A stretch of 64,000 nucleotides of DNA from an alpha proteobacterium HIMB114 (GTDB lineage: Bacteria > Pseudomonadota > Alphaproteobacteria > Pelagibacterales > Pelagibacteraceae), in contig ADAC02000001.1 in NCBI GenBank assembly GCA_000163555.2, forward strand, positions 310,001-374,000, read 5' to 3'. Numbering within the stretch: the first letter of the stretch is position 1; each line of letters begins with the position of its first letter. Shown piece by piece: positions 1-64,000 of this stretch. The position numbers were made by a program, and so were the translations under genes. The notes under the pieces are model-generated. The model saw only the letters and a program-made list of their open reading frames with translations, did not search any database and was not told where the DNA came from.

Positions 1-450
1 AAAAATGGTTTTTTTCCTTACACTCCCGCAACAAATTTATTTTATGGATTAGATGAAGCGATAAATATGCTTCTTGAGGAAGGATTAGAAAATGTTTTTG
101 CAAGACATAAAAAACATGCAGAGGCGACAAGGTTAGCAGTAAAAGCTTGGGGTTTAGAAATTCTTTGTAAAAATCCTGATGAGTATTCAAATTCTTTAAC
201 AGCGGTTATGATGCCTGATGGCCATGATGCTGACGCGTTACGTAAGGTTATACTTGATAATTATAATATGTCTCTTGGGATGGGGTTAAATAAAGTCAAA
301 GGAAAAGTATTTAGAATTGGACATTTAGGAGATTTTAATGATCTAATGCTGTCAGGGACTTTAGCGGGCGTTGAAATGGGCTTAGCTAAAGCAGGAGTTC
401 CATTTAAAAAGGGTGGTATTTTAGCAGCTCTGGATTATTTATCTAAATAG
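1..450 (+). CDS. Class-V aminotransferase, serine-glyoxylate type (5' truncated)
   Basis: The reading frame is open from base 1, so only the C-terminal part (149 residues plus stop) is present. The visible part resembles the small domain of fold-type I PLP enzymes of the serine/alanine-glyoxylate aminotransferase group, with the segment FPYTPATNLFYGLDEA and a helix of the EGLENVFARHKKHAEA type. Family members transfer the amino group of serine (or aspartate/alanine) to glyoxylate, giving glycine. The PLP lysine lies upstream of the window, so substrate cannot be judged. It ends 71 bases before dctP on the same strand, with no terminator between, so co-transcription is possible. Family call is fairly sure; the exact substrate is not. 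Confidence 0.8.
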   Translation, partial: KNGFFPYTPATNLFYGLDEAINMLLEEGLENVFARHKKHAEATRLAVKAWGLEILCKNPDEYSNSLTAVMMPDGHDADALRKVILDNYNMSLGMGLNKVKGKVFRIGHLGDFNDLMLSGTLAGVEMGLAKAGVPFKKGGILAALDYLSK

Positions 451-521
451 TCAAAATATATCACTAGCTATCTTCTTTAATATTTACTAAAATCAATAGA
501 AATAATTTAACAGGGGGAAAA

Positions 522-1511
522 ATGAAAAACATAAAAACATTGTTCGCGACAATTGTTTCAGTTCTTTTTTTATCTTCAGTGGTACATGCAGGTGGACACG
601 GTGGTGTCGAGCTAAAGTTTGGTCACGTTGGTAAACCAGGATCTTTGTTTCATGAGTCAGCTGAACATTTTAAAAATCTTGCAAATAAAAGATTAGGAAA
701 AAAAGGTAAAGTAGTAACTTTTGGATCTTCTCAATTAGGAAAAGATAAACAGTTACTTCAAAAAGTTAAAGCAGGTACTGTTAACTTTTCATTACCTTCA
801 TCAGTGATGTCATCTGTACATGATGAGTTCGGTGTATTTGATATGCCTTACATGATCAAAGACAGAAAACATATGGCTAAAGTTGAAAAACAAGTGTTAC
901 CAGGGATCTTCAAGAACTTAGAATCGAAGACTGGATACAAAGTTTTAGCTGTATGGGAGAATGGTTTTAGACATATTACTAATAACAAAAGACCAATAAA
1001 CACTCCATCAGACTTAAATGGAATAAAATTAAGAACACCTAAGTCTAAATGGAGAGTAAAAATGTTCAAAACTTACGGTGCAAACCCAACTCCAATGGCT
1101 TTCTCGGAAGTGTTTACTGCACTTAAAACTGGAACTATGGACGGACAAGAAAACCCATATGCACAAATTGCTAGTGCAAAATTCCAAGAAGTGCAAAAGT
1201 ACTTATCTATAACAGGGCATGTGTACACACCTGCTTATGTTGTAGTTCACAAAGATCAGTGGAACAAAGTTCCAGCTGATGTGAGAAAAATTGTAGAAAA
1301 AGCAGCTCAAGACACTCAAAAGTTTGTGTACAAAAGAGCAGCAGAGTTAGAGGTATCTTTATTAAAAGTAATTAAAGATGCAGGCGTAAAAGTTAACAAA
1401 GCTAACAGAAAAGCTTTTGTTGATGGAAGTGCTGCTGTTTACAAACAGTTTGGTGACGAAGTTGGTTCAGGAAACGCATTAATTAAAAAAGTTTCTGGTC
1501 TAGCTAAATAA
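522..1511 (+). CDS. dctP: TRAP transporter periplasmic solute-binding protein (DctP family)
   Basis: A 329-residue secreted protein with a signal peptide (MKNIKTLFATIVSVLF, cleavage probably after VVHA near residue 23). It matches the DctP fold: the IKLRTP segment carries the arginine that usually binds a substrate carboxylate, followed by FTALKTGTMDGQENP. It captures an organic acid in the periplasm and hands it to the DctQM membrane complex. The start follows a strong Shine-Dalgarno (AGGGGG, ~511-515). A GC-rich hairpin with a U-tract immediately after the stop should terminate most transcripts, giving more binding protein than membrane subunits. The substrate is not determinable; downstream CoA transferase and crotonase genes suggest a carboxylate that is activated with CoA. 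Confidence 0.93.
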   Translation: MKNIKTLFATIVSVLFLSSVVHAGGHGGVELKFGHVGKPGSLFHESAEHFKNLANKRLGKKGKVVTFGSSQLGKDKQLLQKVKAGTVNFSLPSSVMSSVHDEFGVFDMPYMIKDRKHMAKVEKQVLPGIFKNLESKTGYKVLAVWENGFRHITNNKRPINTPSDLNGIKLRTPKSKWRVKMFKTYGANPTPMAFSEVFTALKTGTMDGQENPYAQIASAKFQEVQKYLSITGHVYTPAYVVVHKDQWNKVPADVRKIVEKAAQDTQKFVYKRAAELEVSLLKVIKDAGVKVNKANRKAFVDGSAAVYKQFGDEVGSGNALIKKVSGLAK

Positions 1512-1520
1512 GTAATTTTA

Positions 1521-1557
1521 AAGGAGCCGGCCCTTTTCTTAGGGCCGGTTTTTTTTA
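1521..1557 (+). terminator. Intrinsic (partial) terminator between dctP and dctQ, with upstream Shine-Dalgarno
   Basis: A perfect 7-bp stem, CCGGCCC (1527-1533) and GGGCCGG (1542-1548), closes an 8-base loop and is followed by eight T (1549-1556). It is the most GC-rich spot in the region. dctQ begins one base after the T run, so the element must be leaky. AAGGAG (1521-1526) lies directly 5' of the stem; with the stem folded, only nine bases separate it from the dctQ ATG (see findings). Confidence 0.88.
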
Positions 1558-2058
1558 ATGAACATTCAAGAATTTAAAAAAAAATACGATAAAGCTTTAG
1601 AATTTGTTTTATTTGCAATGATGGTTGCTATGGCAACTGTTGTTATTTTAGGTGTTAGTTTTAGATGGGCTGGTCACGCCTTGACTTGGTATGATGAAGT
1701 AGCATCAATGCAGTTAGCGTGGTTGACTTATTATGGCTCTGCTTACGCGGCACTAAAGGGTGGCCATATAAGTGTACCAAGTATTTTAAAATCATTTCCA
1801 TTACATATTAGAAAACCCTTGTTTTTTTTATCAAAATTATTTGTATATAGTTTCTTTATTTTACTAACCTATTACGGTTTTAAAGTGATGTTCATCGTAC
1901 AAGGTGAAACATTAACAACACTGGACTGGTTTCCTCAACCACTAGCACAATCGGTTATTCCAGTTGCATCAATATTATTCATTTTATCTGAGACATTAAA
2001 TTTTAAAGATAGCTATCAACAAATGATGGAAGGAAAAATTGTAGGAGGAGAAGAGTAA
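1558..2058 (+). CDS. dctQ: TRAP transporter small membrane subunit (DctQ family)
   Basis: A 166-residue protein with four hydrophobic segments (roughly residues 16-36, 50-70, 90-112, 128-150) and the DctQ signature region ending TWYDEVASMQLAWLTYYGSAYA. In the family it pairs with DctM in the inner membrane to form a sodium-driven secondary importer that receives substrate from DctP. The ATG lies one base after the terminator T-tract and has no Shine-Dalgarno at normal linear spacing; the only candidate is the AAGGAG before the hairpin. Later in-frame ATGs would delete the first membrane helix, so 1558 is preferred. Its stop overlaps a five-codon minicistron by one base. Confidence 0.92.
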   Translation: MNIQEFKKKYDKALEFVLFAMMVAMATVVILGVSFRWAGHALTWYDEVASMQLAWLTYYGSAYAALKGGHISVPSILKSFPLHIRKPLFFLSKLFVYSFFILLTYYGFKVMFIVQGETLTTLDWFPQPLAQSVIPVASILFILSETLNFKDSYQQMMEGKIVGGEE

Positions 2059-2075
2059 TGGAGGCGAAGAAGTAA
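2043..2075 (+). other. Shine-Dalgarno plus five-codon minicistron before dctM
   Basis: AGGAGGAG (2043-2050) lies seven bases before an ATG at 2058 that opens a five-codon frame (MEAKK, stop 2073-2075), overlapping the dctQ stop as TAATG. The dctM ATG follows four bases after the minicistron stop, in another frame. The layout suggests translational coupling by termination and reinitiation. Translation of the minicistron is an inference. Confidence 0.45.
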
Positions 2076-2079
2076 AATT

Positions 2080-3363
2080 ATGATGTTGCTCATTATGTTC
2101 TCCATACTGTTATTTTTATTAAGTATTAATGTGCCAATTGCTGTAGGTATTGCAATTACAACAGTTATTGCAATGGTGGTTAACCAAGGTCCATCATTTT
2201 TAATAGATACTGCAATTGTTCTTTATGATGGAACAATGAAATTTCCTTTAATTGCAATTCCATTATTTATTTTAGCAGGATCAATTATGAATACCGCAGG
2301 CATATCAAGAAGATTAATTGCGTTCGCATCTGCCTTGGTTGGTTTTATCAAAGGTGGATTAAGCATGATTAATATAGCTGTTTCAATGTTCTTTGCTGAA
2401 ATTTCAGGTTCAGCTGTTGCAGATGTTGCAGCTCTTGGCTCTATTTTAATTCCCGCAATGAAAAAGAAAGGTTATCCCGGTGCTTTTTCTGCCGCGGTGA
2501 CATCATCTTCAGCTTCACTTGCAATAATTATTCCTCCATCAATACCTATGATTTTGTATGCAGTAATGGCTCAAAGCTCTGTTGTTCAGTTATTTGTTGC
2601 TGGAATTATTCCAGGAATTCTAGGTGGGTTTTTAATGATGCTAGCAGCATATATTTATGCTCGTAAAAAAGATTTACCCGTAGAAGAAGCTTTTGATATT
2701 CAAAATCTTAAAAAAACTGCAAAAGAGGCTGGATTAGCGTTCACTTTACCTTTAATAATTTTAGGTGGAATTTTTGGTGGAGTAGTAACTGCAACAGAAG
2801 GTGCTGGGTTAGCAGTTTTGGCAGCTTTAGTTATAGGTTTCATTCATAGAGAATTAAATTGGAAAAGTTTTTATAAAGCTGCATCTGAAGGAGCAACTCA
2901 AACCGCTATAGTAATGTTGTTAGTTGGAGCATCTGTGCTTCTTGGTGAATTTTTAACGATCGAGCAAATTCCACAAAAAGTTGCAGAGTCTATTATTGGA
3001 ATAACAAATAATAAATATTTTGTTCTAATGATATTAAACGTGTTTTTATTAGTAATTGGATTATTTTTACACTCTGCTGCTGCGATTATTTTAACTGTCC
3101 CAATAGTAATGCCACTAGTAAATGCTGTTGGAATTGATCCGGTGCACTTTGGAATTATTGTAACCTTAAACTTAGCTATTGGACAACAAACTCCTCCAGT
3201 AGCCAGCGTACTAGTTACAGCGTGTTCAGTTGCAAAAGCTGATATCTGGGAAGTGACCAGAGCAAATATTATGTTTATTGCAGTTTTATTATTTTTACTC
3301 TTAATTGTTACTTATATTCCAGCGGTGCCAATGACTTTAGTTGAGTATTTTTACAGATCATAA
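2080..3363 (+). CDS. dctM: TRAP transporter large membrane subunit (DctM family)
   Basis: A 427-residue, very hydrophobic protein with about twelve membrane segments, typical of DctM in length. Conserved stretches include FAEISGSAVADVAALGSILI, then ASLAIIIPPSIPMILYAV and a C-terminal NLAIGQQTPPVASVL. DctM is the channel-forming subunit that moves the acid together with sodium ions in related transporters. The start gives the expected N-terminus (MMLLIMFSILLFLLSINVP), so the preceding five-codon frame is not a frameshifted beginning. The next gene begins directly after its stop codon. Confidence 0.94.
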   Translation: MMLLIMFSILLFLLSINVPIAVGIAITTVIAMVVNQGPSFLIDTAIVLYDGTMKFPLIAIPLFILAGSIMNTAGISRRLIAFASALVGFIKGGLSMINIAVSMFFAEISGSAVADVAALGSILIPAMKKKGYPGAFSAAVTSSSASLAIIIPPSIPMILYAVMAQSSVVQLFVAGIIPGILGGFLMMLAAYIYARKKDLPVEEAFDIQNLKKTAKEAGLAFTLPLIILGGIFGGVVTATEGAGLAVLAALVIGFIHRELNWKSFYKAASEGATQTAIVMLLVGASVLLGEFLTIEQIPQKVAESIIGITNNKYFVLMILNVFLLVIGLFLHSAAAIILTVPIVMPLVNAVGIDPVHFGIIVTLNLAIGQQTPPVASVLVTACSVAKADIWEVTRANIMFIAVLLFLLLIVTYIPAVPMTLVEYFYRS

Positions 3364-4143
3364 ATGGCTTTAATTAAACAAAAAAAAATAAGCAATTACA
3401 TAATAGAGGTCTCCCTAAACCGTCCAGAAAAATTAAACGCTTTAACCAAACCTATGTGGAAAGAGCTAGGAAGTGTTTTTAAAAAACTGAGTAAAAATAA
3501 AGATTTAAGATGCATTGTAATCAGAGGAGAAGGGGGGAAATCTTTTTCACCCGGAAATGATATTGGAGAGTTTGAGAAAGAAAGATCTAACAGTAAATTA
3601 GCTAAAGCATACGGAGTTTTTTTACATGGAACTTTAAGAGCTATTCAAGATTGTCCAATACCAACTGTTGCATTGATCGAGGGAATTTGTGTTGGTGGAG
3701 GTATGGAAATTGCAGCGTGTTGTGATTTGAGAGTTTGTGGCCAATCTTCAAGATTTGGAGTTCCAATTAAAAGGCTAGGCTTAACTATGGCGGCAAAAGA
3801 GTTACAAGCTTTGCTTGGCATTACTAATTACTCAATAGCTATGGAGATTTTGCTTGAAGGAAGGATAATGAGTGCAAAAGAAGCTTATGAAAAAAATTTA
3901 GTAAATAAAGTTGTTCCAGATGAAGATGTTGAAAAAGAAGCGTATAAAACTGCGGAGTTAATTTGTGGAGGTGCACCAAAAGTAGCAAGGTGGCATAAAC
4001 AATTTGCAAAAGAGATACTCAAAACTGGAAAAGTCACAAGTAAGTTGAATAATCTTGGTTATAAGTGCTATGACACAAAAGATTTTCAAATAGGTTATAA
4101 ATCTTTTTTAACAAAAACAAAACCAAAATTTAAAAATAAATAA
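3364..4143 (+). CDS. Enoyl-CoA hydratase/isomerase (crotonase) family protein, one catalytic Glu missing
   Basis: A 259-residue crotonase-fold protein. The N-terminal LNRPEKLNAL, the oxyanion-hole region SFSPGNDIGEF (residues 60-70) and GGGMEIAACCDLR (111-123) are typical. The first catalytic glutamate of hydratases is present (Glu115). At the second, where hydratases have the Glu of F-G-x-P-E, this protein has Ile135 (FGVPIKRLGL). It therefore may not be a classical hydratase; isomerase, hydrolase, decarboxylase or other crotonase chemistry is possible. It abuts dctM with no spacer and is one base from the CoA transferase gene, so it probably acts on the CoA thioester made by that enzyme. 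Confidence 0.85.
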   Translation: MALIKQKKISNYIIEVSLNRPEKLNALTKPMWKELGSVFKKLSKNKDLRCIVIRGEGGKSFSPGNDIGEFEKERSNSKLAKAYGVFLHGTLRAIQDCPIPTVALIEGICVGGGMEIAACCDLRVCGQSSRFGVPIKRLGLTMAAKELQALLGITNYSIAMEILLEGRIMSAKEAYEKNLVNKVVPDEDVEKEAYKTAELICGGAPKVARWHKQFAKEILKTGKVTSKLNNLGYKCYDTKDFQIGYKSFLTKTKPKFKNK

Positions 4144-4144
4144 A

Positions 4145-5338
4145 ATGCCGGGTCCGATACAAGGAGTAAAAGTTTTAGAACTTGCTCAAATTATGGCTGG
4201 ACCAACATGTGGATTAATGCTTGCAGATCTTGGAGCAGAAGTAATCAAAATAGAAAAAATACCTGGTGGAGATGATACGAGAAGGTTTTTACCACCTGAT
4301 ATTAACGGTGAAGCATCTGCATATATGATGATGAACAGAAATAAAAAAGGGATTGCAATAAACTTAAAAGAAAAAGATGGAATTAATATTTTAAAAAAAA
4401 TGATCAAAGAATCTGATGTTGTTATAGAAAATTTTAGAAAAGGAACGATGGAAAAACTTGGAATTGGTTATGATGAATTAAAAAAAATTAATCCAAAAAT
4501 AGTTTATTGTGAAATATCAGGTTACGGAAGAACAGGTCCTTACTCTGACAAAGGTGGATTTGATTTGGTTGCTCAAGGCATGAGTGGTTTGATGAGTATT
4601 ACCGGTGAAAGTAAAGATAAACCACCAATGAAGGTTGGAGCTCCACTTACAGATATTACCGCTGGTATACTTGGAGCAACAGGTGTTTTGGCTGCATTGA
4701 TTAATCGTGAAAAAACTGGAGAAGGCCAAAGGGTAGATACATCTTTATTTGAAGCGGGTATCGTTCATACATATTGGCAATCTGCGATTGCAGTTGCAAC
4801 GGGTAAATCACCAGGCCCATTAGGTTCGGCACATCCTCTTACAGCGCCTTATCAAGCTTTTAAAACTAAAGATAATTGGATTACAGTTGGAGCATCTAAT
4901 CAAAAAACTTGGTTAAGGTTAATCAAAGCTTTAAATAAAGAAGAGTTACAAGAAGACAAAAGATTTAACAGTAACGATAATAGAATGAGCAATCTAAACT
5001 TTTTAGTTGAAGTTCTTCAAAAAGAAATTTTAAAAAAAACTTCTAAAGAATGGATAGATATTTTTGACAAAGAAGGTTTGCCATGCGGTCCAATTAATTC
5101 AATAACCGAAATGCATAATGATCCTCACACAATAGATAGAAAGATGATTATAGAAGTAGAAAACAAAAAAGCTGGAAAATCTAAAGCTATTGGTATGCCA
5201 ATTAAATTTTCGAAAACAAAGATTGAAAATAGCACAGGAGCCCCAGTTTTTGGCGAACACACAGATGAGGTTTTGCAAAATTATGGTTATTCAGACACAG
5301 AAATTAAAGATTACAAAACACGAGGAATTGTAGCTTAG
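4145..5338 (+). CDS. CaiB/BaiF (class III) CoA transferase
   Basis: A 397-residue family III CoA transferase. It begins GVKVLELAQIMAGPTCGLMLADLGAEVI in pieces typical of the family and carries KVGAPLTDITAG, where Asp170 matches the aspartate that forms the acyl-anhydride intermediate in formyl-CoA transferase. Such enzymes move CoA from a donor such as succinyl-CoA onto an incoming carboxylic acid. Placed after a TRAP importer and a crotonase gene, it most likely activates the imported acid. The CaiB-plus-crotonase pairing recalls carnitine metabolism (CaiB/CaiD), but the other cai genes are absent, so the substrate is open. Its stop overlaps the GTG start of the next gene by one base. Confidence 0.9.
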   Translation: MPGPIQGVKVLELAQIMAGPTCGLMLADLGAEVIKIEKIPGGDDTRRFLPPDINGEASAYMMMNRNKKGIAINLKEKDGINILKKMIKESDVVIENFRKGTMEKLGIGYDELKKINPKIVYCEISGYGRTGPYSDKGGFDLVAQGMSGLMSITGESKDKPPMKVGAPLTDITAGILGATGVLAALINREKTGEGQRVDTSLFEAGIVHTYWQSAIAVATGKSPGPLGSAHPLTAPYQAFKTKDNWITVGASNQKTWLRLIKALNKEELQEDKRFNSNDNRMSNLNFLVEVLQKEILKKTSKEWIDIFDKEGLPCGPINSITEMHNDPHTIDRKMIIEVENKKAGKSKAIGMPIKFSKTKIENSTGAPVFGEHTDEVLQNYGYSDTEIKDYKTRGIVA

Positions 5339-5733
5339 TGTTTAAGCTTAATAATAAATTTAATAAAACCAGCTATTTTATTAAGGAATTAAAGCTTTGC
5401 CATGTAAGGCTTCACGATAATTCTAAATTTCCATGGATAATGTTAATTCCTAAAAGAGCAAGGGTATCTCAAATTCTAGATTTAAATAAAAAAGATCAAA
5501 TTCAACTTTTAAATGAAATCCAACATTGTAGTAAAAAAATGAAACAACATTTTAAGTGCAACAATTTAAACGTGGAAAAAGTTGGAAATATCATACCTCA
5601 ATTACATATTCATATAATTCCACGGCATAAAAAGGATCGAACGTGGCCATTACCAGTTTGGGTAACTAAACCAAAGCCATATCCAAAAAAAGAACTAGAA
5701 AAAATATTATCTAAATTAAAAAAAATTATTTAA
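5338..5733 (+). CDS. HIT-family nucleotide hydrolase
   Basis: A 131-residue protein whose motif QLHIHIIPRHKKDRTWPLPV is the histidine-triad signature of the Ap4A-hydrolase-like HIT group that carries Q in place of the first H. Members hydrolyse dinucleoside polyphosphates or nucleotide phosphoramidates. The start is GTG, sharing a base with the upstream TAG stop. No Shine-Dalgarno is obvious, so translation is probably coupled to the CoA transferase gene. Its last base touches the stop of the convergent phosphomannomutase gene. The functional link to the TRAP operon is unclear. Confidence 0.85.
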   Translation: MFKLNNKFNKTSYFIKELKLCHVRLHDNSKFPWIMLIPKRARVSQILDLNKKDQIQLLNEIQHCSKKMKQHFKCNNLNVEKVGNIIPQLHIHIIPRHKKDRTWPLPVWVTKPKPYPKKELEKILSKLKKII

Positions 5734-5744
5734 TTAAATTTTTT
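5720..5744. terminator. Possible AT-only bidirectional terminator
   Basis: AAAAAATT (5720-5727) and AATTTTTT (5737-5744) form a perfect 8-bp inverted repeat with a nine-base spacer, centred on the abutting stop codons of the convergent HIT and phosphomannomutase genes. The stem contains no G or C, so its strength is doubtful. Confidence 0.35.
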
Positions 5745-7191
5745 GATCGTATTCACCAATCTTGCCAGTTTCTTGCAAATATTTATCAATAAAATCAAAG
5801 ATTGCTTTTTTTCTTTTATCTGAGGTCGGACTTTCAGTAACTACAACTAAAGAAGGTTTATTTGATGAAGCTCTTATCAAACCCCAGGATCCATCGCTTA
5901 AAGAAAATCTTACACCATTTACTGTCAATACATCTTTTATCTCTTCACCATCGACTAATACTTTGTCATTTTTAAATTTTATAAATTTTTTAACTAGCCC
6001 ATCAACAACTTGATATTTTTCTTCATCTTTACAAAAAGGAGCCATTGTTGGTGTTTGAAAAGTTTTTGGAAGTTCATTAATAATTTCATTCATTTTTTTG
6101 TTTTGATTATTTAATAAGTGGCAAACTTGTATTGCAGAATTAATTCCATCATCATAACCTAGACCTAATGGTTGATTGAAGAAAAAGTGACCACTTTTTT
6201 CAAAACCTGCGAGTGCTTTTTCTTTGTTAACTTTTCTTTTTATGTGTGAATGACCAGTTTTCCATAAAATAGTTTCACAATTATTTTTTTTCAAAATTTT
6301 ATCGTGAGAGAACAGACCAGTTGATTTAACATCTATTACAAATTTTGAATTAGGATATTGAGGAGCTAAGTTCCTTGCGATTAGTAATCCAATTTTATCA
6401 GAAAATATTTCTTCACCATTATTATCAATGACTCCAACACGATCTCCATCTCCATCAAAACCAAATCCAACATCAGCATTATTCTCCTTTACTGCTTTTG
6501 AAATAGCATGAAGCATTTCAAGATCTTCTGGATTAGGGTTATATTTTGGAAATGTAAAATCCAGGTTACAGTCCATCTCAATCACTTCGCACCCAATGCC
6601 CCTTAAAATATCTGGAGCAAATATTCCGGCAGTTCCATTACCACATGCAACAACAGCTTTGATTTTTTTTTGTATTTTGTTTTTTGAAATTAAATTTTTT
6701 TTATAAATATCAATAAAATTTTCTATTTTTTTTATACTTCCTTTACCCGACATAAATTTTTTATTTAATACAATTTCTTTTAGTTCTTGCATTTCTTCGG
6801 GAGCATGGGTCAAGCCTTTTGCAATTCCCATTTTAACTCCTGTCCACCCATTTTCATTATGACTGGCTGTAACCATTGCTACACCGTCAGCTTCTAACTC
6901 AAATTGCGCGAAGTAGGCCATTGGAGACAAAGATAGTCCTAAATCTTCAACATGACATCCAGTTGAAATTAAACCTTCAGTTAAGGAATTTTTAATTTCT
7001 TCGCTGTAAGACCTATAATCATATCCAACCACAACTCTTGGGTTTTGTTTTTTTGTTTCTGAAATAATTTGTGAACCCAATCCGCAGCCTAAATTTTTAA
7101 TTCCAGCTAGATTGATATCGTCAGGATAAAGCCATCTAGCATCATATTCTCTGAACCCGTTGTGATTAATGTGGATAGTAGAATCAGGCAT
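5734..7191 (-). CDS. Phosphomannomutase/phosphoglucomutase
   Basis: A 485-residue alpha-D-phosphohexomutase. It has the phosphoserine loop TASHNENGWTGVKMG (active Ser110), the magnesium loop GFGFDGDGDR (about residues 242-251) and the sugar-binding GFEKSGHFFF region. Family enzymes interconvert the 1- and 6-phosphates of mannose or glucose through a bisphosphate intermediate, supplying sugars for envelope polysaccharide. Length and the FREYDARWLYP N-terminus fit the AlgC/ManB type with dual specificity; the two activities cannot be separated from sequence. It is divergent from nrdA, with a 186-base region between. Confidence 0.9.
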   Translation of the reverse strand: MPDSTIHINHNGFREYDARWLYPDDINLAGIKNLGCGLGSQIISETKKQNPRVVVGYDYRSYSEEIKNSLTEGLISTGCHVEDLGLSLSPMAYFAQFELEADGVAMVTASHNENGWTGVKMGIAKGLTHAPEEMQELKEIVLNKKFMSGKGSIKKIENFIDIYKKNLISKNKIQKKIKAVVACGNGTAGIFAPDILRGIGCEVIEMDCNLDFTFPKYNPNPEDLEMLHAISKAVKENNADVGFGFDGDGDRVGVIDNNGEEIFSDKIGLLIARNLAPQYPNSKFVIDVKSTGLFSHDKILKKNNCETILWKTGHSHIKRKVNKEKALAGFEKSGHFFFNQPLGLGYDDGINSAIQVCHLLNNQNKKMNEIINELPKTFQTPTMAPFCKDEEKYQVVDGLVKKFIKFKNDKVLVDGEEIKDVLTVNGVRFSLSDGSWGLIRASSNKPSLVVVTESPTSDKRKKAIFDFIDKYLQETGKIGEYDQKI

Positions 7192-7271
7192 AAGAAACCA
7201 TTAATGAATTAGCAGTTCTTTTGAAAGCCAATAATTAACAGGCCTTAATTTTCTTATTGATTTATTTATAA

Positions 7272-7286
7272 GTTCATATTATGTTC
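7272..7286 (+). promoter_or_regulatory. Candidate LexA (SOS) box upstream of nrdAB
   Basis: GTTC (7272-7275), seven bases, GTTC (7283-7286) exactly matches the GTTC-N7-GTTC box described for alphaproteobacterial LexA. It lies just before a possible -35 (7289-7294). About one such match is expected by chance in the whole window on both strands, so position is the main argument. Confidence 0.45.
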
Positions 7287-7288
7287 TC

Positions 7289-7315
7289 TTGCTTGGAACA
7301 TACAATTAGTATACT
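7289..7315 (+). promoter_or_regulatory. Possible nrdAB promoter
   Basis: TTGCTT (7289-7294) and TATACT (7310-7315) are separated by 15 bases, shorter than ideal. A start near 7322 would leave a leader of about 55 bases. The -10 overlaps the region between the proposed regulatory boxes. Confidence 0.35.
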
Positions 7316-7343
7316 CAGGCTTTATAGACACAACATATAGTTG
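7297..7343 (+). promoter_or_regulatory. Candidate NrdR box pair upstream of nrdAB
   Basis: acacaacatatagttgt (from 7328) closely matches the NrdR consensus acaCwAtATaTwGtgt through its central core. A weaker 16-base match starts at 7297, which is 31 bases upstream, the helical phasing typical of NrdR box pairs. NrdR represses ribonucleotide reductase genes when dATP is plentiful. The upstream copy is degenerate and would not stand alone. Confidence 0.5.
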
Positions 7344-7377
7344 TTTTTACATAAAAACGTAACAAAAAGGCAAAAAA

Positions 7378-9318
7378 ATGCAAGATAACATCGCTCTGGC
7401 TATCAAGAATGCTTTGGAAGAAAACAAGGACAAAATTGTAGAAGAATCTAGCAAAATCAATGCTGATTTGAAGAGGCCAGACCTATTTAGCCTTTCAAAC
7501 GATACTGAATTATTTCAAAACGAAGAAGGAATCACTATCAAAATCGATAGATCACGTGACGCTAATCTAACTGATTTTGGTATGGCAACTTTAACAGATA
7601 GATATTTAAGTGAAAATGAGTCTTACCAAGATCTGTTTGCAAGGGTAGCTGCAACTTATGCTGATGATAACCTTCATGCACAAAGACTTTATAATTATAT
7701 TTCTAAATTATGGTTCATGCCAGCAACACCTGTGCTTTCAAACGCAGGTACATCAAGAGGTTTGCCTATTTCGTGTTTTTTAAATGAAGCTGCAGATTCA
7801 TTAGATGGAATTGTAAATTTGTGGAGCGAGAATGTTTGGCTTGCTGCAAAAGGTGGTGGAATTGGAAGCTACTGGGGTAACCTTAGAGCTATTGGAGAAA
7901 AAGTTGGAAGAGTTGGAAAAACTTCAGGAATTATTCCGTTTATCAAAGTAATGGACTCTTTAACACTTGCAATTAGTCAGGGTTCTTTAAGAAGAGGTTC
8001 AGCAGCATGCTATCTTCCAATTGATCATCCTGAGATTGAAGAGTTTATTGAAATGAGAAGACCAACTGGTGGAGATCCGAATAGAAGAGCTTTAAATTTG
8101 CATCACGGTGTACTCGTGACAGATGCGTTTATGAGAGCTGTTGAAACTGATGCTGACTGGCCTTTAAAGAGTCCATATGACGGTACAGTTCAATCAACAA
8201 TTAAAGCAAGAAATTTATGGATTAGATTATTAACTGCAAGAGTTGAGACAGGCGAGCCGTACATTGTTTACATTGATACTGTTAATAGAATGATACCTCA
8301 GCATCATAAACTTGCTGGCCTCACTGTTAAGACATCGAACTTATGTAGCGAGATAACTCTACCAACTGGAATTGATAAATACGGAAAAGATAGAACAGCG
8401 GTATGTTGTTTGTCATCTTTAAATTTGGAAAATTACGATGAATGGAAAGACGAGCCTGGGTTTATTGAAGATATAATGAGAATGTTAGATAACGTTTTAT
8501 CTGATTTTATTAATCGTGCACCTGAGTCATTTAAAGATGCAAAATATTCTGCAATGAGAGAAAGAAGTGTTGGACTTGGGGTTATGGGATTCCATTCTTA
8601 CATGCAAAGACACATGATACCAATCGAATCTGTAATGGCTAAAGTTTGGAATAAAAAAATGTTTCAGTTCATCGACAAAGAAGTAAATGCTGCTTCAAAA
8701 AAATTAGCTGAAGAAAGAGGACCTTGTCCTGATGCAGCTGAGTATGGAATTAATGAAAGATTTTCTAATAAGACTGCAATTGCACCAACAGCATCTATTT
8801 CTATTATTTGCGGAGGAGCATCGCCAGGAATTGAGCCAGTAGCAGCAAACAGTTATACGCACAAAACTTTGTCTGGTTCTTTTAACGTTCGAAATAAATA
8901 CTTAAAAAAAATTTTACAAAAGTACAATCAAGATACAAATGAAGTTTGGTCTTCAATTACAACAAACCAAGGTTCAGTTGAGCATTTAGATTTTTTATCT
9001 CAAGATGAAAAAGATGTATTTAAAACTGCTTTTGAAATTGATCAAAGATGGTTAATTGATCATTCAGCAGACAGAACACCTTACATATCGCAGGCTCAAT
9101 CACTTAATGTATTTATACCTGCTGATATTCATAAAAAGGACCTTCACCAGATTCATTATCAAGCTTGGAAAAAAGGATTAAAAAGCCTCTATTATTGTAG
9201 ATCTAAATCAATCCAAAGAGCTGAAGTTGTGAATACAAGTTTTGCAAAAACTAAAAAGCAAAAAAGTCAAGAAAACCAACAAACAAACGATTACGAGGAG
9301 TGTTTATCATGTCAGTAG
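7378..9318 (+). CDS. nrdA: Ribonucleoside-diphosphate reductase class I, large (alpha) subunit
   Basis: The 646-residue catalytic subunit that reduces ribonucleotides to deoxyribonucleotides. Visible catalytic features are Cys133 (GLPISCFLNE) and Cys343 (AVCCLSS) as the reducing pair, the thiyl-radical Cys323 with Asn321 and Glu325 (NLCSE), the Tyr pair in SLYYCRSKS, and a C-terminal redox CLSC. It is about 115 residues shorter than E. coli NrdA: the N-terminal ATP cone, which senses dATP, is absent. Activity control may thus rest on transcription (see the candidate NrdR and LexA boxes). nrdB overlaps its last ten bases. Confidence 0.95.
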   Translation: MQDNIALAIKNALEENKDKIVEESSKINADLKRPDLFSLSNDTELFQNEEGITIKIDRSRDANLTDFGMATLTDRYLSENESYQDLFARVAATYADDNLHAQRLYNYISKLWFMPATPVLSNAGTSRGLPISCFLNEAADSLDGIVNLWSENVWLAAKGGGIGSYWGNLRAIGEKVGRVGKTSGIIPFIKVMDSLTLAISQGSLRRGSAACYLPIDHPEIEEFIEMRRPTGGDPNRRALNLHHGVLVTDAFMRAVETDADWPLKSPYDGTVQSTIKARNLWIRLLTARVETGEPYIVYIDTVNRMIPQHHKLAGLTVKTSNLCSEITLPTGIDKYGKDRTAVCCLSSLNLENYDEWKDEPGFIEDIMRMLDNVLSDFINRAPESFKDAKYSAMRERSVGLGVMGFHSYMQRHMIPIESVMAKVWNKKMFQFIDKEVNAASKKLAEERGPCPDAAEYGINERFSNKTAIAPTASISIICGGASPGIEPVAANSYTHKTLSGSFNVRNKYLKKILQKYNQDTNEVWSSITTNQGSVEHLDFLSQDEKDVFKTAFEIDQRWLIDHSADRTPYISQAQSLNVFIPADIHKKDLHQIHYQAWKKGLKSLYYCRSKSIQRAEVVNTSFAKTKKQKSQENQQTNDYEECLSCQ

Positions 9319-10337
9319 CGCCTAAATTAGAAGAAAAATCAGGTTATTACGATGGGTATTGTGATAACGAAGGATTATTAAAAGAAAAAGCAGTTTATAA
9401 ACCATTTAGATATCCATGGTGTTATGACGCTTGGTTAACTCAACAAAGAATTCACTGGTTACCAGAAGAAATTCCATTAGCTGAGGATGTTAGAGATTGG
9501 CAAAAGAATTTAACAGCTCATGAAAAAAATCTATTAACTCAAATATTTAGATTTTTTACTCAAGCTGATGTTGAGGTAAACAACTGTTATCTAAGACATT
9601 ACACTACAGTATTTAAGCCTACAGAAGTTTTAATGATGATGACTGCATTTGCTTCAATGGAAACAATTCACGTTGCAGCTTATTCTCACTTGCTTGATAC
9701 AATTGGAATGCCAGAGTCTGAGTACTCAGCTTTCTTAAAGTACAAAGAAATGAAAGATAAGTATGATTACATGCAAAACTTTAATGTAAATAATAAAAGA
9801 GAGATTGCAAAAACAGTTGCAGTATTCTCAGCCTTCACTGAAGGTCTTCAGTTGTTTGCAAGTTTCGCAATTTTATTGAATTTCCCAAGGTTTAATAAAA
9901 TGAAAGGAATGGGGCAGGTAGTAACTTGGTCAGTAAGAGACGAGACTTTGCATTGTAATTCAATGATCAAAATCTTTAATACTTTCTGTGCTGAGAACCC
10001 GGGTCTTTTAGATGAATCTTTAAAAAAAGAAATCACAGACGCTTGTAGAACAATCGTTGAGCATGAAGATGCTTTTATTGATCTTGCATTTGAAATGGGT
10101 CCAATTGAAGGATTAACAGCTCAACAAATTAAAGACTACATTCGTTGGATTGCAAACAGAAGATTAGTTCAGTTAAAACTGGATGAAATTTATGATGTTA
10201 AAGAAAATCCACTAGAATGGATTGATACCATGTTGAATGGTGTTGAGCACATGAACTTCTTTGAAGGTAGAGCAACAGAATATTCAAAAGCTTCTACAAA
10301 AGGTTCGTGGGTTGAAGCATTCGATTTCACAAGGTAA
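9309..10337 (+). CDS. nrdB: Ribonucleoside-diphosphate reductase class I, small (beta) subunit
   Basis: The 342-residue ferritin-like radical-generating subunit. Metal ligands are visible as Asp87 (FTQADVEV), Glu118 and His121 (METIHVAAY), Glu178 (FTEGL), Glu212 and His215 (RDETLH), and the radical tyrosine is present at Tyr125, four residues after the histidine as in class Ia. The start chosen is ATG 9309, because GAGGAG (9295-9300) lies eight bases upstream; an in-frame GTG at 9300 is inside that Shine-Dalgarno. The gene overlaps the nrdA stop by ten bases, so the two subunits are translationally coupled. Confidence 0.94.
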   Translation: MSVAPKLEEKSGYYDGYCDNEGLLKEKAVYKPFRYPWCYDAWLTQQRIHWLPEEIPLAEDVRDWQKNLTAHEKNLLTQIFRFFTQADVEVNNCYLRHYTTVFKPTEVLMMMTAFASMETIHVAAYSHLLDTIGMPESEYSAFLKYKEMKDKYDYMQNFNVNNKREIAKTVAVFSAFTEGLQLFASFAILLNFPRFNKMKGMGQVVTWSVRDETLHCNSMIKIFNTFCAENPGLLDESLKKEITDACRTIVEHEDAFIDLAFEMGPIEGLTAQQIKDYIRWIANRRLVQLKLDEIYDVKENPLEWIDTMLNGVEHMNFFEGRATEYSKASTKGSWVEAFDFTR

Positions 10338-10338
10338 G

Positions 10339-10983
10339 TTGAAATATAAAAATTATTGGAGAAAAACTGGTCTCAAAAAACCCTTCGGAGACCAGTTTTT
10401 ATCTTTCTTAAATGATATTAATCCAAAAAATGTTCTAGAAGTTGGTGTATTTTGTGGAGTAACAGCAAGGAATATTTGCGAACTTTTAAATAAAAATCAC
10501 AAAAATGACTTTTCTTATTTTGGATTAGATCTTTTTGGTTCAGAAAAACAAAATAATATTGATGAAATTGAACCTAAATTTTTAAATAATCAAAATTTTT
10601 CAAATCCATTAAAAAAAATTTACTATAACTATATTCTTAAAGAAAATTTAAACTCTTTGGAAAGTGTTTCAAAATTTCTAAAAAAATTTTCAAATAATAT
10701 ACAGTTAGTAAAAGGTGACACAAAAGAGACTTTAAATAAAATTCCTTTGGAAAAAATTAATTTTGTTTTTTTAGATGGTGGTCACAGCTATGAAACAGTA
10801 AATAGTGACTTAAATATACTTATGCAAAAATTACCAAAAAATTCTCATATTTTATGTGACGATTACTGCGAAAACTTTGAAATAATAGAGGTTAGTTCTG
10901 CAATTAATGATTTTTGTAAGAAAAACACTCTAAAAGTTGGAAAAAAATTTAATCGCTTTGCTTACATTTTTAAAGATCAGTAA
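10339..10983 (+). CDS. Class I SAM-dependent methyltransferase, substrate unknown
   Basis: About 214 residues. Motif I is NVLEVGVFCGVTARNI and the later INFVFLDGGHSYETVNSDL matches the class I methyltransferase group (Methyltransf_24/TylF-like) that often modifies small molecules or glycans. No ATG is available at the 5' end. TTG at 10339, one base after the nrdB stop, is the most economical start, since upstream in-frame codons run inside nrdB; the true start is uncertain. It is more A-rich than nrdB. Nothing nearby names a substrate. Confidence 0.7.
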   Translation: MKYKNYWRKTGLKKPFGDQFLSFLNDINPKNVLEVGVFCGVTARNICELLNKNHKNDFSYFGLDLFGSEKQNNIDEIEPKFLNNQNFSNPLKKIYYNYILKENLNSLESVSKFLKKFSNNIQLVKGDTKETLNKIPLEKINFVFLDGGHSYETVNSDLNILMQKLPKNSHILCDDYCENFEIIEVSSAINDFCKKNTLKVGKKFNRFAYIFKDQ

Positions 10984-10997
10984 GTTTTTTTTGTGAA

Positions 10998-11897
10998 ATG
11001 AATAAAAAATTATTTTCTTTATTATGCGCTTTAATAACATCATTTATTTGGGGTACAGCATTTGTTGCACAAGATATGGGCATGGATCATATTGGTCCAC
11101 TTACATTTACTTCAGCTAGATTATTTTTAGGTTTTTTAACTTTATTACCATTTTTAATAATCATTGATTTTAAAAAAATAAAACAAGACAAGCATGATTT
11201 TAAAAAGGTATTTATTTATCTATTATTTATTGGTTTTTTAATTGCTTATGGCAATGCTCTTCAACAATATGCTTTACTTTATACTGATGTAGCAAATACT
11301 GCTGTATTTACTGTTTTGTATGTTGTTTTTGTACCATTTGTTTCTTATTTTTATTTCTCAAAAAATATTCATTGGTCCGTGTGGCCTTCAATTTTTACAT
11401 GTTTATTAGGAGGTCTATTCTTAACTGAGCTTGATAATGTTGTAGTAAGATTAGGAGATAGTATTGCATTATTTAATGCTCTTTTTTGGTCTTTTCACAT
11501 AGTTTTTATTTCAAAACTTTTAAGAATTTTTAATTATCCAATAACAATCGCAGGTCTTCAATGCTTAATTGGTTCAATTTTTACTTTTTTACCTGCACTA
11601 ATTTTTGAAGAGGTAATTTTTTCAAATATTTTATTAGAATATAAAGAAATCTTATACGTTGGTATTTTATCTAGTGGCTTTGCTTTTATGCTTCAAATAT
11701 TTAGTCAGCAAAATTTAAGCCCAGCACCAGTTGCTATTATTTTTTCTTTGGAAGGCGCTATAGCAGCATTAGCAGGCTGGATTATTTTAGATCAATTTCT
11801 AAATGAGATTAAAATCTTTGGAATATTTCTGATTATTTTTGCAGTAATATTTTCTCAAATTGCCCCGCTATATAAAAAGAATAATATCAAAAATTAG
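10998..11897 (+). CDS. EamA/DMT-family membrane transporter
   Basis: A 299-residue, ten-helix membrane protein made of two EamA repeats (about residues 1-140 and 150-295). It starts LLCALITSFIWGTAFVAQDMG and has FSLEGAIAALAGWIILDQ in the second repeat, both typical of drug/metabolite exporters. Substrates of this family include amino acids, nucleotide sugars and metabolites and cannot be predicted here. It follows the methyltransferase by 14 bases on the same strand. Its last 11 bases overlap the convergent DUF4174 gene. Confidence 0.85.
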   Translation: MNKKLFSLLCALITSFIWGTAFVAQDMGMDHIGPLTFTSARLFLGFLTLLPFLIIIDFKKIKQDKHDFKKVFIYLLFIGFLIAYGNALQQYALLYTDVANTAVFTVLYVVFVPFVSYFYFSKNIHWSVWPSIFTCLLGGLFLTELDNVVVRLGDSIALFNALFWSFHIVFISKLLRIFNYPITIAGLQCLIGSIFTFLPALIFEEVIFSNILLEYKEILYVGILSSGFAFMLQIFSQQNLSPAPVAIIFSLEGAIAALAGWIILDQFLNEIKIFGIFLIIFAVIFSQIAPLYKKNNIKN

Positions 11898-12165
11898 CCA
11901 TTGGCATTGTTGATATGAGTTTAAATATTTTATTTAAGTTTAGATCTTCTTCCTCAAGTTTTATTAGGCCATCTAATCCTATTAATGTAATAGGTGATTT
12001 AAACTCATTTCGAATAAAAATGCTTTCAATTTTATATGAAGAAAGTTTAGTTTTATTATTTTTGATTTCATCTTGTATTTCTTTAATTTTAGAGTGATTT
12101 TTATTTATGAGTATTAACCTTTTTTTCCAAAGGTATTTTTCTAAATCTAAAGTGTTATTTTTCAA
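11887..12165 (-). CDS. DUF4174 domain protein
   Basis: A 92-residue protein with no signal peptide in this start choice. The pattern LWKKRLILI near the N-terminus, a central GLDGLIKL and the C-terminal LISTMPMANF match DUF4174, where the end reads I-D-x-M-P-M. Its function is unknown; the fold resembles small thioredoxin-like proteins. It overlaps the end of prpC by 11 bases and is transcribed after prpB-prpC, so it is part of that operon. A direct role in propionate metabolism is not established. Confidence 0.65.
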   Translation of the reverse strand: MKNNTLDLEKYLWKKRLILINKNHSKIKEIQDEIKNNKTKLSSYKIESIFIRNEFKSPITLIGLDGLIKLEEEDLNLNKIFKLISTMPMANF

Positions 12166-13267
12166 TTTTTCTGTGTGGAGCGCCAGTATATTTTGAAAGA
12201 GGTCTGATTAATTTATTATTTTCAAACTGCTCCATAATATGTGCTGACCAGCCTGTAATTCTTGAAACAATAAAAATTGGTGTGAAGAAATCAATATCAA
12301 AACCCATTAAATAATACGTTGGACCTGCTGGAAAATCTAAATTTGGCTTAATTTTTTTCTCTTTAAGCATCGTCTCCTCAAGTATTCTTGAAATCTCAGG
12401 TAATTCTTTGTTTTGATAATACTCTGCAGTTTTATGATAATATTCAGTCATAGTTGGAACTCTAGAGTCTCCGTTTCTATAAACTCTATGACCAAATCCC
12501 ATAATTAATTCTTTATTCTTAATTCTGTTTAATATGAATTCTTCAGCTTTATTGGGAGATCCAACTTCATTTAACATATGTGCAACAGCTTCATTTGCAC
12601 CCCCATGTAATGGCCCTTTTAAACTTGCTATTCCACCTACCACTGCACCGTGAAGATCAGATAAGCTACTTGTGATTACTCTTGAAGTGAAAGTTGAAGC
12701 ATTGAAACTATGCTCTGCATACAAAGTCATTGAAACATCAAACGCTTTTACAACTTCTGGGCTTGGCACCTTGCCAAAACACATATTAAAAAAGTTCTCA
12801 CAAAATCCTAATTTTGGATCAGGATCAATAATATCCTGTTCTTTTCTAACTCTGAAATTTGCAGCAACAGCAGTAGATATTTTAGCCAAAAGTCTCATTG
12901 ATTTTCTCATGTTTGCTTCTTTTGAGTTATCCGCAGCATCAGGATCCTCTAACCCCATATGACTAACTGATGTTCTTGTCGTATCCATTGGATGAGCATT
13001 TTTTGGATAGTTTTTGATAATAGATTTTAAATTTTCAGATATAGGTCGGTTTGATCTTTCCTCTTTTTTAAAATCTTCTAATTGTTTTGAATTCGGAAGA
13101 TCATCATGAAGCAATAAGTAAGCCACCTCTTCAAATTTGCATTTTGCACATAAGTCTTGAACCGTATAACCTCTATAAGTTAATGAATTAATTTCAGGCA
13201 TTACCTCAGAAACTTTTGTTTCATCTGATATAACTCCAATTAAGCCTTTTTTAATTTCATCGCTCAC
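12155..13267 (-). CDS. prpC: Citrate synthase family, probably 2-methylcitrate synthase
   Basis: A 370-residue citrate-synthase fold protein. Catalytic residues are visible in GPLHGGANEA (His), GFGHRVYR (His) and LDFPAGPTYY (Asp). The short length and the downstream position to prpB favour 2-methylcitrate synthase, which joins propionyl-CoA and oxaloacetate, over the housekeeping hexameric enzyme. Many such enzymes also make citrate. The start shares one base with the prpB stop. Methylcitrate dehydratase (prpD or acnD) is not in the window. Confidence 0.85.
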   Translation of the reverse strand: MSDEIKKGLIGVISDETKVSEVMPEINSLTYRGYTVQDLCAKCKFEEVAYLLLHDDLPNSKQLEDFKKEERSNRPISENLKSIIKNYPKNAHPMDTTRTSVSHMGLEDPDAADNSKEANMRKSMRLLAKISTAVAANFRVRKEQDIIDPDPKLGFCENFFNMCFGKVPSPEVVKAFDVSMTLYAEHSFNASTFTSRVITSSLSDLHGAVVGGIASLKGPLHGGANEAVAHMLNEVGSPNKAEEFILNRIKNKELIMGFGHRVYRNGDSRVPTMTEYYHKTAEYYQNKELPEISRILEETMLKEKKIKPNLDFPAGPTYYLMGFDIDFFTPIFIVSRITGWSAHIMEQFENNKLIRPLSKYTGAPHRKIEK

Positions 13268-14172
13268 TATTCATGTCCTTTTTGTGAAAAATTAAATACT
13301 GATTGATCAAACTCTCCATATTTTTCATAATCAACTACTTCATAAAGTCTTTTTCTAGTTTGCATCTTATCAATAACATTATTTTGGTGTCCTTCTTCAA
13401 AAATTTGTCTAAGTCCATCTTCTACGTTTTTCAATGCTAATCTTTGTGTAGTTACCGGGTATATAACTAAATTATAACCAAGGTTTTCTAGTTCTTCTTT
13501 AGTTAAAAGTTTAGATTTTCCAAACTCTGTCATGTTAGCTAAAAGATAACATTTTAACATTTTTCTCATTTTTGCAAATTCACTCTCATCTTTCATGGCT
13601 TCTGGAAAAATCATATCAGCACCAGCATCAACATAAGCTTTGCAACGATCTATCGTTTTATCTAAGCCTTCAACTGCATTTGCATCAGTTCTAGCAATAA
13701 TTAAGAAATTTTTATCAACTCTAGCATCAACTGCTGCTTTTATTTTTTTAACCATATCCTGTGTTGAAACAAGCTCTTTATTATCTAAATGACCACATCT
13801 TTTGGGGTTAGTTTGATCTTCAAGATGACACCCAGAAACACCTAATGTTTCAATAGTTTGAATAGTTCTCGAGACATTCATCGCTTCACCAAATCCTGTA
13901 TCAATATCAATAATCGTTGGAAGGTTTGTTACTCTTGCTATTTGATGTGAGCGATTTGCTACATCATTTAATGTTGTAAGTCCGATGTCTGGAAAACCTA
14001 AATCATTAGCCATAACACCACCAGATACATAAACTCCATCATATCCGATTTGTTCAATTAATTTTGCGACTAAAGGATTATAAGCACCAGGAAAGCGCAA
14101 AAGTTTTCCGCTTTTTAATTTTTTTGCAAATTTAGCTTTTTTTTCAGTAGGATTTTTTTCTACAAAATGCAT
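13267..14172 (-). CDS. prpB: 2-methylisocitrate lyase
   Basis: A 301-residue member of the isocitrate lyase/PEP mutase superfamily. It has the magnesium and substrate region DIDTGFGEAMN, the family signature KRCGH with the catalytic cysteine, and FLIIARTDANAVEG. The enzyme cleaves 2-methylisocitrate to pyruvate and succinate, the last step of the methylcitrate cycle for propionate use. Length matches PrpB rather than the ~430-residue isocitrate lyase. It is first in a minus-strand unit with prpC and the DUF4174 gene. Confidence 0.92.
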   Translation of the reverse strand: MHFVEKNPTEKKAKFAKKLKSGKLLRFPGAYNPLVAKLIEQIGYDGVYVSGGVMANDLGFPDIGLTTLNDVANRSHQIARVTNLPTIIDIDTGFGEAMNVSRTIQTIETLGVSGCHLEDQTNPKRCGHLDNKELVSTQDMVKKIKAAVDARVDKNFLIIARTDANAVEGLDKTIDRCKAYVDAGADMIFPEAMKDESEFAKMRKMLKCYLLANMTEFGKSKLLTKEELENLGYNLVIYPVTTQRLALKNVEDGLRQIFEEGHQNNVIDKMQTRKRLYEVVDYEKYGEFDQSVFNFSQKGHE

Positions 14173-14208
14173 GCTCGGTTTATACTACAATAATTATAAT
14201 AATAATTA

Positions 14209-14895
14209 TTAAATAGTAAGGTAATTTGACGCTATCTGCTTAACTACTTCAAAATCTTCAATTAAATGGTTATGATGAATATCTTCTAGTTTTTTTTCAG
14301 TATAGCCATCGTTAATTAAAATAAAATGTACCTTCGCTGCTTTAGCGGTATTTGCATCTGTTTCAGAGTCTCCAAGCATAATAGAATTTTTTTTATCGAT
14401 ATCTAAAATATCTAAAATATCAGTAAGGTGTCTTGGATCTGGTTTTCTATAATCAAATGTGTCTGCACCTGCCACATAGTCAAAATATTTATAAAGATTA
14501 ATTTCTTTTAAAAGTTTGATTGCAAGATCTTCTCTTTTATTTGTGCAGACTGCACAAATAATATCTTTTTCTTTACACCAATCTAATAGAGAGATTACAT
14601 TTTTTCTAATTGTAGAATGTCCGGAAATATTTTTTCTATAAAAAGATATAAAATCATCGGTCATTTGCTTGTGAGTTTCAGGATCAATTGGATTTTTTTT
14701 AATCAAATTTCCTTGAGCATCGATTGACCTAATTAGCATTGCTGCAGCTCCACGACCTGCTAAATGTCTAATACTTTCTAGTGGTTTTTCTTCATAACCG
14801 TGTTTTTTCATAACATAATTATGAGCCGTCATAAGATCTGGAGCGGTGTCTACCAAAGTACCATCAAGGTCAAAAACTAAACAATTTTTCATCAA
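14209..14895 (-). CDS. gph: HAD-family phosphatase, phosphoglycolate phosphatase-like
   Basis: A 228-residue HAD hydrolase with motif I DLDGTLVDT (nucleophile Asp), a helical cap, CTNKRE as motif II, a lysine in DYRKPDP and motif IV MLGDSETDANTA. Architecture and the RHLAGRGAAAMLIRS cap region fit phosphoglycolate phosphatase, which removes 2-phosphoglycolate formed mainly during DNA repair in non-autotrophs. Exact substrate is an inference. An adjacent in-frame ATG (the second codon) is an equally good start. It is divergent from glmU with a 61-base gap. Confidence 0.8.
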   Translation of the reverse strand: MMKNCLVFDLDGTLVDTAPDLMTAHNYVMKKHGYEEKPLESIRHLAGRGAAAMLIRSIDAQGNLIKKNPIDPETHKQMTDDFISFYRKNISGHSTIRKNVISLLDWCKEKDIICAVCTNKREDLAIKLLKEINLYKYFDYVAGADTFDYRKPDPRHLTDILDILDIDKKNSIMLGDSETDANTAKAAKVHFILINDGYTEKKLEDIHHNHLIEDFEVVKQIASNYLTI

Positions 14896-14956
14896 TTAAT
14901 TAAGTAACAATTTGTGAATTAATACTGACTCATATTAGTATATTACACAATCACTT

Positions 14957-16252
14957 ATGGCAAATAACCTAAATATTCTTGTTCTTGCTGCAGGCAAGGG
15001 AACTAGAATGAATTCTAAATTGCCAAAAGTCCTTCATAAACTCAATGAAAAAACAATGTTAGAACATGTTTTGGATCAGTCTAAATTGTTAAAGCCCAAA
15101 AAAGTTTTTATTTTAATAAATAAACAAATGACATTTATTAAAAAATTATTTCCAAAAGAAAATTTTTTAATTCAACATCCTCAGCTAGGTACTGGTCATG
15201 CAGTTCAAGTTTTTTTAAACAAGGTTACAATTAAAAAAAGTGAAAAATTGTTAGTTTTGTATGGTGATAACCCACTAGTTGAAAGCAAAGACATTCAATT
15301 AATGTATGACAAGATTAAAAAAAGTAATTTAGTTTTATTGGGTTTCAAAAAAAAAGATAACAAGTCATATGGAATTATTGTTCATAATAAGAATGGAGTT
15401 AGTGAGATTGTTGAATTTAAAGAAGCCAATACAAGGCAAAAGAAATTAACAACATGCAATTCTGGAATAATGGCTTTTGATTGCCAATCATTAAATCTTA
15501 TAAAAAAAATAGATAATAAAAATAGGAAAAAAGAATACTATTTAACTGATATAGTTAAGCTTTCGAGGCAATATCGCCTTAAAATTAACTTAGTTTTAGC
15601 CCAGAACGAGAAAAATGCTGTTGGCGTAAATGACCAAATCGAATTACTAGAAGCAGAAAAAATTATGCAAGATAGATTGAGAAAAAAATTTATTAAACAA
15701 GGTGTTAAGTTTGTTGATCCTAGCACGGTTTATTTGTCATCAGATACTAAAATTGGAAAAAATGTAAAAATAGAGCCATTTGTAGTGATAGGAAAAAAAG
15801 TAACCATAGGCAATAATGTAATTATAAAATCTTTTAGTCATTTAGAAGATACAAAGATTAAAAATAGAGTTGAGGTTGGTCCTTATGCTAGATTAAGACC
15901 TGGTTCAATTTTAGAGGATAATTCAAAAGTTGGAAATTTTGTTGAAATAAAAAAATCTAAAATAGGCAAAGGATCAAAAGTAAATCATCTTTCATATATC
16001 GGAGATGCTTTGCTTGGAAAGCAAGTTAATATTGGAGCAGGAACAATTACTTGTAATTATGATGGTAAAAATAAGTTTAAAACTACTATTAAGGACTCAG
16101 CATTTATCGGCTCAAATACGTCATTAATAGCTCCAGTTACAATTGGTAAAAATTCTTTAGTTGGCGCAGGATCTTCAATTAGTAAAAGTGTAAAAGATAA
16201 TAGTTTGGCATTAACAAGAGCTGAACAAAGAAATTTAAGAAAAAAGAAATAA
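14957..16252 (+). CDS. glmU: UDP-N-acetylglucosamine pyrophosphorylase / glucosamine-1-P acetyltransferase
   Basis: A 431-residue bifunctional enzyme. The N-terminal half is a nucleotidyltransferase (LAAGKGTRMNSKLPK, QLGTGHAVQ, YGDNPL); the C-terminal half is a left-handed beta-helix of hexapeptide repeats with NHLSYIGDALLG and NIGAGTITCNYDG of the acetyltransferase site. It makes UDP-GlcNAc for peptidoglycan and lipopolysaccharide. It is slightly shorter than E. coli GlmU (456), mostly at the C-terminus. glmS follows eight bases later, so consecutive pathway steps are co-transcribed. Confidence 0.95.
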   Translation: MANNLNILVLAAGKGTRMNSKLPKVLHKLNEKTMLEHVLDQSKLLKPKKVFILINKQMTFIKKLFPKENFLIQHPQLGTGHAVQVFLNKVTIKKSEKLLVLYGDNPLVESKDIQLMYDKIKKSNLVLLGFKKKDNKSYGIIVHNKNGVSEIVEFKEANTRQKKLTTCNSGIMAFDCQSLNLIKKIDNKNRKKEYYLTDIVKLSRQYRLKINLVLAQNEKNAVGVNDQIELLEAEKIMQDRLRKKFIKQGVKFVDPSTVYLSSDTKIGKNVKIEPFVVIGKKVTIGNNVIIKSFSHLEDTKIKNRVEVGPYARLRPGSILEDNSKVGNFVEIKKSKIGKGSKVNHLSYIGDALLGKQVNIGAGTITCNYDGKNKFKTTIKDSAFIGSNTSLIAPVTIGKNSLVGAGSSISKSVKDNSLALTRAEQRNLRKKK

Positions 16253-16260
16253 AAAATAAA

Positions 16261-18081
16261 ATGTGTGGAATTGTAGGAATAAATAGTAGCAAACCTGTAA
16301 CTGGAATTATATTAAATTCTCTTAAAAAATTAGAGTATAGAGGATATGACTCAGCTGGAGTGGCAACGCTTAAAGATGGTTTCATTAATGAAACAAAATG
16401 CGAAGGTAGGGTAGAGAGTTTAGAAAATATAATTTTTAAAAATAAAAATGACGGACCTATTGGTATTGGTCATGTTAGATGGGCAACGCATGGACAGCCA
16501 AGTCAAATTAATGCACATCCTCACTCATCGGAAAAAGTATCTGTGGTTCACAATGGTATTATTGAAAATTCAACTTTATTAAAAAAACATTTAATTAGAG
16601 CTGGTCATGAATTTAAATCTCAAACTGATACTGAAGTTATTACTCATTTAATTACAGAATATTTAAAAAAAAATGATTTAAAAACTTCAATATTAAAAAT
16701 GCTAAAGAGGCTACATGGAAGTTTTGCTCTAGGAATTATATTCAAAGATTTTCCAGATGTTATTGTTGGAGCAAGAAGAGGTTCTCCATTAGCTGTTGGC
16801 TATGGACCAAATGAAAATTATTTAGGTTCAGATTCTTATGCTTTAAAAACTATGACGAATAAAGTCAGCTACCTTAATGATGGTGAATTTTGTTTTATAT
16901 ATAAAAATCAAGTTGATTTTTTTAATTCGGAAGGTGAAAAAGTTAATAAAGAGGTATTAGAGGTTTCAACTGATGATCAAGGTTATGACAAAGGTAATTT
17001 TAAACATTTTATGGCAAAAGAAATTCATGAACAGCCAGATACAATTAAATCTTGTTTAAAAGAGTATATCGATAAAATTAATAAAGACGTCAATATCATT
17101 AATTTCCCGTGGGATAGTAAAAAAATAGAGAGTATTAAATTAATTGGATGTGGAACCGCTTATCATTCTTGTTTAATGGCTAAATATTGGATTGAACAAT
17201 TGACTGATATTGAAGTTGAAACTGATATTGCCTCTGAGTTTAGGTATAGAAAAAATAAATTTAAGAGTTCACAATTATACATTTTTGTATCTCAGTCAGG
17301 TGAAACCGCAGATACTTATGCAGCTTTAGATTTATGTGTAAAAAATAAAATGAACACTTGCTCTGTTGTAAATGTTGTTGAAAGTTCAATTGCAAGAGAC
17401 TCTGACTATGTTTTACCTATTCATTGCGGTCCAGAAGTCGGTGTTGCATCTACAAAGGCATTTCTTGGGCAATTGCTAGTATTATATTTATTAACATTAA
17501 AATTATCTTTTTTGAGAAATGAAATTTCTAAAAACGATTATAGTAAAAAAATCGATAATCTTTTGGAGCTTCCGAAATTAATTGAAGGTACTTTAAAATG
17601 TGAGAGTGAAATTCAAGAAGCTTCTAAAGATTTTTCTAAAGCAAAAGGTTCGATGTTTTTAGGACGAGGATACTCTTTTCCAATAGCACTGGAGGGAGCA
17701 TTAAAGCTTAAAGAACTTGCTTATGTTCATGCTGAAGGTTATCCAGCGGGTGAAATGAAACATGGTCCTTTAGCTTTAATTGAAAATGGGATGCCAGTTG
17801 TTGTGATTGCTCCACGTGATGAGCTCTATAAAAAAACCGTATCTAATATGCAGGAAGTAATATCTAGAGGTGGTAAAGTTCTATTGATATCGAACAAAAG
17901 TACAGATGAAATAAGTTCAGAAAATTTATGGAAAAAAATTCAAGTTGAAACAATTTCAGAAGATCTTTTTCCTTTTCTTGTAACAATCCCGTTGCAATTA
18001 CTTGCTTACTACGCTGCAAATTCTTTAGGTTACGATATTGATAAACCTAGAAATTTAGCAAAGTCGGTTACCGTAGAATAA
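16261..18081 (+). CDS. glmS: Glutamine--fructose-6-phosphate aminotransferase (isomerizing)
   Basis: A 606-residue enzyme, full length for the family. The N-terminus MCGIVGI carries the glutaminase nucleophile Cys2; GHVRWATHG and HNGIIEN follow. Two SIS isomerase domains are recognisable from VSQSGETADT and the GRGYSFPIALEGALKLKE region, ending with KSVTVE. It makes glucosamine-6-phosphate from fructose-6-phosphate and glutamine. The eight-base gap from glmU leaves no room for a glmS ribozyme, so control differs from that in Bacillus. Confidence 0.97.
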   Translation: MCGIVGINSSKPVTGIILNSLKKLEYRGYDSAGVATLKDGFINETKCEGRVESLENIIFKNKNDGPIGIGHVRWATHGQPSQINAHPHSSEKVSVVHNGIIENSTLLKKHLIRAGHEFKSQTDTEVITHLITEYLKKNDLKTSILKMLKRLHGSFALGIIFKDFPDVIVGARRGSPLAVGYGPNENYLGSDSYALKTMTNKVSYLNDGEFCFIYKNQVDFFNSEGEKVNKEVLEVSTDDQGYDKGNFKHFMAKEIHEQPDTIKSCLKEYIDKINKDVNIINFPWDSKKIESIKLIGCGTAYHSCLMAKYWIEQLTDIEVETDIASEFRYRKNKFKSSQLYIFVSQSGETADTYAALDLCVKNKMNTCSVVNVVESSIARDSDYVLPIHCGPEVGVASTKAFLGQLLVLYLLTLKLSFLRNEISKNDYSKKIDNLLELPKLIEGTLKCESEIQEASKDFSKAKGSMFLGRGYSFPIALEGALKLKELAYVHAEGYPAGEMKHGPLALIENGMPVVVIAPRDELYKKTVSNMQEVISRGGKVLLISNKSTDEISSENLWKKIQVETISEDLFPFLVTIPLQLLAYYAANSLGYDIDKPRNLAKSVTVE

Positions 18082-18087
18082 TTTCTC

Positions 18088-18117
18088 TTGTTAATTACAT
18101 CTTAGAGTTTATATACT
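18088..18117 (+). promoter_or_regulatory. Promoter of the DAHP synthase gene
   Basis: TTGTTA (18088-18093) and TATACT (18112-18117) with an 18-base spacer. Transcription would begin around 18123-18125, only two to four bases before the ATG at 18127, implying a nearly leaderless mRNA. Confidence 0.6.
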
Positions 18118-18126
18118 CATGGTTGT

Positions 18127-19503
18127 ATGAGTAATTGGAAATTAAATAGTTGGAGATCTAAACCGATCAAGCATCAACCTATTTATGCTGATCAGGGAAA
18201 GATAGATAATGTTTTAAAAGAGTTGTCTACTTTTCCTCCATTAGTTTTTGCTGGAGAGTCTAGATCATTAAAGAAAAAACTTGGCGAAGTTTCTCAAGGA
18301 AAAGCATTTTTGCTTCAAGGTGGAGATTGTGCAGAGAGTTTTCTAGAATTTCATCCAAATAACATCAGAGATTTTTTTAAAGTGGTGTTGCAAATGTCGC
18401 TTATTTTAACGGTGTCTTCAAAATTACCTGTTATTAAAGTTGGCAGAGTAGCTGGACAATTTTCAAAACCTCGAAGTTCACCAGTTGAAGTTAAAGATGG
18501 AAAAGAATTACCAAGTTACTTAGGTGATAACATAAATTCAATGGAATTTACCAAAGAAGGTAGAGACCCACAGCCAGAAAGATTGTTAAAAGCTTATTCT
18601 CAATCGGCTGCAACATTAAATTTACTACGTGCTTTTTCACAAGGAGGTTTTGCTGATCTGAATAAGGTGCATTTATGGAATATGTCTTTTGTTAATGAGA
18701 CAGCAAAAAACAAATATAAAGAAATTGCTGAAAAAGTTAGTGACGCACTTGCTTTCATGGAAGCTTGCGGAATCAATTCAGAGAATAATAGAAGGTTAAG
18801 GTCTGTTAATTTCTATACAAGTCACGAGGCATTATTGTTACCTGTAGAAGAAGCAATGACAAGAGTAGACTCTACAACTGGCGAATATCACAATACTTCT
18901 GCACACTTTCTGTGGATTGGAGATAGAACTAGACAATTAGATGGTGCACATGTTGAATACTGTAAAGGTATAAAAAATCCTTTAGGTATAAAATGTGGAC
19001 CTACATCTGATCCTAAAGAAATTGTAAAATTAACTGAGGTTTTAAATCCTGATAATGAACCGGGTAGAATAACTTTGATTGCAAGATTTGGTCACGATCA
19101 AGTTACAAAATTTTTACCAAATTTAATTAAAGAAGTTAAAAAAGCCGGGCGAAATGTAATTTGGTCCTGTGATCCAATGCACGGAAATACAATCAAATCT
19201 TCAACAGGTTTTAAGACTAGACCTTTTGATAATGTGTTGAGTGAAGTAAAGAATTTCTTCAAAGTACACCAAGACCAGGGTACTTTTGCAGGAGGTTTGC
19301 ATATTGAAATGACAGGTCAAGATGTAACTGAGTGTACAGGTGGCGCTCAAAATATTACTGATAAGGATTTATCGAATAGATACCATACTCATTGCGACCC
19401 TAGATTGAATGCTAACCAAGCATTAGAACTTGCTTTTTTAATTTCAGAAGAAATTAAGAAAAATGCTAATTTTTCTAAAAATGGCATACAAGAAGCGTCA
19501 TAA
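18127..19503 (+). CDS. 3-deoxy-7-phosphoheptulonate synthase, class II
   Basis: A 458-residue class II (plant/actinobacterial type) DAHP synthase, recognisable by WKLNSWRSKPIKHQPIYAD, LLQGGDCAESF, KVGRVAGQFSKPRSSP and WSCDPMHGNT. It condenses phosphoenolpyruvate with erythrose-4-phosphate as the first step of the shikimate pathway. Its own promoter sits right against the start codon, with no room for an attenuator or leader peptide, so tryptophan-type attenuation is unlikely. It is unrelated in sequence to the E. coli AroFGH enzymes. Confidence 0.95.
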   Translation: MSNWKLNSWRSKPIKHQPIYADQGKIDNVLKELSTFPPLVFAGESRSLKKKLGEVSQGKAFLLQGGDCAESFLEFHPNNIRDFFKVVLQMSLILTVSSKLPVIKVGRVAGQFSKPRSSPVEVKDGKELPSYLGDNINSMEFTKEGRDPQPERLLKAYSQSAATLNLLRAFSQGGFADLNKVHLWNMSFVNETAKNKYKEIAEKVSDALAFMEACGINSENNRRLRSVNFYTSHEALLLPVEEAMTRVDSTTGEYHNTSAHFLWIGDRTRQLDGAHVEYCKGIKNPLGIKCGPTSDPKEIVKLTEVLNPDNEPGRITLIARFGHDQVTKFLPNLIKEVKKAGRNVIWSCDPMHGNTIKSSTGFKTRPFDNVLSEVKNFFKVHQDQGTFAGGLHIEMTGQDVTECTGGAQNITDKDLSNRYHTHCDPRLNANQALELAFLISEEIKKNANFSKNGIQEAS

Positions 19504-19543
19504 CTGCAATTGTAGTTTTTTATATCCTTGATAACCTGGAATT

Positions 19544-20278
19544 ATGGACGTTGAAAAAAGAGTAAGCATAATTAAAGATTGGATTGTTGACTATGTTAAC
19601 AGTATGCCAAAAAAAGCATCAACTTTAGTTGTTGGTGTATCTGGTGGAATAGATTCTGCAGTAGTAAGTACTATTTCTTCAATGACTGGTATTAAAACAA
19701 TTGTTTTGTCCATGCCAATTAGACAAATAAAATCACAAGATGATTTAAGCAAATTACATTGTAACTGGTTAGAAAATAAATTTAAAAACACAACTTATCT
19801 AAATATTAATCTTGATGACGTTTTTACAAATTTTGAAAACGCTCTTGGATCAAATGACAATGAACATGCCTTTGCAAATTCTAGGGCAAGACTAAGAATG
19901 ACAACCTTGTATCAAGTTGCAGGCTCAAATAATGGAATTGTAGTTGGAACTGGTAATAAAGTAGAGGATTTTGGCGTAGGTTTTTACACGAAATATGGAG
20001 ATGGAGGAGTTGATATTTCTCCAATAGCTGATTGCACCAAAACACAAGTTTGGGATATGGGAAAATTCTTAAAAATTGACCAAAAGATTATCGATGCTCC
20101 TCCCACAGATGGTTTGTGGACTGATGGAAGAAATGACGAGGATCAACTAGGCATGTCTTATCAAGATTTAGAAGAAGCCATGATTAATCCAGATTCTAAA
20201 AATTTTGAAAAATATAAAAAAATTAGAGAAAATAACCTTCATAAAATGAAGGAAATACCTGTTTGTAAATTTAATTAA
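19544..20278 (+). CDS. nadE: NH3-dependent NAD synthetase
   Basis: A 244-residue PP-loop ATP pyrophosphatase. GVSGGIDSAVV is the ATP-binding loop, and VVGTGNKVEDFGVGFYTKYGDGGVD in parts is the deamido-NAD binding segment. It has no N-terminal nitrilase/glutaminase domain, so it uses free ammonia rather than glutamine to amidate deamido-NAD. The 40-base gap to the upstream DAHP synthase gene shows no clear promoter, so read-through is likely. cysS follows 20 bases later. Confidence 0.94.
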   Translation: MDVEKRVSIIKDWIVDYVNSMPKKASTLVVGVSGGIDSAVVSTISSMTGIKTIVLSMPIRQIKSQDDLSKLHCNWLENKFKNTTYLNINLDDVFTNFENALGSNDNEHAFANSRARLRMTTLYQVAGSNNGIVVGTGNKVEDFGVGFYTKYGDGGVDISPIADCTKTQVWDMGKFLKIDQKIIDAPPTDGLWTDGRNDEDQLGMSYQDLEEAMINPDSKNFEKYKKIRENNLHKMKEIPVCKFN

Positions 20279-20298
20279 GGTGTTTATTAATTATTTTA

Positions 20299-21645
20299 AT
20301 GGCACTTAAAATTTCAAATACTTTAACTCGATCTAAAGAAAAATTTATACCAATAGATGAAAAAAATATCAGAATGTATGTTTGTGGTCCAACAGTATAT
20401 GATTATCCTCATGTTGGAAATGCAAGACCATTAATTGTTTTTGATTTATTATTTAGATTATTATCTAAAATTTATTCAACTTCTAAAGTTACATATGTAA
20501 GAAATATAACAGATATTGATGATAAAATTATTGAAGCATCAAATAAATCTAAAATTTCAATTCAAGATCTTACAAGTAAAGTAACAAAAGACTTTCATGA
20601 TGACTGTAATTACCTAGGATGCCTCAATCCAACAATAGAACCTAAAGCTACAGAGCATTTAAATGAAATGATTAATTTAATTAAAAAATTAATTCAAAAT
20701 GATTTTGCCTATGAGTCTAATGGGCATGTATATTTTCAAGTTACAAAATTTAAAAAATATGGAAATTTATCCAATAAAAAAATTGAAGAATTAATTTCTG
20801 GTTCTAGAGTTGAGGTTTCTGACAACAAAAAAGAACCAGGAGACTTTGTTCTTTGGAAACCTAGCAAAGAAAATGAACCTAGTTGGGACTCTCCATTTGG
20901 AAAAGGACGTCCAGGTTGGCATCTAGAATGTTCCGCAATGTCTGAAAAATATCTTGGTAATCATTTTGATATTCATGGCGGAGGTTTAGATTTAATTTTT
21001 CCTCATCATGAAAATGAAATTGCCCAATCTACTTGCGCAAATAATAATGAAAAATTTTCTAATTATTGGTTACACAATGGTTACGTTACTGTTGAAAAAC
21101 AAAAAATGTCAAAATCACTTGGTAATTTCATTACCATTAATGAATTAAAAAAAAATTATAATGGACAGGTTGTAAGACTTGCTATGCTAAGCACACATTA
21201 TACTCAACCATTTGATTGGAATGAAAAAATTTTAGACGTATCTCAAAAAAGCTTAGATAAATGGTATGAATTTTATTCTGATGAAAAAGAAGAAATAAGC
21301 GAAGAAAATTTAAAATTTTTATTAGACGATTTAAACACACCTTTAATGATTTCAAATATCCATGAGTTATATAAAAAAGCAAAAACTGGAGACAGTTTGT
21401 CGGCTAAACAGTTATCATCCTCATGCAAAATTTTAGGCTTGTTTAATCAAACCCACGATGAATGGAAAAATTTTAAAAAAATAGGAAAAATTACTGCAGA
21501 AGAAATAGAAAAATTAATATCAGAGAGAAATAAAGCTAGATCTAAAAAGGATTTTAAAACATCAGATGAAATTAGAGATTTGTTAGTAAGCAAAGGTGTT
21601 CTAATTAAAGACAAAGATGGTATTACGACCTGGGAATACAAATGA
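20299..21645 (+). CDS. cysS: Cysteinyl-tRNA synthetase
   Basis: A 448-residue class I synthetase. It contains CGPTVYDYPHVGNAR (HIGH-type motif with a zinc-ligand Cys), WHLECSAMS and HHENEIAQS (further zinc ligands) and KMSKS. The enzyme charges tRNA-Cys. Its stop overlaps the start of cimA as ATGA, so the two are translationally coupled. Confidence 0.96.
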   Translation: MALKISNTLTRSKEKFIPIDEKNIRMYVCGPTVYDYPHVGNARPLIVFDLLFRLLSKIYSTSKVTYVRNITDIDDKIIEASNKSKISIQDLTSKVTKDFHDDCNYLGCLNPTIEPKATEHLNEMINLIKKLIQNDFAYESNGHVYFQVTKFKKYGNLSNKKIEELISGSRVEVSDNKKEPGDFVLWKPSKENEPSWDSPFGKGRPGWHLECSAMSEKYLGNHFDIHGGGLDLIFPHHENEIAQSTCANNNEKFSNYWLHNGYVTVEKQKMSKSLGNFITINELKKNYNGQVVRLAMLSTHYTQPFDWNEKILDVSQKSLDKWYEFYSDEKEEISEENLKFLLDDLNTPLMISNIHELYKKAKTGDSLSAKQLSSSCKILGLFNQTHDEWKNFKKIGKITAEEIEKLISERNKARSKKDFKTSDEIRDLLVSKGVLIKDKDGITTWEYK

Positions 21646-23246
21646 GCAAAGAGAAAATTTATTTATTTGATACTACTTTGAGAGATGGCGCTCAAACTGA
21701 AGGCGTTGATTTTGGTATGGATGATAAAGTTAAAATTGCTAATGCATTGTCTGAAGTTGGTATAGATTATGTTGAAGGTGGGTGGCCTGGTGCAAATCCT
21801 ACAGATACTAGTTTTTTTAACGAACCACCAAAGTTAAAAAGTAACCTAGTTGCTTTTGGAATGACGAAAAGGTCTGGCAGAAGTTGTGAAAACGATCCTG
21901 GTATATCGTCAATTGTAAACGCAAATGTTAATCATGTATGTATTGTTGGAAAGAGTTGGGATTATCATGTTGATGTTGCTCTTGGCATCTCTAAAGAAGA
22001 AAACTTAGAAAATATTAAAGATACAACTAAATATTTTATTAAAAATAATAAAGAATTCATGTTTGATGCTGAACATTTTTTTGATGGTTATAAAAATAAC
22101 AAAGATTATGCTCTATCTTGTTTAAAAGCTGCTTATGATAATGGAGCTAGATGGATTGTTCTTTGTGATACAAATGGTGGAACACTACCTAATGAAGTTA
22201 CCGAAATTGTGTCCGATGTATCAAAAATAATTCCAAATGATCATATAGGTATACATGCTCATAATGATACTGGTAACGCAGTTGCAAATTCATTATCTGC
22301 AGTATTAGCGGGAGCAAGACAAATACAGGGAACATTAAATGGATTAGGTGAGAGATGCGGTAATGCTAATTTAGTTTCAATAATACCTACATTAATTTTA
22401 AAAAATTCATTTAATAAAAATTTTGAAACAAACATTAATACTGGAAAACTAAAAAAACTTACAAATTGTTCTAGATTATTAGATGAAGTTTTAAACAAAA
22501 CTTCAAACAAACATGCTCCATATGTTGGCGCATCAGCTTTTGCACATAAAGGAGGATTGCACGTTTCTGCTGTTCAGAAAAATCCCAAAACATATGAGCA
22601 CATTGAGCCAGAGCAAGTTGGTAACGAAAGATCAATTGTAATTTCTGATCAAGCAGGTCGATCAAATATTTTATCAAGATTAGAAAAGCTTGATATTCAA
22701 ATAAATAAAGATGATCCTAAAATTCAAACTATTTTAGATGAAGTTAAAGATAGAGAGTTTACCGGATATTCTTATGATGGAGCAGATGCTTCTTTTGAAC
22801 TTTTAACAAGAAGATTGTTAGGAGAAGTTCCAAATTATGTACAAATTAAAAATTATGAAGTTAAAATTGTAAAAGATACCGATAAAAAAAATATTAACTC
22901 TATTGCCAAAGCTTATTTAATTGTTGATGGAAAAGAAATTCTTTGCGAGGGTGAAGGTAACGGTCCTGTAAATGCACTAGATCAAGCGATAAGATCCAAT
23001 CTTGATAAAATTGGAAAGTATTCAGATTATTTAAAAGATTTAAGATTGATTGATTATAAAGTTAGAATCTTAAACACAGGCACAAATGCAACAACTCGAG
23101 TATCAATTGAAAGTTCTGATGACAAAGGCAAAAGTTGGTTTACCATCGGTGTATCACCAAACATAATAGAGGCTTCATTCAAGGCTTTGTTAGATAGCAT
23201 AGATTATAAGCTTTTTAAGGAAAATGCTCCTTCAAGTAGCAATTGA
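21642..23246 (+). CDS. cimA: (R)-citramalate synthase
   Basis: A 534-residue member of the LeuA/homocitrate synthase family. The N-terminal TIM barrel has DTTLRDGAQTEGVDF, HAHNDTGNAV (metal-binding His pair) and GTLNGLGERCGNANL; a C-terminal LeuA regulatory domain carries GEGNGPVNALDQAIR. The length and the early DGAQTEGV form match CimA of the 520-540-residue type, which joins pyruvate and acetyl-CoA and opens a threonine-independent route to isoleucine. It is coupled to cysS by a four-base overlap. The TTGACA of the rpsD promoter lies over its stop codon. Confidence 0.9.
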   Translation: MSKEKIYLFDTTLRDGAQTEGVDFGMDDKVKIANALSEVGIDYVEGGWPGANPTDTSFFNEPPKLKSNLVAFGMTKRSGRSCENDPGISSIVNANVNHVCIVGKSWDYHVDVALGISKEENLENIKDTTKYFIKNNKEFMFDAEHFFDGYKNNKDYALSCLKAAYDNGARWIVLCDTNGGTLPNEVTEIVSDVSKIIPNDHIGIHAHNDTGNAVANSLSAVLAGARQIQGTLNGLGERCGNANLVSIIPTLILKNSFNKNFETNINTGKLKKLTNCSRLLDEVLNKTSNKHAPYVGASAFAHKGGLHVSAVQKNPKTYEHIEPEQVGNERSIVISDQAGRSNILSRLEKLDIQINKDDPKIQTILDEVKDREFTGYSYDGADASFELLTRRLLGEVPNYVQIKNYEVKIVKDTDKKNINSIAKAYLIVDGKEILCEGEGNGPVNALDQAIRSNLDKIGKYSDYLKDLRLIDYKVRILNTGTNATTRVSIESSDDKGKSWFTIGVSPNIIEASFKALLDSIDYKLFKENAPSSSN

Positions 23247-23270
23247 CAATAGGTTTTTGATATCTATAAC
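23243..23270 (+). promoter_or_regulatory. Strong promoter of rpsD
   Basis: A perfect TTGACA (23243-23248), which overlaps the cimA stop codon, and TATAAC (23265-23270), with 16 bases between. Transcription should begin near 23276-23278, leaving a leader of only about eight bases before the rpsD ATG. Confidence 0.75.
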
Positions 23271-23284
23271 TCCAGTTTTTATAA

Positions 23285-23902
23285 ATGACAAAAAGAATAA
23301 AATCTAAGCATAAAGTTGATAGAAGGTTAGGGACTAACATTTGGGGTAGACCAAAAAGTCCATTTAATTCTAGAGCTTACGGCCCAGGTCAACATGGACA
23401 AAGATCTTCAGCTAAACCATCAGATTACAAAGTTCAGTTACAAGCAAAACAAAAATTAAAAAATTATTATGGAAATTTAAATGAAAGACAGTTTAGAAAT
23501 TTATACAGAGAAGCAGATCGCAGAAGAGGAAATACCGGAGAGAATCTAGTAGGTCTTTTAGAGAGTAGATTGGATGCTGTGATTTATAGAGCAAAATTTG
23601 CAACAACTGTTTTTCAAGCTAGACAGTTAATTAATCACGGACACGTAAAAGTTAACGGTAAAAGAGTAAATATTTCAAGTTTCAAGTTAAACGACAAAGA
23701 TGAAGTAGAGATTAAAGAATCTTCAAAGCAACTTGCTTATGTATTAGCATCAACGCAATTAAAAGAACGTGATGTTCCTGAATATATTTTTGCAGATCAT
23801 AAAAAAATGACAGCTAAATTGGCAAGAGTCCCAAAGTTTGATGAAATTCCATACCCAGCGATAATGGAACCAAATTTGGTAGTTGAATATTATTCTAGAT
23901 AA
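23285..23902 (+). CDS. rpsD: 30S ribosomal protein S4
   Basis: A 205-residue S4, full length, with the N-terminal [26 protein letters not shown] region in parts and a central S4 RNA-binding domain ([33 protein letters not shown] in overlapping pieces). It nucleates 30S assembly by binding 16S rRNA. It is transcribed alone from its own promoter, away from the alpha operon. The very short leader leaves no space for the structured S4 autoregulatory site known in E. coli. Its stop abuts the stop of convergent grxD. Confidence 0.97.
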
Positions 23903-24232
23903 TTACTTTTTAAAATTAATGCCCTTGTCTTCAAAAAGTTTTTGAAGTTCTTTTTTTTCAAACATTTCTCTAACAATATCGCACCCTCCAACAAATTCTT
24001 CATTAACATAAAGTTGAGGAATAGTAGGCCAATTACTATATTCTTTAATTCCATTTCTAATTTCTTCGTCATCTAAAACATTAATACCGGTAAATTGCAC
24101 TTCTAAATGTTTTAAAACATTTGCAACAGCCATTGAAAAACCACACTGAGGCATATCAGGGGTACCTTTCATGAATAATACGACTTTATTATTTTTAATT
24201 ATCTCATCTAATTGTTTATTGATTTCTGACAT
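23903..24232 (-). CDS. grxD: Monothiol glutaredoxin (Grx4/CGFS type)
   Basis: A 109-residue glutaredoxin with the monothiol active site CGFS (Cys30, in MPQCGFSMAV) and the glutathione-binding WPTIPQLYV and GGCDIV. CGFS glutaredoxins bind a bridging [2Fe-2S] cluster, usually in partnership with BolA proteins, and deliver it to target enzymes. The bolA gene directly upstream overlaps it by one base, which supports this. It is last in a long operon that begins at sfsA. Confidence 0.94.
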   Translation of the reverse strand: MSEINKQLDEIIKNNKVVLFMKGTPDMPQCGFSMAVANVLKHLEVQFTGINVLDDEEIRNGIKEYSNWPTIPQLYVNEEFVGGCDIVREMFEKKELQKLFEDKGINFKK

Positions 24233-24462
24233 TATTTTTCCTTTGTTGTTAAGGCAAGCGCATGAAGTTCAGCGCCCATTTTACCTTTTAAAGCTTTATA
24301 AACCATTTGATGTTGTTGTACACGGGTTTTACCTTTAAATTGTGATGATTTAATTTTTGCAGAAAAATGATTATCATCACCTGCGAGATCTTGAATTTCA
24401 ATGTCTGCATCAGGAAAACCTTCTTTTAACAATTTTTCAATTTCTTCTTGTTTTATTGCCAT
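24232..24462 (-). CDS. BolA-family protein
   Basis: A 76-residue BolA-fold protein (IbaG/BolA2 size) with the conserved RVQQHQMVYKAL helix and its cluster-ligand histidine, ending in ALALTTKE. BolA proteins form heterodimers with CGFS glutaredoxins that carry [2Fe-2S] clusters. Its stop shares one base with the grxD start, and purL ends four bases upstream of its start. The order purL-bolA-grxD recurs in alphaproteobacteria. Confidence 0.9.
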   Translation of the reverse strand: MAIKQEEIEKLLKEGFPDADIEIQDLAGDDNHFSAKIKSSQFKGKTRVQQHQMVYKALKGKMGAELHALALTTKEK

Positions 24463-24466
24463 GAGA

Positions 24467-26656
24467 TTAATTATTGTATTTATAAAACCATTCTTTATTT
24501 AGCTTAGATAATTCTTGTAAATCAAATTTCAAGTCATCATCTATGTTAATTTTTTCTGATGTTTTGCCAATATTTTCAAAGTAAACATTTAAATCTACAA
24601 GTTTTTTTTCAAAGCTATTTTTGTTTTGATCATCAACCTCAACAATATATCTAGACTGATCCTCACCAAATAAAAATTTAACTCTATCCAATGATTTTTT
24701 GTTCGTATTTAATTTAAAACCAATTTGAGAAGCTATACTCATTTCTAATAAACATAAAATTAGACCACCTGATGATATGTCATGACATGACTCAATTAAA
24801 TTTTTATTTATTAGCGATCTGATTGCTTCACTATTTTTTAATTCATCATTCAAATCAATAGGTGGCGGAGGACCTTTTTTTAAATGTAAAATGTCATAAC
24901 AAAGTACACTCTGTTCTAGGTGACCTATTGTTTTACCAATAATATAGATATTATTATTTTTATTTTTAAATCTTGAACTTTTAACTTTTGAAATATCTTT
25001 AATTAAACCTACACCACCAATCGTTGGAGTGGGGTTAATACCAACGCCGTTAGTTTCATTATAAAGAGAAACATTTCCTGATATCACTGGATAATTTAAT
25101 TTCTTGCAGGCTTCCGTCATACCTTTGATGACACCAACAAATTGACCCATGATTTCTGGTTTTTCAGGATTGCCAAAGTTTAAACAGTTGGTAATCGCAA
25201 TAGGTTCTGCACCGACAGCACATAAATTTCTATACGTTTCGCATACCGCTTGCATTCCTCCAGTATAAGGATGAGAATTGCAATATCTTGGCGTGCAATC
25301 GACGGAGGCTGCAATTGCTTTTTTATTATTGCCATGAACCCTAATAACCGCAGCGTCGCCGCCTGGAAATTGAGCGGTATCACACATAACCATATGATCA
25401 TATTGCTCCCATACCCATGATTTATCTGCTTGGTTTGGATGGGATAATAAATTTTTAATCGTTTGATCTAAATTGACATCATCTAATTTTTTCTCAAGAT
25501 CAGTTTGTTCTGGTTTTTTAATTTCAATCCATTCTCTTTCATATTTTGGAGCCTCATCTGCTAATGCAGAAATTGGTATATCGCAAACAGTTTTATTATC
25601 ATATTTTAAAGTAAGGTTTTTTGAGTCAGTCAAAATTCCAATTACAGAAAAATCCAAGTCCCATTTTTTAAAAATTTTTTCAGCTTCTTTTTCTTTTCCA
25701 GTTTTAAGAACAATAAGCATTCTTTCTTGGCTTTCAGATAGCATCATCTCATAAGGAGTCATGCCTGTTTCGCGGCATGGTACTTTGTTAAGATCTAATT
25801 CAATTCCAATATTTCCTTTTGAAGCCATTTCTACTGAAGAAGAAGTTAAACCTGCAGCCCCCATATCTTGAATAGACACAATTGTATCTGTTTGCATTAA
25901 TTCAAGACATGCTTCTAATAATAATTTTTCAGCAAAAGGATCTCCAACTTGAACCGTGGGTTTTTTTGACTCTGAATCCGAGTCAAATTCCTGAGACGCC
26001 ATGGATGCACCATGAATTCCATCTCGTCCAGTTTTTGAGCCTACATAAATTACCGGATTACCCACTCCACTTGCAATCGAATAAAACACCTTATCTTTTT
26101 TTGCTAAACCAATGTTCATTGCATTAACCAAGATATTACCATCGTAACAGCTATCAAATTCCACCTCTCCACCAACAGTAGGAACTCCGATACAATTTCC
26201 ATACCCTGCAATTCCTGCAACCACACCATTCAAAAGATGTTTAGTTTTTGGGTGATTAGGTGATCCAAAACGAATTGCATTTAAATTAGCAATTGGTCTT
26301 GCGCCCATAGTAAATACATCTCTCAAAATTCCACCAACACCAGTAGCAGCACCTTGATATGGCTCAATAAATGATGGATGGTTGTGACTTTCAATTTTAA
26401 ATATAGCAACATCACCATCATCAATATTAATTACACCTGCATTTTCACCTGGTCCTTGAATTACCCTGTCATTTTTGGTTGGTAATGTACCTAGCCACAC
26501 TCTTGAAGATTTATAAGAACAGTGCTCATTCCACATTGCTGAAAAAATTCCAAGTTCAGTAAAGTTTGGATTTCGTCCAATTAAAATTTTAATTTTTTCA
26601 TACTCTTCTGGTGTTAGACCATGCTGTACTGCTAAATCTAAATTTACTTCTGTCAT
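24467..26656 (-). CDS. purL: Phosphoribosylformylglycinamidine synthase, large subunit
   Basis: A 729-residue small-type PurL that needs PurQ and PurS as separate partners, unlike the ~1300-residue fused enzyme of E. coli. Conserved features include [10 protein letters not shown] near the N-terminus, [19 protein letters not shown] and SGNVSLYNE. It makes FGAM from FGAR with ATP and ammonia. The start overlaps the purQ stop by one base, and all three subunit genes are contiguous. Confidence 0.97.
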
Positions 26657-27333
26657 TAATTTAATAACGATTGAAAAATACCTGAACCATCAGTTCCTCC
26701 TAAAATATTTTCAACACATCGTTCAGGGTGGGGCATCATTCCAATTACATTTTTATTTTTATTAATAATTCCCGCAATATTTAAACAAGAGCCATTTGGA
26801 TTGCTTTCTTCATTAATATTTAAATTTTCATCACAATATTTAAGTACAATTTGTTCATTGTTTTGTAATTCATTTAATGTTTTTTCATCAGCAAAATAGT
26901 TTCCTTCATTATGAGCAATTGGGATTTTTATTTTTTCATTTTTTTTATATTTTGATGTGAATGGTGTTGAGTTATTTTCAATTAAAAGGTTCACATATTT
27001 GCAGATAAATTTTAGCTTTTTATTTCTTAACAAAGCTCCAGGTAGCAAACCAGTTTCTGTTAAAATTTGAAAACCATTGCAAATTCCAATTAAATAACCA
27101 CCTTTATCCGCATGCTTGATCACTTCATTCATTATGTTCGATTTTGAAGCCATACTTCCACACCTCAAATAATCCCCATATGAAAAACCACCAGGTAAGA
27201 CAACCACATCAGATTTTGGCATCTCATTTTCTTGATGCCAAACCATTGTAGTTTGTATTTGAAATTTTTCTAACGCAACTTTTACATCTCTGTCACAGTT
27301 TGATCCTGGAAAAACTATGACATTGGCCTTCAT
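26656..27333 (-). CDS. purQ: Phosphoribosylformylglycinamidine synthase, glutaminase subunit
   Basis: A 225-residue class I glutamine amidotransferase. [13 protein letters not shown] and [10 protein letters not shown] contain the oxyanion site and the nucleophilic cysteine (GICNG); MPHPER near the C-terminus holds the catalytic histidine and glutamate. It hydrolyses glutamine and passes ammonia to PurL. It overlaps both purS and purL by one base. Confidence 0.96.
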
Positions 27334-27572
27334 TAAATTTTATTAAATTTAAAGTTTTCTATAGTTTGATTGGCTAGTAATTTCTCACATGAAGACTTAA
27401 CTAAATCAGATGCTTTATTTTCATCATTTTCACTTACCTCTAGTGTGAAATATTTTCCCTGTCGAATATTTTTTATAGTATTTAAACCAATATCACCAAG
27501 TGCGTTTTCAACTGCTTTACCTTGAGGATCTAATACCTCTTTTTTAAGTGTTACAAATACTTCGAATTTCAA
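27333..27572 (-). CDS. purS: Phosphoribosylformylglycinamidine synthase subunit PurS
   Basis: A 79-residue protein with the PurS pattern VTLKKEVLDPQGKAVENAL and a C-terminal KLLANQTIENF. PurS dimers bridge PurL and PurQ and help form the ammonia channel. It lies one base after purC and overlaps purQ by one base. Confidence 0.94.
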   Translation of the reverse strand: MKFEVFVTLKKEVLDPQGKAVENALGDIGLNTIKNIRQGKYFTLEVSENDENKASDLVKSSCEKLLANQTIENFKFNKI

Positions 27573-27573
27573 T

Positions 27574-28356
27574 TTATTTTTTTTTAAGTTTAATAGTTTT
27601 GGAAATCCCAGATTTTATTTCCATTATATTACTGCCTTCTGGCATGATTCCTAATCTTTTTGCAACTTCAGTATAAGCTTCAACTAAGCCTCCAAGGCCT
27701 TTTCTAAAACGATCCTTGTCTAATTTTTTTTCATCTTTTGTATCCCACAATCTGCAAGTGTCAGGACTTATTTCATCAGCAAGAATAACTCGACTTTCAT
27801 CAGCATTCCAAACTCGTCCAAACTCAAGTTTAAAATCAACCAGTTTGATACCTACGCCTCTAAATAAACCGATCAGAAAATCATTAATTCTAAATGCGGT
27901 CTCTGAAGCTTGAGCTATTTCTAAAGTAGATGCCCATCCATTTACTTCAATATGTTCTTCAGTAACAAGCGGGTCATCTAAATCATCATTTTTATAATAG
28001 TATTCTATAATTGGTCTTTTTAACATTGTTCCTTCGGCTATTCCCAATCTTGCAGATAAAGATCCGGCTGCAATATTTCTTACAACAAACTCAATTGGTA
28101 GGATTTCACAATTTTTAATTAATTGCTCTCTCATATTTAATCTTTTGATTAAATGCGTTTCAATGCCAATATCGTTTAACTGACTTAATAAAAATTCAGA
28201 AATTCTGTTATTAAGAACTCCTTTTCCCTCTATAACTGCTTTTTTTTTATTATTAAACGCTGTAGCATCGTCTTTAAAATACTGAACCAAAGTATTTCTT
28301 TCAGGACCTTCGTATAAAATTTTTGCTTTACCTTCGTATATTTTTTTTCTTCTCAT
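27574..28356 (-). CDS. purC: Phosphoribosylaminoimidazole-succinocarboxamide synthase
   Basis: A 260-residue SAICAR synthetase with [27 protein letters not shown] and a [11 protein letters not shown] metal/ATP region. It joins aspartate to CAIR in purine synthesis. The basic C-terminal tail (IKLKKK) is short. It overlaps purB by one base. Confidence 0.96.
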
Positions 28357-29648
28357 TATTTTAAAACTCTTCCTAATACATGATTAATATACCTTTTATG
28401 GTAATTAACATCAAATAACCGTTTGAGTTCTTTTGCGGTTAAGTTTTTTTGGATTAGTTTATCTTTTTTTAAATTATAATAAAAATCTTCGTTTTTATCC
28501 CAAGTTTTCATTGCGTTTTTTTGAACAACTTTATAAGCATCTTCTCGTTTTACTCCTTTTTGAGTAAGTTTTAACATAACTCCTTGAGAAAAAATTAAAC
28601 CTTTAAATTTATTTAGATTGCTTTCCATTGTTTTTGGATGAACAATTAAATTTGCAACTACATTATTTAATCTAATGAGTAAAAAATCTAGAGTAACAGT
28701 GGCATCAGGTCCAATATTCCTTTCAACGCTCGAGTGAGAAATATCTCTTTCATGCCACAAAACTATATTTTCCATTCCAGGAATTGAATAACTCCTTACC
28801 AACCTTGCTAAACCAGTAATATTTTCAGACAATACTGGATTTCTTTTATGTGGCATAGCAGATGAACCTTTTTGTCCTGATGAAAAATATTCCTCAGCTT
28901 CTAAGACTTCAGTTCTTTGTAAATGTCTAACCTCAGTCGCTAATCTTTCTGCTGAACTAGCAATTAATGCAAGAGTATTAAAAAAGTGAGCGTGCCTGTC
29001 TCTTGGAATTATTTGTGTGGAGATCGGCTCTGGTTTTAAGCCAAGTTTTTTTGCAACAAACTTTTCGATATTAGGCCCTATGTGAGCAAATGTTCCAACA
29101 GCTCCAGAGATTGCACAAGTTGAAATTTCCTCAATTGCTTGCTCCAATCTCTTTTTATTTCTTTTAAATTCCGCATAATAAGTTGCGAGTTTTAAACCAA
29201 ACGTTACCGGCTCAGCATGAATTCCATGACTACGTCCAATTGTAATAGTATTCTTGTACTTCTTTGATTTAGCTTTTAATGTTTTTAAAATTTTATCAAT
29301 ATCTTGAATAAGTATTTTTCCAGCTTGTTTAAGTTGCAAATTAAAGCAAGTATCCAACACATCAGATGATGTCATTCCTTGATGGAGGTACTTTGCCTCC
29401 GGACCAACTTTTTCTGCTATAGATGTTAAAAAAGCTATTACATCGTGCTTAGTCTTTTTTTCAATATCATCTATTCTTTTAATATTAATTTTTGATTTTT
29501 TTCTTACTTTTGCAGCTACTCCTCTTGGAATAATCTTATATTTTTCCATTGCTTGTGCAGCAAATATTTCAATGTCTAGCCAAATTTTAAATTTATTCAT
29601 TGGCTCCCAAATTTGAGCCACCTCTTGTCTTGAGTATCGTGGAATCAT
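28356..29648 (-). CDS. purB: Adenylosuccinate lyase
   Basis: A 430-residue fumarase/aspartase-superfamily lyase with [24 protein letters not shown] (catalytic His) and the signature [11 protein letters not shown] containing the catalytic serine. It acts twice in purine synthesis, releasing fumarate from SAICAR and adenylosuccinate. It lies 12 bases after map and overlaps purC, so no separate purine promoter or riboswitch fits between map and purB. Confidence 0.96.
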
Positions 29649-29660
29649 TAAGCTATTGTA

Positions 29661-30413
29661 TTATGAAAGAGTAAAAATTTCATACCCATTATTTGTTATA
29701 CCCACAGTGTGTTCAAATTGTGCTGATAATGATTTATCTTTTGTGACTGCGGTCCAACCATCATTTAAAAGTTTAGTTTCATATTTTCCAGCATTTATCA
29801 TTGGTTCGATTGTAAAAACCATTCCTTCTTCTAGTTTGGGCCCTGTTCCTTTTTTTCCATAATGAAGAATATTTGGTTCCTCATGAAAATTTCTGCCAAC
29901 TCCATGTCCACAAAAATCTCTGACAACAGAATAACCATTTTCTTCAACAAAATTTTGAATTTCAAAACCTATGTCACCTAAAAAAACGCCAGGTTTTAGA
30001 ATTTTAATAGATCGTTCCAAAGCTTCCTTTGTAATCTCAACTAAATTTTTTGCTTTAACAGATACTTTTCCAACACAAAATGTTCTTGAAGTATCACCAT
30101 GAAAACCTTCAAAAAAAGATGTTATATCTACATTAACTATATCGCCCTCCTTTAAAATTTTTTCTGATGGTATTCCATGACAAACGACATGATTAACAGA
30201 GGTACAAATAGATTTGGGAAAGCCTCTATAAAAAAGCGGTGCAGATACTGCATTATGTTTTTTTAGAAAATTAACACATAAATTATCAATCTCTTGTGTT
30301 GTCACTCCAGGTTTAATTTTGTCAGAAATAAAATCTAAACATTGCGATGATATTTTTCCAGCGTTTCTTAATTTTTTAAATTCATCAGGGTAATATTTAT
30401 TAAACTTAGCCAT
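29661..30413 (-). CDS. map: Methionine aminopeptidase, type I
   Basis: A 250-residue type I enzyme. The metal ligands are visible in NVDITSFFEGFHGDTSRTF (two Asp), GHGVGRNFHEEP (His), FTIEPM (Glu) and the C-terminal QFEHTVGIT (Glu), with CHGIP supplying the substrate histidine. It removes initiator methionine from nascent proteins. No N-terminal zinc-finger extension is present. It overlaps the sfsA stop by one base. Confidence 0.96.
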   Translation of the reverse strand: MAKFNKYYPDEFKKLRNAGKISSQCLDFISDKIKPGVTTQEIDNLCVNFLKKHNAVSAPLFYRGFPKSICTSVNHVVCHGIPSEKILKEGDIVNVDITSFFEGFHGDTSRTFCVGKVSVKAKNLVEITKEALERSIKILKPGVFLGDIGFEIQNFVEENGYSVVRDFCGHGVGRNFHEEPNILHYGKKGTGPKLEEGMVFTIEPMINAGKYETKLLNDGWTAVTKDKSLSAQFEHTVGITNNGYEIFTLS

Positions 30414-31108
30414 TAAATTATAACTTTTATACTTTTGTTTACTGTTATTTCGTTATCTTTAACTTTGCAAGAATAGGCAATGATTTTGACACCTTTTTCT
30501 TTTGCTTTTTTTATTTCATCAAAATAATCTGGATCAATATCAGAAGCTATTCTTATGGATTTAGTATCTTCTCTTTGAATCAAGAAAAGCAAATAACTTT
30601 CAAAACCTTGCTTTATAGCATCTTGTAAATGAGCCAAATGCTTTTTACCTCTTGTTGTAACTGCATCTGGAAATTCAGATATATTTTTTTGTCTACAAAG
30701 AGTAACGTTTTTTACTTCTAAAAAAGCTTTTTGATTTTTGTTTTCTAAAAAAAAATCAAACCTTGTTTCTTTAGAAAATTTTGCTTCTCTCTTAATTGAT
30801 GTAAACTTTTCAAGTTCTTTAATTTTTTTATTTTCTAAAGCTTCCTCAACTATTCTATTAGCTCTATGAGTGTTTACACCAACATTACTTTTTTTATCGT
30901 TAATAATTTCTAAAGTATATTTGAGTTTTCTATTTGGGTTATCGCTTTTAGATATCCATGCATCATTATTTTCATCTAGAAGTCCAAGCATTGAACCAGA
31001 GTTGGGGCAGTGTGTAGTTATTTTTTTTTTATTTAGTATTACATCAGTAAAGAATCTTTTGTATCTTTTGAGAAATTTAACGTGTATTAATTTAGGCTCA
31101 ATTTTCAT
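30413..31108 (-). CDS. sfsA: SfsA family protein
   Basis: A 231-residue SfsA. It starts like the E. coli protein (FLKRYKRFFTDVI), has HCPNSGSMLGLL and NTHRANRIVEEAL, and a nuclease-like core RFDFFLEN...AFLEVKNVTL with TRGKKHLAHL. The biochemical role is unresolved; it was named for sugar fermentation stimulation and has a nuclease-like fold. It is the first gene of the sfsA-map-pur operon. Its ATG is back to back with the ATG of the divergent neighbour, with no base between. Confidence 0.92.
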   Translation of the reverse strand: MKIEPKLIHVKFLKRYKRFFTDVILNKKKITTHCPNSGSMLGLLDENNDAWISKSDNPNRKLKYTLEIINDKKSNVGVNTHRANRIVEEALENKKIKELEKFTSIKREAKFSKETRFDFFLENKNQKAFLEVKNVTLCRQKNISEFPDAVTTRGKKHLAHLQDAIKQGFESYLLFLIQREDTKSIRIASDIDPDYFDEIKKAKEKGVKIIAYSCKVKDNEITVNKSIKVII

Positions 31109-31837
31109 ATGGAATTTAAAAAAGAATTTACAGCAGGAATAATTATTATTGGCAATGAAATTTTGTCGGGAAGAACTGTTGATAAGAATACATCTTTTAT
31201 TGCAACGTGGTTAAATGAAAAAGGTATTAGCGTTGAGGAAGTTAGGGTTATTCCAGATAAAGAACAAATAATCATTGATACAGTTAATGAGTTTAGAAGT
31301 AAGTTTGCTTATATTTTTACCACAGGTGGGATAGGACCTACGCATGATGATATTACATCAGAATCTATTTCGAAAGTTTTTAATCAAAAGTACCAATATC
31401 ATAAGGAAGCCTATAAGTTACTTGAAGATTATTATAAAAATCAAGATTTTAATGAAGGAAGAAAAAAAATGGCAAAAATGCCAGAGAATGCAAAATTAAT
31501 TCCTAATCCAAAAACTTTTGCTGCTGGTTTTTATGTTGAAAATGTTTTTGTTTTACCTGGAGTACCAAACATCTTGCAAGTCATGGTTCCTTATTTAGAT
31601 AAAATTATTAAAAATGGAAAAAAAATATTGTCAATATCAATTGACTCTGGTTTAAGAGAAAGTGTTTTGGCAGATAGACTGTCAGAAATTCAAAACAAAT
31701 ATAAAAATATAGATATTGGAAGCTATCCCTATTTTAAAGACAAACCTGGTACAGTATTAGTTTTAAGATCTGTCGATGAGATACAAATTAAAAAATGTGA
31801 AACTGAAGTTAAAAAGTTAATTCAAATATATAAATAA
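31109..31837 (+). CDS. Molybdopterin-binding (MoaB/Mog-like, CinA N-terminal type) protein
   Basis: A 242-residue protein with IIIIGNEILSGRTVDKNTSF, TTGGIGPTHDDIT and VFVLPGVPNILQVM, the pattern of the molybdopterin-binding domain found at the N-terminus of CinA. The C-terminal nicotinamide-nucleotide amidase domain of full CinA (~410 residues) is absent. Stand-alone versions have been linked to nucleotide pyrophosphatase activity, but function here is uncertain. The start directly abuts that of sfsA (CATATG shared), and no later Met could serve. Confidence 0.85.
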   Translation: MEFKKEFTAGIIIIGNEILSGRTVDKNTSFIATWLNEKGISVEEVRVIPDKEQIIIDTVNEFRSKFAYIFTTGGIGPTHDDITSESISKVFNQKYQYHKEAYKLLEDYYKNQDFNEGRKKMAKMPENAKLIPNPKTFAAGFYVENVFVLPGVPNILQVMVPYLDKIIKNGKKILSISIDSGLRESVLADRLSEIQNKYKNIDIGSYPYFKDKPGTVLVLRSVDEIQIKKCETEVKKLIQIYK

Positions 31838-31855
31838 CTTATATCATCAATTAAG

Positions 31856-31884
31856 TTGCATTTAATTTGTAAATTAAATAAAAA
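31856..31884 (+). promoter_or_regulatory. Possible promoter of tRNA-Leu(TAA)
   Basis: TTGCAT (31856-31861) and TAAAAA (31879-31884) are 17 bases apart, placing the start near 31891, about three bases before the mature tRNA 5' end. The -10 is weak. Confidence 0.35.
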
Positions 31885-31893
31885 ACCTAACGT

Positions 31894-31979
31894 GCCCTCG
31901 TGGTGGAATTGGTAGACACAAAGGACTTAAAATCCTTGCCGCTTGCGGAGTGCCGGTTCGAGTCCGGCCGAGGGCACCA
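31894..31979 (+). tRNA. tRNA-Leu (anticodon TAA), CCA encoded
   Basis: A class II tRNA with acceptor GCCCTCG (31894-31900) pairing CGAGGGC (31969-31975), anticodon loop CTTAAAA, a long variable arm and GGTTCGAGTCC in the T arm. CCA is encoded. It should read UUA and UUG. The 111 bases between it and the parE stop hold no gene, repeated tRNA end or clear terminator that I can see. Confidence 0.97.
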
Positions 31980-32090
31980 TCTTATAGAATCCTATACTTT
32001 CCTACATGACTTTATGAATTGGGCAAACGAACCCAAATTAGCCTTGTATTTCAAAGATTTTTATTTTTAAGATTTGGTTATTGTTCGTTT

Positions 32091-34031
32091 TTAAATATCT
32101 AAACTTAGACTTTTATTAGCATTTTCTGAAATGAATTTTAATCTAAGTTCAGCGTTCTTTCCCATTAAATCGCTTACAAGTTTATTTGTTTTTTTCATCT
32201 TAGGTTTTTGGACGGGCAGGACAACTTTAATTAATTTTCTAGTTTCTATATTCATTGTTGTTTCTTTTAATTGAGCTGGCATCATTTCACCAAGTCCTTT
32301 AAAACGACTAATTTCTATTTTCGCTTTTTTATTATCTTTTAATAATTTATTTTTTTCACTCTCATCAATAGCATAGGTTGATTTTCCAGAAATATTCAAC
32401 TTATATAGTGGTGGAACTGCTAAATATAAATGACCATCCAAAATTAATTGAGGCATTTCTGAAATGAAAAAAGTTAAAAGAAGCGTTGAGATATGATCAC
32501 CATCAACATCAGCATCAGTCATAATAATAATTTTTTCATATCGTAAATCTTTTTTGCTATAATTTTTACCCCTTCCACAACCTAATGCTTGCAATAAATT
32601 ATTAATTTCACTATTTGCTAAAATTTTTGCTGCATTTGAACTTTTAACATTAAGAATTTTTCCCCTTAAAGGAAGTATGGCTTGAGTCGTTCGATCTCGT
32701 GCTTGTTTTGCCGAACCACCCGCCGAATCTCCTTCTACTATAAATAGTTCAGTTCCTTCTGTTTTATCACTTGTACAATCTGATAATTTTCCCGGAAGTC
32801 TTATTTTTCTAAATGCGCTCTGTCTTTCAACATTTTGATTTAAATCATAAATGTTTTTTTCTCTAATTTTTTCTTCTAAAACATTAAGTATATTTTTGGC
32901 TGCTTTTGAATTTCTGTTTAACCATTCATCAAAGGCTGAACTTGCAAAGCTATCACAATATTTTTGAACAAAATTAGATGACAATTTATGTTTTGTCTGA
33001 CCTTCAAATTCCGGGTTAGAGATATAAACTGAAATGATATATGCCGCTTGATCAAATATATCATCTTGAGTTGCTTTGCTTACTATTTTGTTATTTTTAT
33101 TTTTTGCATATTTTCGAATTGATTTTGCTATTCCAGATCTAAATCCTGCATCATGTGTACCACCATTCATATTATAAACGGTATTACAGAATGCTTTATT
33201 ATATTTTATCTTTTCCTTATTAAATTGAAGCGCAAATTCGATTTTACCTTTTTTGTCTTCTAAGTTACCAGATTGGAAACTCACCTTTTCATGAAGAACA
33301 TTGTTTTGATTAATTTCATTTTTTAAAAAATCTTCTAAACCTTTTGAGAATAATAATGTTTCTTTTGAGGGTACTGAACTTTTTCTATTAAGTAAGTCCT
33401 TGTTACATTCCCAGCTAATTTTAATGCCCTTTTGAAGATACGCTTTGTTTTTAGCTAATTCATAAATTTTTTCTGGTTTAAAGTTTACATCTTTTCCAAA
33501 AATTTCAGGGTCTGGAGAAAATGTAATTTGCGTACCGTTTTTTATTTTATTTTTACCTTTAGTTTTTAATTTATTTAATATTTTTCCTTTAGAATAATCT
33601 TGAGAATATATTTTAGAGCTTTTTGTAACTTGAATATTTAATTTAGAACTAAGAGCATTAACAACCGAAAGCCCTACACCATGCAATCCAGCTGATGATT
33701 TATAAACACTATCATTAAATTTACCACCTGAGTGAAGTGTAGTCATGACCACCTCAAGAGCCGTTTTCTTTTTTTTTGGATGTTTATCTATTGGTATACC
33801 TCTTCCATCATCTGAAATTATAATGGTATTTTTATTAACTAGTTTAATGACTATTTCTTTTGCATAACCAGCAACTGCTTCATCGATACTGTTATCTAAT
33901 ATTTCATTTGCCAAGTGATGATATGCGGTTTCATCTGTTCCACCAATATACATTCCAGGACGTTTTCTAACTGGAGCTAGACCTTCTAGGACTTCAATGT
34001 CTTTAGCCGAATAAGTTTTTGAAATAGCCAT
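32091..34031 (-). CDS. parE: DNA topoisomerase IV subunit B
   Basis: A 646-residue GHKL ATPase/TOPRIM protein. EILDNSIDEAVAG carries the ATP-site Glu/Asn, DDGRGIPID and GLHGVGLSVVNALS follow, and the TOPRIM motifs EGDSAGGSAKQARDR and IMTDADVDGDHI are intact. The opening EGLAPVRKRPGMYIGGTDETAYHH and the length fit ParE rather than the ~800-residue GyrB. It decatenates chromosomes with ParC. It is separated from glnA upstream by that gene's terminator. Confidence 0.92.
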   Translation of the reverse strand: MAISKTYSAKDIEVLEGLAPVRKRPGMYIGGTDETAYHHLANEILDNSIDEAVAGYAKEIVIKLVNKNTIIISDDGRGIPIDKHPKKKKTALEVVMTTLHSGGKFNDSVYKSSAGLHGVGLSVVNALSSKLNIQVTKSSKIYSQDYSKGKILNKLKTKGKNKIKNGTQITFSPDPEIFGKDVNFKPEKIYELAKNKAYLQKGIKISWECNKDLLNRKSSVPSKETLLFSKGLEDFLKNEINQNNVLHEKVSFQSGNLEDKKGKIEFALQFNKEKIKYNKAFCNTVYNMNGGTHDAGFRSGIAKSIRKYAKNKNNKIVSKATQDDIFDQAAYIISVYISNPEFEGQTKHKLSSNFVQKYCDSFASSAFDEWLNRNSKAAKNILNVLEEKIREKNIYDLNQNVERQSAFRKIRLPGKLSDCTSDKTEGTELFIVEGDSAGGSAKQARDRTTQAILPLRGKILNVKSSNAAKILANSEINNLLQALGCGRGKNYSKKDLRYEKIIIMTDADVDGDHISTLLLTFFISEMPQLILDGHLYLAVPPLYKLNISGKSTYAIDESEKNKLLKDNKKAKIEISRFKGLGEMMPAQLKETTMNIETRKLIKVVLPVQKPKMKKTNKLVSDLMGKNAELRLKFISENANKSLSLDI

Positions 34032-34069
34032 AACAAACCTTTAAGTAAAATTATGAAATTATCAATTAT

Positions 34070-34102
34070 AAAAAAAAACCCCGGGGTTTAAGCCGGGGTT
34101 TT
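34070..34102 (-). terminator. Intrinsic terminator of glnA
   Basis: On the minus strand AACCCCGG (34100-34093) and CCGGGGTT (34084-34077) form an 8-bp stem around an eight-base loop, followed by a T run read from the A tract at 34070-34078. It ends the glnA transcript 25 bases after the stop codon. Confidence 0.9.
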
Positions 34103-34126
34103 AATTATCGAAAAATTGTTAATATA

Positions 34127-35533
34127 TTATGAGCTGTAATACATCTGGAACTCGATAGGGTGAGGAGTGTGTTCAAAATTATGAATTTCCTCCATCTTCA
34201 AGTCGATGTATGCATCAATTTGATCATCAGTGAAAACTCCACCTTCAGTTAAGAATTTTCTGTCTGAGTCTAACGATATAACAGCTTCTCTTAGTGAGCC
34301 ACACACAGTTGGTACACCTTTAAGCTCTTGTTCTGATAAAGCGTATAAATCTTTATCAAAAGGTTTACCTGGATCAATTTTATTTTTAATTCCATCTAAT
34401 CCAGCCATCAATAATGATGCAAAAGTTAAATATGGGTTACCCGCTGCATCTGGGAATCGTACTTCAACTCTTTTGCCTTTAGGGCTTGTGCTAAAAGGAA
34501 TTCTACAACTTGCAGATCTATTTCTAGATGAATAAGCAAGTAATACTGGTGCTTCAAAACCAGGAATTAATCTTTTGTAGCTATTAGTTGTTGAATTTGT
34601 AAAAGCGTTAATTGCTTTTGCATGTTTAATAACTCCACCAATGTAGTGCAAACAAGTATCAGATAAACCTGCATAACCATCACCAGCAAAAAGAGGTTTT
34701 CCATCTTTCCAAATTGATTGGTGGCAATGCATACCTGAACCGTTATCACCTTTAACTGGCTTTGGCATAAACGTTGCAGTTTTACCAAATGAGTTTGCAA
34801 CTTGCTGAACAGCATATTTATAAACCTGCATGTTGTCCGCGTTTCTAGTTAAAGTATCAAACAATACTCCAAGCTCGTGTTGTGATGGAGCAACTTCATG
34901 GTGATGTTTTTCAACTTTTACACCCATATCTTTACATGCCTTTAAACATTCAGCTCTCAAATCTTGAGCGCTGTCTACTGGAGGAACTGGGAAATAACCA
35001 CCTTTGATACCGGGTCTATGACCTAAGTTTCCACCTTCATATCTTTTATCTGTATTATAAGGTCCTTCACTACTATCAATTTCAAAACTTGTTTTGTTCA
35101 TTGAGTTAGCAAATCTTACATCATCAAATACAAAAAATTCTGGCTCTGGACCAAAGTATACTGTGTCACCAACTCCAGATTTTTTTACATATTCTTCAGC
35201 TAATTTAGCTGTTGATCTTGGATCTCTTTCGTATTTATCTTTTGTAATTGGATCATAAATGTCACAAAATAAAACTAATGTATTGTGAGACATAAATGGA
35301 TCAATAAATGATCTGCTTGTATCTGGTTTTAGAACCATATCAGATTCATTGATTGCTTTCCAACCAGCAATTGATGAACCATCAAAAAATACTCCATCAT
35401 TTAATAAATTTTCATCAACTGTAGAGATGTCTTGGGTTAAATGTTGAAGCTTACCTCTAGGGTCCGTAAATCTTAAATCTACGTATTCAACTTCTTTTTC
35501 TTTAATTGTTTTTAAAATATCAGATGCGCTCAT
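34127..35533 (-). CDS. glnA: Glutamine synthetase, type I
   Basis: A 468-residue GSI, matching the E. coli length. It has [16 protein letters not shown], a [12 protein letters not shown] metal site, [10 protein letters not shown] and the ATP-site [11 protein letters not shown] region. Tyr in [10 protein letters not shown] lies where GSI-beta enzymes are adenylylated, so covalent control is possible. It assimilates ammonium into glutamine. AAGGAGT precedes the ATG. I found no sigma-54 (GG-N10-GC) promoter upstream; an AT-rich -10 and the 18-bp palindrome at 35616 lie in the shared region with the divergent dehydrogenase gene. Confidence 0.97.
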
Positions 35534-35615
35534 ACTTTTACTCCTTTTTTAATTTTCCGATATCAGCTAGATATTTAAAAACGTTTAATATTGCAGTGTT
35601 TTTTAGTTATGTCAG

Positions 35616-35633
35616 ATATGCATTTATGCATAT
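35616..35633. promoter_or_regulatory. Perfect 18-bp palindrome between glnA and bdhA
   Basis: ATATGCAT (35616-35623) and ATGCATAT (35626-35633) form a perfect dyad with a two-base centre; it also reads as two direct TATGCAT copies. It lies 20 bases before the dehydrogenase start and about 80 bases upstream of glnA. Symmetry and position fit an operator for a dimeric regulator; the regulator is unknown. Confidence 0.45.
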
Positions 35634-35652
35634 ATTAAAGAGGTTAAAATAT

Positions 35653-36423
35653 ATGAGAAAAAAGACTATCTTGGTTACTGGATCAACAGGGGCTATAGGA
35701 CTATCAATAAGTGAGTATTTTTACCAAAAAGGCTACAATGTAATTATAAATGGCAAATGTAAGCCTTCACAACTTAAAAGCGTAAAAAAGAAATTCAAAT
35801 CTTCTAGGGCTTTATTTTTTAATATCGACCTAACAAAAAATTCAAATGTAAAGAGGGTTATAAATGCTACAGTTAAAAAATTTAAAACAATTGATGTATT
35901 AGTTAATTGTGCTGGAATCCAATATGTTGAAAGCATAGATAAATACCCTGAGAAAGTATGGAGGAGCATGATAGATATAAACCTTACCGCTCCTTATCTT
36001 TTTATTAAAGAAACTCTGCCATTTATGAGAAAATATAATTGGGGAAGAATAATTAATATCGCTTCGACCCATGGATTAATCGCTTCAAAGAAAAAATCAG
36101 CTTATACTGCATCAAAGCATGGATTGGTTGGTTTATCCAAGGTAGTTGCTTTAGAAACTGCAGAAGAGAATATTACTTGTAACTCAATATGCCCGGGCTT
36201 TGTATTGACTGAGTTAATTCAAGATCAAATTGATATAATCGCAAAAAATAAAAGACTATCAAACAAAGACGCTGAAATTGAGTTATTAAAAGAAAAGCAA
36301 CCGTCACTAAATTTTGTTAAAAAGGATCAAATTGCTAAATTAATTTACTTTTTATGTTCAAAAGAAGCGTCTGAAATTACAGGTTCAGCTTTATCGATAG
36401 ATGGTGCCTGGACAGCTCAATAA
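35653..36423 (+). CDS. bdhA: SDR-family 3-hydroxybutyrate dehydrogenase
   Basis: A 256-residue short-chain dehydrogenase with the cofactor motif TGSTGAIG, NCAGIQ, the catalytic Tyr-x3-Lys in SAYTASKHG, and NSICPGFVLTELI. The stretch IASTHGLIASKKKSAYTASKHG in parts and the ending SIDGAWTAQ are characteristic of D-3-hydroxybutyrate dehydrogenase, which oxidises hydroxybutyrate to acetoacetate with NAD. The start at 35653 is preferred to upstream frames because AAGAGG lies nine bases before it and the cofactor motif begins right after. Confidence 0.85.
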   Translation: MRKKTILVTGSTGAIGLSISEYFYQKGYNVIINGKCKPSQLKSVKKKFKSSRALFFNIDLTKNSNVKRVINATVKKFKTIDVLVNCAGIQYVESIDKYPEKVWRSMIDINLTAPYLFIKETLPFMRKYNWGRIINIASTHGLIASKKKSAYTASKHGLVGLSKVVALETAEENITCNSICPGFVLTELIQDQIDIIAKNKRLSNKDAEIELLKEKQPSLNFVKKDQIAKLIYFLCSKEASEITGSALSIDGAWTAQ

Positions 36424-36442
36424 ATCAAGGAAAAATCGATAA

Positions 36443-36470
36443 TTGATAAAATGATCAAAAACATTATAAA
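36443..36470 (+). promoter_or_regulatory. Promoter of tRNA-Leu(TAG)-tig
   Basis: TTGATA (36443-36448) and TATAAA (36465-36470) are 16 bases apart, with transcription expected near 36477, ten bases before the tRNA. No other promoter is evident before tig, so it probably serves both. Confidence 0.6.
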
Positions 36471-36486
36471 AGCTGAAAATTTAACA

Positions 36487-36570
36487 GCGGGAGTGGTGGA
36501 ATGGTAGACACGCTAGTCTTAGGAACTAGTTCGGCAACGAGTGAAGGTTCAAGTCCTTTCTCCCGCACCA
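36487..36570 (+). tRNA. tRNA-Leu (anticodon TAG), CCA encoded
   Basis: A class II tRNA: acceptor GCGGGAG (36487-36493) pairs with CTCCCGC (36560-36566), anticodon stem CTAGT/ACTAG with loop CTTAGGA, long variable arm, GGTTCAAGTCC T arm and encoded CCA. It lies 12 bases before tig. tRNA-Leu genes are known integration sites for temperate pelagiphages; this copy is unoccupied. Confidence 0.97.
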
Positions 36571-36582
36571 TTAAGGATTAAA

Positions 36583-37995
36583 ATGAAAGTAAACGTAACA
36601 TCATCAAAGGGTTTAGAGTCAAAATTAAGTGTAATTGTAACTAAAAAAGAAATTCAGGAAAAAATTGATAAAAAACTCGATGAAGTAAAAGATACGATTG
36701 ACCTTAAGGGGTTTAGACCAGGGAAAGCTCCAAGAGAACTTTTAAAAAAACAATTTGGAAAAGCTTTATACGGTGAAGTCATAGAAAAAACTTTAAATGA
36801 CTCTGCATTTCAAGCTTTAAAAGATAAAAATATAAAACCTGCAGGTCAACCAAAAATAGATATTAAATCCTCAGGTGAAGATAAAGATTTAGAATTTACT
36901 ATTGAAGTTGAAAAAGTTCCTGAAATTAAAAAAGTTGATTTAAGCAAAATAGAGATTGAAAAATATGAAGTTAAAGCAGATAAAAAAGATTTAGAAACAA
37001 GATTAAATCAATTAGCTGAAAGTTCTAAAAAATATAATGATAAAGATGCATCAAAAGCTGCCGCTAATAATGATTTGGTTGAATTTAATTATGAAGCTAC
37101 AGTGGATGGAAAATCTTTTGAAGGAAACAAAGGTGAAAAACTCCAAATTGTTTTAGGAAAAGATCTTTTTATCAAAGGTTTTGATAAGCAGATTATTGGT
37201 GTTAAGAAAAATGATGAAAAGGCAGTTAAAATTAATCTACCAGATAATTATCCTAAAAAAGAACTTGCGGGCAAAGCTTCAGAGTTTAAATGCAAAATTA
37301 CAAACATTAAATCACCCGAAGAACAAAAAATTGATGATGCCTTTGCTAAAAACATGGGAGCAAAAGATTTATCAGATTTAAAATCAATGATTGAAAAACA
37401 AATTTCAAAAGAATTCGAAAGTATTACTGACCAGCTTTGTAAAAAAGAAATCTTGGATCAGTTAGATAAACAATTTAAAATTGATTTACCAAAGGGAATG
37501 CTTGAAGCTGAACTTAAAACTGTTGAGCACACAATGGTCCATGAAAAAATGCATGAACAAGGTGAAAAAGATCATTCTAAAATTAAATTGGATGAGAATG
37601 ATAAAAAAGAAGTGAAAAAAATTTCAGAGAGAAGAGTTAAGCTTGCTTTAGTATTAGCTAATATTGGAGAGGAGCATTCCATAAAAGTTTCTTCACAAGA
37701 ACTTCAAGGAGAGCTTGAAAAACAATTAAGAATGTACCCTGGTCAAGAAAAAACAATTAGAGAATATTATCAAAAAAATCCTTCAGAACTTACGAAGCTC
37801 AGAGGACCAATATTTGAAGATAAAGTAATGAATTTGATTAAAGAGAAAGCAAAAACAAAAATAAAATCAATTACCAAAGAAGAACTTCAAAACATCATGA
37901 GTCCTAAGTCAGATAAAAAAACCAAATCAAAGACAAAAACTGTTAAAAAGGCTCAAACCAAGAAGTCTAGTGCTAAAAAAACTAGTAAAAAATAA
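36583..37995 (+). CDS. tig: Trigger factor
   Basis: A 470-residue ribosome-bound chaperone and prolyl isomerase. The ribosome-docking signature [17 protein letters not shown] is at residues 43-59, an FKBP-type domain with [16 protein letters not shown] follows, then the helical C-terminal domain. The last ~35 residues are a Lys/Thr/Ser tail ([15 protein letters not shown]) that is longer and more basic than in E. coli. ATG 36583 is chosen because earlier in-frame codons lie inside the tRNA. It heads the tig-clpP-clpX-lon cluster. Confidence 0.95.
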
Positions 37996-38027
37996 TCAAT
38001 ACATATAAATTTATATTATCGATTCGT

Positions 38028-38642
38028 ATGAAAGATCCTTTTGATATTTACATGAATACATTAGTCCCGATGGTAATTGAACAGACACCAAGAGGAGAAA
38101 GGTCTTTTGATATTTATTCAAGATTACTTAAAGAAAGAATAATTTTTTTAACAGGACCAATTAATTCATACATTTCAAGTTTAGTTTCTGCTCAGTTATT
38201 ATTTTTAGAATCAGAAAATAATTCTAAGGAAATTTATTTATATATTAATTCTCCAGGTGGCGTTGTAACTGACGGTCTTGCAATTTATGATACTATGCAA
38301 TTTATCAAACCGACTGTATCAACATTATGCATCGGTCAGGCTGCATCAATGGGTTCTTTCTTGTTAGCGGCAGGTGAAAAAGGCTTGAGGATGTCACTAC
38401 CGAACGCAAGAATAATGGTTCATCAACCATCGGCTGGCTTTCAAGGGCAAGCTACTGATATTGAAATACACACTAAAGAGATTTTAAGTACAAAAAAAAG
38501 GCTTAATGAAATTTACTCTAAACACACTGGCCAAACTGTAGAAACAATTAAAGAAGCTCTTGAAAGAGATAACTTTATGAGTGCTGAAGAGGCAAAAAAG
38601 TTTGGACTTGTAGATAAAGTCGTTGAAAAACGAGATAATTAA
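38028..38642 (+). CDS. clpP: ATP-dependent Clp protease proteolytic subunit
   Basis: A 204-residue serine protease. Catalytic Ser107 is in [11 protein letters not shown] and His132 in MVHQPSAG; the Asp is in the [11 protein letters not shown] region. [18 protein letters not shown] is typical. It forms a tetradecameric chamber fed by ClpX, encoded 70 bases downstream. A TTATCGATTCG string stands directly before the start, nearly repeated before clpX. Confidence 0.97.
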
Positions 38643-38712
38643 AAATATTCGATACAACTAATGCTTGATTATATGACTCTGACTGAGTTATTGTTAAGTT
38701 TATTGATTCGAA

Positions 38713-39984
38713 ATGTCTAAAGAAAATAAAAACACATTATATTGTTCTTTCTGCGGAAAGAGCCAACATGAAGTTCGAAAATTAATCGCAGGTCCCACTG
38801 TTTTTATTTGCGACGAGTGTGTTGAACTTTGTATGGATATAATAAAAGAAGAGAGTAAAAGTCAAATTTCTAAAAATGAAGAGGGTGTACCTACGCCAAA
38901 AGAAATTTTTTCAATTTTAAATGAATACGTAATTGGGCAAAAGAAAGCTAAACAAATTTTATCAGTTGCAGTACATAATCATTATAAAAGATTGGGTCAT
39001 ACAGAAAAATCTTCTAATGATGTTGAGCTAGCTAAATCAAACATTCTTCTAATTGGACCAACTGGATGTGGAAAAACTTTGTTAGCACAGACTCTTGCAA
39101 AGATTTTAGATGTTCCATTTACAATGGCTGATGCAACGACTTTAACAGAAGCGGGTTATGTGGGTGAAGATGTTGAAAATATTATTTTAAAATTACTTCA
39201 AGCAGCAGATTACAATGTTGAAAAAGCTCAAAGAGGAATTGTTTATATTGATGAAGTTGACAAAATAAGCAGAAAAACTGAAAATCCATCAATTACTAGA
39301 GATGTATCTGGAGAAGGTGTTCAGCAAGCATTGTTAAAGATAATGGAAGGCACAGTTGCAAGCGTTCCTCCACAGGGCGGAAGAAAACATCCTCAACAAG
39401 AATTTTTACAAGTCGATACTACTAACATACTTTTTATTGTTGGTGGTGCATTTGCTGGAATTGATAAGATCATATCAGACAGAGGGCAGGGCTCTTCAAT
39501 TGGATTTGGTGCAAAAATCAAAGATAAAATTAAAAAAGGTGTAGGTGAACTTATCAAAGATGTTGAGCCAGAAGATCTTTTAAAATTTGGATTAATCCCA
39601 GAGTTTATTGGAAGATTACCTATAATATCAACCTTGGAAGATCTTGATGAAGAAAGTCTGGTTCAAATTTTAGAAGAACCTAAAAATTCACTTACAAAAC
39701 AATATTCAAAATTATTTGAAATTGAAGGTGTAAAATTAACTTTCGCAAAAGATGCGTTGAAAGCAATTGCACAAAAGGCAATAGTTAGAAAAACTGGTGC
39801 GAGAGGACTTAGATCAATAATTGAAGAAGTGTTACTTGAAACGATGTTTGATTTACCATCAATTGAAGGTGTAGACGAGGTTATTTTGAATAAAGAAGTT
39901 ATTAACGGAAATACAAAACCATTAATGATTTACTCAAAAAATATTTCTAAAGCAGAGGAAAAAGATACTAAAATAGCTAATTAA
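38713..39984 (+). CDS. clpX: ATP-dependent Clp protease ATP-binding subunit
   Basis: A 423-residue AAA+ unfoldase. The N-terminal four-cysteine zinc domain ([15 protein letters not shown] and [10 protein letters not shown]), Walker [11 protein letters not shown], Walker B VYIDEVDK and the C-terminal GARGLRSI sensor 2 are all present. It recognises substrates and threads them into ClpP. No Shine-Dalgarno is clear; TTATTGATTCG precedes the start. Confidence 0.97.
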
Positions 39985-40045
39985 GCTGGGTATAAAATAC
40001 CATTAATCACCTTGTTTTATGACATTTAATAATTATGTTTAAAGA

Positions 40046-42430
40046 ATGTCATTTACCTTAGATTCAGTACCGGTATTACCATTAAGAGATATAGTTGTTT
40101 TTCCAAATGTAACCACACCGTTATTTGTAGGTCGTGAAAAATCAATAAATGCCTTAGACTTTGTTATGGGTAAAACAAAAAAAATTCTCTTACTAACCCA
40201 AAAAAATGCAGATATTGACAATCCTAAAGATCAAGATCTTTACAATTTTGGAACAATTGCTGAAGTTCTTCAGTTGTTAAAACTGCCAGACGGTACAGTC
40301 AAAATATTAGTTGAGGGAAAATCTGTTTGTAGAGTTTTAGAGTATAATAAAAATGATAAATTTTTAGATGCAAAAATTGAAGGTTGTAAATTAGTTGAAG
40401 AAAAAAATAATAATCTTCTTTCTCAAGCGCTGATAAACAAATTTAATAAATTATCAAAAACATCTAAAAAATTTAATGATGAAAACAATTTAAACTTTAA
40501 GAATATTTCAGATCCAGACGTGATTGCCAACAAAACAGTCTCGACCTTGGGCATAGAACTTGATGAAAAGCAGAAAATTCTTGAAACCTTAGATGTTCAA
40601 AAAAAATTAGAAATTATCATTGGGCATTTAGATAGTGAGCTAGAGCTAATGTCAGTTGAAAAAAGAATTCGGGGAAGAGTAAAAAATCAAATGGAAAAAA
40701 CCCAAAGAGAATATTACTTAAACGAACAACTAAAAGCAATTCAGAAAGAACTGGGTGAAATAGAAGAGGGTAAAGATGAATTAAAGCAGTTAGAAGAGTC
40801 TATAAAAAAAGCAAAAATGTCAAAAGAAGCTGAAGAAAAATGTTTTTCTGAATTAAAAAAGTTAAAAACAATGAGCCCCATGTCTGCTGAGTCTACGGTT
40901 GTAAGAAATTATTTAGATTGGATGATTTCTGTTCCTTGGCACGAAGCATCTGTCGTAAGTACAGATTTGGTGAAAGCTGAAAAAACTCTGGATCAAGATC
41001 ATTATGGTCTTGAAAAAGTAAAAGATAGAATTTTAGAATTTCTAGCTGTTCAGTCTAGAATTAAAAAAATTAAAGGACCTATTTTATGCTTAGTCGGACC
41101 ACCAGGTGTTGGAAAAACATCATTAGGAAAATCTATTGCTAAAGCTACAGGGCGTGAATTTGTAAGAATGTCTCTTGGTGGTGTTAGAGATGAAGCTGAG
41201 ATAAGAGGGCATAGAAGAACCTACATTGGAAGTTTGCCTGGCAAGATTATTCAAATGATGAAAAAAGCTGGAAAAACAAATCCTTTAATATTGTTAGATG
41301 AAATTGATAAAGTTGGAATGGACTACAGGGGAGATCCTTCATCTGCTTTGTTAGAAGCTTTAGATCCAGAGCAAAATAAAGATTTTAATGATCATTATTT
41401 AGAAGTTGATTATGATCTGTCGAATGTGATGTTTGTCACGACAGCAAATACATTAAATATCCCTGGACCCTTATTGGATAGAATGGAGACTATTAGATTA
41501 GCTGGTTACACAGAAGATGAAAAATTAGAAATAGCAAAGAAATACCTTTTACCAAAGCAAATAAAAGATAACGGTTTAAAAAAAGAAGAATTAATAATTC
41601 AAGATAAGCAAATTTTAGAGTTAATAAGAGGTTACACTAAAGAATCTGGTGTAAGAAGTTTAGAGAGAGAAATATCTAAACTGGCAAGAAAAAGTGTTAA
41701 AGAAATTGTTACAAATAAGTCTAAAAAAGTTGAGATTAACGATAAAAATTTAGATGAGTATTTAGGTGTTAAAAAATTTAAATTCGGTGAAATTGAAAGT
41801 GAAGATTTAGTGGGAATTGTTACAGGTTTAGCTTGGACGGAAGTTGGTGGAGAGTTATTGTCTATCGAGACTGTTGTTATGCCAGGCAAAGGTAAATTAG
41901 AATATACTGGAAAACTTGGAGACGTGATGAAAGAGTCAATCAAAGCAGCCAAATCATTTATAAGATCTAGATGTATTGACTATGGCATTATACCCCCGAC
42001 ATTTGAAAAGAAAGATTTTCACGTCCATGTACCTGAAGGTGCTACACCAAAAGATGGTCCGTCAGCAGGTATTGCAATGGTTACTTCAATTGTATCTGCT
42101 TTATCAAATATTCCAGTGAAAAGAGATGTTGCGATGACAGGAGAAGTCACCCTTAGAGGTAGAGTTTTGCCAATTGGTGGTTTGAAAGAGAAACTTCTAG
42201 CTGCACTTCGTGGCGGTATTAAAACTGCTATTATTCCAAGTGAGAATGAAAAAGATTTAAAAGAAATTCCGCAAAATGTTAAAGATGGATTAACAATAAT
42301 ACCCGTTACAAACGTAGATGAGGTTTTAAAAATTGCATTGTCTAAGAAATTAGACCCTGTTAAATGGATAGAAGTTGATCACGTTAAAAGTGAGAAAATC
42401 TCATTAAGTGAACCAAAAAGCTCTCATTAA
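40046..42430 (+). CDS. lon: ATP-dependent protease Lon
   Basis: A 794-residue LonA: N-terminal substrate domain ([14 protein letters not shown]), AAA+ core with [15 protein letters not shown] and ILLDEIDK, and a C-terminal protease domain with the catalytic serine in [11 protein letters not shown] and the lysine downstream in the [12 protein letters not shown] region. It degrades misfolded and regulatory proteins. It is 61 bases downstream of clpX. The hupB gene that commonly follows lon in proteobacteria is not here; two tRNA genes follow instead. Confidence 0.97.
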
Positions 42431-42486
42431 AGATTAAATAAATTTATAGTGCAATTAAGAATAAAATAGTGTAATTCAAAAATTTC

Positions 42487-42562
42487 GGGCGGTTAGCTCA
42501 GTTGGTAGAGCATCTCGTTTACACCGAGAGGGTCGGGAGTTCGAGTCTCTCACCGCCCACCA
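42487..42562 (+). tRNA. tRNA-Val (anticodon TAC), CCA encoded
   Basis: Acceptor GGGCGGT (42487-42493) pairs with ACCGCCC (42552-42558). The D arm is TAGCTCAGTTGGTAGAGCA, the anticodon loop TTTACAC, the T arm GTTCGAGTC. CCA is encoded. tRNA-Asp follows after five bases. Confidence 0.97.
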
Positions 42563-42567
42563 CAACC

Positions 42568-42645
42568 GGGGGTGTAGCTCAGCTTGGTTAGAGCGCCTGC
42601 CTGTCACGCAGGAGGCCGCGGGTTCGAGTCCCGTCACTCCCGCCA
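42568..42645 (+). tRNA. tRNA-Asp (anticodon GTC), CCA encoded
   Basis: Acceptor GGGGGTG (42568-42574) pairs with CACTCCC (42635-42641), with one G-U pair. Anticodon stem CCTGC/GCAGG holds loop CTGTCAC. The T arm is GGTTCGAGTCC and CCA is encoded. It is co-transcribed with tRNA-Val; the convergent DUF3576 gene ends 18 bases downstream. Confidence 0.96.
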
Positions 42646-42663
42646 AATTCGATATTTATTAAA

Positions 42664-43206
42664 CTATTTTTTCTTTTGTTCTTTTTCTAGAATAGTTAAT
42701 TCTCTAGTTTTATTTATGATACTGTCTTTAATTTTATTATTAAAACTTTCGCTTCCTTTACTAACTCTACAATCAATGTTGCTTACGCAATTTTTTTTAA
42801 AAGTTTTAACATCAAAAGCTGAAACAGCGACTTTATTTTCGTAAAAAACAACTTGTATTTTTACGGACTCCTTAGAACTGCCTGTAGTGTACCAATCAGT
42901 AGATATAATACCACCAGCATAATTTGCTGTATTTAATGGAATATCTTCTAAAACTTTTAAAGTTGCTCTCCATATTGGATTCGCACTTGAGAATTCATAA
43001 ATCGTATTTTTTCTTTGTCCCAATATAAATCCTTTTGATGCCTCCTCTGCTTTCTGATCTATATTTGGGTTAAATACTTTCTTGTTTTCAGTCTTAATTT
43101 CATCACTATTTTCTGGTTTTGCACATGCAAAAAGAACCAGAAAAACCAGAAAGAAAATACTATTTAGTTTGAAAAAACTATTTTTTCTGAAATAATTTCG
43201 TATCAT
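42664..43206 (-). CDS. DUF3576 lipoprotein
   Basis: A 180-residue predicted lipoprotein: a long hydrophobic segment (residues 15-27) ends in the lipobox LFAC with Cys28. The core ANPIWRATLKVLEDIPLNTANYAGG and IISTDWYTTG matches the alphaproteobacterial DUF3576 family, in which a G-x-I-x-T-D-W-Y motif is conserved. Function is unknown; outer-membrane attachment at the periplasmic face is expected. It is divergent from the porin gene. Confidence 0.8.
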   Translation of the reverse strand: MIRNYFRKNSFFKLNSIFFLVFLVLFACAKPENSDEIKTENKKVFNPNIDQKAEEASKGFILGQRKNTIYEFSSANPIWRATLKVLEDIPLNTANYAGGIISTDWYTTGSSKESVKIQVVFYENKVAVSAFDVKTFKKNCVSNIDCRVSKGSESFNNKIKDSIINKTRELTILEKEQKKK

Positions 43207-43264
43207 TTAAGTTAAAATAACGTTTATTAGTCAATTAAACCCTTTAAACAAGCTTTAAATACAA

Positions 43265-43284
43265 TTGTTGTAATTTTGCAACAA
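43265..43284. promoter_or_regulatory. Operator-like dyad upstream of the porin gene
   Basis: TTGTTG (43265-43270) and CAACAA (43279-43284) form a perfect 6-bp inverted repeat with an eight-base centre. It lies about 30 bases upstream of the likely porin -10. No T-tract follows on either strand, so it is not a terminator; a protein-binding site is plausible. Confidence 0.35.
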
Positions 43285-43311
43285 ATATAAAATTATAATT
43301 GAAATAGCTTA

Positions 43312-43317
43312 TATAAT
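43312..43317 (+). promoter_or_regulatory. Porin promoter -10
   Basis: A perfect TATAAT, with a second TATAAT 18 bases upstream at 43294. Neither has a good -35 at standard spacing, so activator-assisted transcription is possible. The leader would be about 55 bases and ends with a good Shine-Dalgarno, AGGAGA, six bases before the ATG. Confidence 0.45.
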
Positions 43318-43377
43318 CTTTAACCGACCTCTTTTTTCTGTAGATATCATAATCTAAACAAATAATAGGAGAAAACT

Positions 43378-44358
43378 ATGAAAAAACTATTAGCAACAAC
43401 TGCTATCGTTTCTGTTTCATTCGCTTCTGTTGCTTTAGCTGAGGTTACTGTAAAAGGTTCAATCGAACAAACAATTAACTCTCGAAGCTATAACAAAGCA
43501 GCAAATGAACACAAAGGAACTGGCTCAATGGGACAAGAAACTAACTTAACAGTTTCTTCTTCTGGTGAGTTAGACAACGGACTATCTATCAAAGGTTCAT
43601 TTAGATCAGAAGATGGATCTGTTGACCATTCAAGCATTAAAGTGTCTGGTGATACTTTAGGTTTTGAAATCGGTGCTGATACTGGTTCTACAATCCACAC
43701 ACAGATTAACCCAACTGTAGGTGACTCTGTATGGTTTGTAACTGGTGCACAAGGTGATGATGGTTTCACAACTTACGAAGCACACGATGTACAACACATT
43801 GGTATTGATGCAAAATTAGGTGGCATGACTGCTGCTGTTAACTATGCACCATCAAACAATGGTATCAGTGCAGGTGACTCAAATAAAACTGACGCTGGTG
43901 GAAGTGCTACTGAAATGCTTCTTAAAGGATCTATCATGGAAGGCGTAAACTTCCTAATTGGTCAAGAGAAGATTGAAGCAGCAAATTCAGGTGGTTCAGA
44001 AGAAACTGAGAAAACTTATCAGGTTTCTTACTCTGCAGGTCAATTTGCATTAGGTGCATCTATCAGAGATTTCGATGATGGAGACTCAACTGCAACTGCT
44101 GGTACTACTGATGAAGTAACTTACTTAACAGCTACTTATGCGGTTAATGATCAAGTTTCATTAGGAATTCAGTCAGTAACTGCTGAATCTGAGGGAACTG
44201 GTACTTCTGCAACAGATGAAGAAACACTTGGTATATCTTTAGGTTATAACTTAGGACCAATTGGTGTTGAAGTTATGTATGCAGAAACTGATAACCTAGC
44301 TCACTCAAATGCTGATGATGTAGAAGGTGTACAAATCAGAACAGTTTACAAGTTTTAA
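43378..44358 (+). CDS. Outer-membrane porin
   Basis: A 326-residue protein with a signal peptide MKKLLATTAIVSVSFASVALA (cleaved after ALA, residue 21), alternating beta-strand patterns throughout, acidic loops (GGSEETEK, DDGDSTAT), no cysteine and a terminal phenylalanine (IRTVYKF) that is the outer-membrane insertion signal. This is the alphaproteobacterial general porin pattern; it probably forms a trimeric channel for small nutrients. It is less AT-rich than its neighbours and has a strong ribosome-binding site, suggesting high expression. It ends at a strong terminator. Confidence 0.88.
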   Translation: MKKLLATTAIVSVSFASVALAEVTVKGSIEQTINSRSYNKAANEHKGTGSMGQETNLTVSSSGELDNGLSIKGSFRSEDGSVDHSSIKVSGDTLGFEIGADTGSTIHTQINPTVGDSVWFVTGAQGDDGFTTYEAHDVQHIGIDAKLGGMTAAVNYAPSNNGISAGDSNKTDAGGSATEMLLKGSIMEGVNFLIGQEKIEAANSGGSEETEKTYQVSYSAGQFALGASIRDFDDGDSTATAGTTDEVTYLTATYAVNDQVSLGIQSVTAESEGTGTSATDEETLGISLGYNLGPIGVEVMYAETDNLAHSNADDVEGVQIRTVYKF

Positions 44359-44380
44359 TTAACTTTAGAATTGTATAAAT

Positions 44381-44413
44381 AAAAGCCCGCTAATTTATTA
44401 GCGGGCTTTTTTT
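44381..44413. terminator. Bidirectional terminator shared by porin and rRNA methyltransferase genes
   Basis: AAAAGCCCGCTAA (44381-44393) and TTAGCGGGCTTTT (44398-44410) form a perfect 13-bp stem with a four-base loop. T runs follow on the plus strand, and an A run gives a U-tract on the minus strand. The stop codon of the convergent methyltransferase gene lies inside the stem (44398-44400). Confidence 0.92.
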
Positions 44414-45126
44414 ATATTCGATAAAACAATAGATACAGAGTTAGATAAATTTAAACTTTCAATTTTTTTATTAATCGGAATAGAAATAATTTCATCCGAA
44501 TTTTTTTTTACCAAGGATTTAATCCCATCACCCTCAGACCCAAAGATGAATGCTGACTTTTTATTAAATTTTATATCAAATATATTTTTATTTGATTCTC
44601 CATCTAAACTATAAACCCAATAGGCATTTTGTTGTAAAACTTTTATTACGTTATTAAGATTTGATACCAAATAAATATCAATATACTCCATACCCCCAGA
44701 AGCAGATTTATTCATTAATTCACTACCTGCTCTAAAGTTATTTTTTTCTACTATGAGACACTTTACATCAAAAGCAACGCAGCTTCTGATTATTGATCCG
44801 ATATTCCTATCATCAAAAACATTGTTCAAAATTATAATTTCATCATATTTTATGATGTTTTTTCTTAATTCAGAAAATTGAAATGTCTTTCTTTCCTTTA
44901 TCTTTACCGCATATCCTTGGTGATTTATTTTTGTACTAAATAATTTATCAATTTCTTGGTGTGATTTAATTGATATTAAATTTAAATATTTTTTTGGTAT
45001 TTCGTTTATATTGTTTTTTGATGATAAGAAGACTTTAAAAATTGCATTATTCTCATTTTTTAGAGCATGGTTCACAGTATGTTTGCCACCTAGCCAAAAT
45101 TCCTTCATATCATTATTTTTAGTCAT
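44398..45126 (-). CDS. rlmB: 23S rRNA 2'-O-ribose methyltransferase, RlmB/TrmH (SPOUT) family
   Basis: A 242-residue SpoU-type methyltransferase. An N-terminal substrate-binding domain starts FWLGGKHTVNHALKN. The SPOUT motifs are ILNNVFDDRNIGSIIRSC (motif 1 Asn/Arg), FIFGSEGDGIKSLV (motif 2) and SIPINKKIESLNLSNSVSI (motif 3). Size and the GKHTV opening fit RlmB, which methylates G2251 of 23S rRNA; TrmH-like tRNA specificity cannot be excluded. The stop is embedded in the shared terminator. Confidence 0.87.
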   Translation of the reverse strand: MTKNNDMKEFWLGGKHTVNHALKNENNAIFKVFLSSKNNINEIPKKYLNLISIKSHQEIDKLFSTKINHQGYAVKIKERKTFQFSELRKNIIKYDEIIILNNVFDDRNIGSIIRSCVAFDVKCLIVEKNNFRAGSELMNKSASGGMEYIDIYLVSNLNNVIKVLQQNAYWVYSLDGESNKNIFDIKFNKKSAFIFGSEGDGIKSLVKKNSDEIISIPINKKIESLNLSNSVSIVLSNIKKAR

Positions 45127-45132
45127 AATTTA

Positions 45133-45160
45133 TTGCATATATATAAATTTAATTTATAGA
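45133..45160 (+). promoter_or_regulatory. Promoter of the tRNA-Tyr/tuf/secE/rpl/rpo cluster
   Basis: TTGCAT (45133-45138) and TATAGA (45155-45160) with a 16-base spacer. Transcription would start near 45167, a dozen bases before tRNA-Tyr. No equally good promoter is seen downstream until the rpsL leader, so it may drive a very long unit. Confidence 0.55.
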
Positions 45161-45178
45161 CAGCAAAACTTGTTATTA

Positions 45179-45264
<86 letters not shown>

Positions 45265-45313
45265 CAAAAAACCTCTTGAAACTAGGGGCCAAATGAGTAA
45301 ATACCCCCTTTAC

Positions 45314-45387
45314 GCGGGTGTAGTTCAGTGGTAGAACTCCAGCCTTCCAAGCTGGTTGCGTGAGTTCGATTCTCATCACCCGCTCCA
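45314..45387 (+). tRNA. tRNA-Gly (anticodon TCC), CCA encoded
   Basis: Acceptor GCGGGTG (45314-45320) pairs with CACCCGC (45377-45383). Anticodon stem CCAGC/GCTGG holds loop CTTCCAA, and the T arm is GAGTTCGATTC. CCA is encoded. It lies 39 bases before tuf. Confidence 0.97.
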
Positions 45388-45426
45388 GATTGGAAAATTA
45401 AATAATTAGGAGAGAAATAAAATAAG

Positions 45427-46614
45427 ATGTCAAAAGAAAAATTCGATAGAAGTAAACCGCATTGTAATATTGGTACAATCGGACACGTAGACCATGGTAA
45501 GACTACGTTAACAGCAGCTATAACAAAAGTTATGTCTGAAAAGGGTGGAGCAAATTTTGTTGCTTATGATCAGATTGATAAAGCCCCAGAAGAAAAAGAA
45601 AGAGGAATTACAATTTCAACAGCTCACGTTGAGTATGAAACTGAAAAACGTCACTATGCTCACGTCGACTGTCCAGGTCACGCTGACTATGTAAAAAACA
45701 TGATTACTGGTGCAGCACAAATGGATGGTGCGATTTTAGTTGTTAACGCAGCTGATGGACCCATGCCACAAACAAGAGAACATATTCTTTTAGCAAGACA
45801 AGTTGGTGTTCCAGCGATTGTTGTGTTTTTAAATAAAGTAGACACTGTACAAGATAAAGAATTATTAGAATTAGTTGAAATGGAAATTAGAGAACTATTG
45901 ACATCATACCAGTTTCCAGGAGACACTATTCCAATCATCAAAGGGTCTGCATTAAAAGCAATTGAAGGTGATGCTGAATTAGGTGTTAAGCCAATTGAAG
46001 AATTAATGAAAGCGGTTGATGAAACTATTCCTCAACCTGAAAGACCAAAAGACAAACCTTTCCTAATGCCAATTGAAGACGTGTTCTCAATTTCTGGAAG
46101 AGGTACAGTTGTGACCGGAAGAATTGAGCAAGGTGTTGTTAATACTAACGATGAATTAGAAATTATTGGTATTAAAGAAACTCAAAAAACAGTTTGCACT
46201 GGAGTTGAGATGTTTAGAAAACTTCTAGACACTGGTGAAGCCGGAGATAACATCGGTGCTTTATTGAGAGGTATTGATAGAGACCAAGTTGAAAGAGGAC
46301 AAGTTCTTGCAAAACCTGGTTCAATTAAACCCCACACAAAATTTGAAGCAGAAGCATACATTTTAAAAAAAGAAGAAGGTGGAAGACATACTCCGTTCTT
46401 TTCAAAGTATAGACCTCAATTTTATTTCAGAACAACTGACGTTACTGGAGAAGTAACATTACCAGAGGGTACTGAAATGATTATGCCTGGAGATAACGCA
46501 AAAATGACCGTTACTTTAATTAATCCGATTGCAATGAATGATGGTTTAAAATTTGCAATTAGAGAAGGTGGAAGAACAGTAGGAGCTGGAGTAGTAACTA
46601 AGATTATAGAGTAA
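45427..46614 (+). CDS. tuf: Elongation factor Tu
   Basis: A 395-residue EF-Tu with G-domain motifs [19 protein letters not shown] and NKVD, the effector region [13 protein letters not shown], and domains 2 and 3. It brings aminoacyl-tRNA to the ribosome. A second copy would be expected between fusA and rpsJ, but that gap is six bases, so this may be the only tuf gene. A Shine-Dalgarno (AGGAGAG) sits upstream. It lies inside a tRNA cluster, as in Rickettsiales. Confidence 0.98.
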
Positions 46615-46637
46615 GCTTCACTTTATAACATTAAAGA

Positions 46638-46713
46638 AGGAGTGTAGCTCAATTGGTAGAGTACGGGTCTCCAAAACCCGGGGTTGAGGGTTCAAGTCCC
46701 TCCGCTCCTGCCA
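46638..46713 (+). tRNA. tRNA-Trp (anticodon CCA), CCA encoded
   Basis: Acceptor AGGAGTG (46638-46644) pairs with CGCTCCT (46703-46709). Anticodon stem CGGGT/ACCCG holds loop CTCCAAA; T arm GGTTCAAGTCC; CCA encoded. It separates tuf and secE, an order widespread in bacteria. Confidence 0.97.
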
Positions 46714-46729
46714 ATAAGCTAAAACTGAA

Positions 46730-46912
46730 ATGCAAAACCCTATAAATTTTTTTAGATCTGTAAAACAAGAAGCTTTTAAAATTACTTGGCCATCAAGAAA
46801 AGAGACATTGATGGGTTCAGTTACAGTAATTTTCATGGCAATCATTGCTTCATTGTTTTTTTTACTTTTGGATCAGATTTTTAAATTTGGGCTGGGGTTT
46901 TTAATAGGTTAA
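46730..46912 (+). CDS. secE: Protein translocase subunit SecE
   Basis: A 60-residue single-span SecE. The amphipathic segment SVKQEAFKITWPSRKETL precedes one membrane helix (about residues 30-57). It clamps SecY in the translocon. The start is 16 bases after tRNA-Trp, with no clear Shine-Dalgarno. nusG follows three bases after the stop. Confidence 0.94.
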   Translation: MQNPINFFRSVKQEAFKITWPSRKETLMGSVTVIFMAIIASLFFLLLDQIFKFGLGFLIG

Positions 46913-46915
46913 GTT

Positions 46916-47440
46916 ATGAAATGGTACATTGTTCAAGCACACGCTAGTGCAGAAAAGAAGCTCTCTGAACAGATAAAAGAAGAGCTTGAGAAGGCAGATT
47001 TAGGATCAAAATTTGGTGAAATTTTAGTGCCAACCCAGGATGTTACAGAGATAAAAAAAGGCAAAAGATCTGTAGTAAAGAAAAAGTACTTTCCAGGTTA
47101 CATTTTAGTTAAATTGGATATGACAAATGACGTTTATCACTTAATCAAATCATTGAAAAAAGTGAGCGGGTTTTTAGGTCCGCAAGGAAAACCATCTCCA
47201 ATATCAGAGGAGGAAGTAAATAAAATTGTTGGAAACATGGAGGAAAGTGTAGCAAACCCATCCTCATCCATTACTTTCCAAGTTGGTGAGCAAGTTAAGG
47301 TTTGCGATGGCCCATTTGCCTCATTTAATGGCTCAATTGAAGAAATTGATGAAGATAAATCTAGACTTAAGGTCTCTGTTTCTATATTTGGTAGGCCGAC
47401 ACCGGTGGATTTAGATTATTCACAGGTTGAAAAGGTTTAG
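46916..47440 (+). CDS. nusG: Transcription termination/antitermination protein NusG
   Basis: A 174-residue NusG. The N-terminal NGN domain has WYIVQAHASAEKK and FPGYILVKL, and the C-terminal KOW domain has GEQVKVCDGPFASFNG. It links RNA polymerase to the ribosome or Rho. Followed six bases later by rplK. Confidence 0.96.
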   Translation: MKWYIVQAHASAEKKLSEQIKEELEKADLGSKFGEILVPTQDVTEIKKGKRSVVKKKYFPGYILVKLDMTNDVYHLIKSLKKVSGFLGPQGKPSPISEEEVNKIVGNMEESVANPSSSITFQVGEQVKVCDGPFASFNGSIEEIDEDKSRLKVSVSIFGRPTPVDLDYSQVEKV

Positions 47441-47446
47441 AAGATT

Positions 47447-47872
47447 ATGGCTAAAGAAATTGCAGGTTATTTAAAGTTACAAATTAAGGGTGGTCAAGCT
47501 AATCCAGCTCCTCCGGTTGGTCCAGCATTAGGACAAAGAGGAATTAATATAATGGAATTTTGTAAAGCGTTTAATGATAAAACCAAAGATAGAATGGGCC
47601 AACCTGTTCCTGTAGTTATCACAGTTTATAAAGATAAAAAATTTGACTTTGTAATCAAGACTCCACCAGCTTCACATTTAATTAAAGAAGCTATTAAATT
47701 AAAATCTGGATCAAAAGAGCCAGGAAGAGTAGTTGCTGGATCAATTACAAAGGAGCAATTAAAAAAAATAGCTGAAGCTAAAATGACCGATTTAAATGCT
47801 TTTGATATTGAAGAAGCTATTAAAATTATTGCGGGATCAGCAAGATCAATGGGAATTCAAGTCAAGGAATAA
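47447..47872 (+). CDS. rplK: 50S ribosomal protein L11
   Basis: A 141-residue L11 with [21 protein letters not shown] near the N-terminus in parts and the C-terminal RNA-binding domain ending SARSMGIQV. It forms the GTPase-associated centre with 23S rRNA. Only six bases separate it from nusG, so the E. coli-type leader that binds L1 has no room here. Confidence 0.97.
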
Positions 47873-47875
47873 TTT

Positions 47876-48571
47876 ATGAAGTCTTTAGAAAAAAAATCAA
47901 AAAGATTTAAATCACTTTTAAAAGATCTTGATCAGTCTAAATCATATAAAATTGAGGAAGCAGTAAAACTTATTAAAGATAGATCTAAAACAAAGTTTAT
48001 TGAGTCTATCGATTTAAGTTTAAATCTAAATATTGAGAAAACAAAATCAGATCAAACTTTAAGAACTACAGTAGATCTTCCGCACGGAAATGGAAAAAAG
48101 ATCTCAGTCGCTGTTATTTGCGCTAATGACAAAATAGACGAAGCTAAATCATCTGGAGCGGAAAAGGTAGGTTCTGAAGATTTAGTAGAATCTATAAATA
48201 ATGGAAAAATAGATTTTGATATATTGGTTTGCACACCTGATATGATGTCTAAAGTTGGAAAATTAGGAAAAGTATTGGGACCAAAAGGTTTAATGCCAAA
48301 TCCAAAATTTGGAACAGTTTCTCCAAATATTAAAAAGGCAGTTGAAGATATTAAAAAAGGAAAAGTAGAAATTCGATGCGATAAAGACGGAAATTTATCT
48401 TTATCAATAGGAAGAGCTAATTTTGATGATATAAAGATTATTGAAAATTACAAAAGTGTTTTAGAAGTTGTTGAAAAAGAAAAACCAACAGGATCTAAAG
48501 GCAATTTTATAAACTCAGCTCATGTTACAAGTTCAATGGGCCCATCTACAAAAGTTGCATTAGGAGCATAA
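47876..48571 (+). CDS. rplA: 50S ribosomal protein L1
   Basis: A 231-residue L1 with the RNA-binding loops LRTTVDLPHGNGK and VLGPKGLMPNPKFGTVS. It forms the L1 stalk that helps release E-site tRNA, and in E. coli represses the L11 operon. It is three bases after rplK and eight bases before rplJ. Confidence 0.97.
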   Translation: MKSLEKKSKRFKSLLKDLDQSKSYKIEEAVKLIKDRSKTKFIESIDLSLNLNIEKTKSDQTLRTTVDLPHGNGKKISVAVICANDKIDEAKSSGAEKVGSEDLVESINNGKIDFDILVCTPDMMSKVGKLGKVLGPKGLMPNPKFGTVSPNIKKAVEDIKKGKVEIRCDKDGNLSLSIGRANFDDIKIIENYKSVLEVVEKEKPTGSKGNFINSAHVTSSMGPSTKVALGA

Positions 48572-48579
48572 TTGTTATT

Positions 48580-49092
48580 ATGAATAGAATAGAAAAAACG
48601 AATTATATTAATAATCTTAAAAAAGATCTTGAGGCAAATAATGCAATGATGGTCTATCATTACGAAGGCTTAAACGTTAATCAACTTGATGAATTAAGAG
48701 AAAAAATGAGAGCGGCAGGAGCTTTGCTAAAAGTAACAAAAAATAGAATTACAAAGTTAGCTTTAAAAGAAACGTCTTATTCTGAAGCTGAAAATTTATT
48801 TACTGGACCAACAGGAGTAGCTCTATCAAAAGACCCAATTACTTTAGCAAAAATTTTAGTAAATTTTCAAAAAGGTAATGATAAACTAAAAATAGTTGGC
48901 GGAATAATGGATACCAAGCTTTTGGCCCCTTCAGATGTGGCTGAAATTGCGACATTACCGACACTAGATGAGGCAAGAGCTAAAATCGTTGGAATTTTAC
49001 AGGCACCACAGCAAAAATTATTAAGTATTTTACTTGCGCCGGGACGAAAAATAGCTAATTTGGCGCACGCTAAAAGTTTGAAAAAAGATTAA
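48580..49092 (+). CDS. rplJ: 50S ribosomal protein L10
   Basis: A 170-residue L10: N-terminal rRNA-binding domain ([18 protein letters not shown]) and a C-terminal helix that anchors L7/L12 dimers. The eight-base gap after rplA excludes the long L10 leader RNA found upstream of rplJ in many bacteria. rplL follows after 19 bases. Confidence 0.96.
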
Positions 49093-49111
49093 CCTCGAGG
49101 GAATAAAAAAA

Positions 49112-49483
49112 ATGGCAGATCTAAATAAAATTGTTGATGAATTATCAACTTTATCAGTTGTGGAAGCCGCAGAGCTTTCAAAGTTATTAGAAGATAAATG
49201 GGGCGTAACAGCAGCAGCACCAGTTGCAGCAGCAGCGGCTCCAGCAGCAGGCGGAGCACCAGCAGAAGAAAAAGATGAATTTTCTGTTGTTCTATCTGCA
49301 GCAGGTGATAACAAAATTGGAGTAATTAAAGAAGTAAGAGCTTTCACTGGATTAGGTTTAAAAGAAGCTAAAGATTTAGTTGAAGGTGCTCCAAAAGAGT
49401 TAAAAGCTGGCGTAAATAAAAAAGATGCTGAAGAAGTTAAGAAAAAATTCGAAGCAGCAGGCGCTAAAATAGAACTTAAGTAA
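49112..49483 (+). CDS. rplL: 50S ribosomal protein L7/L12
   Basis: A 123-residue L7/L12: an N-terminal dimerisation helix, a flexible Ala/Pro-rich hinge (about residues 35-50) and the C-terminal domain with [16 protein letters not shown] that recruits GTPase factors. A GAGGGA Shine-Dalgarno precedes it, consistent with production above L10. It has some of the least AT-rich sequence nearby. Confidence 0.97.
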
Positions 49484-49502
49484 CTAACTAGGAATTTAAC
49501 AG

Positions 49503-49525
49503 CCTGATTAATTTATTTAATCAGG
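49503..49525 (+). promoter_or_regulatory. RNA hairpin between rplL and rpoB
   Basis: CCTGATTAA (49503-49511) and TTAATCAGG (49517-49525) form a perfect 9-bp stem with a five-base loop. No T-tract follows. E. coli has an attenuator and an RNase III site in the same gap. The only Shine-Dalgarno-like AGG near the rpoB start (49523-49525, ten bases upstream) is buried in the 3' arm. Confidence 0.6.
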
Positions 49526-49535
49526 TCAATTATAT

Positions 49536-52500
49536 ATGGAATTATCGTTTACTGATAAAAAAAAGATCAGAAAAAGTTTTGGTAAGTTAGAAAATATTGT
49601 CAACATACCAGATTTAATCGAAGTTCAAAAAAAGTCTTACGATAGTTTTTTGCATTTTAACGAAGACAATAAATCAGGATTAGAAAAAGTTTTTAAGGAA
49701 GTTTTTCCAATTGAAGATTTTGCTGGCTTAGCAACAATTGAATACGTTAGTTATAGATTTGAAAAAGAAAAATATGATGTTGAAGAGTGTAAACAAAGAG
49801 GATTAACTTATTCTGCTCCTCTAAAAGCTACGTTAAGATTAGTTGCTTACGATGTAAATGAGGAAGAGCAAACAAAGCAAATTCTTTCAGCAAAAGAACA
49901 GGAAGTTTACATGGGTGATCTTCCGTTAATGACACCTCGAGGCACCTTTGTTGTCAATGGTATTGAAAGAGTAGTAGTAAACCAAATGCACCGAAGTCCA
50001 GGAATTTTCTTAGATCACGATAAAGGAAAAGGACATTCAAGTGGTAAACTTTTATTTAATTGTAGAGTAATTCCATACAGAGGGTCTTGGTTAGATTTTG
50101 AATACGATATAAAAGATATTTTATATTTTAGAATTGACAGAAAGAAAAAAATTCCATCAACTACTTTATTAATGGCTCTTGGTTACCCAAGAGATGAATT
50201 ATTAAATTTATTTCATGAAAAAATAAAATTTGATTTTGTTGATAAAGATAAGCTTAAAACTAAATTTATTCCACAAAGATACAAAAATTATAAATTAAAA
50301 CACGATCTTGTAAATGCTGATGATAAAAAAAAAGTTTTGAAAGAAGGTACAAAAGTAAATATTCCTATAGCAATGAAACTGCAAAAAGAAGGCTTAAAAA
50401 ATATTTTTGCATCATTAGAGGAAGTTCATGGAAGATATTTTGCTGATGATATTTTTAATGAAAAAACTGGTGAAGTTTATTTTGAATCTGGGGATGAGGT
50501 TACTGAAGAAAGTTTAGAAAAATTAAAGGCGTTAAATATTAAATCTTTTTATTTATCTGAAATTGATGGTTTAAATATTGGTTCTTACTTAAGAAATACT
50601 TTGATTGTAGACAAAAACAATACTGCTGATGAAGCGGTAATGGATATATATAGAATTTTGAGACCAGGAGAGCCACCTACATTAGAAACATCAAGGAATT
50701 TATTTAATAATTTATTTTTTAATAATACTAGATACGATCTTTCTGACGTTGGTAGAGTTAAATTAAACTCAAGATTAGATTTAGATTGTGATCCAAAAAT
50801 TACTGTATTGAGAAAAGAAGATATCCTCAAAATAGCAGAAACAATGCTTAGATTAAAAGATGGAAAAGAAGAAGTTGATGATATTGACCATCTTGGAAAC
50901 AGAAGAGTTAGATCGGTTGGAGAGCTTGTTGAAAATCAATTTAGAATAGGTCTTGTGAGAATGGAAAGAGCTATCAAGGAAAAAATGTCTTCAGTTGAAA
51001 TCGATACTGTGATGCCACAAGACTTGATTAACTCAAAACCAATCGCAGCATCATTAAAAGAATTTTATGGCACATCTCAATTATCTCAGTTTATGGATCA
51101 AACTAACCCTTTATCTGAAATTACACACAAAAGAAGAGTTTCAGCTTTAGGTCCAGGAGGCTTGACTAGAGAAAGAGCTGGATTTGAAGTACGTGACGTT
51201 CATCCAACACATTATGGAAGAATTTGCCCAATTGAAACTCCAGAAGGACCAAATATTGGTTTAATTAACAGTTTAGCAACATACTCTAGAGTAAACAAAT
51301 ACGGTTTTATCGAAAGCCCATATCGATCTGTAAAAAATGGAAAAGTTACAAAAGAAATTCATTATTTGTCTGCCATGGAAGAAGGAAGATATACTGTTGC
51401 ACAGGCAAACTCAGTGTTAAATACTAATGGAACTTTTAAAGATGAACTTGTGTCATGTAGAAGAAATCTTGGTTTTGAGTTGGCTAAACCAGAAAATATA
51501 GACTTTATGGACGTTTCGCCAAAACAAGTTGTTTCAGTTGCTTCAGCTTTAATACCATTCTTAGAAAATGATGATGCGAATAGAGCATTAATGGGATCTA
51601 ATATGATGAGACAAGCAGTTCCTTTAATTAAAAATGAGTCTCCTTTAGTCGGAACTGGAATTGAAAAAGATGTAGCTTTAGATTCAGGCGCAACAATTAT
51701 TGCAAAAAGAGATGGTGTAGTCGAAAAAATTGATGGAAAAAGAATAGTTGTAAAAGCAACTTCTGATAAAGATTTAACAAAATCAGGTGTCGATATTTAT
51801 AATTTACTAAAATTCCAAAGATCAAATCAAAATACATGCATTAACCAGAGACCTTTAGTTAAAGTTGGTGATGTAATCAAAAAAGGTGATGTGATTGCTG
51901 ATGGACCATCTACACAACTTGGTGAATTAGCCCTTGGTAAAAACGTAACCGTAGCATTTATGCCGTGGCTTGGTTATAACTTTGAGGACTCTATTCTAAT
52001 TTCAGAAAGATGTGTTTCTGATGATGTATTTACATCTATTCATATTGAAGAATATGAGGTTATGGCAAGAGATACGAAACTTGGCCCTGAAGAAATTACA
52101 AGAGATATTCCAAATACTAGCGAGGAGGCTCTGCGTAATCTTGACGAATCTGGGATTGTGTATGTGGGCGCAGAAGTTAAGCCTGGAGATATTTTAGTTG
52201 GAAAGCTTACACCTAAAGGAGATACAAAAGTTTCATCAGAAGAAAAATTGTTAAGATCTATTTTTGGAGAAAAAGCAACTGACGTGAGAGATACATCATT
52301 AAAAATGCCATCAGGAACAGGTGGTACTGTTGTTGAAGTTAGAGTGTTTAATAGACATGGAATTGAAAAAGATGAAAGAGCTTTATCAATTGAAAAATCT
52401 GAAATTGAAGCTGTAATGTCAGATAAGCAAGCTGAGGAAAGTATTTTAGAATTAAATATAAAAATTAGAGCTCAACAAATTTTATCCAAAACAAGCTTAA

Positions 52501-53612
52501 CTGAAGACTACAGGGCTTTCTCAAAAGGAAGCAAATTAAGTGATGATGAAGTTAGAACATTATCTCTATCAGATATATTCAAACTAAAGTTAGATGACGC
52601 AAAATCAAATGAAGATTTATTTGCATTGAAAGAGCAGTATAACAAGGCAAAAAAAGATATCCAATCAAGATTTGAAGATAAGGTTGATAAAATTGAAAGA
52701 GGTGATGAATTGTTACCTGGTGTGATGAAAATGGTAAAAGTTTTTGTAGCCATGAAAAGAAAACTTCAACCTGGCGATAAAATGGCTGGTCGACATGGAA
52801 ATAAAGGTGTTATTAGCAGAATAGTTCCTGTTGAAGACATGCCTTATATGGCTAACGGAAAACCTGTTGATGTTTGTTTAAATCCACTTGGCGTTCCAAG
52901 TCGTATGAACGTAGGTCAAATTTTAGAAACTCATTTAGGCTGGGCATGTTCTGAGTTGGGTGAAAAAGTTAATAAACTATACAACGAATACAAAGCTAAA
53001 CAAAAAACATTTGAGCAAGCAAAAGACGCGCTTGGTAAGATTTATAATAATAGTGAAATTGATAAAGAAATTAAAAAGTTAAAAGAAGATGAAACCAAAG
53101 ACCTTCTTCATAATTTATCAAGTGGAGTACCTATTGCCACTCCAGTTTTTGACGGAGCTAGTGTTGAAGATGTAACGGGAATGTTAAAGTTTGCAGATTT
53201 ACCTGAAAGTGGCCAAACGACTTTATTTGATGGAAGAACTGGTGAAAAATTTGATAGAGAAGTAACCGTTGGTATTATTTATATGTTGAAACTTTATCAC
53301 ATGGTTGATGATAAAATTCATGCAAGATCAACTGGACCTTACAGTTTGGTTACTCAACAACCTCTTGGTGGTAAAGCTCAGTTTGGTGGTCAAAGATTTG
53401 GTGAAATGGAAGTTTGGGCGCTAGAAGCTTATGGGGCAGCTTACACATTACAAGAAATTTTAACTGTTAAATCAGATGATGTCGCAGGTAGAACAAAAGT
53501 TTATGAAACAATTGTAAAAGGTGATGATGATTTTGAATCTGGTATTCCAGAGTCGTTTAACGTTTTGGTAAAAGAAATTAGATCATTAGCATTAAATCTG
53601 GAGTTAAATTAA
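49536..53612 (+). CDS. rpoB: DNA-directed RNA polymerase subunit beta
   Basis: A 1358-residue beta subunit, full length. The rifampicin pocket [18 protein letters not shown]-type segment reads [19 protein letters not shown] with the usual Gln, Asp and later [13 protein letters not shown] residues; [15 protein letters not shown]-type (here [17 protein letters not shown]) lines the active centre. It overlaps rpoC by one base. Translation may be modulated by the hairpin just upstream. Confidence 0.98.
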
Positions 53613-56600
53613 TGAGCAAAGAATTAACAAATTTATTTTCAAAAAAAGTTAATAAACAAGACTTTTCAAAGATTAAAATTTCATTAGCAAGCCCAGAAAA
53701 AATAAGATCCTGGTCATTTGGTGAAATTAAGAAACCAGAGACTATTAATTATAGAACTTTCAAACCTGAAAAAGATGGTCTTTTCTGTGCAAGAATTTTT
53801 GGACCAGTTAAAGATTACGAATGTTTATGTGGCAAATACAAAGGAATGAAATTCAGAGGCATTATTTGTGAAAAATGTGGAACTGAAATCACTAAATCCA
53901 ATGTTCGAAGAGAAAGAATGGGGCATATTGAATTATCTACTCCTGTATCACATATTTGGTTTTTGAAATCTTTACCAAGTCGAATAGCATTATCATTGGA
54001 CTTAAAACTAAAAGACCTAGAAAAAGTTTTATACTATGAAAACTTTATTGTCATTGAACCTGGTCTTACAAAATTAGAAAAAAATCAGATAATTTCAGAA
54101 GAAGAGTTTTTAAAAGCCCAAGATGAATATGGCGAAGACCAATTCTCTGCTGGCATTGGTGCTGCAGCGATTAGAGAATGCTTGGCTAATATTGATGTTG
54201 AAGCAGAGAGAGATAAATTAAGAGAAGATATAAAAACAATTAATTCAAAAGTTGTTTTAGAAAAAACTATAAAAAGATTAAAGCTATTAGAATCTTTTGC
54301 AGTTTCAGGAAATAAACCAGAGTGGATGGTACTTACAACATTACCAGTAATTCCACCAGAGCTAAGACCTTTAGTTCCTTTAGATGGTGGTAGATTTGCA
54401 ACATCAGATCTAAACGATCTGTACAGAAGAGTGATAAATAGAAACAACCGATTAGGAAGGCTGATGGACCTTAGAGCTCCTGATATTATTGTAAGAAATG
54501 AAAAAAGAATGCTTCAAGAGTCAGTAGATGCATTATTTGATAATGGTAGAAGAGGGAGGGTGATTACTGGAACAGGTAAAAGACCATTAAAGTCTTTAGC
54601 TGAAATGTTAAAAGGAAAACAAGGAAGATTTAGACAAAACTTACTTGGTAAGCGAGTAGATTATTCTGGAAGATCAGTAATTGTTGCTGGACCAGAGTTA
54701 AAACTTCATCAATGCGGTTTACCAAAGAAAATGGCTTTAGAGTTATTCAAACCTTTTGTTTACGCAAGATTAGATAAATTAGGTTATGCTACAACAATCA
54801 AACAAGCAAAAAAAATTGTTGAAAAAGAAAAGCAAGAAGTTTGGGATATTTTAGATCATGTAATTAGACAACATCCAATTTTATTAAACAGAGCTCCAAC
54901 ACTTCACAGATTAGGCGTTCAAGCGTTTGAACCTATTTTAACTGAAGGTAAAGCAATTCAATTGCATCCATTAGTTTGTGCTGCATTTAATGCTGACTTT
55001 GATGGTGACCAAATGGCAGTACACGTGCCTTTAAGTATTGAAGCACAACTTGAAGCAAGAGTGTTAATGATGTCAACGAATAATATTTTACATCCCGCAA
55101 ACGGAAAACCAATTATTGTTCCTTCGCAAGATATGGTATTAGGAATATATTATTTATCACAAGAACCATTTGGTAAAAAAGAAGATAAGCCTCAAGGATA
55201 TTTTTTAAATACTGACCAGATCATGCTTGCATTAGAAAGTGGAGACATCAATATTCATACTAAAATAGTCTCAAGATTTGAAACTAAAGATGAAGATGGA
55301 AATCAAAAGTTTTTAAAATACACAAGCACTGCTGGAAGATTTTTATTAGCAAACGTTTTACCTAAAAACAAAAGTATTAAATTTGATTTAGTAAATAGAG
55401 TACTTGCAAAAAAACAAATATCAGAAGTTATAGATATTGTATTTAGATTCTGCGGTCAAAAAGAAACAGTTATTTTCTGTGATAAAATCATGGCACTTGG
55501 TTTTAAAAATGCGTTTAAAGCAGGTATCTCATTTGGAAAAGATGATCTAATTATTCCAGAGAGTAAAGAGACAATTATTTCTGAAGCAAAAAAAATGGTT
55601 GAAGAATACGAAAACCAATATGCCGAAGGATTAATAACAAGAGGTGAAAAATATAATAAAGTTATCGATCAATGGTCCAAGTGTACTGACAAAATTGCAT
55701 CTGAAATGATGGAAATTATCTCAAGTCCTCAACAAGATAAAGACGGAAGAGTAAAATCAAATTCAGTATTTATGATGGCAGATTCTGGTGCAAGAGGATC
55801 ACCTGCTCAAATGAAACAGTTAGCTGGTATGAGAGGTTTAATGGCAAAACCATCTGGTGAGATTATTGAAACTCCAATTATTTCAAACTTTAAAGAGGGT
55901 TTAACTATTTTAGAGTATTTCACATCAACACACGGAGCACGAAAAGGTCTTGCTGATACCGCCTTGAAGACTGCAAACTCTGGGTATTTAACTAGAAGAC
56001 TGTGTGATGTATCTCAGGATGTAATTATTAATGAAAAAGATTGTGGTTCTAAAAAATCAATTACAATTTCTGAAATTATTGAAGGTGGAAATGTTGTTGT
56101 AAGCTTATCTGAAAGAGCATTAGGTAGAAATGCTGCAGAAGATATTAAAAATGCTCTTACAGGTGAAGTTATCGTTAAAAAAAATCAAATGATTGATGAA
56201 TTTAAGTGTGAAGATATTGAAGCTGCTGGAGTTAAAAGTTGTAATGTTTATTCAGTAATGACCTGTGAAAGCAATCAAGGAGTTTGTTCAAAGTGTTATG
56301 GTAGAGATTTAGCCAGAGGTATTCCGGTATCTATAGGAGAATGTGTTGGAATGATTGCAGCACAATCAATTGGAGAGCCTGGTACTCAGTTAACAATGAG
56401 AACTTTTCACGTTGGTGGAACTGCGCAAATTAAAGACGATTCATCTATAACAGCACCAGATACTGGAACATTAAAAATATCTAATAAAAACTTAGTTGAA
56501 GACTCAAGTAAAAACTTAATCATCATGGGAAGAAACATCGAATTAACCCTTGAAAAAGATGGTGTAGTTTTCGCGTCGTTTAAAGTTCCGTATGGTTCAA

Positions 56601-57787
56601 AATTATATGTTAAGCCAGATGAACAAGTTAAAAAAGGACAAAAAATTTGCGACTGGGATCCATATACAGTACCGGTTATTGCTGAGACATCTGGAATTGC
56701 AAATTATGTTGATCTAGTTGATGCAGTATCTATTGCAGACAAGACTGATGAAGCAACAGGTATTTCATCTAAAATAGTTTTAGATTGGAGATCTCAGTCT
56801 AAAAATTTAGATTTAAAACCTAGAATTACTTTGAGAGATAGTAAAGACAAAGTGGTTTTAAAAGCAGATGGAAATGAAGCTAGATATTATTTATCTCCTG
56901 AAACGATTTTATCAGTGGCAGATGGAGATAAAGTGAACGCAGGAGATGTGTTAGCAAGATTGCCAAAAGCAACTTCGAAAACTAAAGATATTACTGGAGG
57001 TTTACCAAGAGTTGCCGAATTATTTGAAGCTAGAAAACCAAAAGATGGTGCGATAATTGCTGAAAATGATGGTGAAATTATTTTTGGAAAAGAAATTAGA
57101 GGTAAGCAAAAAATTACTATTAAAGGAAAAGATGGAATAGAGTCTAATTATTTGATCCCTAAGGGAAAGCAAATCAATTACAATCCTGGTGAAAAAATTA
57201 CAAAAGGTGAATATTTGTTAGATGGAAGTCCAGCACCACATGATATTTTAAGAATATTAGGAATAGAAGCGCTAACAGATTACTTTGTTAACGAAGTTCA
57301 AGATGTTTATCGATTACAAGGTGTTGTGATTAACGATAAGCATATCGAGGTTATTTTAAGACAAATGTTAAGAAAATTAGAAGTTAAAGATCCTGGGGAG
57401 AGTAGTTTATTAGCAGGTGAAGTGATGGATAAAATAGATGCTAAACATTTAAACGCTAAATTAAAAGAAGAAGGTAAAAAACAAATAGAATTTGATCCTG
57501 TAATGCTTGGTATTACCAAAGCTTCATTGCAAACTAAATCATTTATATCTGCAGCTTCTTTCCAAGAAACTACTCGTGTATTAACTGATGCTTCAATTAA
57601 AGGAAAAGCTGATGATTTAATTGGATTAAAAGAAAACGTGATTGTAGGTCGATTAATTCCAGCAGGTAGCGGAAAAAGTAGACAAAAATACAATAAAATT
57701 GCTAAAGACAAAGACATTGAACTACAAAATAAGATGGCAGCTGAAGCAATTACCTCTGAGACTGAAGAACAGCCAGCAGAGGTCTAA
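53612..57787 (+). CDS. rpoC: DNA-directed RNA polymerase subunit beta'
   Basis: A 1391-residue beta' subunit. The zinc domain (CLCGKYKG and CEKCG), the catalytic magnesium loop [14 protein letters not shown], the bridge and trigger regions ([22 protein letters not shown]) and the second zinc site ([13 protein letters not shown]) are intact. The C-terminus ends in a short acidic tail ([11 protein letters not shown]). No clear terminator follows; a fresh promoter lies in the gap to rpsL. Confidence 0.98.
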
Positions 57788-57836
57788 TAGCCTTAAAAAT
57801 TAACGATTTTTTTACATTAAATCACACACGCAATTG

Positions 57837-57864
57837 TTGACGTTCTTAAAATAATCAGTATTAA
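57837..57864 (+). promoter_or_regulatory. Promoter of the str operon (rpsL)
   Basis: TTGACG (57837-57842) and TATTAA (57859-57864) with a 16-base spacer; TTAATA two bases further is an alternative -10. Transcription would start about 57871, making a leader of some 86 bases, much longer than at other genes here, that is largely taken up by the structure at 57872-57947. Confidence 0.65.
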
Positions 57865-57871
57865 TAGCGCA

Positions 57872-57947
57872 CTTTTTAAGGTAGCACGTAAAGCTGAGTT
57901 GGCTTTAAACTACTACCAACTGCTTACCAAATTGTTTCCTTAAAAAG
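57872..57947 (+). ncRNA. Candidate structured leader RNA of the rpsL operon
   Basis: Two nested helices. The outer one is a perfect 10-bp pairing of CTTTTTAAGG (57872-57881) with CCTTAAAAAG (57938-57947). The inner one pairs AAGC (57891-57894) with GCTT (57922-57925) and, after a two-base bulge, AGTTGG (57897-57902) with CCAACT (57916-57921) around a 13-base loop. The structure starts at the expected transcription start and ends nine bases before the rpsL ATG, over the ribosome-entry region. No U-tract follows, so translational control is more likely than termination. Confidence 0.5.
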
Positions 57948-57956
57948 ATTATTATT

Positions 57957-58328
57957 ATGCCAACTATTAACCAGTTGTTAAAAAAGAAACGTGTAAAACA
58001 AGTGATTAGGAATAAAGTTCCTGCACTACAAGCTTGCGCATTAAAACGTGGTGTTTGTACAAGAGTGTATACAACAACTCCAAAAAAACCAAACTCAGCT
58101 TTAAGAAAAGTTGCGAGAGTAAGATTGTCAAATGGATTTGAAGTTACCGCATACATTCCAGGGGAAGGTCATAATTTGCAAGAACACTCAGTTGTTATGA
58201 TTAGAGGTGGTAGAGTAAAAGATTTACCAGGTGTTAGATACCATGTTGTAAGAGGCCTGTTAGATACTCAAGGTGTTGCTAATAGAAAACAACAAAGATC
58301 TAAGTACGGAGCGAAGAGGCCTAAATAA
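57957..58328 (+). CDS. rpsL: 30S ribosomal protein S12
   Basis: A 123-residue S12 at the decoding centre. [14 protein letters not shown] keeps the lysine (K43-equivalent) linked to streptomycin sensitivity; [16 protein letters not shown] and the end SKYGAKRPK are canonical. The start is preceded by the structured leader and lacks a Shine-Dalgarno. It shares one base with rpsG, so no room exists for the S7-binding intercistronic site known from the E. coli str operon. Confidence 0.98.
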
Positions 58329-58798
58329 TGTCAAGACGTAGAAGACAAGCGAAAAGACAAATTGTAGATGATCCGATTTACGGATTAAAATCAGTTTCAA
58401 AATTTATAAATGCATTAATGATTGGTGGAAAAAAAACGACTGCAGAAAAAATTTTTTATAATTCATTTAGTTTAATTAAAGAAAAATCAAAAGAAGATCC
58501 TGTCAAAGTTTTTAATGAAGCAATTAAAAATGTGAAACCAAATTTAGAAGTAAAATCAAGAAGAGTTGGTGGCGCTACTTACCAAGTACCTGTTGAGGTA
58601 AAAGCTGATCGTGGCCAAGCATTAGCGATTAGATGGTTACTAGATGCTGCAAAAAAAAGAGGTGACAAAACAATGCAGGAAAGATTGATGAAAGAATTTC
58701 TTGATGCATCAACAAACAAAGGATCAGCAATCAAAAAAAGAGAGGACACACATAAAATGGCAGAGTCGAATAAAGCTTTTGCTCATTTTAGATGGTAG
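58328..58798 (+). CDS. rpsG: 30S ribosomal protein S7
   Basis: A 156-residue S7, starting [19 protein letters not shown], with VKSRRVGGATYQVPVEV and a C-terminus ending AFAHFRW. It initiates assembly of the 30S head and represses the str operon in E. coli. It overlaps rpsL by one base and is followed six bases later by fusA. Confidence 0.98.
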   Translation: MSRRRRQAKRQIVDDPIYGLKSVSKFINALMIGGKKTTAEKIFYNSFSLIKEKSKEDPVKVFNEAIKNVKPNLEVKSRRVGGATYQVPVEVKADRGQALAIRWLLDAAKKRGDKTMQERLMKEFLDASTNKGSAIKKREDTHKMAESNKAFAHFRW

Positions 58799-58804
58799 AA
58801 AATT

Positions 58805-60883
58805 ATGAGCAAAGTTTACGCTAAAGATAAATACAGAAATATTGGTATTATGGCACATATTGATGCTGGAAAAACTACAACAACCGAAAGGGTTTTATAT
58901 TACACAGGTAAGTCTCATAAAATTGGTGAAGTGCATGATGGTGCAGCAACAATGGATTGGATGGAGCAAGAGCAAGAAAGAGGAATAACAATTACTTCAG
59001 CTGCAACAACCTGTTTTTGGAAAGATCACAGAATTAATATTATCGACACTCCAGGCCACGTAGATTTTACTATTGAAGTTGAAAGATCATTAAAAGTATT
59101 AGACGGAGCTGTTGCTGTATTTGATGGGGTTGCAGGTGTTGAGCCACAATCAGAAACTGTTTGGAGACAAGCAGATAAGTACAAAGTTCCAAGAATGTGC
59201 TTTGTAAATAAATTAGACAGAACTGGTGCTGATTTTTACCGATGTGTAGACATGATTAAAGAAAGATTAGGTGCAACTCCTTTAGTTTTACAAATTCCAA
59301 TTGGCGCTGAATCTGATCTGCAAGGTGTTGTAGATTTAATTAAAATGAAGGGTCTGGTTTGGGAAGCAGAAGATCTTGGAGCAAAGTTCAATGAAGTTGA
59401 TATTCCAGCTGACTTAAAAGAAAAAGCTGAAAAATATAGACAAGATCTTGTTGAAACAGCAGTCGAGCAAGATGAAAAATTAATGGAAGCTTACTTAGAA
59501 GGGAAAGAAATTAGCGAAGAAGACTTAAAAAAATGCATTAGAAAAGGTACATTAAATTTTAGTTTTGTACCTGTATTAACTGGTTCTGCATTTAAAAATA
59601 AAGGTGTACAACCTTTATTAGATGCAGTAGTTGATTTTCTTCCAAGTCCTTTAGATCTTAATGAAATAAAAGGAACAAAACCTGGTTCAGATGAAGAATT
59701 AGTTAGAAAATTTGATGATAGCGAACCTTTTTCAGCGTTAGCATTCAAGGTTGCCAATGATCCTTTTGTTGGAACAATTACATTTATTAGAATTTACTCT
59801 GGAAAATTAGTTTCTGGAACTGGAGTATTAAATTCATCTACAGATAAAGAGGAGAGAATTGGAAGAATGCTTTTGATGCATGCTAACGATAGAGAAGACA
59901 TTAAAGAAGCAAGCACAGGAGATATTGTTGCTTTAGCAGGTTTGAAACATACAATTACTGGGCATACCCTCTGTGTTAAAAACAATCCGATTGTTTTAGA
60001 GCCAATGGAGTTTCCGGACCCGGTTATTGAGATTGCTGTTGAGCCAAAAACAAAAGGTGACCAGGAAAAAATGGGTGAAGCTTTACAGAGACTAGCAAAA
60101 GAAGATCCATCTTTCAGAGTGTCATCAGACACTGAGTCTGGTCAAACCATTATTAAAGGTATGGGCGAACTTCATTTAGATATTATTGTAGATAGAATGA
60201 AAAGAGAATTTAAAGTAGATGCAAATATTGGTGCACCACAAGTTGCTTATAGAGAAACAATCGAAAGGTCAGCTGAAGTTGATTATACACACAAAAAACA
60301 GTCTGGTGGCTCTGGACAGTTTGCAAGAGTAAAATTAACTGTAGAACCTCAAGAACCAGGTAAGGGTAGAGAAGTTGAAAGTTTAATTAAAGGTGGCGCG
60401 ATACCTAAAGAATTCATACCTGGTGTTGAAAAAGGAATTGAAGGTGTGGCAGACTCTGGGATTTTAGCAGGCTTTCCTGTTATTGATTATAAAGTTCAAA
60501 TTATTGATGGGTTACACCATGATGTTGACTCTAGTGTCTTAGCTTTTGAAATAGCTTCAAGAGCTTGTTTTAAAGAAGCATGTCAAAAAGGTGGTCTAAA
60601 GCTTTTAGAGCCAATTATGAAAGTTGAAGTAGTAACCCCTGAAGATTACATGGGTGATGTTATTGGTGATTTAAATAGTAGACGTGGTCAAGTTGGATCA
60701 ACTGACAAAAGAGGAAATGCAACAGTGATTAATGCAAATGTTCCTTTGGCTAATATGTTTGGTTATGTAAACAACTTAAGATCAATGTCTCAAGGCAGAG
60801 CCCAATACACTATGCAATTCTCTCATTATGAAAAAGTTCCTCAAAATGTTCAGGACGAAGTAACAAAGAAACTAGCAGGATAA
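58805..60883 (+). CDS. fusA: Elongation factor G
   Basis: A 692-residue translocase GTPase. G1 is [13 protein letters not shown], the effector loop includes [15 protein letters not shown]3 is DTPGHVDFT and G4 [10 protein letters not shown], followed by domains II-V. It drives translocation on the ribosome. rpsJ follows six bases later, without the tuf gene usually found there. Confidence 0.98.
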
Positions 60884-60889
60884 TAACAA

Positions 60890-61198
60890 ATGGATCAACA
60901 ACATATCAGAATTAGACTGCAAGCTTACGATCACAAAATATTAGACCAATCGACTGAAGAGATTGTAAATACCGCTAAAAGAACTGGTGCTCAAATTAAA
61001 GGACCTATTCCACTTCCAACAAAAAAAGAAATTTATACTGTATTGAGATCACCTCATATTGATAAGAAGAGTAGAGAGCAATTTGAGACAAGAACTCATA
61101 AGAGACTAATTGATATTATGGAACCAACACCAGCTACAATTGAAGCTTTAATGAAGTTAGATTTAGCAGCAGGTGTAGATGTGGAGATTAAAATTTAG
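60890..61198 (+). CDS. rpsJ: 30S ribosomal protein S10
   Basis: A 102-residue S10 starting [19 protein letters not shown] with the [19 protein letters not shown] loop. It is both a head protein of the 30S subunit and the NusE partner of NusB in antitermination. Here the S10 operon runs straight on from fusA with no separate promoter or leader visible. Confidence 0.98.
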
Positions 61199-61200
61199 TT

Positions 61201-61983
61201 ATGGCTATTGGATTGGTAGGAAAAAAATTAGGAATGACACAAAGATTCTTTGAAAATGGAGAGTCTCTGCCAGTGACTGTATTAAAAATTGAAAAAGCGA
61301 AAGTTGTTGATGTAATTAATAAAGAAAAAAGAGGCTATTCAGCTGTTCTAGTTGGGTACGGACATATAAAAAATTCAAAACTTACAAAACAAATGAAAGG
61401 CTTTTTTGCAAAAAAATCACAGGAGCCCAAAAAAATTCTTAAAGAATTTAGATTAGAAAACACTAAAGAGTTAAAACCAGGAACTGAAATTAATTTAGAC
61501 GTTTTAAAAGATAAAAAATATGTAGACGTAAGAGCAAAAACCATCGGTAAAGGTTTTGCTGGATCAATGAAAAGGCATAATTTTGGCGGTATGAGAGCAA
61601 CTCACGGGGTATCAATTTCTCATAGAGCACACGGTTCAACTGGTCAATGCCAAGATCCTGGTAAAGTGTTTAAAGGTAAAAAAATGGCTGGGCACATGGG
61701 GGCTAAATACAGAACTACGTTAGGCCTAGAGGTAGTTGAGGCAGATTTAGAAAATAATTTACTGTATCTAAAAGGAGCAGTTCCAGGAAGCAAAAATAGT
61801 TACGTTGAAATTCAAGAGGCAATCAAGAATAAAAACAAATCATCAATTAAAGAAAGAGTTGAAAAATACAAAGCTTCATTAGCAGAAATGCAATCTACTA
61901 AGAAAGATAAAAAGAAAAAAGATAAAAAAACTGAAACTCCCGCAACTGAAAAAAGCGAAGGTGAAGGGGCTGAGAAAAAGTAA
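61201..61983 (+). CDS. rplC: 50S ribosomal protein L3, with C-terminal extension
   Basis: A 260-residue L3. The core has GLVGKKLGMTQRFFENG, the methylated-Gln region HGSTGQCQDPGKVFKGKKMAGHMG in pieces and LEVVEADLENNLLYLKGAVPG. The usual protein ends near residue 210; here about 45 more residues form a Lys/Glu-rich tail (KKDKKKKDKKTETPATEKSE). The tail looks disordered. L3 binds 23S rRNA near the peptidyl-transferase centre. It overlaps rplD by one base. Confidence 0.96.
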   Translation: MAIGLVGKKLGMTQRFFENGESLPVTVLKIEKAKVVDVINKEKRGYSAVLVGYGHIKNSKLTKQMKGFFAKKSQEPKKILKEFRLENTKELKPGTEINLDVLKDKKYVDVRAKTIGKGFAGSMKRHNFGGMRATHGVSISHRAHGSTGQCQDPGKVFKGKKMAGHMGAKYRTTLGLEVVEADLENNLLYLKGAVPGSKNSYVEIQEAIKNKNKSSIKERVEKYKASLAEMQSTKKDKKKKDKKTETPATEKSEGEGAEKK

Positions 61984-62612
61984 TGAAAATTAATGAAATA
62001 AGTATTGATGGTAAAAATGTTGGTTCTTTAGAGGCTTCGGATAAAGTTTTTAAAGTTAAACCAAGAAAAGATATTATTCAGCAAGTGATTGACTGGCAAC
62101 AAAATAGAATGTTTAAAAAAACTGGTCACACTAAGAGCAGAGGTGAAGTTAAAGGTTCAAGAAAAAAAATAGTACAACAAAAAGGATCGGGTGGTGCAAG
62201 ACATGGTAATATTACTGCACCTGTATTTGTAGGTGGTGGTATTGCTCACGGACCAAGACATAGAGGTAATTACGCAGTGAAAAAATTAAATAAAAAAGTT
62301 AGAAAATTAGGATTAGTCCATGCTCTTTCGGTAAAGGCGAAGTCAGATCAAATTGCAATATTTAACGAACCAAAAATATCAGGTTTAAAAACTAAAAATT
62401 TTAAAGATTTTTTAAAAAATATTAAGTCAAAAAGTGCACTATTTATTCACCATAAAGACGCTCCAAAAGAATTTGTTAGAAGTATTAAAAATATTCCAAA
62501 CTCAAAAAAGTTAGAAGATGTGGGAACGAATGTTTACGATTTAATTAAATATGAAAAAGTTCTTTTCACAAAAGAATCTTTTAAAGCAATTGAAGAAAGA
62601 TTAAATAAATAA
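61983..62612 (+). CDS. rplD: 50S ribosomal protein L4
   Basis: A 209-residue L4 with the extended loop HTKSRGEVKGSRKKIVQQKGSGGARHG in parts, which lines the exit tunnel, and KKVRKLGLVHALSVK. In E. coli L4 represses the S10 operon, but the leader it uses has no counterpart here. One-base overlaps on both sides. Confidence 0.97.
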   Translation: MKINEISIDGKNVGSLEASDKVFKVKPRKDIIQQVIDWQQNRMFKKTGHTKSRGEVKGSRKKIVQQKGSGGARHGNITAPVFVGGGIAHGPRHRGNYAVKKLNKKVRKLGLVHALSVKAKSDQIAIFNEPKISGLKTKNFKDFLKNIKSKSALFIHHKDAPKEFVRSIKNIPNSKKLEDVGTNVYDLIKYEKVLFTKESFKAIEERLNK

Positions 62613-62908
62613 TGAAAAACGAAAACGCAGCATTTGATATTATTTTATCTCCAGTCATTACCGAGAAATCTACAAATTTAAATGCATTAAACAAATTAAC
62701 CTTTAAAGTTGCGAAAGATGCAAATAAATCTTCAATTAAAAAAAGCATTGAGAAACTTTACAAAGTAGAAGTAATCAAAGTGAATACGATTTTATCAAAG
62801 CCAAGAGTTAAAATGGTGAGAGGTAAAGTTGGCAGTAAAACAGGATATAAGAAAGCAATTGTCACTTTAAAAGAAGGTCAGACGATTGATATGACAGCAG
62901 GAGTTTAA
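62612..62908 (+). CDS. rplW: 50S ribosomal protein L23
   Basis: A 98-residue L23 with ILSPVITEKSTNL, YKVEVIKVNTI and the GKVGSKTGYKKAIVTLKEG segment. It sits at the tunnel exit and is the docking site for trigger factor and the signal recognition particle. It overlaps rplD by one base; rplB follows after three bases. Confidence 0.97.
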   Translation: MKNENAAFDIILSPVITEKSTNLNALNKLTFKVAKDANKSSIKKSIEKLYKVEVIKVNTILSKPRVKMVRGKVGSKTGYKKAIVTLKEGQTIDMTAGV

Positions 62909-62911
62909 TAA

Positions 62912-63742
62912 ATGGCATTAAAAAGTTTTAAACCTTATACAAAATCAACAAGATCAACAATATTGGTTGATAGAAGTGATTTGTGGAAAGGAAAACCTGA
63001 AAAAAGTCTAACAAAGTTTAAAAAAAGAGCTGTTGGAAGAAATAACCAAGGTCGTATTACAACGAGACACAAAATGATGGGTCATAAAAAAAGATACCGT
63101 TTAATTGATTTTAAAAGATCTAAGAATGATATTCCAGCTGAAGTTAAACGTTTTGAATATGACCCGTTTAGAAGTGCAAATATAATGCTTATAGAATATC
63201 AAGACAAAGTTTTAAGTTATGTTTTGGGTGTCGAAGGACTTAAAATTGGCGATAAAGTAGTTTCTGGTGACAAAACAGAGGTTCAAAAAGGAAATTCAAT
63301 GATGTTAAAAAACATCCCAGCAGGCACATCAGTTCATAATATTGAATTAACTCCTGGAAAGGGTGGAATATTGGCAAGATCTGCAGGATCTTCGGCAACA
63401 GTTATGGGTCAAGATGATGATTATACTCTAATCAAACTAGGATCCGGTGAAACAAGAAAAATTTTATCAAAGTGCAAAGCTACAATCGGGCAAGTTTCTA
63501 ACGTAGATAATAAAAACAAAAAAATTGGTAAAGCAGGAAGAAATAGATGGTTAGGTAAAAGACCTACTGTAAGAGGTGTAGTTATGAACCCTGTAGATCA
63601 CCCACATGGTGGTGGTGAAGGTAAAACATCAGGCGGAAGAAACCCAGTCACTCCTTGGGGACAAGGAACTAGAGGATTAAAAACAAGAAATAATAAAAAA
63701 ACAGATCAATTTATTATTTCTAGAAAGAAAAAGAGAAGATAA
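62912..63742 (+). CDS. rplB: 50S ribosomal protein L2
   Basis: A 276-residue L2 with NNQGRITTRHKMMGHKKRYR, the VMNPVDHPHGGGEGKTSGG loop that carries the histidine close to the peptidyl-transferase centre, and a basic end (FIISRKKKRR). It is needed for subunit joining. Ends three bases before rpsS. Confidence 0.98.
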   Translation: MALKSFKPYTKSTRSTILVDRSDLWKGKPEKSLTKFKKRAVGRNNQGRITTRHKMMGHKKRYRLIDFKRSKNDIPAEVKRFEYDPFRSANIMLIEYQDKVLSYVLGVEGLKIGDKVVSGDKTEVQKGNSMMLKNIPAGTSVHNIELTPGKGGILARSAGSSATVMGQDDDYTLIKLGSGETRKILSKCKATIGQVSNVDNKNKKIGKAGRNRWLGKRPTVRGVVMNPVDHPHGGGEGKTSGGRNPVTPWGQGTRGLKTRNNKKTDQFIISRKKKRR

Positions 63743-63745
63743 TTT

Positions 63746-64000
63746 ATGGCTAGATCAGTTTGGAAAGGACCATTCGTTCACCCAAGTCTATTAAAGAAAG
63801 TAGAAAAAGGTGGTGATGCTTTAAAAAAACCAATCAAGACATGGTCACGTAGTTCTACTATTGTCCCTGAATTTGTTGGTTTGAAATTTGAAATACATAA
63901 CGGAAAAAAGTTTATCCCAATTACTATTTCTGATGAAATGGTTGGTCATAAATTAGGTGAGTTCGCTCCTACTAGACAATTCTTAGGACATACTCCAGCT
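63746..64000 (+). CDS. rpsS: 30S ribosomal protein S19 (3' truncated by window end)
   Basis: The first 85 codons of S19, usually about 92 residues. It begins [18 protein letters not shown] and contains [15 protein letters not shown] and [15 protein letters not shown], the typical 16S rRNA-contacting region. It continues the S10 operon order after rplB. Only the last few codons are missing. Confidence 0.97.

Follow-up and report, generated by a model that had tools for sequence, protein, structure and literature searches.

A conserved intercistronic stem-loop that probably acts on the dctP messenger in TRAP transporter operons of SAR11 bacteria

The window, by which we mean the whole stretch of 64,000 nucleotides that was analysed, lies in a 1.24 Mb genome contained in one contig, whose same-genus relatives are Pelagibacteraceae (SAR11). 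It carries a dctP-dctQ-dctM operon on the forward strand, which encodes a TRAP transporter and whose genes were assigned with Pfam. The solute-binding protein gene dctP occupies positions 522..1511 (PF03480, E 4e-90; TIGR00787 above cut-off), with its stop codon at 1509-1511, and is followed by genes for the small permease subunit, dctQ (1558..2058; PF04290, E 6e-20), and the large permease subunit, dctM (2080..3363; PF06808, E 1e-106). A Shine-Dalgarno sequence, CAGGGGG (511..517, forward strand), precedes dctP, is kept in relatives, and forms a duplex of -9.4 kcal/mol with the anti-Shine-Dalgarno. G-rich Shine-Dalgarno sequences of the form AACAGGGG(G)A or AAAAGGGGAACA lie 4-8 nucleotides before the ATG of binding-protein genes here (window 511-521) and at loci L124, L127, and L128. 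Near the start of dctM, a five-codon open reading frame (TAATG GAG GCG AAG AAG TAA; window 2056-2082) overlaps the dctQ stop and directly precedes the dctM ATG. A comparable TAATGGAG with a short frame is found before dctM in three relatives (L003, L004, and L005) and is absent from the others.

The gap of 46 nucleotides between dctP and dctQ reads GTAATTTTAAAGGAG-CCGGCCC-TTTTCTTA-GGGCCGG-TTTTTTTT-A, followed by the ATG. Its core hairpin, CCGGCCCU-UUUCUU-AGGGCCGG (1527..1548, forward strand), consists of seven G-C pairs (arms 1527-1533 and 1542-1548) and the pair U1534-A1541, capped by a loop at 1535-1540. Directly 3' of this GC-rich stem is a tract of eight U (T8 in the DNA; 1549..1556), the arrangement of a canonical intrinsic terminator, and then a single A (1557) and the dctQ start codon (1558-1560). 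Immediately 5' of the stem lies a Shine-Dalgarno-like stretch, AAAGGAG (1520..1526), whose GGAG is 31 nucleotides from the ATG in the linear sequence and 9 nucleotides from it after subtraction of the 22-nucleotide hairpin. A preliminary description had picked out these elements, and on re-reading the sequence its coordinates, the seven-base-pair GC stem, the T8, the A, the ATG at 1558, and both spacings all proved exact. The stem exceeds what is expected by chance (z = -3.65, RNAfold), with eight Watson-Crick pairs reached in only 18 of 20,000 shuffles of the 46-nucleotide gap, and the hairpin is the most stable one with a U-tract within the 444 kb of genome scanned (19 stretches plus the window). 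In an alignment, the ATG of the dctQ orthologues falls at the same residue. An alternative start for dctQ further upstream is ruled out by this conserved ATG and by an in-frame TAG at 1540-1542. Rfam gave no family at gathering score for the junction, and a permissive threshold returned only matches far below gathering scores. A search of the available literature for TRAP dctP-dctQ stem-loops or SAR11 intra-operon terminators found no report.

Orthologous junctions were gathered by searching with DctQ through the genus, the family, and the order, and through contigs of named genomes. We counted 43 distinct junctions, with the last orthologue (L058) outside the count, and a strong hairpin is present in 42 of these, L057 being the exception. 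The stem sequences vary (CCGGCCC, CAGGCCCTC, CCAACCCACT, CGGCCTCA, CTACCGGTC, and others) and the pairing is kept. In an alignment of 15 sequences trimmed to the stem, and thus chosen to fit it, 97.8% of cells are paired, two-sided changes occur at seven of the nine pairs, and the covariation score is 0.54 compared with 0.20 in shuffles. This score is lower in every slid register, and none of 500 shuffles equalled the stem alignment on either paired cells or covariation score. The U-tract is missing from most g4 orthologues, which have AATATAAT or AAAAAAA before the ATG.

Similar stems recur elsewhere. Besides the one in the window, this genome has two dctP-dctQ junctions, which read TACCCCTGC-TAATT-GCAGGGGTA-TTTTTTT-ATG (L124/L016) and GCCCGCCCTC-AATTA-GAGGGTGGGC-TAATTTT-ATG (L011), and their stems end 9 and 7 nucleotides before the ATG, respectively. 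Neither has a Shine-Dalgarno on either side of the stem, which includes the sister junction TACCCCTGC...GCAGGGGTATTTTTTTATG. This genome also has similar hairpins 3' of ABC, Liv-type, TctC-like, and PhnD-like binding-protein genes, and stems of this kind after binding-protein genes other than dctP were located at L125, L127, L128, L132, and L142. The stem is found as well in 59 of the sampled distinct junctions of other (paralogous) SAR11 TRAP operons, none of which has GGAG, AGGA, or GAGG in the eight nucleotides before it. Long or GC-rich stems were additionally seen after katG (L134, 7888-7921), where the last stem bases include the next ATG, and after a periplasmic rhodanese-like gene (L147, 18352-18373), where the next ATG is 10 nucleotides past the stem. 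Strong stems also occupy most of the dctP-dctQ gaps in Alpha-, Beta-, and Gammaproteobacteria and in Desulfobacterota, although the high G+C there makes chance stems commoner. In three distant relatives (L076, L077, and L083) a Shine-Dalgarno sits between the stem and the ATG, with a spacer of 19-37 nucleotides. Given these distant stems, some with a Shine-Dalgarno after them, the stem appears to predate any Shine-Dalgarno arrangement and to be separate from it.

The use of Shine-Dalgarno sequences in this genome bears on how dctQ may be translated. The 16S rRNA tail reads GGATTACCTCC; this 3' end (L148) has GGATTACCTCCTTT where GGATCACCTCCTT is usual, and the CCTCC core of the anti-Shine-Dalgarno is intact. 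A Shine-Dalgarno-like motif of at least four bases, 3-12 nucleotides before the start, is absent from 353 of 399 sampled gene starts (about 88%). Motifs of four or more bases occur before 11.5% of the 399 open reading frames (444 kb) compared with 8.1% of internal ATGs, in a survey whose simple longest-frame starts dilute the signal. Enrichment is seen for motifs as strong as AGGAG or GGAGG (4.5% compared with about 0.6%), and a Shine-Dalgarno is thus used by a minority of genes. The dctQ gene has no Shine-Dalgarno at the normal distance, and since some 88% of the sampled genes have none, the lack of any other ribosome-binding site that the preliminary description pointed out is unremarkable. 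In a genome where a Shine-Dalgarno is missing from roughly nine of every ten genes, a purine-rich motif far from the start needs to be backed by comparison before it is called a ribosome-binding site. The normal sites of dctP (CAGGGGG...ATG) and dctM (CAGGAGATATTTA-ATG in most relatives) are retained across relatives, so the conservation of real sites is detectable with these genomes. Across the same relatives, dctQ has no conserved Shine-Dalgarno.

The preliminary description had proposed that the hairpin, on top of its role in termination, delivers AAAGGAG to dctQ, with the folded stem setting GGAG nine nucleotides from the ATG, an arrangement of a kind known in phage T4 genes. The geometry fits, in that the order Shine-Dalgarno, stem, and AUG is present with a functional folded spacing, and the anti-Shine-Dalgarno is intact. 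GGAG is also infrequent in the A-rich sequence leading into such stems, where composition predicts it in about 0.05% of 12-nucleotide leaders. Reading AAAGGAG as the ordinary A-tract of a terminator was considered and rejected; hairpins with a U-tract in this genome have 5' flanks rich in A (70%) but poor in G, so GGAG is unusual there rather than typical. Among relatives, GGAG 5' of the stem is confined to the window, L003, L004, and L005 (in the last as AATGGAG), with folded spacings of 9, 9, 9, and 8 nucleotides in these four closest genomes. Such a narrow distribution has a precedent, as the T4 gene 25 arrangement is itself restricted to close T-even phages (PMC3014915). However, GGAG is missing from all other orthologues. 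Two of them, L006 and L007, belong to the same genus (DctQ identity about 60%) and retain the stem with a T-rich tail but lack the motif, and their stems end 16 and 12 nucleotides from the ATG; none of the g4, g8, and g12 orthologues has GGAG before the stem. The covarying stem that had been anticipated in SAR11 relatives was thus found, but a fixed geometry of Shine-Dalgarno and ATG was not, and relatives retain the stem without AAGGAG, the very outcome that the preliminary description had named as refuting, so that delivery of the motif by the hairpin is not supported. The 59 paralogous junctions and the two sister TRAP junctions in this genome also speak against it, as they lack GGAG, the latter at a similar distance from stem to ATG. 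Most genes here need no Shine-Dalgarno, and where such sites matter in this operon, at dctP and dctM, they are conserved. The predicted fold weakens the proposal further. The minimum-energy structure (RNAfold) has 15 base pairs, a fold missed in the preliminary description, in which A1520-G1526 pair with U1549-U1555 through A-U and G-U pairs, so that the folded stem would not leave the motif single-stranded at ideal spacing. Pairing probabilities for AAAGGAG are 0.85-1.0 per base, and the predicted probability of its being open is about 0.001 or less. Freeing GGAG with the core stem intact would cost 4.3-6.3 kcal/mol, depending on the length of downstream sequence included, compared with about -6.8 to -7.6 kcal/mol predicted for pairing of AAAGGAG with the anti-Shine-Dalgarno. 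By these energies ribosome use of the motif is possible, yet it is not a ready-made nine-base geometry. The GGAG is a clade-specific extra that is predicted to lengthen the stem against the U-tract, and we regard a lineage-specific split ribosome-binding site as quite unlikely.

A different role in initiation is suggested by the position of the stem relative to the start codon. By holding a stem 7-11 nucleotides before an AUG that has no Shine-Dalgarno, the cell might keep the AU-rich start single-stranded or position the 30S subunit, and so aid translation of dctQ; this could operate alongside termination and protection of the RNA. The distance from stem to ATG is 7-11 nucleotides in 35 of 42 orthologous junctions and in 34 of 41 compact paralogous junctions, where about 8 would be expected under uniform placement, and the cluster is seen at junctions whose stem is flanked by no Shine-Dalgarno (for example L016, L011, and L149-L180). 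These counts overstate independence, as the sequences are related. In addition, the distance is 12-75 nucleotides in some orthologues (L006, L007, L018-L020, L055, and L056) and 35-49 nucleotides in one paralogous group, and genome compaction combined with a minimum ribosome clearance could yield the same spacing. The 7-11 nucleotides may therefore result from such clearance, given how compact these genomes are, or be a genuine feature of the start site, and we consider a spacer function improbable. The same low likelihood attaches to the broader proposal for SAR11, in which the terminator-like stem would be part of a Shine-Dalgarno-free start site in independent TRAP operons, lying 7-11 nucleotides 5' of the permease AUG, with one clade having additionally gained a split Shine-Dalgarno. 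The recurrent spacing nevertheless poses a testable question about starts of this kind, and a function purely at the 3' end of dctP does not require it to be so tight.

We consider it likely that the intercistronic stem-loop acts on the dctP RNA, as a leaky terminator and an exonuclease barrier that leave DctP in excess, with dctQ started independently of a Shine-Dalgarno. The stem and U8 would form an intrinsic but leaky terminator at which part of the transcripts end after dctP, and the stem would also serve as a 3' barrier against exonucleases on the dctP RNA. Termination and protection together would place DctP in excess over DctQM, a reading already known for operons with binding-protein genes. 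On read-through RNA, dctQ would be initiated, like most genes here, without a Shine-Dalgarno from the AU-rich spacer 3' of the stem, possibly aided by ribosomes finishing dctP 46 nucleotides upstream. Keeping the binding protein in excess is the most likely role of the hairpin judging from sequence comparison, which lends support to the terminator-like hairpin with DctP excess put forward in the preliminary description; the stem is conserved, covarying, and recurrent at junctions between binding-protein and permease genes. Because most g4 orthologues have no U-tract, the function conserved in them cannot be termination, and RNA protection fits both arrangements, which argues that protection rather than termination may be the part shared across orthologues. 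The comparison shows that SAR11 transporter operons regularly carry a hairpin after the binding-protein gene, which bears on how streamlined SAR11 cells could overproduce binding proteins without extra promoters.

Several known systems resemble this element in part. T4 genes 25 and 38, whose split sites were shown to have an effect by mutation and probing (PMC3014915), share the order Shine-Dalgarno, hairpin, and AUG, with linear distances of 27 and 22 nucleotides compared with 31 here and folded distances of 11 and 5 compared with 9. In contrast to these phage sites, the motif here is predicted to pair with the U-tract, and it is lacking in relatives and at the sister junctions. Candidate structured RNAs described for Pelagibacter ubique (PMC2704228) include stems in SAR11 intergenic regions, and a poly-U tract comes after some of them, although the available part of that report names no dctP-dctQ element. 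Like intrinsic (Rho-independent) terminators, the hairpin has a GC stem, a six-base loop, and U8 directly after; however, it is internal to an operon, a single base separates its U-tract from the following start codon, and this tract is not conserved in other genera. In E. coli, a structure between malE and malF stabilises malE RNA (Dar and Sorek 2018, PMC5927463), and in four further E. coli ABC systems the stabilised gene is that of the substrate-binding subunit (PMC5927463). The element described here differs in being one short perfect hairpin, with U8 in this genome and close relatives. It agrees with the malE-malF type in placing a stable stem, conserved across species, between the binding-protein and permease genes, and stems of this type that have no U-tract resemble those of the g4 orthologues.
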